Shown: positions 1 to 64,000 of the stretch, piece by piece | Numbering within the stretch: the first letter of the stretch is position 1 | Layout of the letters: every line of letters starts with the position of its first letter | Source: Vibrio atlanticus | GTDB lineage: Bacteria; Pseudomonadota; Gammaproteobacteria; Enterobacterales; Vibrionaceae | Reading direction: 5' to 3' | Assembly (NCBI RefSeq): GCF_024347315.1 | Contig: NZ_AP025461.1 | Coordinates: 930,001-994,000 of the forward strand | Length of the DNA: 64,000 nucleotides | Program-made: the position numbers and the translations under genes | The notes under the pieces: model-generated | What the model was told of the DNA's origin: nothing | What the model saw: only the letters and a program-made list of their open reading frames with translations | Database searches by the model: none

Positions 1-1937
1 GCTCTGTTATTGCCGAAGAAAGTACGTCGCACTTCGATGAAATCGTCGTGTGGGGAACGAAAGTATCAAGTAACACTGAATCGATCATTGCTGATGATAT
101 GTCACTCAAGCAAGCTGATCATATGTCAGATTTACTGCGTGAAATTCCCGGTGTTGATGTTGGGGGAACGCACTCGATCAACCAGAGAATTACGATTCGC
201 GGCCTAAGCGAAACTGACTTAGACATTCGATTAGATGGCGCTTCTCAGCACGCCAACATGTTTCACCATATCGGTAACTTAACCCTAAACCCAGACATCT
301 TGAAGTCGGCGGATATTCAAGTGGGTAATAACTCGGTGACGCAAAGTGGGTTAGGTGGCTCAGTACTGTTTGAAACCAAAGATGCCAAAGACCTGCTTCG
401 TTATGACGAGAGTTTTGGCGCTCGTGTTTATGGCGGCTACGCAACCAACGCAAGCAAGCAAGGTTCACTCACTGTGTATGGTTTGTTGTCAGATAACGTC
501 GATGCCATGCTTTACAGCCATTACATGAGCCGTGACAACTTTGAAGATGGTGATGGTACTGAAACCTTTGGCTCAGAAGGGGATGTATACAATATTCTAG
601 GTAAGATTGGTTTTGAGCCAAGTGACTTACACCGTTTTGAACTCTCTTATGATATGTACCGTGATAACGGTGATTACAGTCCACGCCCTGATATGTCGGG
701 TGGTACGAACGTGGGTTTGTCTAAAAACATCCTCATTCCCACCGATTACAACCGTGACACCATCACGGCCAGCTATGAGCTGCGCGGTGAAAGTCATCAA
801 GGTAACGTGACTCTATACAACACGGAAACTGAGATTCAGCGAGATGAAAGTGTTATGGCACCACGTTGGCCTGCTAATCGCTTATCCAAAAACACGGCTA
901 AAAACCAAAACTTTGGTCTCAACGCAAAGTTCCAATCCGATTATCGCCTGATGTCGTTTGATAACATCGCGACTTATGGCTTTGACTATATGGACAAGTC
1001 ATCGAGCAGCTATTACGGCAGCAGCAAGTTTATGGACGAGTCAGCAATCTCTACAGCCCTTTTTGTTGAAGATCAGTTCTACTTTACTCAAGCATTCTCG
1101 GTCACGGCAGGGCTTCGTTTTGATGATTACCAACGTAAAGCAGAAGTTGGTAGCGAAGATTTTGACGATGTAACTTGGTCGTTGGCCACTCAATGGGATG
1201 TTACTCAAGATTGGACGCTGTTCGCGAGTACACGTTCGTTGTTCAAAGGCCCGGAGTTGATGGAGAGCTTTATTGCTTACCAAGATGTCGCTTATTTGGC
1301 TAACGATCTGAAGGCTGAGACAGGGCAGAACACGCAAGGTGGTGTCCGTTTCGATAAGCGCTTGGATAATCACTTTATTGGTGCCAACCTGACAGTATTC
1401 CAAACTAATATTGATGACTATATTGCCGAAAAGTATCAACGTGCAAGTAAGAGTTATTTGATTTATAACCTAGGTGACGTTGAGATAAAGGGCTTCGAGG
1501 CGAGCCTATCTTATGGCTACGAGATGTTTAACAGTAAGCTGTCCTATGCGCTTTCAGAGACTAAAAATAAAGATACAGGCGGTGCAGTCGCAGGTGGCAA
1601 TGGTCGAAGTATTGATATGGGTGACAGCATTACGCTGACACTCGATTATCAGTCTGAAGCGCTTGAGACTATCTTTGGTTGGAATTCGATGTTTGTTAAA
1701 GACGAAGACAACGTATTTGATGCTCAGCCGATCAAAGAAGGCTATGACGTTCATAACCTGTTTGCTCAGTGGGTGCCTTCGAATCTTGATGGATTGTCTG
1801 TCACCTTTGGTATCGATAACGTGTTTGATGAGCAATACACCTCACACGCTTCTCGTTCAGGCACGGCAAGAGGCTTTACCTTGGATGACTATGAACCAGG
1901 CCGTAACTACAAGCTTTCAGCTGCGTATCAGTTCTAG
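1..1937 (+). CDS. TonB-dependent outer-membrane receptor (5' truncated by window edge)
   Basis: An open frame runs from the first bases of the window, so the start codon and signal peptide lie upstream. The first visible residues (DEIVVWGTKV) look like a TonB box. A plug domain follows (LLREIPGVDVGG, then INQRITIRG, then a VxxGxxSVTQSGLGGSVLFET-like segment), then a long beta-barrel rich in aromatic, Asp and Asn residues. The protein ends in a terminal Phe (YKLSAAYQF), the usual outer-membrane insertion signal. The family imports ferric siderophores, haem or other large ligands using TonB-ExbBD energy. The ligand cannot be told from sequence, and no TonB/ExbB or siderophore gene is adjacent. 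A GTG at 48 is only an internal codon, because the TonB box lies before it. A hairpin terminator follows at 2088. Confidence 0.9.
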   Translation, partial: SVIAEESTSHFDEIVVWGTKVSSNTESIIADDMSLKQADHMSDLLREIPGVDVGGTHSINQRITIRGLSETDLDIRLDGASQHANMFHHIGNLTLNPDILKSADIQVGNNSVTQSGLGGSVLFETKDAKDLLRYDESFGARVYGGYATNASKQGSLTVYGLLSDNVDAMLYSHYMSRDNFEDGDGTETFGSEGDVYNILGKIGFEPSDLHRFELSYDMYRDNGDYSPRPDMSGGTNVGLSKNILIPTDYNRDTITASYELRGESHQGNVTLYNTETEIQRDESVMAPRWPANRLSKNTAKNQNFGLNAKFQSDYRLMSFDNIATYGFDYMDKSSSSYYGSSKFMDESAISTALFVEDQFYFTQAFSVTAGLRFDDYQRKAEVGSEDFDDVTWSLATQWDVTQDWTLFASTRSLFKGPELMESFIAYQDVAYLANDLKAETGQNTQGGVRFDKRLDNHFIGANLTVFQTNIDDYIAEKYQRASKSYLIYNLGDVEIKGFEASLSYGYEMFNSKLSYALSETKNKDTGGAVAGGNGRSIDMGDSITLTLDYQSEALETIFGWNSMFVKDEDNVFDAQPIKEGYDVHNLFAQWVPSNLDGLSVTFGIDNVFDEQYTSHASRSGTARGFTLDDYEPGRNYKLSAAYQF

Positions 1938-2087
1938 AGAAGGCTTTAGCGTTTAGGTTTGGTTAGCGCAATAAACTGGCGGTCGTAGGGATCCGCAAAG
2001 TTTAGCGCCCAAAACTGAAGCTATTCCTTTAAGTCAGTCGTTTAAAGCATTCTTTTATTTGATTACTTTAGGTGGCTAGTGAAAAGA

Positions 2088-2140
2088 AAAGCGTCTTTCG
2101 AGCTCTTAAGCAAGAAGCCGAGAGGCGCTTTAGTTTTATT
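2088..2140 (+). terminator. Bidirectional hairpin terminator between convergent genes
   Basis: The arms 2088-2100 and 2119-2131 pair over 13 positions, with two or three G-U pairs, around an 18-base loop. A T-rich tract follows on the + strand and an A-rich tract precedes the hairpin, so it can also stop the minus-strand gene ending at 2155. Confidence 0.65.
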
Positions 2141-2154
2141 TATTATTGTTTGAA

Positions 2155-3099
2155 TCACTCAATAGGCAAAGACAGCACGCCACCATTGAGTTCGACTTGT
2201 TTTAGCCATTCGGTTGGAATTCCACCATCTTCTTCGTAGAAACACGCCGCTAATACCGCGCCAATCACAATCGCACGCCCGCAGCTGTCACCGCCACATA
2301 AGATATTGTCTCGAATACCTTGTTTATAGCTCTGAGCACCCGCAATGATGCGAATTAGCAAGGGAAATGCGGCACTCAGTTCACAATGCAATCCGAACTT
2401 CTTCGCGGCATCTGTTATTGAAAGTTCGGGATCAGCCAAAGCCATGTTGATTTGGTCGTGTACAAACTTGCTACAGGTTTGTCGCACCATTTCTACCGAC
2501 TGCAATGGCGAGTTGCCTTGAATCGCCGCTTGAACCAGCAGGGTGATGGCTTGCGCCCATTCCACGGCCTTGTCGTTGTTGTTGGTCACTCGAACTGCGC
2601 TCTCGACCATTGCTGGTAAAGTATGAGAGGTGTAAGTACACGCCACCAATGGAATGATCTTTGAGACTGCGGGGAGCTGCGTGTCATCTGCGCCACAGGC
2701 CGTAATCGGGGCGTTTGCCAATTCCAATTGATGGATGTTCAGCAAGCTAATACGAGTGGCTTTATCAATGTAGCCTTGCCAACTACCACCGAAATCAAAC
2801 CACTTGCGGAAATGTTGAATATAGCTCGCTTCATCGTATTTTTGGTTGTCGACTAAGCTTTCGACCATCGCCAATAACTGAGCTCCGTATTGCGATTGGT
2901 CGCCAGCGGTTTTTCCTTGGTGCGCAAAGTAGCCCTTGTCTTGATAATCGAACTGATTCGGTGAGCGAAATTCTGGCTCGAAACCAGCCACGTGTAAGAT
3001 CCTCTCTTGGTCATACAGCCAGTGCAACCCCATGGAAGCGGCGTCTCCAACCAATGCGCCGACAACGGCGTAAAAAGCTCTTTCTTTATGATTGTCCAT
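2155..3099 (-). CDS. ADP-ribosylglycohydrolase-family protein (crystallin J1-like)
   Basis: 314 residues, the full length of the ARH fold (Pfam ADP_ribosyl_GH). The N-terminal signature GALVGDAASMGLHW carries the first metal-site Asp. The C-terminal signature is GGDSCGRA, around residues 269-276. Canonical ADP-ribosylhydrolases have GGDTD there, so the second metal-ligand Asp is replaced by Cys. Variants of this kind are known in the crystallin J1/selenoprotein J branch, so hydrolysis of ADP-ribosyl groups is uncertain. No signal peptide; cytoplasmic. The ATG at 3099 is preceded by AAGGACAT, a fair ribosome-binding site. The gene is monocistronic, between a convergent receptor and an ABC operon. 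Confidence 0.85.
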   Translation of the reverse strand: MDNHKERAFYAVVGALVGDAASMGLHWLYDQERILHVAGFEPEFRSPNQFDYQDKGYFAHQGKTAGDQSQYGAQLLAMVESLVDNQKYDEASYIQHFRKWFDFGGSWQGYIDKATRISLLNIHQLELANAPITACGADDTQLPAVSKIIPLVACTYTSHTLPAMVESAVRVTNNNDKAVEWAQAITLLVQAAIQGNSPLQSVEMVRQTCSKFVHDQINMALADPELSITDAAKKFGLHCELSAAFPLLIRIIAGAQSYKQGIRDNILCGGDSCGRAIVIGAVLAACFYEEDGGIPTEWLKQVELNGGVLSLPIE

Positions 3100-3291
3100 G
3101 TTGAGTGATGTCCTTGAGAAGAATCAACGTAGTTCGATACGTTAAGTATAGTGATTAGACGAGTTTTTTGCTGTGTTTCTAAGAAGAAATATGAAGGGAT
3201 AAATCCCGATTGGTCAATAGCTTAAGCCAACCAGGTGAACTTGATAAGGGCAATGAATGGTCGGGCGAGTCGGTACTATTAATTAATGACG

Positions 3292-4218
3292 TTACTGATG
3301 GTTAAGGTAAACACTAGAGCGTTGCTCTATCACTTTGAACAGACGCGAAAGCGCAAAGCATAAAGCAAAATATACGAAGCCTACAATCAGCCAGATCTCG
3401 AAGATCAAACCTGACGAGTTTGCCATTTCAGTTCCAACAAACGTCATCTCTTGGATGGAAATCAGAGAAACAATCGACGTGTCTTTAACCAAGGAGATTG
3501 CTTGGCCAGCCAATGGTGGGGTGATGGCAGTTAATACTTGTGGGCCAACCACAAATCGATACTTAGACAATGCAGACAAGCCAAGTGAATCGGCCGCTTC
3601 CCATTGGCCTTTAGGAATACCTTCTAAACCCGCTCGAATCACTTCCGCAATATAAGCCGAAGAGAGCAAACCAATACAAATAACACCAGACGCTAAGTTT
3701 TCCCAAAGGTTAGCTGGGCCGAACAGGAAACCTTGAACAGCGTTAATCTCGCCATTATGTTCACGTAAGATACTTTCTAAACCAAGTAATGGAATCAGTT
3801 GGTTAGAAACGAAGAAATAGAAGATGAAGACAAACACCAGTGGCGGAATATTTCGAACCAACTGGATAAAAATCAGTGCAGGCGTTCTGAAGAAAGCAAT
3901 CTTGGAGTGCCTTGCAACACCGAGTAATGTCCCAAAAGAAAGAGCTAACACCATGCTCCAGACACTCAAGCGCAGTGTAGCGATCAAACCTTGAAAAAAG
4001 TAGGGGATACTGCCTTGAGAAGGTGGAATGAAAATTAGGGTAAACGCATCTTCCCAGCGCCACTGGTAGTTGATACCAACAGCAGAACGATAATAAAGCC
4101 AGCCTGCAAACACACAAATGACAGCGAGTAACACGCCATCTAAAAGAGTAATGCGTTGATACCAAGGCTTCATATGAACGTTGGGCTTAGGTGTTGTTAA
4201 TGCGCTAGTACTACTCAC
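3292..4218 (-). CDS. Polar amino-acid ABC transporter, inner-membrane permease (HisM/GltK type)
   Basis: 308 residues with about five or six hydrophobic segments and the HEAT/HisMQ-type permease signature: QGLIATLRLSVWSM, then VELVRN-type LVRNIPPLVFVFIFYF, then the EAA loop (EVIRAGLEGIPKGQWEAADSLG). An N-terminal cytoplasmic tail of about 25 residues precedes the first membrane segment. The family forms a heterodimeric membrane channel with a second permease, here the 5218-6015 product. It is the last gene of a four-gene minus-strand operon, 177 bases after the binding-protein gene; a hairpin lies in that gap. The start is GTG at 4218 with AGGA about six bases upstream. The substrate is not determinable. 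Confidence 0.92.
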   Translation of the reverse strand: MSSTSALTTPKPNVHMKPWYQRITLLDGVLLAVICVFAGWLYYRSAVGINYQWRWEDAFTLIFIPPSQGSIPYFFQGLIATLRLSVWSMVLALSFGTLLGVARHSKIAFFRTPALIFIQLVRNIPPLVFVFIFYFFVSNQLIPLLGLESILREHNGEINAVQGFLFGPANLWENLASGVICIGLLSSAYIAEVIRAGLEGIPKGQWEAADSLGLSALSKYRFVVGPQVLTAITPPLAGQAISLVKDTSIVSLISIQEMTFVGTEMANSSGLIFEIWLIVGFVYFALCFALSRLFKVIEQRSSVYLNHQ

Positions 4219-4317
4219 GTCATTCCTGTTTAAACATTAATTATTATTGGGTTGTTGCTTGGATCTAAAACGAATCAAATAAAGCGACTTAAAAAGGCTA
4301 CTTAAATCGTCGATGAG

Positions 4318-4344
4318 AAGGCAGTGCAAACAGTGCACTGCCTT
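4318..4344 (-). other. Intercistronic hairpin after the binding-protein gene
   Basis: A perfect 10-bp stem (4318-4327 with 4335-4344) has a 7-base loop and no immediate T-run. It sits 52 bases downstream of the binding-protein stop and about 100 bases before the last permease start. Hairpins at this position commonly stabilise the upstream binding-protein mRNA or attenuate the distal gene, giving an excess of binding protein. That role is inference. Confidence 0.6.
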
Positions 4345-4395
4345 GATTTAGATTCGACAGATTAGCTCATATTAAAAAGTGAGCTCAACTTCAGA

Positions 4396-5205
4396 TTACT
4401 GACCTTGAGCAATCTGGTCTTGCCAATCTAAAGTAGAGAACCAGTACTCGTAACGCTCTTTCAACCAACCGTCTTCAGTACGTGCTTTGATCCATTCGTT
4501 GAAGAATTCTGCCTTGTCAGCTTCACCTAGGCGAACTGCAAATGCTTCGTTACCTTTTGATAGACGCTCTTCAAATGGAATAAATAGCGTGTCTGCGTTT
4601 TTGATCGTTTCGTGTTCTGGTTTTGGGCTAGACGCAATAACCGCGTGTGCGTTGCCGTTCAACACTTCTTGGAATGCTTGAGCATCGTCATCGAACTGAA
4701 GTACTTTTGCTTTCGGGAAGGTTTCACGAGCCACTTGAACAGTGAAAGCGCCACGGCGTGCAGCAATTTTTACGCGACGAGAATCAAAATCAGAGATTTG
4801 AGTAAAACCTTCCGCTAGCTCTTTATTAGCCGCCAGTTGAACGCCAGAGTGCGAGTAAGGTTCAGTGAACAGTACGCTTTTAGCTCGCGCTTCAGTGATA
4901 GACATACCGCCGATGATCACATCAAATTTTTTCGATAATAAAGAAGGGATAATGCCGTCCCATGCTGTCGGTACAAATTCGACTTTCCAACCAGAATCTT
5001 CGGCAAGGCGTTTCGCCACGTCGATTTCAAAGCCAACGAGATCTCCTTGTTTGTTACGCATCGCCCAAGGAACAAATGTCGACATACCAACGCGCAGTGA
5101 GCCACGTTCGTTGATTTTATCGAGGTTAGGCGTTTCAGAAGCAAGTGCAGGCAAACTTACGGCAAGCGCAAGTAGGGCTGTAATCGCGGTTTTAAATAGC
5201 TTCAT
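4396..5205 (-). CDS. Polar amino-acid ABC transporter, periplasmic substrate-binding protein (family 3)
   Basis: 269 residues with a cleavable signal peptide (Lys at residues 2 and 5, hydrophobic core, ALA cleavage region near residue 22). The mature part has the SBP family 3 layout: RGSLRVGMSTFVPW, then GFEIDVAKRLAED, then PTAWDGIIPSLLSKKFDVIIGGMSITEAR, followed by the second lobe. It captures an amino acid or related polar ligand in the periplasm and delivers it to the permease pair. AAGGA lies nine bases before the ATG. It is the third gene of the operon, 12 bases after the first permease. Ligand identity cannot be read from sequence. Confidence 0.93.
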   Translation of the reverse strand: MKLFKTAITALLALAVSLPALASETPNLDKINERGSLRVGMSTFVPWAMRNKQGDLVGFEIDVAKRLAEDSGWKVEFVPTAWDGIIPSLLSKKFDVIIGGMSITEARAKSVLFTEPYSHSGVQLAANKELAEGFTQISDFDSRRVKIAARRGAFTVQVARETFPKAKVLQFDDDAQAFQEVLNGNAHAVIASSPKPEHETIKNADTLFIPFEERLSKGNEAFAVRLGEADKAEFFNEWIKARTEDGWLKERYEYWFSTLDWQDQIAQGQ

Positions 5206-5217
5206 GCTGATAAATCC

Positions 5218-6015
5218 TTATTGTGTTCGCCAGTTAGATCCGAGCTTATGCTCAAGCCAAGCAGCAACGGCAGAAAGTGAAAGTGTGAGAGCAAGATAAA
5301 TGATCGCCACAGAGAACCAAATCTCGAATGGCATCGCGGTTTCAGAAACGATGTTTCTGGCTTCGGTTGTTAGGTCAAAGATAGCCATGACACTCACAAT
5401 CGAAGAGTTTTTAATAAGAGAGATTACTTCATTGGTCAAAGGCGGCAAGGTGCGTTGCACCACCTGAGGAAGAATCACATCCCAGTAAGTATAGGTCTTT
5501 GACAAACCCAAGGATTGAGCTGCTTCAAATTGTCCTCTCGCAATACCATTTAAACCGGCACGAAATATCTCGGCGGTGTAAGCGCCTTGGAAAAGTGCCA
5601 AGGCTAAAACGGCTGTGCTAAAGCGATCCAGCCCTAATACGGGGCCAAACACAAAATAGAGCAAATAAATTTGTACTAATAACGGCGTATTACGAATCAA
5701 CTCAACATAGCTGGTGGCTAAGGTGCGTCCAACTACAGAATTTGAGTTTCTCAATAGCGCTGTCGTTAAGCCAATAATCAGCGTCGCGACCAAAGAAATC
5801 AGAGAAATATTGATGGTAACCAGCAGCCCTTCAACTAATTCTGCAGGCCACCATTCACCATCTTCATAGAAAGCAATATAGTCCGGCACACGCTCCCATT
5901 GCCAGCTGTATCCCATGGTTTGTGCGCCAGAGTCGAGAATCCAAACAACAGCAGCCACCAGTACAACAATCTGTACCAAAGCAGATAGGGCGGGTTTAAT
6001 AATTCGAATCAACAT
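5218..6015 (-). CDS. Polar amino-acid ABC transporter, inner-membrane permease (HisQ/GltJ type)
   Basis: About 265 residues, hydrophobic throughout, with the HisMQ permease motifs: VEGLLVTINISLISL, LVELIRNTPLLVQIYLLYF and the ATPase-coupling EAA loop (EIFRAGLNGIARGQFEAAQSLG). The ATG at 6015 overlaps the stop of the ATPase gene as TGATG, a translational-coupling arrangement. A TTG one codon earlier is possible but less likely. It pairs with the second permease at 3292-4218 and with the ATPase encoded upstream. Confidence 0.92.
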   Translation of the reverse strand: MLIRIIKPALSALVQIVVLVAAVVWILDSGAQTMGYSWQWERVPDYIAFYEDGEWWPAELVEGLLVTINISLISLVATLIIGLTTALLRNSNSVVGRTLATSYVELIRNTPLLVQIYLLYFVFGPVLGLDRFSTAVLALALFQGAYTAEIFRAGLNGIARGQFEAAQSLGLSKTYTYWDVILPQVVQRTLPPLTNEVISLIKNSSIVSVMAIFDLTTEARNIVSETAMPFEIWFSVAIIYLALTLSLSAVAAWLEHKLGSNWRTQ

Positions 6016-6761
6016 CAATAAGTCAGGATCTGATTTAGGAACGCTTGAGTACGTTCATGTTGAGGGTTTTCAAAGAGCGCTTGTGGCGTATTCGATTCCA
6101 CAATTTGTCCTTCATCCATGAAGATAACGCGGTCGGCCACTTGTTTCGCAAAGCCCATTTCGTGGGTCACACACACCATGGTGATACCTTCGCTCGCCAG
6201 TTCAACCATCACGTCGAGCACTTCGTTGATCATCTCCGGATCAAGCGCTGAAGTCGGTTCATCAAAAAGCAGTAATTCAGGCTTCATGCACAGCGAACGG
6301 GCGATAGCTACACGTTGTTGCTGACCGCCAGAAAGTTGTACTGGGTATTTGTTGGCTTGTTCAGCGATGTGTACGCGCTCGAGATAGTGCATTGCAAGCT
6401 TCTCGGCTTCTCGTTTGCTTTTTTTCAGCGTACGTATTGGAGACAGAGTCAGGTTTTCAAGCACGGTAAGATGGGGGAATAAATGAAAATGCTGAAACAC
6501 CATTCCGACTTGGCCAGGTGTGTTGAATTTACTCGGAAGTACTTGTTCTAACACGCAAAGCTCGCCACTTTCGAAAGGTTCTAGCTGATTGATACAACGG
6601 ATTAAAGTTGATTTACCCGAACCTGATGGCCCGCAAATCACCAGTATCTCTCCTTGTTCAATCTTTAAATCGATATCCTTTAGGGCATGAAAATCACCAT
6701 ACCACTTGTTAAGTGACTTAAACTTAACCATTTCCTTGAGATTGTTCAAATCGTTGTTCAT
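6015..6761 (-). CDS. Polar amino-acid ABC transporter, ATP-binding protein (HisP/GlnQ type)
   Basis: 248 residues, a standard single ABC ATPase. It has Walker [10 protein letters not shown], a Q-loop ([16 protein letters not shown]), the signature [15 protein letters not shown], Walker [15 protein letters not shown] and the H-loop (VTHEMGFA). It drives import by the operon's permease pair and is the first gene of the operon. The ATG at 6761 has only a weak AGG upstream. An in-frame ATG at 6731 follows AAGGA but with too little spacing, so 6761 is kept with some doubt. Confidence 0.93.
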
Positions 6762-6860
6762 ACCTAATAAAGAGACAGGTTTACCTTAACAATATAGAAA
6801 TATGATTGCACATTAAATTAAGGACTTATGAGAATTTAATAGCATCTTGTAGGGCAAATT

Positions 6861-6892
6861 AAAAAGCAGCGCCCAAAATGAACGCTGCTTTG
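6861..6892 (-). terminator. Terminator of the yqhD-like gene
   Basis: A 9-bp perfect stem (6863-6871 with 6883-6891) is followed on the minus strand by a T-rich run. It lies about 95 bases past the stop at 6987. Confidence 0.7.
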
Positions 6893-6986
6893 TTTGTACG
6901 AAAGAAATAAGTAATGGGTTCAGTCAGATGTAAAAAATCATCTTTGTGTGAGCATTGTCTTTGCTTTCTCTCTACTTTAGCAATTC

Positions 6987-8135
6987 TTAGTGAATCGCAG
7001 ACTCTAAAATCTCACGCGTTTTCTCTGGCGTGATTGCTTGGTTTTCGCCAAGTTGCAGGTAACCGTGTGATTCAAGTTGAGCAACAACGTTGTCGATTGC
7101 TGCCGCTTTAGTTGCTTCGTAACCGTCGAACATAGTTGCAACGTCTAGGCTGTGGTAGAAGGCTTCGATTGCAGCAATAGTGCGCTCGGCTAAATCAGCA
7201 CCCGCTTCTAGGCCAAATACGTTGCGACCCATTTGCTCTAGCTTGCCACGCTTCGCTTCGATTTGATTACGAAGTAGTGAAGGTTGAACAATCGCAAGAG
7301 AACGTGCGTGGTCTACGTGCCATAGTGCTGTGAATTCGTGGCCAATCATATGTGTTGCCCAATCTTGAGGAACGCCAGTACCAATCAGGCCGTTAAGCGC
7401 TTGGTTTGCAGTCCACATTAGGTTTGCACGCCATGCGTCGTTGTCACGCTCGTCGTATTGCTTACCCAGTACAAGTAGGTTCTTAAGCAGTGTTTCTGCG
7501 TAACCGTCTTGAACCATCGCGTCTGTTGGCATTGTGATGTATTGCTCACATACGTGAACCCATGCATCAACTAAGCCGTTGATCAGTTGGCGCTCTGGCA
7601 GAGACTTCATTACATCTGGGTCCATAACCGCAAACTTCGGCTGTACCGCAGGGTTCATGAATGCCAGTTTCTCTTGAGTCTCTTTACGAGTGATTACCGC
7701 ACCCATGTTAGATTCAGAACCTGTCGCAGGAAGTGTCAGTACCGCACCAATTGGTGTCGCTTCTGTTACTTGGTGTTTACCCGCTAGGATATCCCAACCG
7801 TCGCCGTCGTATTTAGCCGCCGCAGCAACGTACTTAGAACCGTCGATTACTGAACCACCGCCAACAGCGATAATGAACTCTACGTTTTCTTCTTTAACAA
7901 GAGCGACGGCTTTATCTAGTGTCTCTTTCGTTGGGTTAGCTTCAACACCAGCGAACTCAATCCAAGCGTGATCCTTTAGAGATTCGACAACTTGGTCGTA
8001 AACACCATTGCTTTTGATTGAACCGCCACCGTAGATGACTAATACTTTCTTCGATGTATCAACCGCTTGGCTGATAGCGTTGATTTGGCCTTGGCCGAAG
8101 TGGATAACTGTAGGGTTAACATAAGTGAATTGCAT
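6987..8135 (-). CDS. yqhD: NADPH-dependent aldehyde reductase, iron-type alcohol dehydrogenase family (YqhD-like)
   Basis: 382 residues, matching the length of E. coli YqhD (about 387) and alignable by eye along the whole chain. It has the N-terminal dinucleotide fold (VLVIYGGGSIKSNG, AVGGGSVIDGSKY), then LPATGSESNMGAVI, NGLIGTGVPQDWATHM, and the metal-binding His cluster in HMIGHEFTALWHVDHAR. The known role of the family is reduction of short aldehydes such as glyoxals, acrolein and lipid-peroxidation products to alcohols. It is divergent from an AraC-family gene, the same arrangement as yqhD/yqhC in E. coli, which suggests aldehyde-induced expression. Confidence 0.92.
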   Translation of the reverse strand: MQFTYVNPTVIHFGQGQINAISQAVDTSKKVLVIYGGGSIKSNGVYDQVVESLKDHAWIEFAGVEANPTKETLDKAVALVKEENVEFIIAVGGGSVIDGSKYVAAAAKYDGDGWDILAGKHQVTEATPIGAVLTLPATGSESNMGAVITRKETQEKLAFMNPAVQPKFAVMDPDVMKSLPERQLINGLVDAWVHVCEQYITMPTDAMVQDGYAETLLKNLLVLGKQYDERDNDAWRANLMWTANQALNGLIGTGVPQDWATHMIGHEFTALWHVDHARSLAIVQPSLLRNQIEAKRGKLEQMGRNVFGLEAGADLAERTIAAIEAFYHSLDVATMFDGYEATKAAAIDNVVAQLESHGYLQLGENQAITPEKTREILESAIH

Positions 8136-8328
8136 TAGAGATTCCTTGTGTAAAGCTCAATTTGTTATTTTATTTGATTGCTCAATTTCTATATTTGCAT
8201 ATTAGTACAGTAATCTAGGGTGATGAAGAGCTGATCCTCCAAATAAATTGCCTATTTCTACAAACTTGATATTCTTTCTCCGCTTTAGCTTACTTACTCT
8301 TAGCACTTGGAATGGAAAGTCGCCACTT

Positions 8329-9213
8329 ATGAAAACACTCGCGCAGTTGTTACAGTCTTATGTAGAACACAAAGGTTGGGATGATCTCGAAGGGATCAGA
8401 GAAACTGAAATTGGCGGTGTGTGGTTGTATAGAAGCAGTGGCGGGAATCAGCGTCAGCCATTCACTTACCAGTCGGGTATTATCATGCTAGGGCAGGGTA
8501 AAAAGAACATCTATATTGGCGACAGACCCGTTACTTACGCGGCTGGTGATTACCTTGTGGTAGGCGTGCCAATGCCATTGGAGTGCGAAGCCTTGCCTGT
8601 AAATGGCGAACCATTGCTTGGTTTGTCGATCAGTATTGACTCTCAGCGCTTGCATAGCTTGGTAAAAAAGTTAGAAGACCAAGGCTTTCTAGAGAGCTAC
8701 TGCAACAAGCACAAGCAGAATTCGAGCGGCTTAGAGTCGACGCCAATGGAAGAGCAAATGCTGGAGAGCTTTACTCGATTGGTCAAAATGCTGCATTGCG
8801 ACATCGAAGCCAACATATTGGGTGATGCTATGGTCAGCGAAATTGTCTACCGTGCCTTAACCGGTTCAGAAGGGCGAGTGCTGTTTGATTTGGCTCATCA
8901 TGACGGTCATTACGCTCGTGTCGCTAAAGCACTATCTAAAGTGCATGAAGAATACGACCAAACCATTACTGTCCAATCGCTTGCCGACGAAGCAAACATG
9001 AGCGTGTCTGCCTTCCACAATGCATTCCGTAATGTCACCTTTGAATCACCTCTTCAATATTTGAAGAAGGTAAGACTCAACAAAGCCAAAGAACTGATTC
9101 AGCTAGAAGGCCTGCGCATAAGCGATGCTGCACGCCGAGTCGGCTACTCCAGCCCATCCCAGTTCAGTCGCGAATTTAAGCGCCACTTCAATACCACTCC
9201 GAGAGCGGCTTAG
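8329..9213 (+). CDS. AraC-family transcriptional regulator, YqhC-like activator of the divergent reductase
   Basis: About 294 residues from the ATG at 8329. The upstream in-frame start at 8248 would add a hydrophobic, non-conserved leader and is rejected. The N-terminal AraC_N-type cupin spans about residues 20-150 (GIIMLGQGKKNIYIGD, YAAGDYLVVGVPMPLECEA). Two helix-turn-helix units follow at about residues 215-290 (TVQSLADEANMSVSAFHNAFRNVT and RISDAARRVGYSSPSQFSREFKRHF). AraC_N regulators such as YqhC respond to aldehydes or redox changes and activate the neighbouring reductase. Here the two genes are divergent with a 193-base shared promoter region. Confidence 0.88.
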   Translation: MKTLAQLLQSYVEHKGWDDLEGIRETEIGGVWLYRSSGGNQRQPFTYQSGIIMLGQGKKNIYIGDRPVTYAAGDYLVVGVPMPLECEALPVNGEPLLGLSISIDSQRLHSLVKKLEDQGFLESYCNKHKQNSSGLESTPMEEQMLESFTRLVKMLHCDIEANILGDAMVSEIVYRALTGSEGRVLFDLAHHDGHYARVAKALSKVHEEYDQTITVQSLADEANMSVSAFHNAFRNVTFESPLQYLKKVRLNKAKELIQLEGLRISDAARRVGYSSPSQFSREFKRHFNTTPRAA

Positions 9214-9862
9214 TTCTTCTTTCAACGAAACTATCTGTTGAGAGCTATGGTGCCAAAAGCTATGGTGTCGATTGCTCATCGTTGACGCCATCGTGATTCC
9301 TGAAAGTACCATTTCTTGGTTGAACACCATACTTCTCATGTCATGCCCCTGAGTCTCATATTTGTTGAATTATATGAGTAAATGTATCTAATCATAGGCA
9401 TTGTCAGATTGTAGGTATTTGATTCTCGAATATATTATTAACGTACTTATATAAAATAAGCTCTCAAAAATAATTAATTAAATAGCCTAAGAATTTATGC
9501 ATGGGTATAAGAGGTAAAGTTACTAACCTAGCTAGTAACGGAGTTTTAGTGTGAACAACCTATCAAATATCATCTAAATTTTGGAAATTACTCATCGTAT
9601 TCTCAGAGTGAGTATTCAGGATTATTGAATAGACTTAAAATTAAAGAGAATTTAGCAGTTGATAAAGCCTAGTGGGACGGATAATTAGTCGTTTGATGAC
9701 TAATTATTCTGTAACCTGCTGATTTATAGTCAACTGAGAGTCTGATGTATATCACGTTTACCCCAAAATAATTCACTTAACATGGCGCTACTTTAATCAT
9801 TCTTTCCAATACGATTGTTAAATATAAATACGTATTCCTATATTATTAAAAGGATAATTCCG
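9214..9862 (+). other. Non-coding AT-rich gap with one 10-bp hairpin
   Basis: No convincing gene was found in these roughly 650 bases. At 9681-9690 and 9698-9707 there is a perfect 10-bp AT-rich stem with a 7-base loop, about 155 bases before the triple-RidA start. The last 100 bases presumably hold the promoter of that gene. Base composition is clearly more AT-rich than the preceding 9 kb. Confidence 0.5.
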
Positions 9863-11110
9863 ATGAGTAGCGATATCATTAAAATTTCAAGAAATACTGA
9901 AAATGCACCAATTAATTCTGTATCTACACAAACGGTCGCTTTTTCTCATTATAATAACTTTTCAGCTCAATTACCTGTTGACCCTAAAACAGGTGAAGTA
10001 GTGATTGGTGATATTAAAGACCAAGCAGCACAATGCTTAAATAATATTAAGGCCATTGTTGAAAGCATCGACCATGTTATGGATGATGTTGTGAAGATTA
10101 ATGTTTTCGTTAAGAATATTTCTGATATCGATGCTATTGATGAAGTTTACAAAAGCTTCTTCCAAAACAGCCTCCCTACACGCACAGTCGTGGGCGTAGC
10201 TGCGCTACCGAACAGTGACGCTTTAGTTCAAATGGATGCGCTTATTTCAAACGGCGAAGGCACTAAACCACAAGCACCTTGCGCGCTAGTTAAGGTATCA
10301 AGAAATACAGATAACGCGCCTCAAAGAACTGTATCGACGCAGACTGCGGCTTTTTCTCACTACAACAACCTTTCGGCTCAATTGCCTATCGATGTAAATA
10401 CAGGTGAGTTGGTTTCAGGTGGTATCACAGAGCAAACGGCACAATGTCTATCAAACATTAAAGCGGTTCTAGAGAGTATCGGTCATGTCATGAATGATGT
10501 GGTTAAAACGACTATCTACGTGAAAAATATCGCAGATGCGGAAGTGGTAAATGAAGTATGTGCTAAATTCTTCCCAAGCTACGTTCCTGCTCGTACCGTT
10601 GTTAACGCCGCTGAACTACCAATGGGCGCTTTAATTCAAATTGATACATCCGTTTCACATGGTGACGGTACACCGCCACAATTACCAGAAGACACTCGCT
10701 TACTGGTTATTGAAGCTAATAATACTGTTGCTGCACCATTCATGCCTTATTCGCACACCGTTGCTTTCTCTCACTACAATCATATTTCAGGCCAATTACC
10801 TTTAGACCCGAAGACAAATCAAGTGGTTGCTGGTGGTGTAAAAGAGCAAGCTGAACAATGTTTGAAAAATATTAAGGCGATCATTGAAAGTGTTGATCAT
10901 AGTATGGACGATACAGTGAAAATCAATATTCAGCTTAAAAATGTTTCAGACATTGATACAGTGAACGAGGTCTACACAACATTCTTTAATGCTGAATTAC
11001 CGGCAAGAACGGTGGTTGGGGTTTCAGAGATTCCTATGAATGCTCTAATTCAAATTGATGCAGTCGTTTCCAACTGCGAAGGTACACCACCACAAGATGT
11101 TATTGCTTAA
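9863..11110 (+). CDS. Triple-RidA fusion protein (three tandem RidA/YjgF/UK114 domains)
   Basis: 415 residues from the ATG at 9863, preceded by AAAAGGA at good spacing; an earlier in-frame start at 9815 lacks a ribosome-binding site. The chain is three RidA domains in tandem: about residues 4-132, 141-269 and 278-407, with a repeat pitch of 137-138 residues. Each has the QLP..P.TG..V strand, the QxxQCLxNIKAxxESxxHxMxDxVK helix and the PxRTVV signature. RidA enzymes deaminate reactive enamines/imines made by PLP enzymes. They work as homotrimers with active sites between subunits, so three fused copies could fold as a single-chain pseudo-trimer. The substrate arginine is kept in all three (R107, R244, R382). 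The residue matching E. coli Glu120 is Gln in each (Q123, Q259, Q397). No signal peptide. Function is uncertain: a modified deaminase or a ligand-binding protein. Confidence 0.9.
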   Translation: MSSDIIKISRNTENAPINSVSTQTVAFSHYNNFSAQLPVDPKTGEVVIGDIKDQAAQCLNNIKAIVESIDHVMDDVVKINVFVKNISDIDAIDEVYKSFFQNSLPTRTVVGVAALPNSDALVQMDALISNGEGTKPQAPCALVKVSRNTDNAPQRTVSTQTAAFSHYNNLSAQLPIDVNTGELVSGGITEQTAQCLSNIKAVLESIGHVMNDVVKTTIYVKNIADAEVVNEVCAKFFPSYVPARTVVNAAELPMGALIQIDTSVSHGDGTPPQLPEDTRLLVIEANNTVAAPFMPYSHTVAFSHYNHISGQLPLDPKTNQVVAGGVKEQAEQCLKNIKAIIESVDHSMDDTVKINIQLKNVSDIDTVNEVYTTFFNAELPARTVVGVSEIPMNALIQIDAVVSNCEGTPPQDVIA

Positions 11111-11331
11111 ACATAATTAAACCCACTTCAAACTAAGCGGTCAGATTGTCGGTGATGATCTGATCTGCTCCTTCTTTAAATTGTCGGCTTGTGCTGAACA
11201 CTCTCATACCGTTAGAAATAGTTAGTTAAACGTTTAGCTAGCCTGAGCCCGAAGAAATGATCAATACTGGTGATTCGAACTACTGCTTGTCGAGTAGATA
11301 TCGCAGATTTTGAACTGTATTGGAGATGCTT

Positions 11332-11739
11332 TTGAAAAAGTCATTAATTGTACTGGCGTTAGTTACTACATCTTGTTTCGCTGTTGATGATGAAGACCCT
11401 TGTAACGTTGAAGGTGGAGGGGTTACTGCGGGTTATCTGTGTGTCGAAGAGAAAATGAAAGTAGCAAACATCGATCTCAATAAAACATACCAAGAAGCCA
11501 TTATGCGAATAGTCGAGGAAGAAGCCGAATTGCAAAAAATCGAGTTTCACATCGATCTAGAAGAACCTTTCCGAAGAGCTCAACAAGCTTGGTTGAAATA
11601 CAGAGACGCAGATTGTGAATTTATTGGTCAAGCGTATACGCCTTCTGTTTGGGCCGGGGTTCAAATCGAAGAGTGTAAGCTAAGAATGATTTTAGAGCGT
11701 ATCGAGTATTTTGAAGGTACATATTCAGTTCCAGATTGA
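11332..11739 (+). CDS. Secreted LprI-like protein (DUF1311 family)
   Basis: About 135 residues with a signal peptide (KKSLIVLALVTTSCFA). The mature domain has the LprI/DUF1311 pattern: paired Cys, a long helical region, then FRRAQQAWLKYRDADCEF and EECKLRMILERIEYF. Members are periplasmic or envelope proteins; one mycobacterial member inhibits lysozyme, but most are uncharacterised. Start choice: GGAG at 11322-11325 lies six bases before TTG 11332. The ATG at 11326 directly abuts GGAG, so the TTG is preferred. It sits alone in the AT-rich accessory stretch. Confidence 0.78.
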   Translation: MKKSLIVLALVTTSCFAVDDEDPCNVEGGGVTAGYLCVEEKMKVANIDLNKTYQEAIMRIVEEEAELQKIEFHIDLEEPFRRAQQAWLKYRDADCEFIGQAYTPSVWAGVQIEECKLRMILERIEYFEGTYSVPD

Positions 11740-11819
11740 AGAAGCTTAAACTTGATTCTGGGTAATTAAGTTGGGGTTCATAGAAGCGATGTACCAAGAA
11801 CCGAAAATAGAATTAGAAT

Positions 11820-12197
11820 GTGAGAAAGAAAATTAAGTGTATGCAATTTCGAGTTATTTTATTGTTGTGCCTAGCGATAGTGGGGTGTTCATCTAATCAA
11901 GAGCTAACACCTGATCCGACAACTATCACGCTTTTTTATGGTGAGACGTCGATCTCGGCGGGTGTGTTAGAAGATAAAACATTTAATTCGGTTCTAGCCG
12001 ATAGAAGAGAGAGTGTTACTCTCTCGGGCTCACTATCAAAGCAAAACTCAGGTTACTTAGTTGATATCTTAGTGATCAGAGAAAATAGAGCACCACGTTC
12101 AAAGCGCCAATTAAACACCTTACTTCTTATGAAGCCGGGAGAATTAGTGGATGTTGGCGGTGTGAACAATGATGTGTTCAGAGTCATTCTAGAGTAA
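11820..12197 (+). CDS. Small predicted lipoprotein of unknown function
   Basis: Up to 125 residues. A basic N-terminus, a hydrophobic stretch and the lipobox LAIVGC predict lipidation, leaving about a 100-residue mature protein (SSNQELTPDPTT...). The remainder is predicted beta-rich with no recognised domain. The start is uncertain: GTG at 11820 or ATG at 11841. The latter gives a cleaner signal peptide (MQFRVILLLCLAIVGC). It follows the LprI-like gene by about 80 bases in the same direction. Confidence 0.65.
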   Translation: MRKKIKCMQFRVILLLCLAIVGCSSNQELTPDPTTITLFYGETSISAGVLEDKTFNSVLADRRESVTLSGSLSKQNSGYLVDILVIRENRAPRSKRQLNTLLLMKPGELVDVGGVNNDVFRVILE

Positions 12198-12291
12198 CAA
12201 TCCCGAAGTAATCAATTAATGTGAAATTTTTCTTTACCTCAACCTAACTTCAAGTCTTAAGCTTCTCTTACCCAATAAGAAGGAGCTTATT

Positions 12292-12444
12292 ATGCAAAAT
12301 AACTACGTAAAAGAACTCGCCGTTAAAACTTACCAAGAAGAACTTCAGAAAGAGTACGTTAAATCTAAAGCTAGACCATTCCACGGCCCGAGTTTTATCG
12401 GCGGCGTACTGTTGTCAGTCGTGTTGGTTGGGTTGTTTTATTGA
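12292..12444 (+). CDS. 50-residue single-pass membrane protein, unknown function
   Basis: A small frame opens with ATG at 12292, exactly seven bases after an ideal AAGGAG (12279-12284). This is one of the strongest ribosome-binding sites in the region. The first 35 residues are polar and charged (MQNNYVKELAVKTYQEELQK...), rich in Lys, Glu and Tyr. Residues 36-50 are a hydrophobic tail (IGGVLLSVVLVGLFY) ending at the stop, which suggests a C-tail-anchored inner-membrane protein. No family recognised. It follows the small lipoprotein by 94 bases; no terminator is visible between them. Confidence 0.7.
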   Translation: MQNNYVKELAVKTYQEELQKEYVKSKARPFHGPSFIGGVLLSVVLVGLFY

Positions 12445-12635
12445 CTTGAAAGCGTACAGGCCATTGAGATAACTTATTACAGGATACTAATAGCCGAATT
12501 GTTGTGAAAGCTAAAATAATCAGAGGTATCGAGATAAGCATAGTAACCTTAATTGCGTTATCTTCTACCGATGATTTGGCAAACTCACAGTAATACTGGC
12601 CAAATATATCCAGCGACTACACATTCGACAGTAAC

Positions 12636-12653
12636 TTAGTGTAATTACACTAA
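12636..12653. promoter_or_regulatory. 18-bp perfect palindrome, possible operator
   Basis: TTAGTGTAATTACACTAA reads identically on both strands with no spacer. Such symmetry is typical of sites for dimeric TetR, MarR or LysR-type repressors. It is about 190 bases after the 50-residue gene and 740 bases before the EAL gene, so no obvious target promoter is adjacent. Chance occurrence is unlikely but not excluded. Confidence 0.4.
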
Positions 12654-13354
12654 ACTATTCATTACAGCTTGCCTTGACCAGCCTTTATGTAGTTTTACTA
12701 CCTCAGTGCTGATTTGTACTGGATGATTCTGCTAATACTTACAACAACGTTAGCTGTTGACGACTTTACGTTGCTATGAACTATGACTCTTCGTTAGTTT
12801 CTCTATCATCAATTATTGTTCAGTTAATTATACAGAACAGCTTCCTTTTTATTTGGTTTTATCCATCAAAATGTCCTGCTCTCTTTTCAATGGAGATTTC
12901 CCATCTATTCAGATGGTTGAGGTTAGGATTAGGTGTTTGCGTTAGGACTTAACTTACTCTCTAGCGTGCATTTGATTACATTTATGGTTTGTTTCACTTC
13001 CAAACAGATTGGTTTCATCAAGGGTATGTGGTGATGTAACCCAGATAAAGTTGCTGATTTCAATCCCTCCCCATTAAATATCGCGATCACTGTCAGTTTT
13101 TTATAGCGCAAATAAATACTAAAAAAAGCGATGCAATCATTACCCCCTGAAATGGCACTGTGGCGTAATTTGGTGGCTATTATGTTATGAAGTTGTCGGG
13201 ATATTACGGTATGTATAATATACGGTTAGTAGTGTTTCCGTGCGTGATATTTATAAATGTGCACAATTACACTCAATTCAAGTAGATGACTATTAAGTGG
13301 TCAGATTTGTTTTTATTTGTGTGAATCTCATAAGTAAGAATACAATCATTCCGT

Positions 13355-13375
13355 TGCATCGCAAAATGCGATGCA
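13355..13375 (+). promoter_or_regulatory. Hairpin in the leader of the EAL gene
   Basis: TGCATCGCA and TGCGATGCA (13355-13363 and 13367-13375) form a perfect 9-bp inverted repeat around AAA, ending 21 bases before the start codon. The same octamer GCGATGCA also occurs at 13128-13135. It may be an operator or an mRNA structure close to the ribosome-binding site. Confidence 0.4.
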
Positions 13376-13396
13376 TATCACTTTATTCGGGGTGCC

Positions 13397-14806
13397 GTGT
13401 TGTCTACTGTTAATTTACTTTGTCTGTTTTTTATTACATTACTAATAATATGCACATCATTTCATTTGAAGTCGTCGGAAGGTAAAAAAAAGCTATCTTT
13501 TGTTCAGCAAAGACTTGAACGAGAACAAAATAAACAAAGGCTCAAACGTTTTTTCTGTGAAGAAACAGATTTACCTAACATCAACTATATTCAAGAAAAA
13601 TTATTAAGAACAAACAGAAGTACCTACAAGATCATGCATGTAATCTGTGTTGGGAGATCTGCAGATTTCTATAAGTTTTTCGACTCAAAAACTAGTCGAA
13701 TAGTTAAAACAGAATTACATCACTACCTAAGTGAGACACTTTCACCAAGGGTTATCGGTTTGTTTGAAGACAAATACATTGTTCTTGTATTTGAAAGCGA
13801 TACTCCCTGGGAAGAAAAAAAAATCCTTGAGCAGCAACAAAAAATTCAATTCTCTTTGCCTCATGAAAAGAAAGTAGGCGATAAAACCCTAACTTTTGAT
13901 TATTCTATTGCTAGCATGATCCTGTCTAATTTTGATAAACCCCAAGATAAAAATCAGTTGTTTAGAAGAATGGCTTACAGTGTTAAAAAGTCACTTCAAT
14001 CTATTGATGGTGTCTACATATATAACATTAATGACTATGAAAAAAACGTTAGAACCCGTTCGGTAATCCAAGCTTTACATCACGATATAAAAAAGGGAGG
14101 GACTCAGTTCGAGCTTTTTTATCAACCCGTCGTTTATAGTATGAATACTTCTAAAGAGTACCTTTGGGAAATATTGCTTAGGTGGAAACGCACAGAGTTC
14201 GGAGGTCCTGGTGTATTTATGCCATTATTGGCAACGGAGCCGCACCTACATTACTCATTAACCATTATAATTTTTAAAAAAATAATTGAATACGCAAAAA
14301 ACACTCAAGATACACTTCCTAATATCAGTGTTAACATTAGTCATGCAGATTTAAGTATCGTTGACTTTTATGATGATGTAATGGAATTAACCAAATTAGT
14401 TCCAGAGTTAAGAAGTAAGATAATATTTGAAACAGTTGAATATAGTGAGGGTCTTTTACATAGTTATGCTAAAGAAAATATAATTGCTCTTAAAGGGGCA
14501 GGTTTTCGATTTGCTATTGATGATTTTGGATGTGGTTACTCCAATTTTAACCTTTTATCAGAAAAATATTTTGATTTTATTAAGCTAGATAAGTCGTTAC
14601 TACAAAAATGTCAGGAAGATATTGTGGCCAATGAGACACTTAAGTTTATGGTTAAGCTATCTGAGCGTATTGATGTAACCTTGATTGTCGAAGGCGTTGA
14701 AAATCCTCAACACCTACGACTACTTCCAAAGAAGTCTAACATATTATTCCAAGGCTTTCATTTTTCCAAACCAAGAAGGTTAATTAGCAATGTGAAAACA
14801 GGTTGA
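13397..14806 (+). CDS. Membrane EAL-domain protein, probable c-di-GMP phosphodiesterase
   Basis: About 469 residues. One N-terminal membrane segment (residues 3-23) is followed by a basic coil. A region of about 70-220 resembles a degenerate GGDEF domain with no GGDEF motif (DFYKFFDSK..., DKYIVLVFES). The EAL domain spans about 235-462. Catalytic positions are mostly retained: E258 in WEILLRW (EIL in place of EAL), NISVNIS, FETVEYS, the D375-D376 pair in AIDDFGCGYSNF, FIKLDKS, EGVEN and QGFHFSKP. It could therefore hydrolyse c-di-GMP to pGpG, although the altered motifs also fit a receptor. The start is GTG at 13397 with a weak upstream G-rich site; TTG at 13400 is an alternative. Codon use is AT-rich compared with the flanking core genes. 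Confidence 0.85.
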   Translation: MLSTVNLLCLFFITLLIICTSFHLKSSEGKKKLSFVQQRLEREQNKQRLKRFFCEETDLPNINYIQEKLLRTNRSTYKIMHVICVGRSADFYKFFDSKTSRIVKTELHHYLSETLSPRVIGLFEDKYIVLVFESDTPWEEKKILEQQQKIQFSLPHEKKVGDKTLTFDYSIASMILSNFDKPQDKNQLFRRMAYSVKKSLQSIDGVYIYNINDYEKNVRTRSVIQALHHDIKKGGTQFELFYQPVVYSMNTSKEYLWEILLRWKRTEFGGPGVFMPLLATEPHLHYSLTIIIFKKIIEYAKNTQDTLPNISVNISHADLSIVDFYDDVMELTKLVPELRSKIIFETVEYSEGLLHSYAKENIIALKGAGFRFAIDDFGCGYSNFNLLSEKYFDFIKLDKSLLQKCQEDIVANETLKFMVKLSERIDVTLIVEGVENPQHLRLLPKKSNILFQGFHFSKPRRLISNVKTG

Positions 14807-14924
14807 TATATGTATGGGTAATAATATGTGAAGGCATGTAAACAACATAGAATTCGTTAACTAATTTAAGAGTATTACTATTTTAATATTTTTAAATCTC
14901 AACAAATAATAGAGAGCCATTTAA

Positions 14925-16385
14925 ATGAAAATGAAAATGTTGATACCAATTTTGGGCGTTCTGGCCTTATCAGCTTGTGGTGGCGGCGGTGATGGTGGAA
15001 GTAACCCGACAATTCACAAAAAAGCTACTGGAAAAGTAATCGATGGTTATATTGTTGGCGCTACCGTTTTTCTAGATATAAATAATGATGGTAAGTATAA
15101 CGCAAACACTGAACCTAGAGCTTTAACTACAAAAGGTGGTAGTTATGAGCTTGACCTAAATGAAACCCAGGATAAATGTCTTGGTTATGCTCCAACGATA
15201 GTAGATGTTCCTGTTGGTGCTATTGATGAAGATTTGGGGCCTGTGAAAAATGCTTATCGTATGGTATTACCCCCTGAATTTAAAGAACAGATCGATTTCA
15301 AGAACCGTTTTATCACCCCTTTAACTTCATCGTTATGGGCGACAGTAGAAACCAGTAATGGCAAAAGTAACTATACGTGTCAGGATCTAATGAGCGATAT
15401 AGAAAAACAAACTAAACAGGCTCAAGCGTTAGAGCATGCTCTTACAGAAACAATTCGCACATATAATATTTCTGAGGCTAAAATTTATGGTGACTTTATT
15501 GCATCCGAAGATAGTGACCTTGCCTTAAAGGCCCAAAATATCGTAACAGGTCTAAAGAAATCGTTCACAGATACCAAAGATTTACAACAAACCAACCCCA
15601 ATAGCTATGTGCAAGTTCATTACTACTTCAAAGATGAAAACGGCGCTAGGAATTGGTATAAAAAGGTTTATATTTCTTCTCTAGGTACTAATCAATCAGC
15701 AAAGCAAACAACCACAAAAATGAGCGATGATTTGTTAACAGAGGTGGAAGTGTTGTCTGAGTCCACATCGGTTAACCTTTCAACTCAGTGGGGTGTTTAC
15801 AACAATACTTTTGATATTGCTAGTATTAACAATTTTAATAGCAGCATCCGTCCGGGGTGTACATTCACAGAGAAAATCATTATTAAAGATGATAAATTTG
15901 ATAATGTACTATCTAACATTGCCTACGATGGTAATATACATAACTTAGTAAATTGTCAATCTCTGGATCTAACAAATAAAATAGTCTCTAGAACTACTTC
16001 AACTTGGAAATATAACAAGAGTATCAAAGAACAATTAAATCGTACTTATGTCGACTGGAATGAGCATACTTTTGGAAAAGGCGATGACTTTGGATTATCG
16101 ACAGTCGTTAATGTTAAAAGTCATTTAAATAGTTTAGATACTGAAAATATCAAAACAAACATTATGGGTAGATATAAAGATTACTCTAGTAATGAATTAG
16201 GTGACGCATCTAAGGTCATACGGTCAAAGATAGTTAATGATCAGAGTAAAGAAATCACCTATTGGAAAACACTCTTTCGTGCATCTCCGACGACATATTC
16301 ACGAAGAATAACATCGTCAGATCAAACTTCTGTATACGAAAAAAGTACTGACGGAACTAATTGGGTAGTATCGAGTAAACCGTAG
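14925..16385 (+). CDS. Large lipoprotein with an N-terminal carboxypeptidase-regulatory-like/EF-hand-like segment
   Basis: 486 residues. The signal peptide ends in lipobox LSAC, followed by a Gly-rich linker (GGGGDGG) usual for surface-exposed Vibrio lipoproteins. Residues about 35-90 (GKVIDGYIVGATVFLDINNDGK...EPRALTTKGGSYELDL) match a repeated extracellular motif with a DxNxDG calcium-loop look. The rest (residues 90-486) is polar and Asn/Thr/Lys-rich with no recognised domain. GAGAG precedes the ATG at 14925. The gene is strongly AT-rich, like the EAL gene before it, which suggests both were acquired or evolve fast. Function unknown. Confidence 0.75.
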   Translation: MKMKMLIPILGVLALSACGGGGDGGSNPTIHKKATGKVIDGYIVGATVFLDINNDGKYNANTEPRALTTKGGSYELDLNETQDKCLGYAPTIVDVPVGAIDEDLGPVKNAYRMVLPPEFKEQIDFKNRFITPLTSSLWATVETSNGKSNYTCQDLMSDIEKQTKQAQALEHALTETIRTYNISEAKIYGDFIASEDSDLALKAQNIVTGLKKSFTDTKDLQQTNPNSYVQVHYYFKDENGARNWYKKVYISSLGTNQSAKQTTTKMSDDLLTEVEVLSESTSVNLSTQWGVYNNTFDIASINNFNSSIRPGCTFTEKIIIKDDKFDNVLSNIAYDGNIHNLVNCQSLDLTNKIVSRTTSTWKYNKSIKEQLNRTYVDWNEHTFGKGDDFGLSTVVNVKSHLNSLDTENIKTNIMGRYKDYSSNELGDASKVIRSKIVNDQSKEITYWKTLFRASPTTYSRRITSSDQTSVYEKSTDGTNWVVSSKP

Positions 16386-16595
16386 TCGTTAAGTATGTAT
16401 ATAATTGATGGGGTGGGTTGCTTAAATGTCACGCCCTATTCACTTCTATTAAAAAATATCTTCCTATGCCCACTAGAACCTCACTTTCAGCTGCTAACTC
16501 TGAAATAAGTAGTGACGTACCGTTTACTCAGAGATTTGGGTACTCGAATTTCAATCGTAGGCAAGGCTTTCGAAATAACCATTGGGAGTACTCGT

Positions 16596-17111
16596 ATGGA
16601 TGTATTTTTGCATTTACTTCAAACAAGTGATGCTAGGGCGCTCTTGGAATTTGAAGTAGACAATAGAGATTGGTTCGAGATGTCTGTACCACCACGGGAA
16701 GAAAGTTTTTATTCACTTTCAGGTGTAGAGAAGCAGATTGCTAGTTTTTTAGCGGAATATGAAAGTGATGAGATGATTCCTATGTTGATAAAAGATGAAC
16801 AAGGGATTATCTGCGGTAGGATTAATGTACGTGACATTGACGAAAACGGAGAGCGAGGAGAGCTAGGCTATCGAGTGAGTCACTTCTTTTGTTCTAAAGG
16901 CATTGCGTCTAACGCGGTGAGGAAGTTACTTATCTATTTGGCGGAGCATTCTTCCCTTAAATATGTAGATGCCTATGCGTTAGTGGGTAATGTTGGCTCC
17001 AACAAAATTTTATCTAAGGCTGGCTTTGGCTTAGTTGAGCGTGTAGAGAATTACGCGTTATTCAAAGGGCAAAATCAAGACGCTAATTATTATCGTAAGG
17101 TGCTAGCCTGA
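16596..17111 (+). CDS. GNAT-family N-acetyltransferase
   Basis: About 171 residues from the ATG at 16596, which has GGGAG eight bases upstream; upstream in-frame codons to 16512 lack a site and look non-coding. The chain follows the RimJ/RimL-like acetyltransferase layout. An N-terminal alpha-beta part is followed by GRINVRDIDENGERGELGYRVS, the acetyl-CoA-binding loop region (CSKGIASNAVRKLLIYLAEH), then NVGSNKILSKAGFGLVERVENYALFKG. It probably acetylates an amino group of a protein or small molecule using acetyl-CoA. The substrate is unknown and there is no operon partner. Confidence 0.85.
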   Translation: MDVFLHLLQTSDARALLEFEVDNRDWFEMSVPPREESFYSLSGVEKQIASFLAEYESDEMIPMLIKDEQGIICGRINVRDIDENGERGELGYRVSHFFCSKGIASNAVRKLLIYLAEHSSLKYVDAYALVGNVGSNKILSKAGFGLVERVENYALFKGQNQDANYYRKVLA

Positions 17112-17376
17112 GTAGGTGAGTATCAGTGCCTTACTCATTAGAAGCTGGCAGCGTCCTTCTAGCCAGCTTATAGTTTTATGTTGCTTAAAGAAGATCTTTA
17201 GGTTTACGGCTATTTCAAAATTTACAGTGACTTCTGAGGTTTGTTACGTTCGATTACGCTAATAGCGATAGTGCTGTTTAGCAGGTACTACGAGCTTTCT
17301 AATTTTTGTTTTCAATGTTAGGAATTTGGATTAGATTACGCTGATGTGCACCCTAATTATAAGAAGAGTATAACCA

Positions 17377-17739
17377 GTGAAAATCCATAGAATTAACCCG
17401 ACCAAACGTTGGTCTGATGTGACTGTGTTTAACGGTATTGCAAGCTTTGTTGAAGTACCAGAGACGGATACAACGGCAGGAATTAAGAGTCAGGTTCAGC
17501 AAATCTTCGAACAAGCTGAAGAAATGATGAGTTTGGTAGACAGCGATAAATCTCGTGTATTGTCAGTGACTATTTACCTAACGGATTTCGCTAACTTTGA
17601 TGCACTCAATGAAGTGTGGGAAGAGTGGTTCCCTGAAGGTTGCGCGCCAAGCCGTGCGTGCGTGAAAGCAGAACTCGCTAACCCTGAACTATTGGTTGAG
17701 ATGTCATTCATGGTTGCTGCTGGTGAAAAGTTTCAATAA
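17377..17739 (+). CDS. Stand-alone RidA-family protein
   Basis: 120 residues, one RidA/YjgF domain of normal length. It has VEVPETDTTAGIKSQVQQIFEQAEEMM, LSVTIYLTDFANFDALNEVWEEWFP and APSRACV. Unlike the triple-domain protein, it keeps both the substrate arginine (R93) and a Glu at the Glu120-equivalent position (E108 in LLVEMS). It can plausibly act as an enamine/imine deaminase trimer. The start is GTG at 17377 with AGAAGAG upstream. A strong terminator follows at 17806. Confidence 0.9.
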   Translation: MKIHRINPTKRWSDVTVFNGIASFVEVPETDTTAGIKSQVQQIFEQAEEMMSLVDSDKSRVLSVTIYLTDFANFDALNEVWEEWFPEGCAPSRACVKAELANPELLVEMSFMVAAGEKFQ

Positions 17740-17805
17740 GCCGAAATCTCGGTAGATACAAGCGCTAGTAGACATAACTATTAATAAAGTCGACAGCGAA
17801 CAGAT

Positions 17806-17848
17806 AAAAAAAGCCACTCAGGTGAATCACTTGAGTGGCTTTTTAGTG
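17806..17848. terminator. Bidirectional terminator between ridA-like gene and BCCT gene
   Basis: A stem of 11 bp or more (GCCACTCAGGT paired with ACTTGAGTGGC, one wobble) is flanked by A and T runs on opposite sides. It serves convergent genes ending at 17739 and 17883. Confidence 0.85.
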
Positions 17849-17882
17849 TTCTACGCTATCCGAAACTAAATCGGATTAGGTA

Positions 17883-19469
17883 TTAAGCGAGACCTTGATC
17901 TCTTGCCATCTGCTTCGCGATCTTCGGTGCATGCCATAGACATGGCAGCAAGATAAACGAAACAGGAACGGCAGTGATCACAATGAACGACTGCAGAGCT
18001 GAGATGCCGCCAGAGCCCATTGAGATAAGCGCGATAGCCACTGCCCCCATAATGACGCCCCAGAATGTTCTAACTGCTGAGTTAGGTTCTGTTGTGCCAG
18101 TCATTACTACACTGATGGTGTAGGTCATTGAGTCACCTGTGGTCACGATGAACGTGGTCGTCAGGATAAGGAACAGGATTGCAATCAGAGTCGGGAACGG
18201 TAGTTGCGAAGTAATAGCTAGTAGTACAGCTGGAAGGTTGAAACCTTCGAATGCGCTAGATATTACGCCTGGGTTCTCTAATTCAAACGCTAAGCCACTA
18301 CCACCAACAATGCTGAACCAAAAACAAGTCACAAGCGGTGCAACGATGCTGATAGAAACGATCATTTGGCGAATAGTTCGGCCACGTGAGATACGAGCAA
18401 TGAAGATCGCCATCATTGGGCCATAACCTAAGAACCAACCCCAGAAGAATACAGTCCAGCCACCTAGCCACGCAGTATCTTGGCGGTATAGCGCCATTGG
18501 GATAAAGTTGTCGACCATTTCACCGATGCCTTGTAGGTAACCATCAATGATAAAGCTGGTTGGGCCAACAAGGAGAATGTAAACGATTAGGCACACCGAT
18601 AAGATGATGTTGTAACGGCTTACCAGTTGGATGCCTTTACTTAGACCACTTAATGCCGACAGCGTATACATTGCAATAGCGAATAGAATAACGACGCTTT
18701 GGGTAGCAAAGCTGTCAGAAATTCCAAACAGCTCGCTCAACGCATAGCTGATCTGTAGGCCAAGGAAGCCGATAGGGCCGATTGTACCTGCGGCTACTGC
18801 CACAATGCTGCACGCATCAACGACGTTACCAATCCAACTGCTGATTGCCTTGTCGCCCAGTACTGGGTAAAGCAGGGTGCGTGGCTTAAGAGGAAGGCCT
18901 TTTTCGTAGTGCAAGTACATAAGCACAATCGAAGAGAGACCACCTAAGATAGCCCATGCAAGGAAACCCCAGTGCATGAAAGATTGTGATAGTGCATTGA
19001 ATGCCATCGCTTGAGGGTCTGCATTGCCATACAGCGGTGGAGCTGAAACAAAGTGAGCAATTGGCTCTGCAGCTGCCCAGAACACGCCACCACCCGCAAG
19101 GAGTGTACATAGGACGATAGACATCCATTTAAACGTGGTCATTTCTGGTAGGGCAAGCTTCCCTAAACGAACATGGCCTGTGCGACTTAGTGCAAGCACT
19201 AAACCGATAATGAAATTGAGTAGTAGTAGGACTTGCCAGAAAGCACCGAACCATTTAGTTGAGTAACTAAAGCCGATGTTGACAAGTTCGGACAATACGG
19301 AGGTGTTGGTGAAAGCAAGGATGACAAAGAGGGTCAGGAAACTGCCACTCAGCCAAAAGACTGGGTTTCCGAGTTCCAGTTTTTCACCCAAAGATTGAGC
19401 TCTATTGAAATCGATAGAAGTAGATTCTGCGTTGATGTTTTCGTTGGCGACTTGCGTCAAGTTGGACAT
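17883..19469 (-). CDS. BCCT-family transporter (betaine/choline/carnitine type)
   Basis: About 528 residues from the ATG at 19469; a GTG 16 codons upstream is an alternative start. About 12 hydrophobic segments. The BCCT signature is clear: GWTVFFWGWFLGYGPMMAIFIARISRGRTIRQ-like (about residues 340-370), plus GGGVFWAAAEPIAHF with aromatic-box residues. The family imports quaternary ammonium or betaine-like solutes with Na+ or H+ for osmoprotection or catabolism. Several signature residues deviate from BetT/OpuD (GYGPM rather than WSPF), so the substrate may differ. No catabolic gene is adjacent. Confidence 0.9.
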   Translation of the reverse strand: MSNLTQVANENINAESTSIDFNRAQSLGEKLELGNPVFWLSGSFLTLFVILAFTNTSVLSELVNIGFSYSTKWFGAFWQVLLLLNFIIGLVLALSRTGHVRLGKLALPEMTTFKWMSIVLCTLLAGGGVFWAAAEPIAHFVSAPPLYGNADPQAMAFNALSQSFMHWGFLAWAILGGLSSIVLMYLHYEKGLPLKPRTLLYPVLGDKAISSWIGNVVDACSIVAVAAGTIGPIGFLGLQISYALSELFGISDSFATQSVVILFAIAMYTLSALSGLSKGIQLVSRYNIILSVCLIVYILLVGPTSFIIDGYLQGIGEMVDNFIPMALYRQDTAWLGGWTVFFWGWFLGYGPMMAIFIARISRGRTIRQMIVSISIVAPLVTCFWFSIVGGSGLAFELENPGVISSAFEGFNLPAVLLAITSQLPFPTLIAILFLILTTTFIVTTGDSMTYTISVVMTGTTEPNSAVRTFWGVIMGAVAIALISMGSGGISALQSFIVITAVPVSFILLPCLWHAPKIAKQMARDQGLA

Positions 19470-19919
19470 TATTTCTTCGCTATATTTGGCTCTTTCAAGC
19501 CTATGTATTTCTCCCACATTTGGATAAAAATGTGAGGCTCGTCAAAAAAGCCGCTGATACTAACATATTTGTAATCAAAAAGTGGGCGATTTCATAAAAT
19601 AATCCCAAATCGCCAATAAACTCCTACTTTTTGGTTAGTTTTGATACGAATTTTTCTCAAACTCAAATCACATTTCTGACTTTTGAGACATTATTTTTTT
19701 AGCTTTCCGAAATAAATTAATATTAGTTGTTGGTGCAAAATAAGTGTCGAATCATTGCATGCTATAAACAAATTAATGCGAGTCATTTTATAAATAATAA
19801 ATATTTTAGGTGTTTAATTGGCACTGTTACCTACAGTTGTTTTGCGAAGGAATTTAAGTGGCAAAAAAAGTGTCATTTACTTTAAATATCTTAAAACAAC
19901 AACTTAAGGGACTGCTAAC
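19470..19919. other. 450-bp divergent promoter region (BCCT / chitinase)
   Basis: No gene is visible. It is AT-rich, with several T and A tracts, and must carry the promoters for both divergent genes. AAGGGA lies about nine bases before the chitinase ATG. No confident CRP or other operator was recognised. Confidence 0.5.
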
Positions 19920-22900
19920 ATGCACCTAAATCAAGGAAGAGTGGCCAAAAAGGTTTTTACACTCAGTACTCTCACTGCGTCATGCTTAATGGCTTTCAAT
20001 AGCTATGCGGCTGTGGATTGCTCAACGTTAGAAGCGTGGGATCCTGCCACGGTTTACACCGGCGGCGATCAAGTTTCACATGACAGCAGCGCGTACTCAG
20101 CAAATTACTGGAATCAGAACAACAACCCAAGTCAATTTGAAGGTGACTACGCACAGTGGAAAAAGCTAGATGTGTGTAGCGGCAATGGAGGTGGAGGTAC
20201 ACCAAATGAAGCACCAACGGCTTCGTTAACGACTCCATCTGCCTCTGACATGTTCACTGAAGGCGATAACGTGGTGTTGAGTGCAACGGCGCTAGATTCC
20301 GACGGCAGTGTTACTTCGGTTGAATTCTTCATTGATGGAACTTCAGTCGCGGTTGTTACAGCAGCACCTTTCGAAGCGGTTTGGGCTGCAACGTCTGGTA
20401 GCCATCAGGTTTCGGTTGTTGCTACAGACAATGAAGGCGCGGCTAGCTTAGCGAGCGCGGTCTCTATTTCTGTCGATTCAGTTACACCTGGAAATGAAGC
20501 GCCGACAGTTTCGGTTGCGCTTTCTGCATCTTCGGTCGATGTTGGTGGTGTGGTGACGCTTACCGCAACAGCAACAGACAGCGATGGCACGGTTGATAAG
20601 GTCGATTTTTATGTGGCAGGTTCTTTAGTCGGAACGGCTGCGACAAGCCCATACACGCTTAACTACACAACCACTCAAGCAGGCTCTCTAGCGGTTTACG
20701 CGAAAGCGACAGACAATCAAGGGGCAACGGCTGAATCAGCACTGACTTCTTTGACAGTCAATGGCGGCACAACAGTGAGTACATGTCGACCTGATGGCTT
20801 GTATCAAACTCAAGGTGTCGATGTTCCTTACTGTACGATTTACGATGATGAAGGCCGTGAGAAAATGGGCGCGGATCATCCACGTCGTGTTATTGGTTAC
20901 TTCACAAGTTGGCGTGCCGGGGATGACCCACAAGCCGCTTATTTGGTTAATGACATTCCTTGGGAACAACTCACACACATTAACTACGCTTTCGTGAGCA
21001 TTGGCTCAGATGGCAAAGTAAACGTGGGTGATGTGAACGATCCGAACAACGCAGCGGTTGGTAAAGAGTGGCCGGGCGTGGAAGTTGACCCTGCATTAGG
21101 CTTCAAAGGTCACTTCGGTGCATTAGCGACAGCGAAGAAAAAACACGATGTTAAGACTTTAATCTCAATCGGTGGTTGGGCGGAGACCGGTGGCCACTTT
21201 GCCACTGATGGTAGCCGAGTGGCTGATGGTGGTTTCTATACCATGACGACCAATGCTGACGGTTCTATTAACCATCAAGGTATCGAAACATTCGCAACTT
21301 CAGCGGTTGAAATGCTTCGTAAATACCAGTTCGATGGTCTAGATATCGATTATGAATACCCAACGTCAATGGCGGGCGCAGGTAATCCGTACGATAAAGA
21401 CTTTATGGAACCACGTCGTCAATACCTATGGGCTTCTTACCAAGTGTTGATGAAAGTGTTGCGTGAGAAGCTTGATGTAGCCTCTGCGCAAGACGGCAAT
21501 CACTACATGTTAACGATCGCGGCGCCTTCTTCGGGTTACCTACTGCGCGGTATGGAAACATTCGATGTCACCAAGTACCTCGATTACGTAAACATCATGT
21601 CTTATGACCTTCACGGTGCGTGGAACGATCACGTAGGTCATAACGCTGCGTTGTTTGATACAGGTAAAGATTCAGAGTTAGCACAGTGGAACGTATACGG
21701 CACAGCGGCTTACGGCGGTATCGGTTATCTGAATACGGATTGGGCCTACCACTACTTCCGTGGTTCTATGCCAGCAGGTCGTATTAACATCGGTGTGCCT
21801 TACTACACACGTGGTTGGCAAGGTGTAACTGGTGGTGAGAATGGTCTTTGGGGCCGAGCAGCACTGCCAAACCAAGCTGAATGCTCAGCAGGTACTGGTG
21901 AAGGCGAGAAGAACAACTGTGGCCATGGCGCAATTGGTATCGATAACATGTGGCACGATACTGATCCGAAAGGCAACGAAATGGGTGCAGGTTCAAACCC
22001 AATGTGGCATGCGAAGAACTTAGAGAAAGGCATTTGGGGTTCTTATGCAGCAGCTTACAAGCTTGATCCTGTTAACGATCCTTCAGATGTTCTAACGGGG
22101 ACTTACACGCGTAACTATGACAGCGTGGCTGTTGCTCCTTGGTTGTGGAACGCAGAGAAGGGCGTATTCCTTTCAACGGAAGATAAAGATTCTATCGATG
22201 TGAAAGCCGATTACGTTATCGACAAAGAAATCGGTGGCATCATGTTCTGGGAACTAGCAGGGGATTACAACTGTTACGTACTCGATGCGAACGGTAACCG
22301 AACTTCAATCGATACAACCGAACAGGCGTGTAATAGCGGAAACGGTGAGTTCCACATGGGTAACACTATGACGAAAGCTATCTACGATAAGTTTAAGTCA
22401 GCTACTCCATATGGAAACAAGGTTGCAACGGGTGCTATCCCAACGGAAGCATTAGATATTACTGTCTCTGTAGGTGGCTTCAAAGTCGGTGATCAAAACT
22501 ATCCAATTAACCCTAAGATCACGTTTAAAAACAATACAGGTCAAGCGCTTCCTGGTGGTACTGAGTTCCAGTTCGATATCCCAGTGTCTGCACCTGATAA
22601 CGCAAAAGACCAATCGGGTGGTGGCTTATCCGTTATTGCTTCTGGTCACACTCGTGCCAATAATATTGGTGGTCTAGATGGTCCGATGCACAGAGTAGCG
22701 TTTACGTTACCTGCATGGAAAGAGCTTCCTGCTGGTGGTGTGTATGAACTCGATATGGTTTATTACTTGCCAATTTCTGGCCCTGCAAACTATACAGTGA
22801 ATGTGAATAGTGTCGATTATGCATTTAGCTTTGAGCAGCCGGATCTACCACTGGGTGATATCAGTACTGGTGGCGGTAATCCTGGTGATGGCGGTACCAA

Positions 22901-23087
22901 CCCAGGTACATGCGATACTGCGGGTTTAGCTGTATATCCCGATTTACCTCAGAAAGATTGGGCGGGTAACCCAAGCCACGCAAACACGGGCGACCAAGTG
23001 GTTCATAACGGTAGTGTTTACCAAGCAAACTGGTGGACAAGTGCCGAGCCGGGTAGTGACGGCAGTTGGACCAAAGTGTGCTCTTAA
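19920..23087 (+). CDS. Secreted multidomain chitinase (GH18)
   Basis: 1055 residues. Domains in order: signal peptide (about 1-30, ending SYAA); chitin-binding CBM5/12-like module (about 32-80, [21 protein letters not shown]); two Ig/PKD-like modules (about 95-190 and 198-288, each with the ATDSDG pattern); GH18 catalytic domain (about 310-830). The catalytic motif is DGLDIDYE at residues 472-479, with E479 as the acid/base. A linker module (about 850-985) follows, then a Gly-rich linker and a second CBM5/12-like domain (about 1003-1055, [25 protein letters not shown]). It hydrolyses chitin outside the cell, probably exported by type II secretion. Chitin-binding modules at both ends are typical of enzymes acting on crystalline chitin. 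A perfect terminator follows. Confidence 0.95.
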
Positions 23088-23210
23088 TTTAAGGCTAAGC
23101 AATGTATTTATAGACAATAGAGCGTAGTAATAGGTAATAAATGCGAATGCTTTTAAGTCGATTTATCAGGACGTTAGTATAAATTAAGTTATCAATTTAA
23201 ACGTAAAATC

Positions 23211-23244
23211 AAAACGCCGAACTGAATCCAGTTCGGCGTTTTTG
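23211..23244 (+). terminator. Chitinase terminator
   Basis: A perfect 12-bp GC-rich stem (23213-23224 with 23229-23240), a 4-base loop AATC and a trailing T-run. Confidence 0.9.
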
Positions 23245-23379
23245 CTATAAGTCACAGATTGCACATGAAGGGCGCTATTAATATCGACTATCGTTCAGTA
23301 AAATAGATAAATGTGATATAAAACAGTCTGCTTATAAGAACATTAGCGTTACCTAAAATTTAAAAGCTATGAGGTAATT

Positions 23380-24843
23380 TTGAAAGTAAGACGTAAGTAT
23401 ATCCTCAACTTTTCCATCGTGTTGGCCCTACTATCTCTGGTCCTCTCCGCTATTCAATTTAACCGAACCAAAGAATCACTTTTAGAGTCTAATCAATTCT
23501 TCTTCCGTACTATTGTAAACGCAAGCTACGACATTGTAGACAACACAGTCAATGAAGCTATTAAAACCTATCTCAAAGGTGTGACTGATACTGTCGCTTC
23601 TCACACATTAGGTGTCACTCAAGAACAAGAAGTTAAAGAAGTCATCCGAATTGCTAACGAATTAGTGATTGGAGAGTCAGGTTATATCTATTTAATGTCA
23701 CCACAAGGTGTCCACCTGTATCACCCGTTTTTACAAGGGCAAAATCGCGCGCATTTAATCCATATTCAAACGCAACTGACCTCAAAGTCTGGAATGACTC
23801 AGTATTCTCATGCTAATCCACATGAAGTCGGCAAGCGTGCGAAGGTCGCGTATTCAGTGAGGCTACCGAGTGGCAATACATTGGTGGCGACCACTTATAA
23901 AGATGAACTCATGTACTTGGTTGATCTCGAAGCGCTTAAAGATAAACTAAGGAAGTATTCATATGGCGATAGCGGTTATGTATATATCGTTGATTTACAA
24001 GGCGAGCTAGTCCTCCGACCCAATTTTGAACACGAACACTTGAAAGCCTTAATTGGTTATTCATCAGAGTTGCTCATCGATAAGGTCGTTGCTGAGCCTG
24101 AAGGGCATTTTAGTTACTCAATTTAAGATGACAACGGTACGACAAACAAAAACATTTTCTATAAGTTCTACCCATATCTGAATTGGATCATTTCTGCTGG
24201 AGTTTTGGAGCAAGAGCTCAATAAGAACCACAGTTTATTGCTAGTTAGTTTGATGACCTTGGTTATAAGTTTGCTTAGCATCATCGCCGTTTTGGTGCTT
24301 TACCTGCGGCACCGTCATTTAAAGATCTTAGATGTAGCTAGCTTAGATTATCTTACGGGGTTGAGTAATCGGCGGGACTTTATTTCTCAGGTTAAGATGA
24401 GAATTTTAGAGTGTTCGCCTTATCCGTTAAAAGGTGTTGGTATCATTCTTCTAGATATTGACCATTTTAAATCGGTAAACGATCTACACGGGCATAATGA
24501 AGGCGATAGAGTGATCTGTGCCGTTGCAAAAGTATTGAAGCAATTTGCAAATGAAAATCGTCTAATTGCTCGCTATGGCGGTGAGGAATTTATCTTTGTG
24601 ACTTTTGATTGCAATGAATATCAATTGTACGAGTTGTCGGAAGAGCTTAGGCGTAGCGTCGAAAAAATTGAGGGGTTAGTGTTACCTGTAACGGTCAGTG
24701 TTGGGTGTCGCTATGCAAATGCACTGTTCCACATAGAAGGCACGATAGACCAAGCTGACAAAGCACTTTATCAAGCGAAAAAGAATGGACGCAATAACAC
24801 ACAGGTATACAGAGAGAGTCAATATCGTATTGTCTGTCATTGA
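23380..24843 (+). pseudogene. Membrane diguanylate cyclase (Cache-GGDEF) interrupted by an in-frame TAA stop
   Basis: Two open frames, 23380-24126 and 24205-24843, lie in the same reading frame and together make one normal protein of about 487 codons. The only break is TAA at 24124-24126 (codon 249). The bases between read as a sensible continuation (DDNGTTNKNIFYKFYPYLNWIISAG). The layout is TM helix, double-Cache-like periplasmic sensor (about 30-270), second TM (about 285-308), then a GGDEF domain with an intact RYGGEEF active site at 400-404. As written, translation stops inside the sensor and yields no cyclase unless it restarts. A single base change (for example from GAA, CAA or AAA) explains it. 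A sequencing error cannot be excluded. Confidence 0.85.
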
Positions 24844-24867
24844 AGTTTTCTAAAACTGATAAGCATG

Positions 24868-24905
24868 AAAAAGCCCAAATAGAACGTTCTATTTGGGCTT
24901 TTTTA
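24868..24905. terminator. Bidirectional terminator
   Basis: A long perfect inverted repeat (AAGCCCAAATAGAAC and its complement, centre at 24885/24886) is flanked by A and T runs. It serves convergent genes ending at 24843 and 24934. Confidence 0.9.
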
Positions 24906-24933
24906 GAATTGTTTGAAAGTGCTAGCCGTTAAT

Positions 24934-25188
24934 CTAAGCTTTTGCTGCTTTCATCGCTTCATTTTTTTTTTCCTTTTGCATTTTTGCAAGGAAGTAGATG
25001 TTCACACAAGCGATGAAACCGTTGGTTGCAACCACTGGCCATGCATCAATCATAACGCCGTATGCTGTGAATAGAGTACAGCCAACAAAGTTAAGGACAC
25101 GCAGACGCACGATATCTTTCATTGTTAATGAAATTGCGACCATAATAGATGCCGCGTAACCTAAAATTTCAACCATATTGAATTCCAT
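24934..25188 (-). CDS. Small YgjV/SemiSWEET-like inner-membrane protein
   Basis: 84 residues with three predicted membrane segments (about 5-22, 32-48 and 52-70) and a short Lys-rich C-terminal tail. The order of features (GYAASIMVAISLTMKD, then LRVLNFVGCTLFTAYGV, then WPVVATNGFIACVNIYFL) matches the YgjV family, which belongs to the MtN3/PQ-loop group that includes SemiSWEET sugar transporters. Three-helix members function as dimers. The transport role is inference. Flanked by a terminator on its 3' side. Confidence 0.7.
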   Translation of the reverse strand: MEFNMVEILGYAASIMVAISLTMKDIVRLRVLNFVGCTLFTAYGVMIDAWPVVATNGFIACVNIYFLAKMQKEKKNEAMKAAKA

Positions 25189-25456
25189 TGTGTGACCCTC
25201 TTAAATTTGCCGATGCTTTATCGGTACCAATTCTTCTCTTCATGAGATGATTGAGGAAGCTCCGTGCCCCGAATGGTTTGGTTATGTTTAACTAAGTTTA
25301 CTATACCGAGTCTATTTCTGTGGTTAAACCCCCAAAATGAGTAGAAGTGAAGGTTAGCGATTACGCAAACGTTTAATGATCTTTCTATTAATATAATTAC
25401 TGTTTATGTTGAAGGTCAAATTGATAATTATTCTTGTATAGGAAAGGAAGCCGCGA

Positions 25457-26041
25457 ATGATAAAACGATTCATATGTGCAACAAAAGGCGTAAATAAAGT
25501 CGCGTTGTTGGCTTTGATAGCGATTGGACTGACAGCGTGTACAACCAATGAAACGACTCCAACTCACAATTATGGCGTGGTGACCAGTGGTGACTTTGAT
25601 TTCATGAAGCATGGGGTAGTCACGTACTCATGGCATCCCGAATCAGAGCAAGTGTACCTTTCTGAAAAATATGACAAGACGGTCGTCACTGATCTTGTAC
25701 GCGAAGCGATTAAAGAACAACTTTCATTGAAAGGTTATCAGTTGAAATCCGGGGCTGGTGATGTCGTAGTGGGTTTTGGATTAGCTGAAGAATCTGAACT
25801 GAACGATGAATCGATCTTTGATGCGATTCAGCTATCTACAGGTGTGCCATTTTATAGTGATGATGGAAAGGTAAGCGAGAAAGGATCTTTGTATATTGCT
25901 TTTTTTGTTCCTAATTCGGAAGTTATACAGTGGCAAGCACTGGCGCAGTCTGGTATCCAACCTGATTTAGAGCCGAGCGAAAGCAAACAGCGGGTTATGG
26001 GCTTTGTTGAAATGTTATTTAGACGTATGCCCGAGAGGTAA
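25457..26041 (+). CDS. DUF4136-like lipoprotein
   Basis: 194 residues. Lipobox LTAC at about residue 28 marks lipidation. The mature part has the DUF4136 pattern (DFDFMKHGVVTYSWHP, VREAIKEQLSLKGYQL, GDVVVGFGLAEESE, SLYIAFFVP). Members are envelope lipoproteins of unknown function. AAAGGAAG precedes the ATG. The gene is monocistronic. Confidence 0.8.
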   Translation: MIKRFICATKGVNKVALLALIAIGLTACTTNETTPTHNYGVVTSGDFDFMKHGVVTYSWHPESEQVYLSEKYDKTVVTDLVREAIKEQLSLKGYQLKSGAGDVVVGFGLAEESELNDESIFDAIQLSTGVPFYSDDGKVSEKGSLYIAFFVPNSEVIQWQALAQSGIQPDLEPSESKQRVMGFVEMLFRRMPER

Positions 26042-26219
26042 AGCGAAGTGTTGAATGCATTCATTGAGTCAATCGTTTTTGTGTAAAAAACGGACAGGTC
26101 GCAGATTATACTTTTTTATTTGTAACGAACCGTACAAATACGTAAAGCAACGTAAAGTTCGCGCTTCTTTTGCTAGCATTTGTCTATACTGAACAAAACG
26201 TTAACTTAGGTTTAATTCA

Positions 26220-27397
26220 ATGAAACGGTTCTCAAAATACTCTCTCCCTCTATTAAGTATGTTCATTGTAAGTAACGCAGCGATCGTAGCAAATACTGCT
26301 GTCGCGGCACCTTCTATAGTACCAAGCCCACCTAGCCTAGGCGCAAAAGGGTATGTGTTAATTGATTTTAACTCTGGTGATGTGCTGGTAGAAAAAAACG
26401 CACACACTAAGTTGAACCCAGCGAGTTTAACCAAGCTTATGACCAGTTATGTGGCTGGACAAGAGATGAAACGAGGTAACATCTCTGCGGATGATCAGGT
26501 GCGAATTAGCGAAAACGCATGGGCGAAAAACTTCCCTGATTCTTCAAAAATGTTCATCGAAGTGAACACTGATGTCGCGATGATGGATCTTTACCGTGGC
26601 TTGATTATTCAATCAGGGAACGATGCGAGTGTTGCGATTGCAGAACATGTTGCTGGCTCACAAGATGCATTTGTTGACTTGATGAACTCTTGGGCAGCTT
26701 CGCTAAAACTGGAAAATACCCATTTTGCGAATGCACATGGTTTAGATGCGGACGATCTCTATTCAACGCCTTATGATATCGCTCTATTAGGCCGTGCGAT
26801 TATTCGCGATTTACCGGATGTGTATGGTTTATACAGCGAACGCTCGTTTAGCTACAACAAGATTACACAACACAACCGCAATGGCTTATTACGTGATAGA
26901 AGCTTGACGGTCGATGGCATGAAAACAGGCTACACCTCTGGTGCCGGCTACAGTTTAGCGAGTTCGGCGACACAAGGTGAGATGAGACTTATTGCGGTTG
27001 TGATGGGCGCATCAAGCGTCGTGAGTCAGACAGCAAACAATTGTTGAGCTATGGTTTTCGTTTCTTCGATACGCTAAACCCTCATCAAGGCGGTGACCAA
27101 GTCGCTGAAGAGAAGGTGTGGTTTGGTGCCCAAGATACGTTGAAGCTAGGCGTTGCAGAAGATACGTTTATTACGCTGCCTAAGTCAGACAGTAAAAAGT
27201 TAACGGCATCGATTGAACTAATCTCTGAACTGAAAGCCCCGATTTCAGAAGGCCAAACCTTAGGCGTTGTTCATTACACCGTTGATGGTGAAGATGTTCA
27301 AACTCAACCTTTGATCGCGTTGGAAGCGGTAGAGCAGGCTGGCTTGTTCAAACGCTTGATGGACTACGTAAAGCTATTTTTCGCTAGTCTGTTCTAA
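26220..27397 (+). pseudogene. D-alanyl-D-alanine carboxypeptidase (PBP5/6 type) with a frameshift
   Basis: Frame 1 (26220-27047) carries a signal peptide and the full penicillin-binding active site: S69-LT-K72, S132-G-N134 and K235-T-G237. It then loses homology and stops. Read in the other frame from about 27014, the sequence continues as KRRESDSKQLLSYGFRFFDTL and runs to 27397, matching the PBP5 C-terminal beta domain and its amphipathic membrane anchor (LFKRLMDYVKLFFASLF). One base is missing at about 27012-27013, so about 390 residues were intended. PBP5 trims the terminal D-Ala of peptidoglycan pentapeptides. The truncated product would keep the catalytic domain but lose membrane anchoring. 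The frameshift may be a real mutation or a sequencing error. Confidence 0.88.
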
Positions 27398-27593
27398 ATC
27401 GAGGCTAGTCTGTTGTAAAGCGAGATAGTGGCGATAAGTCACGATGGAAAACCTAAATAGTATGGGCGTTGTGAGTAAATCACAGCGCCTATTTTTATTT
27501 CTACATCAATCAAAACACTGCGCCGCACTATCTTTATTAGCCGTAGCGGTCGGTTTCGATTACTATACGCAAAATTTAGCAGCGTAGTCACTT

Positions 27594-27887
27594 ATGACGA
27601 TTGAGATAAAGAACGTAACCGAACCCGAAGTAACATGTGCCAATTGTCAGGCATGCTGTTGTCGTTTAGAGGTTATGATCATCACAGATACCGGTGTTCC
27701 TGAAGAGCATATTGCGTATGACGAATGGGGCGGCGAAACGATGTTGCGACTCGACGACGGTTGGTGCTCTGCGGTAGATAGAGAAACACTGATGTGTACT
27801 ATCTACGAAAACCGACCATGGATCTGTCGTGAGTTTGAAATGGGTTCTTTTGAATGCGTTGATCAGCGTAAAGATGTAATGGGCTAG
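27594..27887 (+). CDS. YkgJ-family cysteine-cluster protein
   Basis: 97 residues. The N-terminal cysteine cluster CANCQACCC (about residues 15-23) and later Cys residues in GWCSAVDRETLMCTIYENRPWICREF are the YkgJ/CxxCxxCC pattern. The family is thought to bind an Fe-S cluster or zinc; its function is not established. The start ATG has a poor ribosome-binding site, but no better start exists. Confidence 0.85.
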   Translation: MTIEIKNVTEPEVTCANCQACCCRLEVMIITDTGVPEEHIAYDEWGGETMLRLDDGWCSAVDRETLMCTIYENRPWICREFEMGSFECVDQRKDVMG

Positions 27888-28055
27888 GCATCTTCAGTAT
27901 TGAAGTTAGTAACGAAAGTGCGTTACCGAGCTGTGATAAGCACATTAAAAAATTTAAATATCAGGGTTCTATATCTTAAGCAGATGTAGAACCTTGATGC
28001 GTTTTACGAAATCGAATATTTAGTGAGATAAGAGTTTTAGTTCGATAAAAATAAC

Positions 28056-29738
28056 TTAGAACTCAGAAGGCACTTCAAACTCCATCCATTCACCGGTTGT
28101 TGGGTGAATCAGTTTTAGGTAGCCAGCGTGTAGATGCAAGCGTTCGCGCTTGTATCCGTATAAGTCGTCACCTCGAATCGGAACACCAAGCCCCAATGGA
28201 TGAGCACAGTGCACTCGCAACTGGTGGGTTCGCCCTGTTTTAGGGTACAAGTGAACCTTGGTTTTCCCATTATGAGTGCCAACCACTTGCCAATGGGTCT
28301 CTGCGTTTCGTCCGTGATCATGGCAAACCAATTGTCTTGGTCTATCTGTTATGTCGCCGCGCAAGGGCAGGCTGATATTGCCAGATTTCCCGTCGATTTC
28401 ACCATCTAACAGAGCTGTATATCGTTTCTCTACGGTTCTATCAATGAATTGCTTCTGGATGTGTTTATTGGACTCTGCGGTCAGCGCCAAGATCAATAAG
28501 CCTGACGTCGACATATCTAACCTATGGATAATCAAAGGGCCTGTTGCGTCGGGGTAGCGCGCTTTAATGCGGGTATAAACAGAGTCCTCGATAAACTTAC
28601 CAGGAACCGATAAGAACTCCTCGGGTTTATTCACCACCACGATCTCGTCATCTTCATAGACAATATCAAACGACTTACCAACCGCAGGGTTCACGATAAG
28701 CGGGTTCTCTTCTAATTCGATGCCGTTTAGCTGGTGGTCGAGGATCTCGAAGCTTTTACTTTGGCAAACCGGGTACAGGTTTGCGTGCTGGCGAATGACA
28801 GCCGTTGGAGGCAATCCCCACCAAAACTCAGACAATGCTAATGGCTGAAAGCCGTGTTCAAAAGCAAAATTAAGCAGCTTAGGTAGGCAGCAGTCGCCAG
28901 AGCCTTCAAGAGCGTCTTTGCCATCTAACAATTCAAGCAGGTTCTTTGATTCGAGAGCTTGGTTGATAAAGCGATAATGAGACAACCGTTGCGCTTCTAA
29001 TTCGGCTGAGATCGCTTGGTACTCTTGCTTACGGCTCGTGAGTTCGCTTTCGATAGCATCAACTTGCGACTGACGTTCTGCGATCTTTTGTTTCCACTCG
29101 ATTCTAAGTGCTTTTAAGTCGCGTTTCTCTTGGCTGCTTTGATTGCCCAGTTGTTTGAGCAAAGTCGCTGCTGACTCTAGATTCCCCAATGCCTTTTCTT
29201 GATTGGCTTGTTCTCTGAGTTCGTTACGCTGAGCTTTGTTTGCTGCCATGGCTAATTGAAAGGCTTCGATAGATTGTGCTGATTCGATTTTTAACTCTTC
29301 AAATTCAGCCAATAATGCGTCTAGGTTGTGCGACTGTTGTAGTTTTTCAATGTCATCCGCTAGTTGCGATTGGCGAGCAAGGGTTGCACTGTTGTGAGAT
29401 TGAAACTGTTCTGAATCGAAGGCTGATGGAACAAAGTTAATGTTGTTTAACTGAGAGGCCAAAGACGGTTCTAACTGCAAACCTGAAAACGCAGAAAGGT
29501 AACCTAGCTCTTGTGTAGTTGGGTTCTGAACAAGAAGCACGGCGTAGAGGTTGCCTTGCGATGTTTCATTCACACCGCAGTCGAGTAACGACTGCTGAAG
29601 TTGCTGCATGGCAAACTCACACGTTGGATGTGGTGTGTAGTAGTACGGAAACGTAAAACGAGTCGGTAGCGGTAAGTCTACATTCGTATTGTCGTTTTTT
29701 AGGTGCAGTGGCGTGTATTGAGCAAGGTTTGCTGACAT
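28056..29738 (-). CDS. RluA-family pseudouridine synthase with a long coiled-coil N-terminal extension
   Basis: About 560 residues, roughly 250 more than a typical RluA. Residues about 100-260 are a Gln/Glu/Ala/Leu-rich predicted coiled coil (QSQLADDIEKLQQSHNLD, then LREQANQEKALGN). The C-terminal half is a RluA synthase with IVYEDDEIVVVNKPEEFLSVPGK, the catalytic Asp at about residue 408 in HRLDMSTSG, and LHPKTGRTHQLRVH-like LYPKTGRTHQLRVH. It converts uridine to pseudouridine in rRNA or tRNA. No S4 domain is seen. The start is ATG at 29738; a TTG three codons earlier is possible. The coiled coil may drive oligomerisation or partner binding (inference). Confidence 0.88.
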   Translation of the reverse strand: MSANLAQYTPLHLKNDNTNVDLPLPTRFTFPYYYTPHPTCEFAMQQLQQSLLDCGVNETSQGNLYAVLLVQNPTTQELGYLSAFSGLQLEPSLASQLNNINFVPSAFDSEQFQSHNSATLARQSQLADDIEKLQQSHNLDALLAEFEELKIESAQSIEAFQLAMAANKAQRNELREQANQEKALGNLESAATLLKQLGNQSSQEKRDLKALRIEWKQKIAERQSQVDAIESELTSRKQEYQAISAELEAQRLSHYRFINQALESKNLLELLDGKDALEGSGDCCLPKLLNFAFEHGFQPLALSEFWWGLPPTAVIRQHANLYPVCQSKSFEILDHQLNGIELEENPLIVNPAVGKSFDIVYEDDEIVVVNKPEEFLSVPGKFIEDSVYTRIKARYPDATGPLIIHRLDMSTSGLLILALTAESNKHIQKQFIDRTVEKRYTALLDGEIDGKSGNISLPLRGDITDRPRQLVCHDHGRNAETHWQVVGTHNGKTKVHLYPKTGRTHQLRVHCAHPLGLGVPIRGDDLYGYKRERLHLHAGYLKLIHPTTGEWMEFEVPSEF

Positions 29739-29889
29739 GAAGATCAAACTCTATGGCTGTTCAGTTAGAGTTCGGTATTGTTGTCGAAATGAAGGCAAAT
29801 GAGAAGCCAAAGCGAAAGATAAATCGGCTTTGGCTTCATTTAGTTGCTTGTGCTTATCCTAAGTGCGTCCGAGCTTGGTTGAAACTCGA

Positions 29890-30510
29890 TCAGTTCGAGT
29901 GTTCTAGCTCTAGTTGCTCTGCTTTTTGGTAAGCTGGGTGGCTCTTTAAAAGCTCACCGTATTTAGCAATGTTAGGGTAAAGCGCAGTTGCACCAAAGTT
30001 ACCCACGATTTCTACGATGAACGACATCATGAAATCGGCACCCGTCAGAGCATCTGCAACAAGGTAAGTTTTACCTTCAAGCGCTTCGTTGACAAAGGTT
30101 AGGACCTTTTGGTTTTCATCATCAGCGTAGCCGCCAAGGAAATTAGTCTCGCAACCGTCTTTCATCACAAAGATTTTAAGTAGCATTGGCAGAATACCAG
30201 AGCTTTCAGCGAAGTGAAGCCACTGTGAGTATTCCACGTAGTCAGCTGTGCCGCGCACTGGTGCGAACTTACCTTGACCGTATTTGTCGATCAGGTACTC
30301 GGTGATAGCACCAGATTCGCTGATCACAACGCCATCGTCTTCAATAACCGGAGATTTACCAAGAGGATGAACGGCCTTCAATTCTGGCGGCGCTAGAAAC
30401 GTTACACTGTCTCGTTGGTATGGTTTGATTTGGTAATCTACTCCAAGCTCTTCCAATAGCCAGATGATGCGTTTTGAGCGAGATTTGTTTAGGTGATGCA
30501 AAGTAATCAT
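29890..30510 (-). CDS. Glutathione S-transferase
   Basis: 206 residues with the thioredoxin-fold N-domain (ITLHHLNKSRSKRIIWLLEELGVDYQ) and the glutathione-contact motif KSPVIEDDGVVISESGAITEYL. The all-helical C-domain follows. It conjugates or reduces electrophiles with glutathione in the cytoplasm. It lies 34 bases after the CurA-like gene on the same strand, presumably in one transcript controlled by the operator at 31611. Together with that reductase and the NemR-like repressor it forms an electrophile-response unit. Confidence 0.93.
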   Translation of the reverse strand: MITLHHLNKSRSKRIIWLLEELGVDYQIKPYQRDSVTFLAPPELKAVHPLGKSPVIEDDGVVISESGAITEYLIDKYGQGKFAPVRGTADYVEYSQWLHFAESSGILPMLLKIFVMKDGCETNFLGGYADDENQKVLTFVNEALEGKTYLVADALTGADFMMSFIVEIVGNFGATALYPNIAKYGELLKSHPAYQKAEQLELEHSN

Positions 30511-30544
30511 GATTTTACCTAGTTAACTGGTTCAGTTTTTGAAT

Positions 30545-31576
30545 TTATTTAGCTTCGTTTGTTTTGATAACAAGCTTACCGAAGTTTTGGCCTTCCAATA
30601 GACCCATGAATGCTTGTGGCGCCACGTCTAGGCCTTCAACTAGGTGCTCACGGTAATGCATCTTGCCTTGAGACAACCATTCTGTCATTTGAACAGCAAA
30701 CTCATTGTAACGGTGTGCGTAATCATCAAAGATAATGAAACCTTGCATCTTAATACGCTTGACCAAAAGAGTGCCCATAAGGCTAGACATGCGATCTGGG
30801 CCTTCAGGAAGTGATGTCGCATTGTATTGTGAAATAAGGCCACAAACAGGAATGCGAGCACCAGTGTTAAGCAACGGCATTACCGCATCGAACACCTTGC
30901 CGCCAACGTTTTCAAAATAAACGTCGATGCCGTTGCTACATGCTTTAGCCAGTTGCTCCGCGAAGTCGTCGGCTTTGTGGTCGATACATTCATCAAAACC
31001 AAGCACTTCTTTCGCGTACTGACATTTCTCTTGACCACCAGCAACGCCAATGACACGACAGCCTTTTAATATTCCGATTTGGCCAACGGTTGCGCCTACT
31101 GCACCTGTTGCAGCCGCAACGACTAGCGTGTCGCCTTCTTTAGGTTGGCCGATATCAAGTAAGCCCATGTACGCAGTAAAGCCTGGCATACCCATGATGC
31201 CTAGTGCGTAAGAAGGGTGTGTTGGCTCTTTGCCTAGTTTGATTAATCCTTCACCGTTAGACACTCCAAGGTCTTGCCAACCTGTGTAAGCCAGAACCCA
31301 TTCGCCAACTTCATAATCGCTGTTGTTTGACTCTTCAACCTGACAAACGGTTGCACCAACCATTACTTCATCAATCGCAACTGGATCAGCGTAAGATTTT
31401 GCATCGCTCATTCGGCCACGCATGTACGGGTCTAGAGAAAGGTAAACTGAGCGAAGTAACATCTCGCCGTCTTTAATTGTTGGTGCGGCTACTGTCTCCA
31501 AACGGAAGTTATCTTGAGTCGGTGCGCCTACTGGGCGAGAAGCCAATACGATGCGGCGATTGTCTTGTTGAGTCAT
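30545..31576 (-). CDS. curA: NADPH-dependent double-bond reductase of the MDR family (CurA-like)
   Basis: 343 residues, matching the length of E. coli CurA/YncB and the leukotriene B4 12-hydroxydehydrogenase group. It has the substrate-domain motif YLSLDPYMRGRM, the Rossmann motif AATGAVGATVGQIG (about residues 155-168), then YFENVGGKVFDAV. It reduces the double bond of alpha,beta-unsaturated carbonyls with NADPH. AAGGATATCC precedes the ATG. A NemR-like operator lies 35-54 bases upstream of the start, so induction by electrophiles is likely. Confidence 0.92.
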   Translation of the reverse strand: MTQQDNRRIVLASRPVGAPTQDNFRLETVAAPTIKDGEMLLRSVYLSLDPYMRGRMSDAKSYADPVAIDEVMVGATVCQVEESNNSDYEVGEWVLAYTGWQDLGVSNGEGLIKLGKEPTHPSYALGIMGMPGFTAYMGLLDIGQPKEGDTLVVAAATGAVGATVGQIGILKGCRVIGVAGGQEKCQYAKEVLGFDECIDHKADDFAEQLAKACSNGIDVYFENVGGKVFDAVMPLLNTGARIPVCGLISQYNATSLPEGPDRMSSLMGTLLVKRIKMQGFIIFDDYAHRYNEFAVQMTEWLSQGKMHYREHLVEGLDVAPQAFMGLLEGQNFGKLVIKTNEAK

Positions 31577-31610
31577 TGGATATCCTTAATTTTATATTAT
31601 GTTCATTTAG

Positions 31611-31630
31611 AATTAGACCAGTCGTCTAGT
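31611..31630. promoter_or_regulatory. Operator copy 1 for the NemR-like repressor (upstream of curA)
   Basis: Inverted repeat TAGAC-N5-GTCTA (31614-31628). The surrounding 20 bases are identical to a second site in front of the TetR gene. The resemblance to NemR-type boxes and the pairing with a NemR-like gene support the call. Confidence 0.85.
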
Positions 31631-31714
31631 CTTGTTGTCTAAAAATCCCGCCGTCATCAAATTGATAAGAGGGCGGGTTATCTGTCGTTAATAAAAACTA
31701 AACACAGTACGTGG

Positions 31715-32305
31715 TTAGTTTTTACCTTTTAAAATCTGTTGGGTTAGGTTTAAAGCTGATTCTAAACTGCGTGAACTCTGGCTTAGTTTGCTTAATAAGC
31801 TTGCGCCTAACCACATAGAATATAGATTTTGAGCGGTTTCTTGGCTCTCTTCAACCTTTATCGAGCCATCATCAATACCACCGACAATGCACTGCTCGAT
31901 GGTATGCGTCACTTTCTCAGCACCTTTTAATAGTGCTTGGCGCATAGGATCAGAAAGATCAGAAACTTCGGCGCTGAGCTTAACGACTAAGCATTTATGA
32001 GCGTTACAAGTACCGTTTTCAATCTGTGACCATCGAGTGAAGTAACTGATAATTCTCTGGTAATTGTTGCCTTCACCATGAACCAAAAGAGTTTCAACTC
32101 TGCTGATGTAGGTCTCAAAATAGTGCTGGATCAGAGCCTCGCCAAATTGCTCTTTAGATTTAAAGTAGTGGTAAAACGATCCTTTTGGGACATCCGCTTC
32201 TTTAAGCAATTGCGACAAGCCAACGCCGTTAAAGCCGTTGTTCACTATTAATTGGTAGCCAACATCTAAAACATGCAGGCGTGTGTCGTTCGTTTTATCG
32301 TTCAT
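31715..32305 (-). CDS. TetR-family repressor, NemR-like electrophile sensor
   Basis: 196 residues. The N-terminal TetR helix-turn-helix spans about residues 10-55 (GFNGVGLSQLLKEADVPKGSFYHYFKSKEQFG), near-identical in pattern to E. coli NemR. The ligand domain keeps CLVVKLSAEVSDLSDPMR, in which the Cys matches the redox-sensing NemR Cys106. NemR senses reactive chlorine and electrophiles through that Cys and releases its operator. Identical operators lie upstream of this gene (autoregulation) and of curA-gst. The gene lies just upstream of curA on the same strand. Confidence 0.88.
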   Translation of the reverse strand: MNDKTNDTRLHVLDVGYQLIVNNGFNGVGLSQLLKEADVPKGSFYHYFKSKEQFGEALIQHYFETYISRVETLLVHGEGNNYQRIISYFTRWSQIENGTCNAHKCLVVKLSAEVSDLSDPMRQALLKGAEKVTHTIEQCIVGGIDDGSIKVEESQETAQNLYSMWLGASLLSKLSQSSRSLESALNLTQQILKGKN

Positions 32306-32322
32306 GGGCTTACTATAAGTTA

Positions 32323-32342
32323 AATTAGACCAGTCGTCTAGT
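32323..32342. promoter_or_regulatory. Operator copy 2 for the NemR-like repressor (autoregulatory)
   Basis: The core TAGAC-N5-GTCTA at 32326-32340 is identical over 20 bases to the site at 31611-31630. It is 21-35 bases upstream of the repressor start, placing it in the promoter. Confidence 0.85.
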
Positions 32343-32408
32343 GTTCGATTTTTGAAGGTATATTCCGTCGTTACAAAAGTGGCTTCAACTATTCAAACGT
32401 TCACATAT

Positions 32409-32444
32409 AAAAAAGCCCCAACATAGCTCGTATGTTAGGGCTTA
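32409..32444 (-). terminator. Terminator of the TetR/FKBP gap (FKBP gene)
   Basis: Arms AAGCCC-AACATA and TATGTT-GGGCTT pair with one mismatch around a 5-base loop. On the minus strand a T-run follows, 16 bases after the FKBP stop. Confidence 0.8.
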
Positions 32445-32459
32445 AATCAGTCTCTTCAA

Positions 32460-32933
32460 TTATTTGATAGAGATTAACTCAACATCAAAAATCAAAGTTG
32501 CTGATGGTGGGATAGGCCCTGAACCACCTTTACCGTAAGCCAATTGGCTTGGGATAAACAGGCGAACTTTTTGGCCTTCGACCATGTAAGTCAAACCTTC
32601 TTGCCAGCCTTTGATCACTTGTTTAAGAGCAAATGAGATTGGCTCACCACGATCAACAGAGCTGTCGAAAACAGTGCCGTCGATAAGTGTACCGTGGTAA
32701 TGAACCGTTACTTTGCTGTTCTTAGTTGGGTGCTCTGTACCAGTACCTTCTTCAAGAACTAGGTATTGAAGACCACTTTCAGTCGTAACAACCCCTTCTT
32801 TAGCGCCGTTTTCGATAAGGAATTGTTGGCCTTGTTCGATATTTTCTTCGCCGGATTTATGGTTCATCCAAGTGCGGTAGATCATGAAGCCAGCCAAAAT
32901 AAAGACAATGACCGGGATGATAAATTTAGACAT
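32460..32933 (-). CDS. Membrane-anchored FKBP-type peptidyl-prolyl isomerase
   Basis: 157 residues. An N-terminal hydrophobic anchor (residues 4-20) is followed by a short helical linker and one FKBP domain (about 50-157): VHYHGTLIDGTVFDSS, GWQEGLTYMVEGQKVRLFIPSQLAYG, then PPSATLIFDVELISI. It catalyses cis-trans proline isomerisation, probably at the periplasmic face. It lies 42 bases after the DsbA-like gene on the same strand, so the two may be co-expressed envelope-folding factors. Confidence 0.92.
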   Translation of the reverse strand: MSKFIIPVIVFILAGFMIYRTWMNHKSGEENIEQGQQFLIENGAKEGVVTTESGLQYLVLEEGTGTEHPTKNSKVTVHYHGTLIDGTVFDSSVDRGEPISFALKQVIKGWQEGLTYMVEGQKVRLFIPSQLAYGKGGSGPIPPSATLIFDVELISIK

Positions 32934-32975
32934 AGTAAAACCTATTTATTGTTGATTTTTTATAGAGAAAAGCCG

Positions 32976-33602
32976 TTAAGGCTGAGTCAAAAGGTAGTTG
33001 ATCGTTTTTGCGATACCTTGAACATCTTGGTGACCTGCTGTCAGTACTTGGTATTTACCGTTGATGATAAATGTTGGTACTGAGTTGATTTGACCTTTAA
33101 CCGAGATCTCTTCAGCTTTCTTTACGTAGTCAAATAGAGCAACTTGCTGTTCTTTGTTCAGTTGGTATGGGCTAACCAGACCGCGAGAAGTGAAAGCAGT
33201 CTCCAGAGCTTGCTGACGTTGTTCTGGCGTTGCATCTGCACCCATTTGAACGGCACCAAATAGGTCGTCCATGAACGCGTGATCTGGTGTCGCATCAAGT
33301 TGCATTACTGCTGTGTAGTAGATCATTGCGCTGATTTGAGCACTTTCATTGAACGTAACGTGCATCTTGCCAATAGTTTGGTTCGTTAGAGATTCGATCT
33401 CTGGAATTGCACTTTCCATTTGACGACAGTGACCACAATTTAGAGAGAAGATTTCAGTGATCGGAGACAGGTTAAATTCAGTTAGAGCAGTAGGCAGCGC
33501 TTCGTATTGAACGCCTTTCTGTGGCTCGTCTGTTTCACTACAACCCGCGATAATCAGTACGGCAGCAAGTGCTGTGATGAATTTAGTAAATGGTTTAAAC
33601 AT
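32976..33602 (-). CDS. DsbA-like thiol:disulfide oxidoreductase lipoprotein
   Basis: 208 residues. The lipobox IIAGC at about residue 20 predicts an acylated, membrane-tethered protein, unlike soluble DsbA. The thioredoxin fold has active site CGHC (about 56-59, in SLNCGHCRQMESA), an inserted helical domain, and the cis-Pro loop NSVPTFIINGKY. It oxidises or isomerises disulfides in periplasmic proteins. Followed by the FKBP gene. Confidence 0.9.
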   Translation of the reverse strand: MFKPFTKFITALAAVLIIAGCSETDEPQKGVQYEALPTALTEFNLSPITEIFSLNCGHCRQMESAIPEIESLTNQTIGKMHVTFNESAQISAMIYYTAVMQLDATPDHAFMDDLFGAVQMGADATPEQRQQALETAFTSRGLVSPYQLNKEQQVALFDYVKKAEEISVKGQINSVPTFIINGKYQVLTAGHQDVQGIAKTINYLLTQP

Positions 33603-33855
33603 AATGTTTGCTCTAGCGTTGAGAAGTCGTGAGATTCTAACTATTTAGTACGAATTGGAAAACAATTATAAGGTAAATAAATGCAAACAGTTGGAACGGG
33701 CGGACGATGACAGGCGAGTTGACGGTGAACTGTGATCAAAAACACTTTTTTTGGACGTGCTTTCTTTTTGTGTAAAGTTTTTGTCTAAAGTTTTTCTCTC
33801 AGTGCCGATATAGACATTAGTGAATGGTTTATCTGCATAAGTGGTTGGTGAAGTA

Positions 33856-34467
33856 ATGAGATATTTAGCGATAATGTTAAGCATAGCTTTGGCTGGGTGC
33901 GAAACTACGTTACCAACAGGGTTATTCGGTGAGGATATGTTACAAACTGCACCGAAAACTGATTATGACATTATGTACCCTGAATGGGGGGTGGTTCAAA
34001 CCACTCATCAGCAAGGAACTATTACCACTAACTACGGGCGTGGTGTTTCGACCAATGATCCACTGGAAGTCTTTTTAAGACAAAACCGTATCGATTTTGA
34101 AGTTTTACCTGGCAACCATGTGATGGTAAAGCTTGTGCAGCATGTGAACTTTAAAACAGGTTCGACATCTCCTGAACCCGCTTACAACAATTGGTTGGAC
34201 ACGTTAGGCAGCTATCTTTCTCGACGCCAAGACATTGATGTCGTCATTGAAGGACACACGGATAATACAGGCAGTGATCGTGTTAATGATCCGCTCTCTG
34301 AACAGCGCGCAAAAGAAGTGAAAGCTCGCTTAGAAAGTAACTATGTTTCGAGTCGTACTATTTACACCCGCGGTTTCGGTGAGTACGTTCCCGCGTGTAA
34401 CAACGCTTCAGCACAAGGTAAAGCCTGTAACCGCCGTGTAGAGTTGATGCTGATTGTGGCGAAATAG
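33856..34467 (+). CDS. OmpA-family lipoprotein (peptidoglycan-binding)
   Basis: 203 residues from the ATG at 33856; five extra upstream residues are possible. Lipobox IALAGC. The C-terminal OmpA/MotB domain (about 95-203) contains HVNFKTGSTSPEP, IDVVIEGHTDNTGSDRVNDPLSEQRAKEVKARLE and the closing NRRVELMLI. It tethers the outer membrane to peptidoglycan. The N-terminal domain of about 70 residues is unrecognised. Followed by a strong terminator. Confidence 0.9.
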   Translation: MRYLAIMLSIALAGCETTLPTGLFGEDMLQTAPKTDYDIMYPEWGVVQTTHQQGTITTNYGRGVSTNDPLEVFLRQNRIDFEVLPGNHVMVKLVQHVNFKTGSTSPEPAYNNWLDTLGSYLSRRQDIDVVIEGHTDNTGSDRVNDPLSEQRAKEVKARLESNYVSSRTIYTRGFGEYVPACNNASAQGKACNRRVELMLIVAK

Positions 34468-34518
34468 ATGCGAGAAGCTTGATTCTTTGAATCGAAAGAG
34501 CGTATCGATTACAGACAT

Positions 34519-34549
34519 AAAAAAATCCCTCATGAAGAGGGATTTTTTG
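34519..34549. terminator. Bidirectional terminator
   Basis: TCCCTC-ATGAA-GAGGGA with A5 and T6 flanks, between convergent genes ending at 34467 and 34576. Confidence 0.88.
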
Positions 34550-34575
34550 TATTTAGCTTGTGTTGCTTTTTCCGC

Positions 34576-34935
34576 TTATGCGAACTGTTTTTCTAAGTAA
34601 GATACGATATCCGAAGATTCGTACATCCACTCAGTTTTACCGTCTTTCTCGATACGTAGACAAGGCACTTTCACACGACCGCCGCCAGCTTCAAGCTCTG
34701 CACGGTGTTGTTCATTATTTTTTGCATCACGAAGTTCAAATTGAACTGACTGACGTTTCATCGAACGTCGCACTTTTACACAAAATGGACATGCTTCGAA
34801 TTGGTACAACGTGTGCGTTTTTGCCTGCTCGTTCACTTTGCTTTGTTCTTCTTGAGAACGCTTCACACCGCGTGGGCTGAAAACAAAATTCAACAGCAAG
34901 ATGACGCGACCTAAGAACCAACGGATAAACTTCAT
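34576..34935 (-). CDS. Membrane-anchored glutaredoxin-like protein
   Basis: 119 residues from the ATG at 34935, which has GAGAG upstream; the longer frame to 35013 has no site. An N-terminal membrane helix (about 3-20, FIRWFLGRVILLLNFVF) leads through a Lys/Glu-rich linker to a glutaredoxin domain with active site CPFC (FEACPFCVKVRRSMK) and VPCLRIEKDGKTEWMYESSDIVSYL. It uses glutathione-type thiol chemistry at the cytoplasmic face. It lies 89 bases downstream of norR on the same strand; no terminator is evident between them. Confidence 0.9.
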   Translation of the reverse strand: MKFIRWFLGRVILLLNFVFSPRGVKRSQEEQSKVNEQAKTHTLYQFEACPFCVKVRRSMKRQSVQFELRDAKNNEQHRAELEAGGGRVKVPCLRIEKDGKTEWMYESSDIVSYLEKQFA

Positions 34936-35024
34936 AAATCTCTCTACATCTTTAAAATTAGCGTTACAATTTGCAGCATTATATACACAAGTTTTGTCAG
35001 ATGCTCGCAACAAACCGCTAATAT

Positions 35025-36617
35025 CTATTTTGTCCGTTCGATCGTGTGAGACTTCGCCACATTTAGCCCTAAACGTTTGGACAGTCGAGTCAGGTTTGCT
35101 CGGTCTGTTTTCAGAACTCGCCCTGCTTGCGCCCAGTTAAAGTTGGCATCTTCCAACACCTCAGTGATGATGCTGCGTTGAAAATCATCGGTAGCGCCAC
35201 GTAAACCTGCAGATAGGTCGATCGTTGGTGTTGATAACGGTGTGTTTTTTACCTGTGTCGTCGCTATAGGCTGATCTTGGTCGAGTGGGCCACAATCTTC
35301 TTTAGTGATTGTCACGAGATTTTTGTTAGTGCTACGAGCTAATGCTTTTAGTGCTGAACGACTGATAACGTGTTCAAGCTCACGTACGTTACCTGGCCAA
35401 CCGTAACGGTTTAGAAATGCCAGTACATCAGAGCGGAATTTAACTTGGTTGATACCGAGTTTACGACGTGCTTGTTCTAGGAAGAAGCCTGCTAGCAAGC
35501 TGATATCGTCACCTCGGTCTTTCAGAGCTGGCACTGCGATAGGGTACACACTCAGTCGGTGGTATAAATCAGCTCTGAATCGACCGTCTTCAACTTCTTG
35601 CTTTAAGTCTCGGTTGGTTGCAGCTAAAACACGAACATCAATAGTTTGAATGTTGTCTTGGCCTACAGGTTGAATTTCGTTGTTTTGCAGTGCACGCAAT
35701 AGCTTACTTTGTGCAGCCAAAGGCAACTCACCAATTTCATCTAAGAATAGTGTGCCGCCATCGGCTAAAGCAAATTTACCTAAGCGGTTTTTGTCTGCAC
35801 CAGTAAACGCGCCACGAACGTGACCAAATAGTTCACTCTCTACCAAGTTCTCAGGAATAGCAGCACAGTTGACGTAGACCAACGGATTACGTTTACGCTG
35901 GGATTGGTGGTGCAGGGTACGAGCAACGAGCTCTTTACCAACACCAGTATCACCATGAATCAGAATATTAAATTCAGAGGGTGCGACAACCGCGATATCG
36001 TTTTTAAGCGCGACCATGGTGTCACTATTACCAATCAATTCGCCGCCGTCACGTTCCCACGCTTCAACATTCAACTCTTCCAGTAATTGCTTTGACTGTT
36101 TTGCTTGATGTTCAAGTTGCGAGAAAGTCATCGCCATTTGCATCGTAGAGGCAGCAATAGCAGCGAGAACTTCTAGGTTCCGAGCAGGAATATTCGCGAA
36201 GACATCAGGTTTTAGGCTGTCGAGGGTTAGTACCCCTAACAATTTGTCACCAAATAGAAGAGGCAAACCCATACAGGCATGCATGGGCAAATCGCCATCG
36301 TGGTCGATCAGTAAGCCATCGAAAGGATCAGGCAATGAGCTATCCGCATCAAAACGAACTGGAGAACGCGAACCACAAATCGCATCAAAACGCGGATGTT
36401 CTGAAATAATAAAGCGGCGACCGAATGTATCTCGACTGAGCCCTTGCATTGCGATGGGTACTAGCGTGTCACCTTGAAGGCTTAAAAGTGCGACACAATC
36501 ACACGTTATGGTTTTACGAATGGCATCGATTAAGCGATTAAAACGGTCTTGATCGTTCACACCGCTGGCTAAACCAATGGTCATTTCCATGAGAGTGGAT
36601 GCTGAGATATCTTGCAT
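35025..36617 (-). CDS. norR: NO-responsive sigma54 activator NorR
   Basis: 530 residues, the NorR length. The N-terminal GAF domain (about 20-175) senses nitric oxide through an iron site. The central AAA+ domain (about 195-425) has Walker A GDTGVGKE, the sigma54-contact motif GAFTGA and [15 protein letters not shown]-terminal Fis-type HTH follows ([23 protein letters not shown]). It activates NO-detoxification genes. The gene is divergent from hmp with a 349-base spacer carrying GT-N7-AC sites and a -24/-12 promoter. Confidence 0.95.
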
Positions 36618-36655
36618 AAAGGGCTCATACTGTTTGTATTTTTATACATGGTAGA

Positions 36656-36688
36656 GTCTTTATGACATAAAAAAAAGGTCTTTTTGAC
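36656..36688 (+). promoter_or_regulatory. Two NorR-type enhancer sites (GT-N7-AC)
   Basis: GTCTTTATGAC (36656-36666) and GTCTTTTTGAC (36678-36688) share the GT-N7-AC consensus and are 22 bp apart, two helical turns. They lie about 55-90 bases upstream of the sigma54-type promoter. A third match (GTCAATTTGAC, 36919-36929) lies in the hmp leader. Confidence 0.65.
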
Positions 36689-36742
36689 TAAAGTTTGAAG
36701 AGGTTTTTTGAAGGAATGCTAGGCACAACAAGCTTTCGCATG

Positions 36743-36760
36743 TTGGCACCGTTTGTGCAA
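36743..36760 (+). promoter_or_regulatory. Sigma54-type promoter for hmp
   Basis: TTGGCAC-CGTTT-GTGCAA matches the -24/-12 consensus TGGCAC-N5-TTGC with one mismatch in the -12 element. Transcription would start near 36770, giving a leader of about 200 bases before hmp. The adjacent NorR sites and norR gene support it. Confidence 0.7.
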
Positions 36761-36966
36761 TGTGTCCATTGCGTGTTGTCTATATGACTGAATATCTGAC
36801 CCATCATTGATTTGAATCAATTAATGCGAATTTATCAGTCCACGTAATTCTCATAAAAATAGTAGCCAAAGAGCTCATTGAGAAAGAATTAATATAAAGT
36901 CATCTTTAAATAAAATTAGTCAATTTGACATGAAAGGTCAAAAGACTAAGTGTTCGGAGTAAATCA

Positions 36967-38163
36967 ATGCTAAACAATCTACATATCAACATCATCAAAT
37001 CGACGATTCCTCTTTTAGAAAGCGCAGGCCCTGCTTTAACTCAACACTTCTATCAACGCATGTTCACGCATAACCCTGAATTGAAAGATATCTTCAATAT
37101 GACTCACCAAAGAACAGGTCGCCAAGGTGTCGCACTGTTTGAAGCTATCGCGGCTTATGCAAAGAACATCGAAAATCTAGCAGCGTTAACCTCAGCGGTT
37201 GAGCGTATTGCACAGAAACACACAAGCTTTAATATTCAACCAGACCATTACCAAATCGTTGGTCTTCACCTAATTGAAACACTGCGTGAATTAGCTGCTG
37301 ATGCATTCACCCCAGAAGTAGAAGAAGCGTGGACTGCGGCTTACCTATTCTTAGCGCAAGTATTCATCGACCGTGAAGCTGAACTTTACCTACAGCGCAA
37401 GCAAGCTGTTGGTGGTTGGGAAGCTGCACGTGCATTCGTAATTGCAGATAAAATTGAAGAATCAGCATTAGTAACAAGCTTCATCCTACAACCAAAAGAT
37501 GGCGGTGACGTTCTGGATTATACGCCAGGACAATATATTGGTATCGAAGTGAAACCTGAAGGTGCTCAGTACAGCGAGATCCGTCAATACTCACTATCAG
37601 ACAAGCCAAACGGCAAGCAGTACCGAATTTCTGTGAAACGTGAAGGCCAAGGTCAAGAAACTCAAGGCGTAGTATCTAATCACATGCACGATACTGTTGC
37701 TGTCGGTGATGAAGTTAGCCTATATGCCCCAGCGGGTGACTTCATGTATCAAGAGCGTAGCAAGCCAGTAACGCTTATCTCTGCAGGTGTGGGTGTAACA
37801 CCAATGCAATCAATGCTTGAGTTCTTAAACAACCAGCAGAAAAACGAACCTGTACTGTACCTTCACGCTTGTGAAAACGTAGGTCAACACTCTTTCACGA
37901 CTCGCGTTAAAGATATTGTTGCCGATAAAGGTTGGGAAGCGAAAACGTGGTACATGAACAAAGGCGAGTCTGCGTGTGAGAACACACATGAAGGTCAAAT
38001 GGATCTAGCGTCTATCTCCGATACTAAAGGCTTTGAAGAGAGTGATTTCTATATCTGTGGCCCTGTTGGTTTCATGAAAAACATCGTAGAGCAGTTAGAC
38101 GCACTTAAAGTAGATCGCTCACGCGTACACTACGAAGTCTTTGGCCCTCACGCTAATTTCTAA
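36967..38163 (+). CDS. hmp: Flavohaemoglobin, nitric oxide dioxygenase
   Basis: 398 residues, the typical Hmp length. A globin domain (1-140) carries the proximal His in QKHTSF. An FAD domain (about 150-260) has YTPGQYIGIEV and REYSLSD-like RQYSLSDKPNGKQYRISVKRE. An NAD domain (about 265-398) has SAGVGVTPMQSML and FYICGPVGFM. It converts NO and O2 to nitrate using NAD(P)H. GGAG lies eight bases before the ATG. It is expected to be induced by NO via NorR, and it detoxifies the NO produced during nitrate/nitrite respiration. Confidence 0.96.
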   Translation: MLNNLHINIIKSTIPLLESAGPALTQHFYQRMFTHNPELKDIFNMTHQRTGRQGVALFEAIAAYAKNIENLAALTSAVERIAQKHTSFNIQPDHYQIVGLHLIETLRELAADAFTPEVEEAWTAAYLFLAQVFIDREAELYLQRKQAVGGWEAARAFVIADKIEESALVTSFILQPKDGGDVLDYTPGQYIGIEVKPEGAQYSEIRQYSLSDKPNGKQYRISVKREGQGQETQGVVSNHMHDTVAVGDEVSLYAPAGDFMYQERSKPVTLISAGVGVTPMQSMLEFLNNQQKNEPVLYLHACENVGQHSFTTRVKDIVADKGWEAKTWYMNKGESACENTHEGQMDLASISDTKGFEESDFYICGPVGFMKNIVEQLDALKVDRSRVHYEVFGPHANF

Positions 38164-38218
38164 TAGCTATCGCTAGTTCTATTAACACTCGCCTGAACTA
38201 TTGACACCTTGCCTATTC

Positions 38219-38246
38219 AAAGGCCTCACATTGTGAGGCCTTTTTT
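38219..38246 (+). terminator. hmp terminator
   Basis: AAGGCCTCACA and its complement form an almost loop-less stem followed by six T. Confidence 0.88.
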
Positions 38247-38322
38247 CGTTTGGTTTGTCCAGCGAGAGACAATTGGAGATTGGAGTAGGGGGTGATCAGG
38301 GTAAGATCTTCTGGTGTTCGTT

Positions 38323-39348
38323 TTAAGAACGCTTAACCTTTTTGGACATGTAATCAGAATCAAAAAACTCAGGCCAGTACATTTTCACATAACCGCCTGC
38401 CACCCAAATCACTAGGATGGTCGCGATGGTTAATTCAAAGAAGCCGAATTTATGCAGCCAATACCATTGTGGGTATTCAGCACCGAAAAATGTGGTTAAG
38501 CGGTGCATCGCAATGGCGCTGATCACGGACGGGAAGGTGACGGCTGCAATCGAAGGTTGGAACTTAAGACGCATTAGACGGATGTAACATAAGTAAATCA
38601 ATAGAGTCATGGTGATAGCAATGCCAGCCAATGCTCCTGTCAGAATCGGATCTGGGTTGTCGAAGTTCACCAAGTAAGCGGCTAAAGATAAGTTAACCGG
38701 AGCCGCCATGATTGCGAGTGTTGGTCTTGCTCGACGTGGCAGGTTTCCTTCGAATACCAAGCGGTACAACACCACTGGCAGCATTAGGAAATAGATACCG
38801 ATACAAGTGGCCGCCAGTGTCTCTGAAAAAACGGTGTGTCCAAACTGTGTACCTGCTAAGGAACTGCTGATTAACCCCACGGGATACAGGAACCAACTCG
38901 GCACAATGTTCGACATTTTGAAATTGAGGATCTGGAAACTAAAGAACAACACCATCATGGTAAAATGCAATAACAACGCGCAGAACCAGACTGGGTAAGC
39001 AATGACTGGAGAGATTTCGGCTAAATAGTCGCATAGAATCAATAACGCCATGCTCATTGGTGCCATCAAGCTTCCACTAAGCGGGTGACGAATGTCATTG
39101 ATGAAAGTATTAAAGCTGGTGAGATAACGAAGTAAAACGGGTAGCAATAACAGTGCGCCAAATGCAGCAAGGTAAGGGCGAATGATCTCACCAACCCCTG
39201 GCAGATATAATGCCCAAGCTTGCCCAAGCCCTATAACGCCAAGTGCTAAAGATGCCTGAGATGGTGGAACATTCTTTACTTGGGTTAATCTTCTCCAGTT
39301 CAACGACTTGCTCCACTCAGTTAAATGTAGAACGTATACTCTAATCAA
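38323..39348 (-). CDS. SLAC1/TehA-type (TDT family) anion/tellurite-resistance transporter
   Basis: 341 residues, about ten hydrophobic helices in the TDT arrangement (VPPSQASLALGVIGLGQAW, then HPLSGSLMAPMSMALLIL, then MHRLTTFFG). TehA/SLAC1 homologues are trimeric anion channels or transporters; bacterial members are linked to tellurite or C4-dicarboxylate handling. The substrate is unassigned. The start is TTG at 39348 and uncertain, because the first 27 residues are not clearly conserved. Convergent with hmp; the hmp terminator separates them. Confidence 0.82.
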   Translation of the reverse strand: MIRVYVLHLTEWSKSLNWRRLTQVKNVPPSQASLALGVIGLGQAWALYLPGVGEIIRPYLAAFGALLLLPVLLRYLTSFNTFINDIRHPLSGSLMAPMSMALLILCDYLAEISPVIAYPVWFCALLLHFTMMVLFFSFQILNFKMSNIVPSWFLYPVGLISSSLAGTQFGHTVFSETLAATCIGIYFLMLPVVLYRLVFEGNLPRRARPTLAIMAAPVNLSLAAYLVNFDNPDPILTGALAGIAITMTLLIYLCYIRLMRLKFQPSIAAVTFPSVISAIAMHRLTTFFGAEYPQWYWLHKFGFFELTIATILVIWVAGGYVKMYWPEFFDSDYMSKKVKRS

Positions 39349-39604
39349 AACGTTCAGTCATGCTCACCATCGGTGTTGTTAGGCATGTAAATAATTTCGT
39401 GGATAATAGCAAGTTTAACGTTTGCTTTTAAGGTTTTGATTCGAAATTGATATATAAAGCGCGATGAAAGTGTTTTTGATTTTCTTGAGTGTTCTATAAA
39501 TATTGAGCTTGGTTTGCTTATTGTATTAGTGGGATTTGATTGTATTAGTGGAACTCAACGAGTTACGTTTAAGTCCCACATTTGAACTGACGTTTTCAAT
39601 GTAA

Positions 39605-41011
39605 TTAACGAACTTCCTCTTGCTGAGGGAGATCTTGCTGTCTTAGTTTCTCGTTTTTCAGCGTACGGTTAAGTAGTTGGCTGTAAATTGGCTGACCACC
39701 TAACATCTGAGCAATGATTACCGCGCCTAAGCAGGTGATGATCAACGGTAAGATGAGGTAGTAGTTATTGGTCATTTCAATAACCAACAGTATGCCAGTG
39801 ATAGGCGCTCGCACGGTGGCGGCAAATAAGGCGCCCATGCCGGCAATCGCAAACATACCCGGCTCTATGTTCAGTTCAGGGAAGAATGCAGCCGCGATAA
39901 GCCCAAACGCGTAACCAAAGAGTGTTCCTAGAGCAAGCATTGGTGCAAAGATACCACCCGGTGCACCAGAGCCGAAACAAAGTAGCGTGGTGAGCACGCG
40001 CCCTAAGAAGATTAACAGCAGCACGTTTGCGCTGTAGTTGCCATTAGTGATATTCGGGATGATACCAATACCACCGCCAGTCAACTCCGGTATATAGAGC
40101 AGCAATAAGCCAAAGCAACCGCCCAATAGGGAGCCTGTCATTAAGTAGCGTTTACGGTCATTTTTGTGTATTGCCACAAACAGGTCTTGCGAAAGTGTAA
40201 TCAGCTTATTGAAAATCACACCAAACAGGCCGAACAACACACCTAACAACAAGAATAACCACAGAGCATCCAGTTCAGGCGGTTGGTATTGAGGCATTGT
40301 GATAACGGCAGATTGGCCATTGATCGAACGAAATACAATATTGGCTGAAACCGCCGAGATGATGACGGCTTTGATTGAAATGAGTGAGTAGCGAAACTGT
40401 GGTCTCATTTCCTCGACTACAAACATGATTCCGGCGAGTGGTGCGTTGAATGCTGCGGCCAAACCACCTGCGGCACCCGAAGCCAATAGTGAATGTCGGG
40501 CGTCGTCATCTTTGACTCGAAAGATATCGGTGACCATGCGACCAATACTGCCGCCCATTTGAACGGTTGGTCCTTCTCGACCTAAAACCATACCAGAACC
40601 TAATGCGCCCATACCGCCAAAGAATTTTACTGGCAATACTCTCCACCATCGAACAGGGCGCATACCGTCCATCGCCCCTTCAATTTCAGGGATGCCTGAG
40701 CCTGCAGCCTCTGGAGCGAAACGGTGAACGAGGAAGTAACCAATAAAGGCAAATGCAGCACTAATAAGGAAAGCGGCGAGCCAAAGAGGTAAATAGCTAC
40801 CGATTTCATCTTTAAGCCAATCGGTACGAGTTTCGGTGATGAAATGAACAGCGACTTCGAAATAGGTACCCACCACGCCAGCAAGTACACCTACAATACA
40901 AGAAAGAAAGAGAACGGAAGCGGGTGTCTTATCTCTTGAGAGAAATTGATTAATAGCATCCCTTGGCATTTTGGCGAGTAGGGACTGCTTAATTTTCTCT
41001 CTTCTGGTCAT
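39605..41011 (-). CDS. clcA: ClC-type H+/Cl- exchange transporter
   Basis: About 468 residues from the ATG at 41011, similar to E. coli ClcA (473). That ATG has AGGAG ten bases upstream; a TTG 13 codons earlier is less likely. Selectivity motifs are all present: [13 protein letters not shown] with the gating Glu, GGIFAP-type [10 protein letters not shown], and the proton-path Glu region [13 protein letters not shown]. It exchanges two Cl- for one H+ and supports acid resistance. No regulator is adjacent. Confidence 0.94.
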
Positions 41012-41551
41012 TGAGATAAGGCTCCTGAATGGGTTGAGGCGGGACTGCAATAAATTATACGCTTCCTCTGCATATCCTATAGCAGCAAAGATGCAAAGTT
41101 GAATTTCATTTATGGAATATACGTGTTACATAAATGGAATCTATAGGCAATAGTTGAATCGCCGTCACAATTTTGATCGATTCTCCGGTGGCGGCTTGAA
41201 TATCCCCAAAAATGAACCATAGTTAAATCGTAAAGCAACATAACGAACCGCAAGGAGAAGTGAGGTTTTACACAAAATTTGGATGGATTCAGAATAAAGT
41301 TTTAGTTCCTCGTTAAATGTTCAGGTCGATATTTAAGGCTTCCTGATTCGCGAACTCACGATTGAGTAACGAGGGTGAGGCGTACTGAGTAAGTACGCCT
41401 TTAGTTCGTCTGGAGCATTCCTTTTTCATAGTTGCCCCCTTTCTAGTGACACTCATACAACTTCTGGCTTAAATCATTCTCCGTATAAACAAGCGATTGG
41501 GGTCAATTTCTCCGTGATTGTGTATATACTCCTAAAAAAAGGAGAACTGAT
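41012..41551. other. 540-bp intergenic region with one hairpin
   Basis: No gene is visible. AGGCGTACT-GAGTA-AGTACGCCT at 41378-41400 is a perfect 9-bp hairpin with no T-run, perhaps part of a dispersed repeat. No Zur-like operator was recognised upstream of the CobW gene. Confidence 0.5.
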
Positions 41552-42535
41552 ATGACCAAAAAAGTTCCTACAAACATAATTACGGGTTTCTTGGGTGTTG
41601 GCAAAACGACAGCTATTTTGAACCTGCTCAAAAATAAACCTGAGAATGAAAATTGGGCTGTTCTGGTTAATGAGTTCGGGGAAATTGGCATCGATGGCGC
41701 ATTGATGACAGATCAAGGTGCTTTGATTAAAGAAGTACCGGGTGGCTGCATGTGCTGTACCGCTGGTGTGCCTATGTCAGTGGGTATTAATGCTTTACTA
41801 CGCCAGAAGCCGGACCGTTTATTGATTGAACCTACAGGGCTTGGTCATCCAAAGCAGGTTATTGCGACGTTAACTTCAGAGCAATACACACCTTACGTTG
41901 ACCTAAAAGCGACGCTAGGTTTGGTTGACCCAAGAAATCTGTCGATTGAGAAATATACGTCTAATCAGAACTTCAATGATCAATTAGATAGTGCTGACGT
42001 GATTATCGGAACCAAAGTAGATTTGGTTCACTCTGAAGATATCGACGCATTCAATGATTGGGTGACGGATCAAACACCTGCAAAAGTGTTCCATAAGCTG
42101 ATTCACGATGGTGAAGTGCCATTGGAAGTGTTGGACATTGAAAGAGTGTATGGCAGTGCTTCTTCTCATATTGAATCGCATCATCATGATCACGCTGAAC
42201 AAGAGCCTCAATTCCAACTGCCTCCCGGTGAAGCGTTCATCCGTAAAGAGAATAAAGGGCAGGGCTACTTTAGTTGTGGCTGGTTGTTTGGCGCTGAACA
42301 TAAGTTCGACTTCGATACGCTATTCTCTATGTTATCGGATCTAACGGCTGAGCGTGTAAAAGCCGTAGTGAACACCGACCAAGGTTGCTACGCATTCAAT
42401 GTGGCGAATCAAGTGGTGTCAGTGAATGAAATTTCCCTTGATGGCTTTGAGTCTCGTCTTGAAGTGATCGACTCGCAGTTAATGCCTTGGGACGATCTCG
42501 AGCAGATTCTACTCAAGCTGTGTGGCATCAAATAG
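41552..42535 (+). CDS. CobW/COG0523 G3E GTPase, putative metal chaperone
   Basis: 327 residues. Walker A GFLGVGKT (12-19); the family metal motif CxCC as C66-M-C68-C69; NKxD-like TKVD. A His-rich loop (HIESHHHDHAE, about residues 208-218) precedes the C-terminal CobW_C domain (about 230-325). COG0523 proteins deliver zinc, cobalt or other metals to client enzymes using GTP. The client is unknown. AAAAGGAGA seven bases before the ATG is a very strong site. No metal gene is adjacent. Confidence 0.9.
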   Translation: MTKKVPTNIITGFLGVGKTTAILNLLKNKPENENWAVLVNEFGEIGIDGALMTDQGALIKEVPGGCMCCTAGVPMSVGINALLRQKPDRLLIEPTGLGHPKQVIATLTSEQYTPYVDLKATLGLVDPRNLSIEKYTSNQNFNDQLDSADVIIGTKVDLVHSEDIDAFNDWVTDQTPAKVFHKLIHDGEVPLEVLDIERVYGSASSHIESHHHDHAEQEPQFQLPPGEAFIRKENKGQGYFSCGWLFGAEHKFDFDTLFSMLSDLTAERVKAVVNTDQGCYAFNVANQVVSVNEISLDGFESRLEVIDSQLMPWDDLEQILLKLCGIK

Positions 42536-42717
42536 CCCTGTTTTTGCTGTTTGAACCAAGGATCTTGGTGTTTGCCTCGTTGAAGGTGGGGTAAACACCA
42601 GATTAAATGAGAAAGTTTGCGTTATATCACGATAAATGTGAGATAAATCACTCTAATTACTTTATAGTGCTCGGCTGAAATAAGAATGTAGGCTGTCTGC
42701 TTAAGGAACCCGTAACA

Positions 42718-44004
42718 ATGTCATTTTCCTCTCAAGGTTTTGCTCCTGAATTAGTCAAAGCGTTGACTGAGTGTGGTTATGAAAAACTCACTCCAATTCA
42801 ACAAAAAGCGATTCCAATGGCTCGTAAAGGCCATGATATTTTTGCTACTGCTCAAACCGGTACGGGTAAAACAGCGGCATTTTCATTGCCTGTTATCCAA
42901 CACCTTTTGAACAGCGGCAAAAAGGCGTCTAGAGGAACGGCTCGCGGCCTTATTCTTGCTCCAACTCGTGAGCTTGCTGCGCAGATCGCTCAAAATATTA
43001 AAGACTACGTTAAATACACGGAACTAAGCGTTTCAGCGGTTTACGGTGGTAACAAAATGTCTTCACAAGTTCGTCAATTAGAGCTGGGTGTGGATATTTT
43101 GGTTGCAACACCTGGCCGTTTAGAAGAGCACTTAGAAGCGGGTAACGTGTCTATCGCAAACCTAGAATTTCTAGTATTTGATGAAGCTGACCGTATCCTT
43201 GATATGGGCTTCATTAATGCCGTTCGCAAGATCATGTTGGATGTGGAAACCTCTCCACAAATCATGATGTTCTCAGCTACAACATCAACTCAGTTAAACC
43301 AACTGTCCGTTGATATTCTGCGTAAACCAAAACGTATCAGTGTTGAGCGTGAAAACTCAACGGCTGCAACTGTTGGTCACGTGGTGTACCCAGTGGATCA
43401 AGAGCGTAAAACAGAGCTACTTTCTGAGCTGATCGGTCGTAAAAACTGGCGTCAGGTTCTTGTGTTCGTGAACTACAAAGAAACAGCAAACGATGTAGTT
43501 AAAGAGCTCAAGCTTGACGGCATTAAAGCGGTACTTTGTCACGGTGATAAAGCGCAAAGCGCTCGTCGTCGTGCATTGGATGACTTCAAAGAAGGCAGAG
43601 CACGTGTGATGGTAGCAACCGACGTTGCGGCTCGTGGTCTTGATATCGAAGACTTACCGCACGTAATTAACTACGACATGCCTTTCCTTGCGGAAGATTA
43701 CGTTCACCGTATTGGTCGTACAGGCCGTGCTGGTAAACAAGGTCACGCAATCTCTTTCGTTAACCGCGAAGAAGAGCTGACTGTTGTTCAAGTCGAAAAA
43801 CTGATTCAACAACGTATTCGCCGTGTTGAACAACCGGGTTATGAACCGAAGAAACGTGATGCTTACATCGAGAAGCTGAACACTAAATCGGCGTACAAAA
43901 ACCGTCAGGGTCGTAAGAACAACGCAAACGAAGAGCCACAAGATCAAGCAAGTGCTGAACGTCGTTTGACTATGATGAAGCGAATTAAAAACCGTCGTAA
44001 GTAA
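42718..44004 (+). CDS. rhlE: DEAD-box RNA helicase, RhlE type
   Basis: 428 residues. Helicase core with Q-motif (YEKLTPIQQKAIP), ATAQTGTGKT, PTRELA, TPGR, DEAD, SAT, VATDVAARGLD and HRIGRTGR in order. The basic C-terminal tail (about 375-428) is rich in Lys, Arg and Asn, as in RhlE proteins acting on ribosome assembly and RNA turnover. AAGGA precedes the ATG. The 180-base upstream leader has a possible hairpin (GGTGTTT ... AAACACC, 42568-42600) that may end the cobW transcript. Confidence 0.93.
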   Translation: MSFSSQGFAPELVKALTECGYEKLTPIQQKAIPMARKGHDIFATAQTGTGKTAAFSLPVIQHLLNSGKKASRGTARGLILAPTRELAAQIAQNIKDYVKYTELSVSAVYGGNKMSSQVRQLELGVDILVATPGRLEEHLEAGNVSIANLEFLVFDEADRILDMGFINAVRKIMLDVETSPQIMMFSATTSTQLNQLSVDILRKPKRISVERENSTAATVGHVVYPVDQERKTELLSELIGRKNWRQVLVFVNYKETANDVVKELKLDGIKAVLCHGDKAQSARRRALDDFKEGRARVMVATDVAARGLDIEDLPHVINYDMPFLAEDYVHRIGRTGRAGKQGHAISFVNREEELTVVQVEKLIQQRIRRVEQPGYEPKKRDAYIEKLNTKSAYKNRQGRKNNANEEPQDQASAERRLTMMKRIKNRRK

Positions 44005-44020
44005 TTACGGATGGTGATTG

Positions 44021-44048
44021 AAAAGAGCCACTGTTATGTGGCTCTTTT
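44021..44048 (+). terminator. rhlE terminator
   Basis: AAAAGAGCCAC-TGTTAT-GTGGCTCTTTT, a perfect 11-bp stem 17 bases after the stop. Confidence 0.88.
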
Positions 44049-44168
44049 AGTTTGTATTGTTCGCAATATTGGTTATTGTCATCACTACTTCGTTTCAACA
44101 TCGCTTTATTTAAAGTCCGATCAAGAAGCAAAAGCCACTAAATAAAAATAAGCCAGTAAGGTAATAAT

Positions 44169-44789
44169 ATGGATAGCGCACTACTTTGGGCTTTTATTCC
44201 CACGTTTTTCTTCGTGTCAATCACGCCCGGAATGTGTATGACTTTGGCGTTGACACTTGGAATGAGTGTTGGATACAAACGTACATTATGGATGATGATC
44301 GGTGAACTGGGCGGTGTCGCTGTGGTTTCCATTGCTGCGGTATTGGGTATTGCATCTATTATGTTGAACTACCCGTGGCTTTTTACAGGCTTTAAGTTTG
44401 TGGGCGCAGCTTACTTGTTCTATTTAGGCGTTCAGATGTGGCGTTCGAGAGGCAAATTAGCGATCAGCACTGATAACCAAACAACCAAAGTCAGCAATGA
44501 TTGGGATTTGGTGGTGCAAGGCTTCGTAACGGCAATCGCAAATCCTAAAGGCTGGGCATTCATGATCTCCTTATTGCCTCCTTTTATTAACAGTAATAAA
44601 GACTTAGCGCCGCAGTTGTTGATTTTAGTGTCGATTATTCTGGTTTCTGAGTTTGTTTGCATGACCTTATACGCGACAGGCGGAAAGAGCTTAAAGCATA
44701 TGCTGGGCAAAGCCGATAACGTTAAGTTAATGAACCGTATTGCAGGTACGTTGATGATGGGCGTAGGTGTGTGGTTGTTCGTGAGTTAA
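44169..44789 (+). CDS. LysE/RhtB-family amino-acid exporter
   Basis: 206 residues, six hydrophobic helices. The family N-terminus ALLWAFIPTFFFVSITPGMCMTLALTLGMS contains the conserved TPG. Later motifs are VGAAYLFYLGVQMWRS and AIANPKGWAFMISLLPPFIN. It exports an amino acid or derivative across the inner membrane. AAGGTAATA precedes the ATG. Monocistronic. Confidence 0.9.
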   Translation: MDSALLWAFIPTFFFVSITPGMCMTLALTLGMSVGYKRTLWMMIGELGGVAVVSIAAVLGIASIMLNYPWLFTGFKFVGAAYLFYLGVQMWRSRGKLAISTDNQTTKVSNDWDLVVQGFVTAIANPKGWAFMISLLPPFINSNKDLAPQLLILVSIILVSEFVCMTLYATGGKSLKHMLGKADNVKLMNRIAGTLMMGVGVWLFVS

Positions 44790-44826
44790 CTGTGATTAAC
44801 GGTATTGCGATCAACGATAACGGTTA

Positions 44827-44905
44827 GAGATCCCCGACTCAGTCGTTTCTCCTTCTCGAGGATGACGAGTACTTGGGAGGATGATGAGCTGAAGGCTCAG
44901 ATTCT
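44827..44905. repeat. Probable dispersed intergenic repeat
   Basis: GAGATCCCCGACTCAGTCG... followed by CTTCTCGAGGATGACGAG looks like the intergenic palindromic elements scattered in Vibrio genomes. Only one copy is seen in this window, so the call rests on recollection of style, not on an internal match. Confidence 0.35.
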
Positions 44906-44932
44906 TACTTAAATCCAAGATTGAATTGAATA

Positions 44933-44974
44933 TAAAAAGAGCGATAGGGCATTTAGCCTTATCGCTCTTTTTGA
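44933..44974. terminator. Bidirectional terminator between lysE-like gene and phoX
   Basis: AAAGAGCGATA-GG and CC-TATCGCTCTTT pair over 13 bp around a 7-base loop, flanked by A and T runs. It serves genes ending at 44789 (+) and 45041 (-). Confidence 0.85.
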
Positions 44975-45040
44975 TTTTACTTAGCTAGCGAACAGAAACT
45001 AGATAACAGTAAGGTTGCTGATCTTAGCTAGATTTGCGTA

Positions 45041-47068
45041 TTAAACCGCGATTTCACCGCCGTCTTCACGACGAATCACAACGGTAGATGCTCTTGGGCG
45101 AACATTGCCTTGAGTTTGTGCAGTTGCATCGTCTGATGATGGCCAGTTTGCAGGGTGTTGAATGTTCACGAATAGTGATTTGAAGTCTGGGCTGATGGTA
45201 AAGCCAGTTACTTCACATCCGTTTGGACCCACAAAGAAGCGTTTAAGCTGTGCTTGGTTGCTTGCATCAATCACCGCGCTGTTGCCGTTGTCATCCGTTA
45301 GCTGAGATGGAACCACCGCTAACATTTGGTCATTTGTGTAGCCCGTTACTTCATCTGCGCCGTTATCTGTCTGAATCCACAAGATGCCACGAGCATCAAA
45401 CGCTAAGCCGTCAGGGCTAGCGAATTGGTTCATGTCTGTTAGACCTGAGCGGTTGATAGACTTGTCTTCCACTGCTGGAGAACCGAAGACAAAGATATCC
45501 CAATCGAACTCGCCTGCTGTCTTGCCTTCATCCCAACGAATAACATGACCGAACTTGTTGTCTACGCGAGGGTTCGCAGAGTTCGCTTCTTTACGCTTGT
45601 TGTTATTAGTCAGCGTAAGGTAAGCCGTCCCCGTCATTGGGTCAACAGAGCACCATTCAGGGCGATCCATTGGCGTTGCGCCTACAAGGTCGGCTGCGCC
45701 TGCTGTATTGATGATAAGCGCTGCTTGAGAGTCAAATGAATCGCCTAGCTTACCGCCGTTTGTGGTCTTACTGCTCAGAGTCAGTGGTAACCAAGTGCCT
45801 GAACCATCATCGTTGAACTTAGCCACATACAGTGTGCCTTTGTCCATGTACTTGTCACCCGCACTTAGACGGTTACTTGGCTCAGCGTCTCGCGGGTCCC
45901 ATTTCTCTTCAGAAACGAATTTGTACAGGTATTCAAAACGAGAGTCGTGGCCAGAATAGAACACGATTGGCTCGCCTTCGGTCAACTTACCAAACGTACA
46001 GCCTTCGTGACGGAAACAACCCAGTGCAGAACGTTTCTTAGCGCGAGAGTTTGCTGTGTATGGGTCGATTTCAACGATGTAGCCGTGACCGTGTACTTCG
46101 TTACTGTAATCATCCATTGCTGATTCGCCTGCTGGTGTGACATCAAAGCGAGCAAACTCATCCAAACGTTCTTGTTTATCACCCGAAAGCGTGTCCCAGC
46201 CGTAGCGAGTTTTATCAGTTGCGATGCCGATACGCTCTTGAGCTGGTGTTGTTGTCCCTTTATTAACGAAGTAACCCGGCCAGTTCTCTTCACAAGTCAG
46301 ATAAGTGCCCCATGGCGTGTAACCATTACCGCAGTTATTTAATGTGCCGCGCGCTTGGCTGCCGTCTTGTGAGAATTTCGTTTTGGTAAACTCACTGTGA
46401 GCAACAGGGCCAGAAAGATCCATTACGGTCGCGCCCGTGTAGCGGCGGTTAAGTGGATCGTTATCCACCATTATCCATTGATTACCTTCAAGCCTAACGC
46501 GAACAACACTCACGCCGTGTGCGTTGATCTCTTTGCGTACTTCATCAAGGCTAGGGCGGTTGCCTTCATCGTATGTTGGACCATTAGCGTGCAGTGCTTT
46601 TTGGTCGATGTATTCGTGGTTGATCACCAACAAGCCGTCGTTACTGTTGCCATCAAGCGGGAAGAAGTGCATGCCGTCGTGGTGCATGCCCAGTGAGTTC
46701 GCTTGATCTTGTGCGTTGTTGGTTCCATCTTTTAACCAAGCCTTGCCTTGCTTATTCAGTGGGGTACCCCAAGGAACCAATACTTGTGCTGTATAGCCTT
46801 TTGGTACAACGACACTGTCTGTCAAAGAGCCTTTAACCGATTCGAAGGCAAGTGTTGCGGTGCTTTTGTGCGCGCCCGTTGCTTGCATTGTCGTAGCGTT
46901 AGCCGTGCTGTGACCCGCTAAACCAAATGCGCCAAAGGCGGTCATTGCACTGATGCCAAGACCGCCTTTCAGAACGTTTCTTCTTGAAAGGTTCGCGTCT
47001 AGAACTTCTTCGAAGGGCTTGTTGTTACTCTTGTTAAAACGAGTGCTATCAAATGTTTCCTTGCTCAT
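45041..47068 (-). CDS. phoX: PhoX-family alkaline phosphatase (Tat-exported)
   Basis: 675 residues. The twin-arginine signal SRRNVLKGG at about 28-36 predicts folded export with a metal cofactor. The mature part is the PhoX/DUF839 beta-propeller type: GLLVINHEY, NNCGNGYTPWGTYLTCEENW, EVHGHGYIVEIDPY, FRHEGCTFGK, RPEWCSVDP and DGLAFDARGILWIQTDNG. PhoX enzymes use iron and calcium to release phosphate from organic esters. AGGAAG precedes the ATG. A weak Pho-box-like pair lies about 110 bases upstream (47168-47185). Confidence 0.92.
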   Translation of the reverse strand: MSKETFDSTRFNKSNNKPFEEVLDANLSRRNVLKGGLGISAMTAFGAFGLAGHSTANATTMQATGAHKSTATLAFESVKGSLTDSVVVPKGYTAQVLVPWGTPLNKQGKAWLKDGTNNAQDQANSLGMHHDGMHFFPLDGNSNDGLLVINHEYIDQKALHANGPTYDEGNRPSLDEVRKEINAHGVSVVRVRLEGNQWIMVDNDPLNRRYTGATVMDLSGPVAHSEFTKTKFSQDGSQARGTLNNCGNGYTPWGTYLTCEENWPGYFVNKGTTTPAQERIGIATDKTRYGWDTLSGDKQERLDEFARFDVTPAGESAMDDYSNEVHGHGYIVEIDPYTANSRAKKRSALGCFRHEGCTFGKLTEGEPIVFYSGHDSRFEYLYKFVSEEKWDPRDAEPSNRLSAGDKYMDKGTLYVAKFNDDGSGTWLPLTLSSKTTNGGKLGDSFDSQAALIINTAGAADLVGATPMDRPEWCSVDPMTGTAYLTLTNNNKRKEANSANPRVDNKFGHVIRWDEGKTAGEFDWDIFVFGSPAVEDKSINRSGLTDMNQFASPDGLAFDARGILWIQTDNGADEVTGYTNDQMLAVVPSQLTDDNGNSAVIDASNQAQLKRFFVGPNGCEVTGFTISPDFKSLFVNIQHPANWPSSDDATAQTQGNVRPRASTVVIRREDGGEIAV

Positions 47069-47320
47069 CGGGACTGCTTCCTGTTGGCTGACTTTATTAT
47101 TCGTTATTCACGTGTAACCAAGCTATTTCTAATGAGTTAATAGCTGGTTCAATGTGTGACCAATCGTGAAGCAGTTAAGTGACGGATTTTTATAGTTTTG
47201 ATTAAGGTTTTGTTTCTGCAGCACGATTTTTCCCGTTAAGCCTCTCGTGTAATACAAAACTCTTGGGAATTAACGAGGAACTGTGTATAAATGCTTTATC
47301 AAACGAAAAGAGAGACAGTT

Positions 47321-47662
47321 ATGAAATTAGATAAAATCGAAAACAAAAATCGTCGCCTACGCAAGAAATTATACCTAGGTGAATTCGCTATTTTAGGTTT
47401 TGAAGTAAGCTGCACGACTTCGATTGCTGATTTTGACCAGTACGATGTGTTCATTGACGAATTCATCGATTTCATTGATAGCATCGGTCTGTGCTTTGGT
47501 GGTGGTGGCCTTGAGCTGTTTGAAGGTTTCTTATGTTCTATTGAGCGCTACCGTTCAGTAACAGAAGCAGAACAACTGCAAGTTGCACAATGGCTTGAAG
47601 CTCGCGCAGAAGTAAGCAAAGTTGAAGTAAGCGAACTTGTTGACGCAAACTACGCATTCTAA
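47321..47662 (+). CDS. yggL: YggL-family protein (ribosome-associated DUF469)
   Basis: 113 residues from the ATG at 47321; AGAGA lies upstream, and ten more codons to 47291 look non-conserved. It is the small acidic YggL fold: RRLRKKLYLGEFAILGFEVS, then FIDEFIDFIDSIGLCFGGGG, then QLQVAQWLEARAEV. E. coli YggL binds the 50S subunit; its role is not firmly known. Followed by a terminator at 47732. Confidence 0.85.
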   Translation: MKLDKIENKNRRLRKKLYLGEFAILGFEVSCTTSIADFDQYDVFIDEFIDFIDSIGLCFGGGGLELFEGFLCSIERYRSVTEAEQLQVAQWLEARAEVSKVEVSELVDANYAF

Positions 47663-47731
47663 TTTGGTGGTGTATGGTTCGCTCAGCTGAAATCGATTGA
47701 GCTTTCGTGAGAGAACTTTGACACATCAGAT

Positions 47732-47766
47732 AAAAGGCCCAGTCGGTATGTCGATTGGGCCTTTTG
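47732..47766. terminator. Bidirectional terminator
   Basis: AAAAGGCCCA-TCG and CGA-TGGGCCTTTT pair with one wobble around a 6-base loop. Confidence 0.8.
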
Positions 47767-47902
47767 CGTTTGGTCAGCTCAACACCAGACCTCGGGTTTC
47801 GAGTGTTGTAGGTTTCTTCGATTTAGAACCTGTACGACTTGTCCAAGGGGGAGCGAGCAACTTGTTGGAGTGTTTGAAGTAGAATTGGAAATATGCGCTT
47901 TT

Positions 47903-48385
47903 TCAATTCGTCCCGTGACTTAGTGCTCTGTACTTAGCGTCGTTTTCTTCGTTCACTTTTGCATAGAAGTGCAGCAACTCTGTGAGCTCTTTTACCCAAC
48001 CAAATGCTTCTGTCGGTGCTTTCAACAAAATCTTCTCGACTTTGTCACAGTGAGCTTCAAGGCTGATCGCTTGTTCAAGGTTGAACGACATTGCATAGAA
48101 GTGCCAAAGTAATAGGCGAGTCATGCGCTCGATGTTTTGCTGTGAGTTATCCGACTCACTAAACGCAAGATTCACTTCACTCAGCGCGATTGCTGTCATT
48201 CGCAACATCGCATCAAACTTCGCTGATTGCATACGCTCTTCATTGGTCACTTCTTCCTGTTCGAACGTAAACAGTTCCGTCATTGCATCTTCAGGGACAA
48301 GGCGATGAATCATTCTTAAACTAAATTCTTCTAGTTCTTCACGAGGCATGTTGTTTAAGCAAGTTAAAGTGTAATCGCGTTGCAT
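47903..48385 (-). CDS. DUF3069-like cytoplasmic protein, unknown function
   Basis: 160 residues from the ATG at 48385, with AAGAGAA upstream. All-helical and acidic (PREELEEFSLRMIHRLVPEDAM, then IERMTRLLLWHFYAMSFNLEQAI). It resembles a protein family found mainly in Vibrionaceae (DUF3069) of unknown role. No signal peptide or membrane segment. Monocistronic. Confidence 0.7.
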   Translation of the reverse strand: MQRDYTLTCLNNMPREELEEFSLRMIHRLVPEDAMTELFTFEQEEVTNEERMQSAKFDAMLRMTAIALSEVNLAFSESDNSQQNIERMTRLLLWHFYAMSFNLEQAISLEAHCDKVEKILLKAPTEAFGWVKELTELLHFYAKVNEENDAKYRALSHGTN

Positions 48386-48543
48386 GGTGTTCTCTTGGAT
48401 CTGCAAAAAGGTCAGACAGTTTAATGGAGAAGCGAGTTCAGAAAAAGCAGATTTTAGATAAGCCTACGTTTGTAGGCTTATCTATGTACTACAAGCCCTA
48501 AAATTGATGTTTAGGGAAACTGTATTTAGGTTTGAACGCAGTA

Positions 48544-49473
48544 TCAGGCTTTGCTATGGCTTGGCGGTTGATATTGCATAGACTGGTCGTTTCTCATGAA
48601 AATGTTGCTCGCGACCAAGCTGCCGATACAAATTGAACCAAGCGCTAACCAAGTCATCGTATCCGGAATTTCGTTGAACAGTGGGATCGCCAACAAGGTT
48701 GCAACAGCAGGTGTTGCACTACCAAAAGCGGCTGAGCGTTCTGCTCCTAGTGTATTAACAGCATATAGATAAGTGAATGCTGCTATTAAGCCCGCACCTA
48801 CACCTTGCACCGCAGAATGCACGGCAAGCTCTGCAACTGGCCATTGAGCAATTGGTGTTTCCATTAAATGGCTAGGGAGGGTTCCTGTAAAGATAAGGAT
48901 CAGCAACAGCAAGGTGGAACAGAATGAAATAAAACCCGCACTGACAAGCGCATTAAGATTGGCAACACGTGCTGAGATGGTAAACGTCGCCCACATCAAG
49001 CTGCCAAACAAAAACAACACGTGACCTTTGGTATATTCAAAGTTGAAGCTGCTTAAGCTACTTCCCAGAAACAACAATATCCCAAGCGAAACCAGACCTA
49101 AACCAACGACACGGTGTCGGCTAAGCGGCTGCTTAAAAAAGAGTACCGCGATCCCTGTTACGAACAGAGGAAGCGTTCCCGGAACTAAAGCACTTCCGTG
49201 TGATACCGGAACGAACTGCATGGCTGTTCCTGCAACGAGTAAATAAGGTAACCCGCACCCCACAAACATACCGGCCAAGTATCGATTCGGGACAGCAGCG
49301 ATCGTGCTACGTGCTTTCCACACCAAAGGTAATAACGCCAATGCTGGTATGAGGAATCGAGTCAGTGCGATGTCTGCAGGTGTTAAATCTGAATTTGCGC
49401 CGCCTTTAAGAGAAAGGAAAAAGCTCGCCCAGATGAGCAGAGTGACAGTAATTGATAAATAGCCAAGCTTCAT
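48544..49473 (-). CDS. EamA/DMT-family transporter
   Basis: About 309 residues from the ATG at 49473. Ten hydrophobic helices form two EamA repeats (about 5-135 and 145-290), with internal similarity such as ADIALTRFLIPALALLPLV and GAERSAAFGSATPAVATLLAIP. The family exports or imports small metabolites. It is divergent from an Lrp-type regulator with a 149-base spacer, an arrangement common for amino-acid exporters controlled by their regulator. Confidence 0.88.
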   Translation of the reverse strand: MKLGYLSITVTLLIWASFFLSLKGGANSDLTPADIALTRFLIPALALLPLVWKARSTIAAVPNRYLAGMFVGCGLPYLLVAGTAMQFVPVSHGSALVPGTLPLFVTGIAVLFFKQPLSRHRVVGLGLVSLGILLFLGSSLSSFNFEYTKGHVLFLFGSLMWATFTISARVANLNALVSAGFISFCSTLLLLILIFTGTLPSHLMETPIAQWPVAELAVHSAVQGVGAGLIAAFTYLYAVNTLGAERSAAFGSATPAVATLLAIPLFNEIPDTMTWLALGSICIGSLVASNIFMRNDQSMQYQPPSHSKA

Positions 49474-49622
49474 AATAAACAAGGAAAGTGAATGATGATT
49501 AATTATGGGGTACTTGGTGTGCCATAGGTTGGCAATTTTTGTTCTAACTTGAGTTATCGTTGATGATTTCTGCTAATATCTTGCCAATTGTTAATGAATT
49601 TAACCAATAATTGGTATTTGCT

Positions 49623-50081
49623 ATGGATAGGATTGATAGACATCTTCTTGATTTGCTTCAGAAAGACGGCAGGCTAACCACCGCAGAGTTAGCTGATGAA
49701 GTTGGCTTATCGGCTTCACCGTGCGCGAGGCGCATCAAAAGACTGGAAGAAAAAGGGATTATTGATGGTTACCGTGTGAGCCTGTCACGGGAACAGGTCG
49801 GCATCGCAATGAGCGTGTTTGTTGAGGTGAGCTTGAACAACCACCAAGAAGTGTCGATTGATAAATTTGAAAGTGCGGTTGTCGAGATGGAAGAGGTCAT
49901 CAGCTGCCACGTTGTATCTGGGGCTTATGATTACTTGTTAGAAGTTGTCAGCCCTAACTTGATGGCTTACGAAGCATTTACCAGAAAGCTACAGCGACTC
50001 TCCAATGTAAAAGACATACATACCCATCTTGCGATTAGGCAAGTGAAAGGCAATGCGCCACTTCCGGTTTATACGGACTGA
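49623..50081 (+). CDS. Lrp/AsnC-family regulator
   Basis: 152 residues from the ATG at 49623. The HTH (about 1-50, DRIDRHLLDLLQKDGRLTTAELADEVGLSASPCARRIKRLEEKG) is followed by the RAM ligand domain (about 65-145, SCHVVSGAYDYLLEV). It probably senses an amino acid and controls the divergent DMT transporter. Its last codons (VYTD-stop) form the first unit of a 17-bp tandem repeat that continues 100 bases downstream. Confidence 0.92.
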   Translation: MDRIDRHLLDLLQKDGRLTTAELADEVGLSASPCARRIKRLEEKGIIDGYRVSLSREQVGIAMSVFVEVSLNNHQEVSIDKFESAVVEMEEVISCHVVSGAYDYLLEVVSPNLMAYEAFTRKLQRLSNVKDIHTHLAIRQVKGNAPLPVYTD

Positions 50082-50184
50082 CTGTTTATGCGAGCTAACG
50101 GTTTATACGAGCTAACGGTTTATACGAACAAACGGTTTATACGAACAAACGGGCTATACGAACTAACAGTTTATACCGACTAAG
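50066..50184 (+). repeat. 17-bp tandem repeat (seven units) starting inside the Lrp gene's 3' end
   Basis: Seven consecutive units with exact 17-base period. Starts are 50066, 50083, 50100, 50117, 50134, 50151 and 50168. The unit consensus is GGTTTATACGAACTAAC; units four and five are identical. The first unit contains the gene's last coding bases and stop codon, so the array grew from the coding end by replication slippage. No spacers, so it is not a CRISPR. Confidence 0.9.
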
Positions 50185-50300
50185 CCGTAGGTAGGTGACA
50201 CGCTGCCCGATGACATGAGCTGAAAACGAAATGATTTTATGACTAATAGGAAGTACGGTCGCTATTAACGGCTATCTGACGAATGCGGATACGCAACAAT

Positions 50301-50335
50301 AAAAAACGGAGCACCTCGTGAAAGGTACTCCGTAT
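50301..50335 (-). terminator. Terminator of the 80-residue hypothetical gene
   Basis: ACGGAG-ACCT and AGGT-CTCCGT pair, with one bulge mismatch, around a short loop. On the minus strand a T-run follows, 17 bases after the stop at 50352. Confidence 0.75.
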
Positions 50336-50351
50336 ATGATAGGTGCAAAAC

Positions 50352-50594
50352 TTAGTGATACTTAAAGTTAGAGATTGAACAATCCCCGGTTTGAGCGTTG
50401 ATTCTGAATGAAAAAGCATGTGAATGATAATCCACACCGTCATTCCAAATCGTCTCTCCAAATATCTTACATAGCTCTAGCTCACTTACTGAACCGAACT
50501 CTTCCATGTGTTTAGCGACAGATAAAAGTTTACCTCTTATCTCTGCAGTCCCTTCCGTGTTACTCAAGCAGTTGAAAGCCATAGTTTTTTGCAT
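50352..50594 (-). CDS. Hypothetical 80-residue protein
   Basis: 80 residues, unrecognised. Mixed alpha/beta composition with two Cys (MQKTMAFNCLSNTEG..., ending CSISNFKYH). No signal peptide or membrane segment. A modest TAGG site precedes the ATG; an internal ATG five codons in is possible. The terminator immediately downstream supports it being a real transcript. It stands alone between the minisatellite and another unknown gene. Confidence 0.55.
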   Translation of the reverse strand: MQKTMAFNCLSNTEGTAEIRGKLLSVAKHMEEFGSVSELELCKIFGETIWNDGVDYHSHAFSFRINAQTGDCSISNFKYH

Positions 50595-50854
50595 ATTACC
50601 TAGCCAAAATATTTCTTGTTATTAAGTTATATGAATAATCATGATAACAATTTTCTGGCGTTTGTAAATCTATTTTGTGATGAATATCTCACATAGTCGC
50701 TTGCATTGGTCGGAAATTGAACGTCATTGTTGATAGTTACCACATTAGTTTTACAACTTATTGATAAAGCTTTGATTGATTGTATTTCTGAATGTGTTGG
50801 TTTGTTCGAACTATGATTATTGGGATAATCAAGTTAAGCAAGTGAGTAATCATT

Positions 50855-51430
50855 TTAGTTTTGTACATCGTTTATCGGTTGGTTTGTGTGGCGAGCTTCG
50901 TCAATCATCGTCGCTTCTTTACGGTATTTTGAAGAGAGCTGACGAAATTTTTTACTGAGTGTATGAAGATCTTGCGAGAGTGATTGTGAGCTTTGTACAT
51001 GTACCTGTGCACTTTCTGTTTGACGCGGTAGTCTTGCTTTAGCGCAGTGTTTAGCTATGGTTTGCCACGAATGCGTTAGAGACTCCGCTCCATCTAGTTC
51101 TGTAGACACAATATACGCTTGTTTTAATAGAACCTCAGAGACATCATAAGCGGTATGCATATGACTATTGAGCTGCACATTAAATCTTTGTTCGTACTTT
51201 GCCCAAAGCCCAATGATCTGCTTTTCGTTGAAATGTTTAGATAGCAACGTTTGTGATTCATAGGTCGAGAGAACTTGGTTAAATTCTTTGGTGTATTGAT
51301 TATAGCGTTCTTCAAATGATAACTGGCGATCTAACAGTGTTTGCCAGTTTTCACGGTCACAATGGTCTGCTAACGCGATATCGGCACTCAGAGGTACACT
51401 TATAATGACAACCTTCACCAAAAAATTCAT
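50855..51430 (-). CDS. Secreted hypothetical protein with helical mature domain
   Basis: 191 residues with a signal peptide (NFLVKVVIISVPLSADIALA). The mature protein is predicted mostly helical, with two Cys that could form a disulfide (DHCDREN near 24 and AKHCAKA near 129) and Ser/Gln/Lys-rich helices towards the end. No family recognised. Divergent from the SH3-like gene, with 105 bases between. Confidence 0.65.
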   Translation of the reverse strand: MNFLVKVVIISVPLSADIALADHCDRENWQTLLDRQLSFEERYNQYTKEFNQVLSTYESQTLLSKHFNEKQIIGLWAKYEQRFNVQLNSHMHTAYDVSEVLLKQAYIVSTELDGAESLTHSWQTIAKHCAKARLPRQTESAQVHVQSSQSLSQDLHTLSKKFRQLSSKYRKEATMIDEARHTNQPINDVQN

Positions 51431-51535
51431 GATTTACCTCTACTTAACTCGCTCTCTATTAAGAGTATAGATGAGCAGCAACATGAGTTGATGTACACTT
51501 GAAACATACCTAAAACGGAAGAGCTGGTGGATTTG

Positions 51536-52207
51536 ATGAAAAAAGCGCTGATCGCTTTACTTGTGTTATTAATATTGGGCGGAGGAGGGGCTGCATACTA
51601 TTTCTTCGTCATGAAAAAAGACCCCACTCCGCCAGAGAAAGAGGAAGCGCCGGCTGTTGAAGTCGCGGCGCAATCTGAATCTGACCTTGCATCCCTCACT
51701 ACTCCTCAGCCTGAGCCAGAACAGACTGAGTTCTACGTTTTAGATAGAAAACTAAAAGTAGTCGAGCAGCCCGAAATTGATGGTTTGATAACCGACTATC
51801 TTTATAAGGGTGAAAAGGTCGAACTACTAGAGAAGCAAGGCGAATGGGCTCGTATCTCTGACTATATTGTTTTAAAGGAAGGCGGACCACAGACGGCGGA
51901 ATGGATTTCAATGTCTGGGCTATCTAGTGATGAAGTGATTATCTCTGAGCAAGAAAACAGAGAGATACTAGATTCATACTTATCTAAATCCGATGATCTG
52001 AAGCTCCATCAAGAGAAGTTCCGCAACACGGTAGCTAAACTTATCTCTGAAGGGGAGTGCGACCCAAGTGATTTTGAAGAGTTAGGCGGTTGGGTTAAAT
52101 CAGTTAAATACAGTAACCGAGACGTTTATTTTATTTATTGTGGTGGGTTGTTACGTGAAAACAAAATTTATCTTGATGTAAATACGAATGAAACATTTAG
52201 GGAATAG
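51536..52207 (+). CDS. Membrane-anchored protein with an SH3-like domain
   Basis: About 223 residues from the ATG at 51536; a GTG three codons earlier is an alternative. One N-terminal membrane segment (about 5-24, with a Gly run) is followed by a Pro/Glu-rich linker (PTPPEKEEAPAVEV...PEPEQTE). An SH3b-like module spans about 65-125 (LKVVEQPEIDGLITDYLYKGEKVELLEKQGEWARIS...EWISMSGLS). A C-terminal domain with two Cys follows. Such bacterial SH3 domains often bind cell-wall peptides. The exact role is unknown. Followed by a terminator. Confidence 0.75.
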   Translation: MKKALIALLVLLILGGGGAAYYFFVMKKDPTPPEKEEAPAVEVAAQSESDLASLTTPQPEPEQTEFYVLDRKLKVVEQPEIDGLITDYLYKGEKVELLEKQGEWARISDYIVLKEGGPQTAEWISMSGLSSDEVIISEQENREILDSYLSKSDDLKLHQEKFRNTVAKLISEGECDPSDFEELGGWVKSVKYSNRDVYFIYCGGLLRENKIYLDVNTNETFRE

Positions 52208-52324
52208 GAGCCAATTTCTATCTAATATAAGTGTGCTGTTAGCGTTTAATTGGTGTTTGGTTATTAATTAAAATTTGATATGAATATGAGCTTGTAAGGT
52301 TTATGAAAGAACGGTTGAAAGCAA

Positions 52325-52352
52325 AGAAGCCACTGGAATCAGTGGCTTTTTT
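52325..52352. terminator. Terminator between convergent genes
   Basis: AAGCCACTG-GAAT-CAGTGGCTT (52327-52348) with a T-run. Confidence 0.88.
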
Positions 52353-52421
52353 AGAATTGTCCGATTTATCAAACTAGGCCATACATGCAATGACCTCATA
52401 ACCTTTGGAGAGTCGACTCTA

Positions 52422-53621
52422 TTAAAAGAAGGGGGTTACATCAATTCCCGCTTTTGTTGGAGATACTGCTTTTACAATCGTATGCCAGCTGTGTTTTAAA
52501 TCCACATACTTGACATCAATGAAACGTTTATTCTTTCTTGAATAGAAGCATTTAACGACCGGCTCAACAGGCGCATCATCATTTGATGACCAAACGATCC
52601 CAAGATGCCCATTACTCAGTTCAACAATAGCCCCGATAGGGAAAATACCAATGCAATTGATAAATTTGTACACCAATTGTCGGTCTAAGTGATTAGGTGT
52701 CATTGTTAACATGATCTTAAATGCTTCCGCAGGGCTCATCCCTCGTTTGTAGCAACGATCAGCCGTTAACGCGTCATAGACATCCACAATACAAGCCATT
52801 CGACCGTGCTGTGGGATTTGCTCGCCTTTTAGTCCATTGGGGTAACCGGTGCCATCTAATTTTTCATGGTGCATTAAACAGATATCACGGCTAACTTGAC
52901 TTAAGCCTTCGATTTTTTTGATGATAGGTTTAGCAAATACTTGGTGTTGCTTGATGTGTTCAAATTCGTCCTCGGTTAAACGAGAAGGTTTTTGTAAGAC
53001 ATTATCATCGATATGCACTTTACCCACATCATGAATAATCCCACCGATCGCCAATGGTTTTAAATGTTCTTTTCCAAAACCCAAATGCTTGCCAAATGTA
53101 ACCAAAAGTGTGGCTACGTTGACGGAATGTTCAAGCAAATAGGTATCTTTTTTGCGTAATGCGGAAACACATTGCAAAGCATCTGAATTAACAAGTGCAG
53201 ATTCAATGAGTTCATCCGCCCAACCATCCAGTTCATCCGCAACAAATGTGTGTGAATCGAAGGTTGCAGTAATAATTTTTTGGGCAAGACCGCGCGCTTC
53301 TTTAATGATTCGCTCCGCATTTTTTTGTCTTACTTCTCGAGAGACAAATTTGTTGGGAGAGTTTTTATTACTATTTTGTTGGATCTCTGCCGTTTCATCA
53401 TCAGGTACTGGATGAAACTCGCAACCTTTGGCTGAGAGTTTTTTGTCAACCCAGACATATTGAATGCCTTTATTAACTAATGTATCAATTCCTTTTTTTG
53501 AAGACACGCGTCCAGCGTTGGATAAATAAACACGCTCACTTTTCTGAATTGATGTAACAAACATTCCCACAACCAATGTGTCGATGGAAATTTTTACTGA
53601 GTCTTTAAGGTCGAACTGCAT
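52422..53621 (-). CDS. HD-GYP c-di-GMP phosphodiesterase (DUF3391-HD-GYP)
   Basis: About 399 residues from the ATG at 53621. An N-terminal DUF3391-type domain (about 1-125, VSIDTLVVGMFVTSI-like, SKKGIDTLVNKGIQYVWVD) precedes an HD-GYP domain (about 140-330). That domain has the metal-site HD in IIHDVGK, MHHEKLDGTGYPNGL (the GYP motif) and DVYDALTADRCYKRG. All catalytic motifs are present, so it should hydrolyse c-di-GMP. Cytoplasmic; no membrane segment. Flanked by near-identical terminator hairpins on both sides. Confidence 0.93.
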   Translation of the reverse strand: MQFDLKDSVKISIDTLVVGMFVTSIQKSERVYLSNAGRVSSKKGIDTLVNKGIQYVWVDKKLSAKGCEFHPVPDDETAEIQQNSNKNSPNKFVSREVRQKNAERIIKEARGLAQKIITATFDSHTFVADELDGWADELIESALVNSDALQCVSALRKKDTYLLEHSVNVATLLVTFGKHLGFGKEHLKPLAIGGIIHDVGKVHIDDNVLQKPSRLTEDEFEHIKQHQVFAKPIIKKIEGLSQVSRDICLMHHEKLDGTGYPNGLKGEQIPQHGRMACIVDVYDALTADRCYKRGMSPAEAFKIMLTMTPNHLDRQLVYKFINCIGIFPIGAIVELSNGHLGIVWSSNDDAPVEPVVKCFYSRKNKRFIDVKYVDLKHSWHTIVKAVSPTKAGIDVTPFF

Positions 53622-53645
53622 TACATCCAATTAAGTGTTGTCAAA

Positions 53646-53844
53646 AACAGTGTGATTCTAATCCAATTTCTCAGCGAATCTAGTCAAATATTGATTTATT
53701 GTTTCTTAATGCCGAAATTTAATGGTAATAGCCGGAAAATTCATCGAGTTATGCTTCGATCTCGACGATATTGTAAGCTCGGCTAAGCAACAGTGTCGTA
53801 GTCAATCAAACTAGTTGTTCGTTATTAACAGTGTGATTCTAATC
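53646..53844. repeat. 18-bp direct repeat upstream of the HD-GYP gene
   Basis: AACAGTGTGATTCTAATC occurs exactly at 53646-53663 and 53827-53844, 181 bases apart. The first copy is only about 25 bases upstream of the HD-GYP start. It could be a duplicated promoter/operator or the footprint of a small insertion. Confidence 0.6.
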
Positions 53845-53953
53845 GGAATGTCCAGAAAAGGACTATGTAGAAAGCTACTTTGCATGGTGAGTGTGTTGAA
53901 ACCGGTGAAGTAAGGGGGAAATTTATTAATAAGAAAACAAAACGTCAGATATT

Positions 53954-53982
53954 AAAAAGCCACTGAGGTCAGTGGCTTTTTT
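53954..53982. terminator. Terminator, nap side
   Basis: AAAAAGCCACTG-AGGT-CAGTGGCTTTTTT, a perfect stem. It ends the minus-strand nap operon, about 60 bases after the last small gene. Confidence 0.88.
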
Positions 53983-54042
53983 GAGTTAATCCAATCAAAA
54001 CGGATTACACATAGATGGCAAAAGTTGATGCAATCTTGGTTC

Positions 54043-54180
54043 TTAATCGATTTCTTTGTCTTTACCCATAGATAAAATCCAAAGAGAGACAGCAGCAACA
54101 CCTGCAAAGCCACCAAGAATGATAACTGGCATAGCGCTGTAACCTAGGATGTGCCAAATTACGTTCTCTAAAGTACTCAT
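54043..54180 (-). CDS. 45-residue single-pass membrane protein at the 3' end of the nap operon
   Basis: A 45-residue frame starts with ATG at 54180, 11 bases after the napC stop. The sequence (MSTLENVIWHILGYSAMPVI... ending MGKDKEID) has one membrane helix (about 15-37) and a charged C-tail. It resembles the short TIGR02808 family seen beside nap genes in Vibrio. It may be a small subunit or assembly factor for the NapC-linked electron path; the role is unproven. Confidence 0.8.
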   Translation of the reverse strand: MSTLENVIWHILGYSAMPVIILGGFAGVAAVSLWILSMGKDKEID

Positions 54181-54191
54181 TCAATCGCTCC

Positions 54192-54773
54192 TTATTGCCA
54201 GCCTTCAACGCCGTGCATGTCTGGTAGTTTGTGTGCGATACCTTTGTGACAGTCTACACACGTTTTTTCACCAGAAGCTAGCGCTGTCGAGTGTTGTTTC
54301 GCACTACGAGGGCTCTGCTCTGAGAAGTCCATGTAATCGAACTGGTGACAGTTACGACACTCAAGTGAATCATTCTTTTTCAATCGAGCCCATTCGCGTT
54401 CTGCTAAGTGAGCACGACGTGCTTTGAACTTTTCTTCAGTATTGATGGTTTTCGCAATAAAGTGTGCGTATAGCTCTTTAGAAGCCTGAACCTTACGAAC
54501 AATTTTATCTGTCCACTCATGAGGTACGTGACAGTCTGAACAGATAGCACGAACACCAGAACGGTTAGAGTAGTGAATTGTTTCTTGGATTTCAGCAACG
54601 ATAGGTGCGTGACAACCAGAACAGAACTCTTCCGTATTGGTTGCTTCCATACCCGTGTTGAATGCACCCCAGAACAAAAGACCACCCGAGAAACCCAAGA
54701 ACAAAACAACGCCTACCGCTGCTTTACTTGGTGTCGCGAGTCTTTTCCAAAACGCTTTAAGTAATTTTATCAT
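54192..54773 (-). CDS. napC: Tetrahaem cytochrome NapC, quinol dehydrogenase
   Basis: 193 residues. An N-terminal membrane anchor (about 18-38) is followed by four CxxCH haem motifs: CSGCH, CSDCH, CRNCH and CVDCH. NapC takes electrons from the quinol pool and passes them to NapB/NapA in the periplasm. GAGAGG precedes the ATG. It lies 29 bases after napB. Confidence 0.96.
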   Translation of the reverse strand: MIKLLKAFWKRLATPSKAAVGVVLFLGFSGGLLFWGAFNTGMEATNTEEFCSGCHAPIVAEIQETIHYSNRSGVRAICSDCHVPHEWTDKIVRKVQASKELYAHFIAKTINTEEKFKARRAHLAEREWARLKKNDSLECRNCHQFDYMDFSEQSPRSAKQHSTALASGEKTCVDCHKGIAHKLPDMHGVEGWQ

Positions 54774-54802
54774 ATATAGCCTCTCTTACAGTCCGGCTAC
54801 GA

Positions 54803-55264
54803 TTAACGCAGTGAATCTACAGGTTTGAACTCGTTCTCAACTAGCGGTTTAGCATTAGCTTGAGGTACGTGACACTGTAGACAGAAGTAACGACGAGGTG
54901 AAACATCAGCAAGTACCGCATCTTCGCGGTTCATGTAGTGAGTTACACTCACTTTAGTTGCACCCATTTCTTTTGCGTTTTTCCAGCTATGACAAGCAAG
55001 ACACTTGTTAGCGTTAAGAGACACTTCATAGCTACGAATAGTATGAGGTACTAAAGGTGGTTGGTATACGTAGTCACTCTCAAGTACTTGGTCACGAGGA
55101 AACTTTTTGAAGTCATCTGCTGCGCGAGTTGCTTCAAGTTCACTTGCACCACGTAGAGATTCTACGCCACCAATGCCGCCTGGGTTATCCAGCTCAGCTT
55201 GAGCTTGAACTGCACCAGCTAGCAAAAGACCAGCTGATAGTAGGGCAGTAATCAGTTTTTTCAT
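54803..55264 (-). CDS. napB: Dihaem cytochrome subunit NapB of periplasmic nitrate reductase
   Basis: 153 residues with a signal peptide (ending AVQAQA). The two haem motifs are CLACH (about 92-96) and CLQCH (about 132-136). It transfers electrons from NapC to NapA. GGAG precedes the ATG. A 125-base gap separates it from napA; no terminator is evident. Confidence 0.96.
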   Translation of the reverse strand: MKKLITALLSAGLLLAGAVQAQAELDNPGGIGGVESLRGASELEATRAADDFKKFPRDQVLESDYVYQPPLVPHTIRSYEVSLNANKCLACHSWKNAKEMGATKVSVTHYMNREDAVLADVSPRRYFCLQCHVPQANAKPLVENEFKPVDSLR

Positions 55265-55389
55265 GGTTAATTTCTCCGCCTAAAGGCTAATTCTTTGAGT
55301 GGACTACTTCCTTTAAAAAGTAATGAAAAAAGTAGTCGCAATATTAAATACGTTAGATCTTGTATCTAGGTTCGAAAAGCGCTTGGCTC

Positions 55390-57879
55390 TTAAGAAACCT
55401 TAGTGATCTTAACTGGACACTTCTTGTAATCCGTCTGCTTAGACAGAGGATCCGTTGCATCCAAGATCAACTTGTTGATCAGAATTCTTGCATCAAAGAA
55501 TGGTACGAATACCAAGCCTTGTGGTGGACGGTTACGACCACGAGTTTCAACACGAACGCGTACTTCACCACGTTTGTTTTCGATAAGAACTTCATCACCA
55601 CGGCGAAGGCCACGAGCTTTAGCGTCAGCAGGGTGGATGTAACAAAGTGCATCCGGTACTGCTTTGTAAAGTTCTGGTACACGACGAGTCATAGTACCTG
55701 TGTGCCAGTGCTCAAGAACACGACCTGTACATAGCCACATGTCGTATTCGTCGCTTGGTACTTCTGGTGGCGCTTCGTAAGGAGCATTGATGATAAGAGC
55801 TTTACCATCTGGTTTACCGTAGAAATCCCAACCAGAACCTTTCTTAGCGTATGGATCTGAACCTTCTTTAAAGCGCCACAGTGTTTCTTTACCGTCAACA
55901 ACAGGCCAACGTAGGCCACGGACTTTGTGGTAAGTGTCGTAAGGTGCTAAATCGTGACCGTGATCGCGACCAAAGGCTGCGTATTCTTCGAATAGACCTT
56001 TTTGAACGTAGAAACCTTGAGCTTGAGCATCGTCGTTAAGCTCTTGTGCTTCAGACAGTGGGAATGCATCAACGTTGCCGTTTTTGTACAGCACGTCGTA
56101 CATCGTTTTACCACGATACTCAGGTGCTTTAGCTAGAAGCTCTTCGCTCCAAACTTCTTCAATAGTGAAGCGTTTAGAAAACTCCATGATTTGCCATAGG
56201 TCAGACTTTGCTTCACCTACGGTTTTAACTTGTTGGTACCATGCTTGTGTACGACGCTCAGCGTTACCGTAAGCACCTTCTTTTTCAATCCACATTGCTG
56301 TTGGAAGGATAAGGTCAGAAGCTTGAGCTGTTGCTGTTGGGTACGGGTCAGAACATACAATGAAGTTATCTGGGTTACGGTAACCTGGTAGACGTTCAGT
56401 GTTGATGTTTGGACCAGCTTGCATGTTGTTGTTACACATTACCCAGTACGCGTTGATCGTACCGTCTTTTAACGCACGGTCTTGAGCAACAGCGTGTTTA
56501 CCCGGTTTAGGTGGGATAGTGCCTTCTGGAAGCTTCCAGATGTCTTCTGCAATCTTACGGTGTTTAGGGTTAGCAACCACCATATCTGCCGGTAGACGGT
56601 GAGAGAACGTACCTACTTCACGAGCTGTACCACACGCAGATGGTTGACCAGTTAGTGAGAATGGGCTGTTACCTGGGGTAGAAATCTTACCTGTAAGAAG
56701 GTGGATGTTGTACACAAGGCTGTTCATCCATACACCACGAGTATGTTGGTTCATACCCATAGTCCAAAGTGACATTACTTTGATGTTTGGATCTGCGTAT
56801 TGCTTAGCCAGCTTGATAAGGTCATCTTGAGATACACCTGACATTTCAGATGCTTTTTCAACGGTGTATTCAGCAACAGAAGCTTTGTAGTCTTCGAAGC
56901 TGATATCAGTCATTTTACCTGAGTTAGGGTTCGCAGCGGCTTTCTGTAGTGGATCATCGTCACGAAGGCCGTAACCGATGTCTGTCGTTGCTTGCTTGAA
57001 GTTCGTGTGTTTGTTCACGAATTCCCAGTTAACCGCATCGTTTTGAATGATGTAGTTAGCGATGAAGTTAGCAATCGCAAGATCTGATTGAGGTTCGAAG
57101 ATGTAACCTGTGTCTGCAAGCTCGAAAGAACGGTGGTAGTAAGTAGACAGTACGTTTACTTTAACGTGTGGGTGGCTTAGACGACGGTCTGTAATACGAG
57201 TCCATAGTACTGGGTGCATTTCTGCCATGTTTGAACCCCACAGCACGAATGCATCTGCGTGTTCAAAGTCATCGTAACAACCCATTGGCTCATCGATGCC
57301 GAAAGTACGCATGAATGCACCTACCGCAGATGCCATACAGTGACGAGCATTTGGATCGATGTTGTTTGAACGGAAGCCCGCTTTCATCAGCTTAACCGCT
57401 GCGTAGCCTTCCATTACTGTCCACTGGCCTGAACCGAACATACCAACGCCTGTTGGACCGTTCTTCTTCAGAGCGGCTTTCCATTTCTCAGCCATTACGT
57501 CGAAAGCTTTGTCCCAAGATACTGGTGCAAAATCACCATCCTTGTGGAACTCACCATCTTTCATACGAAGAAGAGGTTGTTCAAGACGGTCTTTACCGTA
57601 CATGATTTTTGAAAGGAAGTAGCCTTTAATACAGTTAAGGCCTTTGTTTACCGGTGCTTCTGGGTCGCCTTGAGTCGCGACCACTTTACCGTTTTGAGTA
57701 CCAACTAGTACCGAACAGCCCGTACCACAAAAACGACAAGGCGCTTTATCCCACGTGATTTTTGTTTGATCAGAGCTAGCAATCAGGTTGGTTGCTGTTG
57801 CTGGTAGAGTTACACCTGCAACGGCTGCCGCTGATGCAGCTGCGTTTGCTTTCACAAACGCGCGTCTTGTCATTTTCAT
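55390..57879 (-). CDS. napA: Periplasmic nitrate reductase catalytic subunit NapA
   Basis: 829 residues, standard NapA length. The Tat signal contains TRRAFVK at residues 4-10. The 4Fe-4S site is [13 protein letters not shown] with a further Cys in GLNCIKGYF. The molybdopterin (bis-MGD) domains follow, with Cys in the molybdenum-ligand region [17 protein letters not shown]. It reduces nitrate to nitrite in the periplasm. The start overlaps the napD stop by four bases (ATGA), with GGTGAAGT upstream. NapD binds this Tat signal during maturation. Confidence 0.97.
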
Positions 57880-58181
57880 ACTTCACCCTCAAGTTGAGAA
57901 TTGTTGCTTCCAGTTTCTAAATCCGTTTCGTCTAGTCCAGTCTCGATTTGGTGATAAACCAAAGCTGTCCCTAAAACGTTCGTAACATTATTAATTTCTT
58001 CGATGGTGTCCGTAACAAAACCTTGGTTCTCGGTTTCTAGGACCACGATGATTTTGCCTTCAGGGCTACTGCCGTAGATTTCCGCATTATCGTATTGCTC
58101 GATTTGTGCTTTGATCTCGTCTAGATGCTCTGGGCTCACATGCACGACTAAACTTGATATATGCACTTCATTTAGTGCCAT
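57876..58181 (-). CDS. napD: NapD, chaperone for NapA export
   Basis: 101 residues, a ferredoxin-fold Nap[32 protein letters not shown]. It binds the NapA Tat signal and aids cofactor loading. The C-terminal tail is somewhat longer and acidic. GAGAG precedes the ATG. Overlaps napA by four bases. Confidence 0.94.
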
Positions 58182-58204
58182 AAATTGCTCTCGTTATTTT
58201 TGTT

Positions 58205-58684
58205 TTATGCATTACTCACAAGAATAGCCGAAGTAGGGCAAACTGCTACGCAGGCTCCACAACCGCTACACTCATCTAACTCGATTTTTGGTAGAGCAAC
58301 ACTGCCTGCTCTAAGTTGAAATTGAATCGCCATAGGTTCACACATGTCACCACAGCTTCGGCATTCAACATTTTGTTGGGCCAAGCACTTATCAGAGATA
58401 GTTGCTTTTGCCAGCCAAGGCGTTTCTTCCTTGGGTTTAAAAATTGGCTCTGGACAAACGTCTGCACATTGATAACAGAATGTACATTCGTCTTTTGAGA
58501 AGTCGACAGTAGGAAAACCACCGTCGCCGACAATGATGATGTGTGTCTCGCAACTTTCGATGCATTTACCACAACGTGTACAATCATCTGCGAAGCTTTC
58601 TAGACTTTTAATCCAAGGCAATCGAATCTGGCTTGAATCTACTTTGCGCCTAGAAAATAGGCGGCGTCTCGATAGGTCTACCAC
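58205..58684 (-). CDS. napF: NapF ferredoxin-type protein
   Basis: 159 residues with four Cys clusters for Fe-S binding: CTRCGKCIESC, CTFCYQCADVC, CRSCGDMCEP and CSGCGACVAVC. The N-terminus has a twin-Arg-like SRRRLFSRR, but NapF is cytoplasmic and helps assemble the NapA Fe-S cluster. The GTG at 58684 is first in the operon. FNR- and NarP-type sites lie 109-152 bases upstream. Confidence 0.92.
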   Translation of the reverse strand: MVDLSRRRLFSRRKVDSSQIRLPWIKSLESFADDCTRCGKCIESCETHIIIVGDGGFPTVDFSKDECTFCYQCADVCPEPIFKPKEETPWLAKATISDKCLAQQNVECRSCGDMCEPMAIQFQLRAGSVALPKIELDECSGCGACVAVCPTSAILVSNA

Positions 58685-58792
58685 TAAATGCCCACTAATG
58701 TTGCTAAGATGTTGTAATTGTAGATCATTGTTTCGTTAATATCTTGTCATTTATCCTCACAAGTAGTGTAGTTTTAGAAATATTTGTATAAA

Positions 58793-58808
58793 TACCCCTT
58801 AAGGGCTA
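58793..58808 (-). promoter_or_regulatory. NarP-type 7-2-7 site for nap
   Basis: TACCCCT-TA-AGGGCTA is a 7-2-7 inverted heptamer pair matching the NarP/NarL consensus TACYYMT-N2-AKRRGTA with one mismatch. It lies between napF and narQ. Confidence 0.75.
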
Positions 58809-58822
58809 AATAGGATCCTATA

Positions 58823-58836
58823 TTGTCTTAGATCAA
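58823..58836 (-). promoter_or_regulatory. FNR-type site for nap
   Basis: On the minus strand it reads TTGAT-CTAA-GACAA, differing from TTGAT-N4-ATCAA by one base. It is about 29 bp (centre to centre) upstream of the NarP site with respect to napF. The spacing differs from E. coli nap, but the arrangement (FNR distal, NarP proximal) is the same. Confidence 0.7.
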
Positions 58837-58937
58837 TAAATTATGAAGCGTTTGGTCACATATTGAATGGAGCTCTGTTTTTTGATGTGTGACAATAGGT
58901 TCCCGACAGCCATTTTTATACCTTCAGGATATTAACT

Positions 58938-60668
58938 TTGCTTATTAAACCTGTTTCATCTGTAACGAGTACAATAGCTAAATCATTGCTATTTATATTG
59001 CTCCTTTCAGTTGCCACCACCGGTTTTGCTATTTTTACATTAGCGTCCAGCCTTAATGATGCCGAGGCGGTTAATGTGGCTGGCTCGATGCGCATGCAAA
59101 GCTACCGTTTAGCGCATGATATTCAAATAGAATCAGTGGATTACGATTCTCATATTCGTGAATTTGAAAGTTCCCTTTATTCCACATCGATGACTAATTT
59201 GGTGAGTTGGGAAGTGCCAACTGATATTACAAATGATTATTATTTAATAATTGGCCGTTGGCATGAATTGAAGCAGGTCTTAAATAGCGAAGATAGAAAA
59301 CACTACCTGGTACTTGTTGAAAATTTTGTTATTGAAATCGACCGCTTTGTTTTTAAGTTACAAGAATTTTCAGAAAATAAATTAATTAAATTGGCATGGG
59401 CTGGTGGTATAGGTCTAGGTGGAATACTCGTCATATCTCTTTTTGTTGTTCATTTTGTACGTAAACAAGTTGTTAAGCCTCTACACGCTCTCGTTAGAGC
59501 TAGCCAGAGAATCAAAAATAGTGATTTCGAGGTTAAGTTAGAGGTTACCAACAATAATGAACTGGGCATTTTGACCAAAACATTTAACTCGATGGCGAAA
59601 GATTTAGGCGTGCTGTATCGAAACCTTGAAGATGTTGTCGATGCCAAGACGGTTGAGTTACAAAATGCTAACCAATCATTACAAGCACTCTATTATTCTT
59701 CCCAAGAGCTCACGGTAACACGTGTTGCACCGGAAAATTTCCGCGCCATTTTGCAGCACTTGGTCAGTCTAGAAGGGATTGAATCGCTAAGGTTAGAAAT
59801 CGTCGATAATTCGGGACGTTCTTTGATTATGGATGAAGGTTACGACCCGACTTGCGATTATGAAAAGTTTGAAATGAAACTGGATGATAACGAGCTTGTT
59901 TTGGGCTATCTGTATTGCTCATATCATCACGGTCATTCAACTAAGACGCTAATTGAGAGTTTTATCCAACTGCTATCGAGAGCTATCTACTATAATCGTG
60001 CTCAAAAGAAAGCTGAGCAGCTTATTATTATGGAAGAGCGAGCGACGATTGCGCGTGAACTGCATGATTCATTGGCCCAATCGCTGTCGTATTTAAAAAT
60101 CCAAGTGACATTGTTAAAGCGTGTTATTGGTAAACTTCCGGAGCACAAACATCGAGAGCAGTCAGAGCAGATAGCATCTGAGCTAGGGAATGGATTAGCG
60201 GGTGCTTATACTCAATTGAGAGAGCTACTCACCACATTTAGGTTATCCATCAAAGAGGGTAGCTTTGGAGATGCTTTGAGCACCATGCTAGAGCAACTCA
60301 GTGAAAGAACCGATGCGAAGATTAAATTAACTAATAACCTTTCATCGCTCGAGCTTGATGCACACAGTCAGGTTCACTTGCTTCAATTGATTCGTGAAGC
60401 AACAATAAACGCAATAAAACACGCCAATGCCGACTTGATAGATGTATGCTGTATCGATGAGGACGGACAAGTATTAGTCGTGATTAAAGATAATGGAGAA
60501 GGCTTTGACCCAAGTAGTTCGAAGATGAACCACTACGGAATGAGTATTATGCAGGAGCGTGCGGCAAGACTGAATGGTGACTTAACGATTGAAGCGGCTC
60601 AAGGTGAGGGCTGTACAGTCATATTGAAATATAAAAGTTTAAAGGAAGTTAAAGTTGACGATTTGTAA
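58938..60668 (+). CDS. narQ: Nitrate/nitrite sensor histidine kinase NarQ
   Basis: 576 residues. Two membrane helices (about 14-36 and 150-175) flank a periplasmic sensor containing the nitrate P-box (NVAGSMRMQSYR, about 46-57). HAMP (about 175-228), a Cys-less linker and a HisKA_3 domain follow, with phospho-His H376 in ARELHDSLAQS. The HATPase domain has DNGEGFDPS and GMSIMQERA. The start is TTG at 58938 with AGGA eight bases upstream. It activates NarP, the overlapping downstream gene. Confidence 0.95.
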   Translation: MLIKPVSSVTSTIAKSLLFILLLSVATTGFAIFTLASSLNDAEAVNVAGSMRMQSYRLAHDIQIESVDYDSHIREFESSLYSTSMTNLVSWEVPTDITNDYYLIIGRWHELKQVLNSEDRKHYLVLVENFVIEIDRFVFKLQEFSENKLIKLAWAGGIGLGGILVISLFVVHFVRKQVVKPLHALVRASQRIKNSDFEVKLEVTNNNELGILTKTFNSMAKDLGVLYRNLEDVVDAKTVELQNANQSLQALYYSSQELTVTRVAPENFRAILQHLVSLEGIESLRLEIVDNSGRSLIMDEGYDPTCDYEKFEMKLDDNELVLGYLYCSYHHGHSTKTLIESFIQLLSRAIYYNRAQKKAEQLIIMEERATIARELHDSLAQSLSYLKIQVTLLKRVIGKLPEHKHREQSEQIASELGNGLAGAYTQLRELLTTFRLSIKEGSFGDALSTMLEQLSERTDAKIKLTNNLSSLELDAHSQVHLLQLIREATINAIKHANADLIDVCCIDEDGQVLVVIKDNGEGFDPSSSKMNHYGMSIMQERAARLNGDLTIEAAQGEGCTVILKYKSLKEVKVDDL

Positions 60669-61287
60669 AGTAATGTTGGTTGATGATCATCCATTGATGC
60701 GCAGAGGTATAAGCCAATTACTGAGCTTTGAAGATGAATTTGAAGTGATTGCAGAAGCAAGTAACGGTACTGAAGCGGTCGCTCTTGCCCATGAAGAAGA
60801 ACCTGATTTGATCCTGTTGGATCTGAATATGAAAGGCATGTCTGGGCTAGATACTCTGAAAGCACTTCGTACTGATGGTTCAAGCGCTAACATCGTTATT
60901 TTAACGGTTTCTGATAGCCCTGCGGATATCGAAGCGATTGTTAAAGCGGGCGCTGATGGTTACTTACTGAAAGATACTGAACCCGATGAGCTGATTGAAC
61001 TGCTTAAGCAAGCACATAGCGGCGATAAGGCATACAGCAGTGTGGTCGCTCACTATTTGAATGATGCTGACAGTCGTAATGATATCTTCGACCAATTGAC
61101 TGAACGTGAAATGCAAATTCTTCAAGAAGTCGCGAAAGGTTACCGTAACAAGCAGATCGCCGATCACCTGTTTATTTCTGAATCGACAGTTAAGGTACAT
61201 ATGAAGAGTTTGTTGAAAAAGCTGCAAGTGCCTTCTCGTACCGCTGCAACCGTTCTTTATTTAGAACGTTATGGTGATATGAAGTAG
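60655..61287 (+). CDS. narP: Response regulator NarP
   Basis: 210 residues. The receiver domain (1-120) has D56 in LLDLNMKGMSGLDTL and the MRRGISQLLSFED pattern of NarP. A LuxR-type HTH follows (about 145-205, TEREMQILQEVAKGYRNKQIADHLFISESTVKVHMKSLLKKL). The start TTG at 60655 overlaps narQ by 14 bases and follows AGGAAG. It controls nap (site at 58793) and probably other anaerobic genes in response to nitrate/nitrite. Confidence 0.95.
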   Translation: MTICKVMLVDDHPLMRRGISQLLSFEDEFEVIAEASNGTEAVALAHEEEPDLILLDLNMKGMSGLDTLKALRTDGSSANIVILTVSDSPADIEAIVKAGADGYLLKDTEPDELIELLKQAHSGDKAYSSVVAHYLNDADSRNDIFDQLTEREMQILQEVAKGYRNKQIADHLFISESTVKVHMKSLLKKLQVPSRTAATVLYLERYGDMK

Positions 61288-61403
61288 GGCTTGTTCTTTT
61301 TAAGTAATACTATTTAAAGCTGTGCTGTTTCAATCCCTGTGACATTTTTAGTGTCATACTCCAATAGATAGAGTTTTGAGTTCTCTAAAATAATATGACG
61401 TAA

Positions 61404-61440
61404 AAAAGGCGCTGAACTTGTTGAGTTCAGCGCCTTTTTG
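61404..61440. terminator. Bidirectional terminator narP / dcuC
   Basis: AAAAAGGCGCTGAACT-TGTTG-AGTTCAGCGCCTTTTT, a perfect 16-bp stem. Confidence 0.92.
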
Positions 61441-61506
61441 TTCGGGCATTTTATATCGGCATCTCTATCTTAATTTGTATCAGTCTAGATAGAGTGTTTC
61501 TTAACG

Positions 61507-62874
61507 TTAAGCAGCCATTGGAACCAATACCAGCGTACCAAAGATAACCGTGATAAGACCACAGATTACTGGAACAGAAGTACGTTTTACAACTTCAAAC
61601 GGGCTGATTTTACCCATACCAGATGTCGCAACAATTACGCCAGATACTGGAGAAATGGTACGGCCTAAGTTAGATGCTTGAAGCATAGGGATGATTAGGA
61701 ACGCTGGGTTCAAGCCCATTTTCGCCGCTAGTGATGGAGCCAGTTCTACGAATGCATAGAAAGGCGCGTTACCAGAACCTGTCGCGATAGCTGCAGCAAC
61801 CGTTAAACCTGTTAGGATAAGCATCAATGCGATACCACCAGCACCTGCCGATTCAGCAAGACCGATTAGGTTATCAATCGCACCGATAGACATTAGACCT
61901 TGAGCAAATACGCCCGCCGCAACCAACAACATTACCACGCCTTTGAACGCGTCAGCCATGCCTTGGTAGCAAGAATCTAAGTCTTCTAATGTTTTCTCGC
62001 CGTCAAACTTCTTAACAACGTAATCGATAACTGCGCCCACGAAGATAGAACCTACGACAATGGTGTAGATATCAAGTGAAAGTCCCGGAATCGTACGACC
62101 GTTGAATAGGAAAACGCCGATGATAGGTAGGAATGGCAGTGCAGCGTAGAAAGCCGGTGCTGTTGTTTCGATTTCAGAAACGTCTACTTTTTCCATTGGC
62201 GTGTTTTCTTTTTTATCTAGGTATTTGTTCCAGAAGAAAGCCGCGCCAGCCATCACGATGATTGCACAGATAGAAACAGGCAATACTGTTTGAACAGCAA
62301 ACACATCAAGAGACATACCTGATTTTTCAGCTGCGATAACCACATCACCAGAGGTTGGTGAAAGAATGATGGCTGCAGGTGATGCACAAACGGCAACCGC
62401 TGCTGGGCGTGAAATACCCATCGCCGTCATCATTGGGAATAGGGTCGCCATCAGTAACACACCAAGGCCTGTTGCAGAACTTACTGCTAGAGACATTAGA
62501 CACGCTACGATGTAAGCCGCAACAAGAAGTACATAGGGAGATTTAATAGCAGCAAGCGGTTTAGAGAACTGTTTCACTACCACGTTGTTTGCGCCGATGT
62601 GGGTCATGTAAGAAGCAAAACCACAAAGAAGCATGATTTGCATGCCCAGGCCGCCCCCACGGTACTGAAGCATGTACTTAACAAATTCTAGTGAGTCGGT
62701 AACCATGTTACCTGTTGATGCGACTTTAGCTGGTAAGACTGTGTGACCAATAAGGCCGGTAATAAGAAGTAGGGCAAGGCCAGCAGTTAGTAACACGCCC
62801 GCTGCTTTATAGCCTTTTACAATAAAGTAACCAACAGCAATGGTAATCACTAATCCGATCAAGAGCTCTAACAT
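61507..62874 (-). CDS. dcuC: Anaerobic C4-dicarboxylate transporter DcuC
   Basis: About 455 residues from the ATG at 62874, which has GGAG seven bases upstream; the frame could extend four codons to a GTG. Twelve or so hydrophobic helices with DcuC-family motifs (AAIILSPTSGDVVIAAE and ATGSGNAPFYAFVELAPSLAAKMG). It exchanges fumarate, malate or aspartate for succinate in fumarate respiration. An FNR-like site about 100 bases upstream shares its 13-bp core with the nap promoter. Confidence 0.92.
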   Translation of the reverse strand: MLELLIGLVITIAVGYFIVKGYKAAGVLLTAGLALLLITGLIGHTVLPAKVASTGNMVTDSLEFVKYMLQYRGGGLGMQIMLLCGFASYMTHIGANNVVVKQFSKPLAAIKSPYVLLVAAYIVACLMSLAVSSATGLGVLLMATLFPMMTAMGISRPAAVAVCASPAAIILSPTSGDVVIAAEKSGMSLDVFAVQTVLPVSICAIIVMAGAAFFWNKYLDKKENTPMEKVDVSEIETTAPAFYAALPFLPIIGVFLFNGRTIPGLSLDIYTIVVGSIFVGAVIDYVVKKFDGEKTLEDLDSCYQGMADAFKGVVMLLVAAGVFAQGLMSIGAIDNLIGLAESAGAGGIALMLILTGLTVAAAIATGSGNAPFYAFVELAPSLAAKMGLNPAFLIIPMLQASNLGRTISPVSGVIVATSGMGKISPFEVVKRTSVPVICGLITVIFGTLVLVPMAA

Positions 62875-62976
62875 AGAAATCTCCACAAAGTTTAAAAAAT
62901 ATAAGAAAGTGTTTCAGAATATGACAATGAATGTACAGAAAACTGAACTGTGGCACGAGACAAACTTGAGTTTGGT

Positions 62977-62990
62977 ATGATCTAAGACAA
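62977..62990. promoter_or_regulatory. FNR-like site upstream of dcuC
   Basis: ATGAT-CTAA-GACAA has two mismatches to TTGAT-N4-ATCAA. The 13 bases TGATCTAAGACAA are identical to the nap site at 58823. It sits 103 bases upstream of the dcuC ATG. Confidence 0.55.
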
Positions 62991-63440
62991 ACATTTTTTT
63001 TGATGTTAATTGTGGTTGTAAATATTGATTAACCACTGTTGTTTGGATGTTAATAAACAAATTTTGTGACTCCATAGAATATAACTTGGATCACCTTTGC
63101 TTGTTTTAGTTTCATATGACAGGAAGGGTTGGATGACTTTAGCCGTTGATGTGCAAATGGTGATAATAGCGAGAAAAAGAGAGTTATGTGGGGCAAGAGA
63201 CGAACGGGCGATTTGATGTGAGGAGCACAATCAAAGTGTTACAGCCTTATGATGTTTTAGAGTGGTTTTAATGCTATCGAGCACTACGCGTTGAAGCCTG
63301 GAGGGAGATTTAATTCTCGGTGATCAAATCACACAACGCGTATCTGGTGTGTGATTTGGTATTAAAGGCAAAAGAAGCTCTAAGTGTGGAAGAGCTTCTT
63401 TGGTGCATTCGTTTAGGTAAACCAAAGCCTATAGTATTGC
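62991..63440. other. 450-bp intergenic region with two hairpins
   Basis: No gene is recognised. A perfect 11-bp inverted repeat (CAAATCACACA ... TGTGTGATTTG, 63325-63358, 12-base loop) may be an operator. A second hairpin (AAAGAAGCTCT ... AGAGCTTCTTT, 63371-63402) resembles a terminator for the GntR gene on the minus strand. Confidence 0.5.
63371..63402 (-). terminator. Terminator of the GntR/UTRA gene
   Basis: AAAGAAGCTCT paired with AGAGCTTCTTT around about 8 bases, 39 bases past the stop. Only a short T-run follows on the minus strand. Confidence 0.65.
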
Positions 63441-64000
63441 TTACCTTTGGCGTCTTGCGACCAGAGTAAATCGGTAATCGTTAGACGTGAAGTAGTTACG
63501 GCTGTATTCAAACACCGTGTTATTGGCGAGGTAACCGCGAGTACGTTTTTCAATGATAGGCTGAGCTGGGTCAATACCTAACTGTTTAGCAACGTCTTCA
63601 GGCGGAAGAATCGGTACCAATTCCTGCTCACTTCTATCAATCACCATGCCTTTGGTGTTCTCAATAAAGTCGTATTTTGATGTCTGCATCACTTGATAGG
63701 TGAGATCTGGGAATAGGGCAACAGGTAACCAAGTTTCTTCAACCGTGATTGGATTGTTGTCTATGAAACGAACACGTTTTACGTAGAAAACCAATTCGCC
63801 TTCTTTGATATCTAAATGCTCAGACATCGCCAAAGAACACGGCTTCATTTCAAAGGCCAGAACGTCACTGTGTGTAACCACATCCAAATGCGCCCATTTT
63901 TCTTGAAAGCTCGACTGTTTGTAGATGTCGTAATTGATCTTGTTCTCTTTGACGTAAGTGCCGCTGCCTTGAACGCTTTCAAGCTCATCGTTTTCGATCA
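63441..64000 (-). CDS. GntR-family regulator with UTRA domain (N-terminus beyond window)
   Basis: The frame enters from the right edge of the window without a start codon. The first visible residues (IENDELESVQGSGTYV) are the wing of a GntR winged helix, so the DNA-recognition helix lies beyond the window. From about 63890 leftwards is a UTRA ligand domain: LAFEMKPCSLAMSEHLDIKEGELVFYVKRVRFIDNNPITVEETWLP, then GIDPAQPIIEKRTRGYLANNTVFEYSRNYFTSNDYRF. UTRA domains sense sugar phosphates, histidine intermediates or phosphonates. The ligand is unknown. A TTG at 63887 is internal, not the true start. Confidence 0.9.
   Translation of the reverse strand, partial: IENDELESVQGSGTYVKENKINYDIYKQSSFQEKWAHLDVVTHSDVLAFEMKPCSLAMSEHLDIKEGELVFYVKRVRFIDNNPITVEETWLPVALFPDLTYQVMQTSKYDFIENTKGMVIDRSEQELVPILPPEDVAKQLGIDPAQPIIEKRTRGYLANNTVFEYSRNYFTSNDYRFTLVARRQR

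Follow-up and report, generated by a model that had tools for sequence, protein, structure and literature searches.

The stretch of Vibrio atlanticus DNA analysed here (the window, 64,000 nucleotides) belongs to contig C2 of a three-contig genome of 5.1 Mb, and at positions 9863..11110 on its + strand carries an open frame of 415 codons plus a stop. The product, P0001, matches two Rid family models in three stretches each, Pfam PF01042 scoring 249.4 bits (cut-off 27.3, E 6.3e-75) and NCBIfam TIGR00004 282 bits (cut-off 106.25), both placing it in the Rid family. Using our own cuts, we divided the chain into domain 1 (D1; residues 1-139, 9863..10279), domain 2 (D2; residues 140-279, 10280..10699) and domain 3 (D3; residues 280-415, 10700..11107), all on the + strand. 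Each domain bears an FSHYN motif (9941..9955, 10352..10366 and 10766..10780, +), whose histidines at residues 29, 166 and 304 give a pitch of 137 and 138. The earlier note had described three RidA domains in 415 residues with a pitch of 137-138, which the open frame, the family matches and the residue spacing bear out exactly. The first linker (residues 130-143, 10250..10291, +) has no regular structure, with a pLDDT of about 57 at residues 131-140; the second (residues 266-281, 10658..10705, +), with a pLDDT of about 59 at residues 271-280, contains an invariant HGDGTPPQ, residues 266-273 showing no variation across 55 aligned rows.

An AAGGA read by eye stands 8 bases 5' of the ATG, and frame 1 of the opposite strand of 9863-11110 has many stops. 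Promoter and terminator scans at the locus returned 6 and 2 hits against 7.8 and 1.5 in shuffled sequence, close to no excess in either case. The gene is neither an assembly artefact nor a chance fusion, because homologues of the same layout with 56-96% identity occur in many genomes. Upstream, 6987-9213 encodes an AraC-type regulator (+) and a protein resembling iron-dependent alcohol dehydrogenases (-). Both genes travel with the triple RidA: of the 80 loci fetched, 10 have the regulator and 11 the dehydrogenase-like gene, almost always in the splendidus group. The interval 3292-6761 (-) encodes an ABC transporter of the polar amino-acid type (two permeases, a binding protein and an ATPase), none of whose genes passes the cut-off of an equivalog model with a named substrate. 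The triple RidA gene is followed by genes for an LprI-like protein (PF07007; 11320-11739, +) and for a small protein without a family match (11820-12197, +), the latter with a relative in 11 of the 80 loci.

The layout is a named one. Niehaus et al. introduced 3x-RidA in 2015 as 'presumably covalently linked trimer units', with EF_0115 of Enterococcus faecalis V583 as the example (PMC4433059), and structures have been solved for AtzD (PMC3758960) and chorismatases, which are relatives with this single-chain design. Because of the 2015 description, which already contained the covalent-trimer inference, the layout is rejected as a novelty. P0001 is a member of this named kind, for which no bench work was found among the matches listed; nor did the matches listed from open-licence PubMed Central include a later characterisation, which does not in itself show absence. 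The E. faecalis triple in our set is 56% identical to P0001 and adjoins a family 20 glycosyl hydrolase. This neighbour would fit EF_0114/EF_0115, the triple being putatively EF_0115. P0001 shares with the published 3x-RidA its three RidA domains in one chain; the residue signature and the urease/agmatine neighbourhood described below do not appear in the accessible part of PMC4433059, whose main text has no occurrence of 'urease' or 'agmatine'. As an architectural curiosity 3x-RidA is thus already known, and it is the signature and the neighbourhood that merit specialist attention. What is added here is the triplication, the six-phylum spread, the residue signature, the position-dependent pockets and the urease/agmatine neighbourhood.

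Seven RidA pocket residues have been named for TdcF, where Glu120 bonds across the subunit interface (PMC1884159). We scored the pocket positions in a main set of 98 distinct full-length triples, query included, and in 15 further triples (Bacillota, E. faecalis, other Vibrio/Photobacterium, and two of another gammaproteobacterial family-level group). For comparison, 15 single RidAs were obtained from 15 of 19 loci tried; because the picking pattern itself demanded [SA][GA]Q and Arg/Asn at 105, their counts at Ser30, Gly31 and Arg105 are partly built in, whereas those at Tyr17, Lys73, Asn88, Pro114, Glu120 and Glu122 (each 15/15) are not. Asn56 was present in 14 of these 15.

The equivalent of Arg105 in P0001 is Arg107 (10181..10183), Arg244 (10592..10594) and Arg382 (11006..11008, all +), and it is retained in 95/98 D1, 97/98 D2 and 98/98 D3 of the main set. 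Among the further triples it is present in 11/15 D1, 13/15 D2 and 15/15 D3, so that 4/15 distant D1 and 2/15 distant D2 have no such arginine and D3 has it in 113 of 113 triples. Asn56 is similarly steady (98/98, 98/98 and 96/98). The place of Glu120 is taken by Gln in 98/98 D1, 98/98 D2 and 97/98 D3 (Gln123, 10229..10231; Gln259, 10637..10639; Gln397, 11051..11053, all +). This Gln and the FSHYN histidine recur in all 45 domains of the further triples, and both the His and the Tyr of the motif are present in 98/98 for every domain of the main set, steadier than any turn residue of the single RidAs. The pair Lys136/Glu182 holds the trimer of Arabidopsis RidA together (PMC4960622) and, by our own placement, would correspond to Lys73/Glu122 of E. 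coli; in the triples, 293 of 294 cells hold a basic residue at the first position and 293 of 294 an acidic one at the second.

Other positions differ between the domains. At Tyr17 the main set has Ser in 88/98 D1 and 60/98 D2 and Tyr in 69/98 D3, and at Gly31 it has Ala in 98/98 D1 and 80/98 D2 and Gly in 67/98 D3; in the further triples, unlike the main set, Tyr17 is kept in 8/15 D1 and 2/15 D3. P0001 itself has Asn56, Arg105 and Pro114 in all three domains, Asn88 in D2 and D3, and Tyr17 and Gly31 only in D3. It carries in every domain the arginine by which the RidA to Rid3 group is recognised (PMC4433059) and is not filed as a canonical RidA, because Gln replaces the canonical Glu120 (PMC1884159) throughout, a residue that does not belong to the 3x-RidA definition in PMC4433059. 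The earlier suggestion that the sites could diverge singly holds for Tyr17, Gly31 and Asn88, which differ by position, but not for the Gln and the FSHYN motif, which are identical in all three domains; for that reason a re-tooled trimer seems to describe the family better than three sites that drift apart. The putative pocket is changed in a conserved and symmetrical manner in all three sites, with smaller position- and lineage-specific differences. Glu120 is replaced, as are Tyr17 and Gly31 in many domains, so activity on the canonical substrate 2-aminoacrylate is not assured.

Which domain keeps Tyr17 varies by lineage: Bacillota-type triples (L111, L116, L121-L122, L153-L160) often have GPYSQ in D1 and Leu in D3, and Vibrio-type triples have Ser in D1 and often Tyr in D3. 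An arrangement of one live and two dead sites was considered and is not supported as such, as almost every domain retains Arg, although it is missing from some distant D1 and D2.

AlphaFold2 given a single P0001 chain packed the three domains as one body, with a pTM of 0.92 in the best of five models, to which the confidence is limited (mean pLDDT of the remaining four, 77.5, 75.2, 64.8 and 36.7). A Bacillus homologue reached a pTM of 0.82 with lower local confidence than P0001. In structure comparison both models align with single-chain chorismatases over nearly the whole length, and FkbO/Hyg5 (4bps, 5a3k, 5ag3) are the best whole-chain match, over 282-291 residues at 2.9-3.3 A and 13-17% identity. 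The full-chain structure prediction that the earlier note had called for thus places the domains in one confident body in the best model. The note's one-chain pseudo-trimer stands as a prediction only, consistent with both pTM values, the chorismatase match and the interface pair kept in each domain, and we regard P0001 as a predicted equivalent of the RidA trimer, self-contained within one chain. Among the PDB matches listed (50, and the best 60 of 63) no chain matched all three domains in sequence; the sequence matches were Rid chains with one domain, none longer than 165 residues, and four weak rows with E 0.011 or worse.

Set against the RidA/TdcF homotrimer, the triple has the same domain fold, Arg105, Asn56, Pro114 (in two domains) and the interface Lys/acid pair, but it is one chain instead of three, with Gln for Glu120, mostly Asp for Glu122, His for Asn25 followed by a polar HYNN, and Tyr17 and Gly31 changed by position. 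Its predicted whole-chain fold is that of the chorismatases FkbO/Hyg5, whose catalytic Glu is Hyg5 Glu334 (PMC7170507), but the identity is low, and a TIGR04444 score of 15 bits against a cut-off of 325 rules out chorismatase membership on sequence. Like the triple, AtzD concatenates three YjgF-like units in one chain and took the same evolutionary route there; its units have four strands and 9-18% mutual identity, with a metal site and a central Ser-Lys site (PMC3758960), whereas the triple retains full RidA domains and the Arg of the clefts. No AtzD family appeared among the Pfam/NCBIfam matches listed for P0001 at E up to 1, and its absence from the 50 structural matches listed per model excludes nothing.

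Rid proteins are widespread. A match was present in 75 of 196 genomes of the query's genus (E <= 1e-30), mostly at full length and in some genomes two or three times; two of them, G091 and G117, have the triple only as separate pieces. In the species collection a relative is encoded in 234 of 255 stretches, and the best 80 of these 234 loci come from Vibrio, Photobacterium, Aliivibrio, Shewanella, Moritella, Endozoicomonas, Ferrimonas, Oceanisphaera and Marinobacter, from Flavobacterium, Ancylomarina, Labilibaculum, Bacillus, Sporosarcina and Paraclostridium, and from MAG bins including Spirochaetota, Verrucomicrobiota and Thermoleophilia. The spread of the three-domain layout, about which the earlier note had asked, hence covers six phyla, three of them by MAG bins only. 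In draws from phyla (E <= 1e-60) 3x-RidA is rare: 7/349 for Pseudomonadota, five of the seven in the query's genus with the query included, 9/299 for Bacillota with the centre genome counted, and 1/296 for Bacteroidota, the centre genome itself. Plasmid records carried it in 12 of 72,556 cases.

To place the domains, 22 triples cut into 66 domains were put in a tree with 15 single RidAs (137 columns, 81 rows; bootstrap not settled), in which a branch (100/99) has all 66 triple domains on the same side, the D1 domains forming one group (97/87), the D3 domains another (100/99) and the D2 domains the remainder. Because the triple domains fall on one side and group by position, the simplest reading would be one ancestral triplication, with each position retaining its identity thereafter. 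A tree of 55 whole proteins required 5 changes for Pseudomonadota and 4 for Bacteroidota, which together with the patchy spread suggests that the triple RidA may have passed between phyla; paralogues or mis-binned contigs could give the same pattern.

We examined the neighbourhoods of the best 80 of the 234 confirmed loci, a set rich in Vibrio and Photobacterium, sorted by record title into 28 genus-level groups, some of them MAG bins. With nine carbamate-related probes, 26 of the 80 loci had a match no farther than 8 kb away, and urease, agmatine-pathway or carbamoyltransferase genes were that near in 9 of 28 groups and absent in 19. Linked loci were found in Flavobacterium (11/11), Oceanisphaera (4/4), Marinobacter (2/2) and Photobacterium (4/19), and as single loci in Aliivibrio, Moritella, Endozoicomonas, Ferrimonas and a Spirochaetes bin; none of the 18 Vibrio loci had carbamate-related genes within 8 kb, and no such gene lies near the triple in this window. 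A random gene stood that near a marker in 0.8-2.4% of cases (mean 1.5%; 13 genomes), a base rate obtained with three probes against nine for the observed count and with 7 of the 13 genomes chosen for a linked locus. For at least 8 linked groups among 28, the binomial tail comes to 7e-9 with a base rate of 1.5% and to 5e-5 with one of 5%, with the proviso that Oceanisphaera and Marinobacter, which form sister branches in the whole-protein tree (98/87), could represent a single event in the group count. A marker was nearby for 8/15 triples against 4/26 single RidAs, under the same selection of genomes picked for the link; the 26 do not include C2:947473, the genome's own single RidA in this window, which has no marker near it.

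Of ten neighbour proteins checked, eight had strong family matches: urease alpha, UreG, carbamate kinase, agmatine deiminase, two aspartate carbamoyltransferases and, twice, putrescine carbamoyltransferase, once above and once below its cut-off. In Flavobacterium, UreG, UreD and a urea transporter lie upstream of one triple RidA on the same strand (L069), and at another locus (L070, 3418-9221) genes for a urea transporter, a TonB-plug protein and a DUF2490 protein precede it, closely spaced and in the same orientation, an arrangement that resembles a single transcription unit. A fixed operon is ruled out for the family as a whole, most copies standing alone or among changing neighbours. The urease/agmatine links of the triple form are stated in no title among the matches listed and are what the present analysis adds. 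In the query's own genome a single RidA adjoins two carbamoyltransferase matches, and canonical RidA is known to cluster with carbamoyl-phosphate genes (PMC4433059).

Taken together, these data make it probable that 3x-RidA, arising from one ancient triplication and forming an in-chain trimer, is a Rid-type repair enzyme with re-tooled sites that in some lineages works beside carbamate/carbamoyl-phosphate metabolism. The three domains are predicted to fold as the equivalent of a RidA trimer, and by analogy with RidA structures three ligand clefts would lie between neighbouring domains, each with the substrate-binding Arg retained and Gln in the place of Glu120. The most likely reaction would be Rid-like hydrolysis of small reactive carboxylate-bearing imines/enamines or chemically similar species. 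The urease, agmatine-pathway and carbamoyl-phosphate genes that adjoin the triple in several lineages yield carbamate or carbamoyl phosphate, which may indicate its role there; in the Vibrio splendidus group the triple gene stands apart from such genes. Against this explanation speak the confidence limited to one of five AlphaFold2 models, the replaced Glu120, Tyr17 and Gly31, the loss of Arg in some distant D1 and D2, and the lack of a carbamate neighbourhood in 19 of the 28 groups, in the Vibrio loci and in this window. Rid proteins have been linked to carbamoyl phosphate without a defined chemistry (PMC4433059), and a covalent trimer whose sites can be changed singly, with its gene beside urease/agmatine-pathway genes in several lineages, offers a practical handle on that chemistry.

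It is possible, if somewhat doubtful, that the triples are a separate enzyme family whose re-tooled site acts on carbamoyl-, carbamate- or urea-derived reactive species, and which was recruited independently into urease/agmatine-deiminase clusters and passed between phyla, its position-specific pockets dividing by lineage. We think it unlikely that the pseudo-trimer is re-used for new chemistry as in chorismatases and AtzD, with one cleft or a possible central meeting place of the FSHYN motifs active and the other clefts structural. The chorismatases as best whole-chain match, the move of the AtzD active site to the central barrel (PMC3758960), the invariant FSHYN His and Tyr, and an Arg that never fails in D3 and can be lost from D1 and D2 would all suit such an enzyme, but Arg105 is retained in nearly all domains and the TIGR04444 score is far below its cut-off. 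Loss of catalysis, leaving a ligand sensor, chaperone or regulator, appears quite improbable: the ligand-bonding Glu120 of TdcF (PMC1884159) is replaced by Gln in 97-98 of the 98 triples, depending on the domain, and chlorinated E. coli RidA acts as a chaperone (PMC4284807), yet the Arg needed for imine hydrolysis is kept, a Glu120-to-Ala change had little effect in S. enterica RidA (PMC4433059), and the plant E180A protein had at least a quarter of its activity left (PMC4960622). Very improbable is an assembly in which three chains form RidA-like trimers or swap domains; the linkers of about 14-16 residues with low pLDDT, the single-chain input to AlphaFold2 and RidA chains that align across domain borders of the Bacillus model (e.g. 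8qom_A, model 27-286, 132 residues, rmsd 3.3), a possible hint of swapped edge strands, are outweighed by the high pTM of two homologues and their nearly end-to-end match to monomeric-chain chorismatases.

Finally, the window holds a second Rid gene, 6.3 kb downstream of the triple (17377-17739, +), which encodes a single-domain protein of 120 residues; it scores above the cut-off for PF01042 (69.3 bits) and below it for TIGR00004 (45.5 against 106.25 bits) and has a relative in nine loci of the Vibrio splendidus group. Beyond it, 19920-23087 (+) encodes a 1055-residue chitinase with GH18, ChiC, Big_7 and chitin-binding modules.
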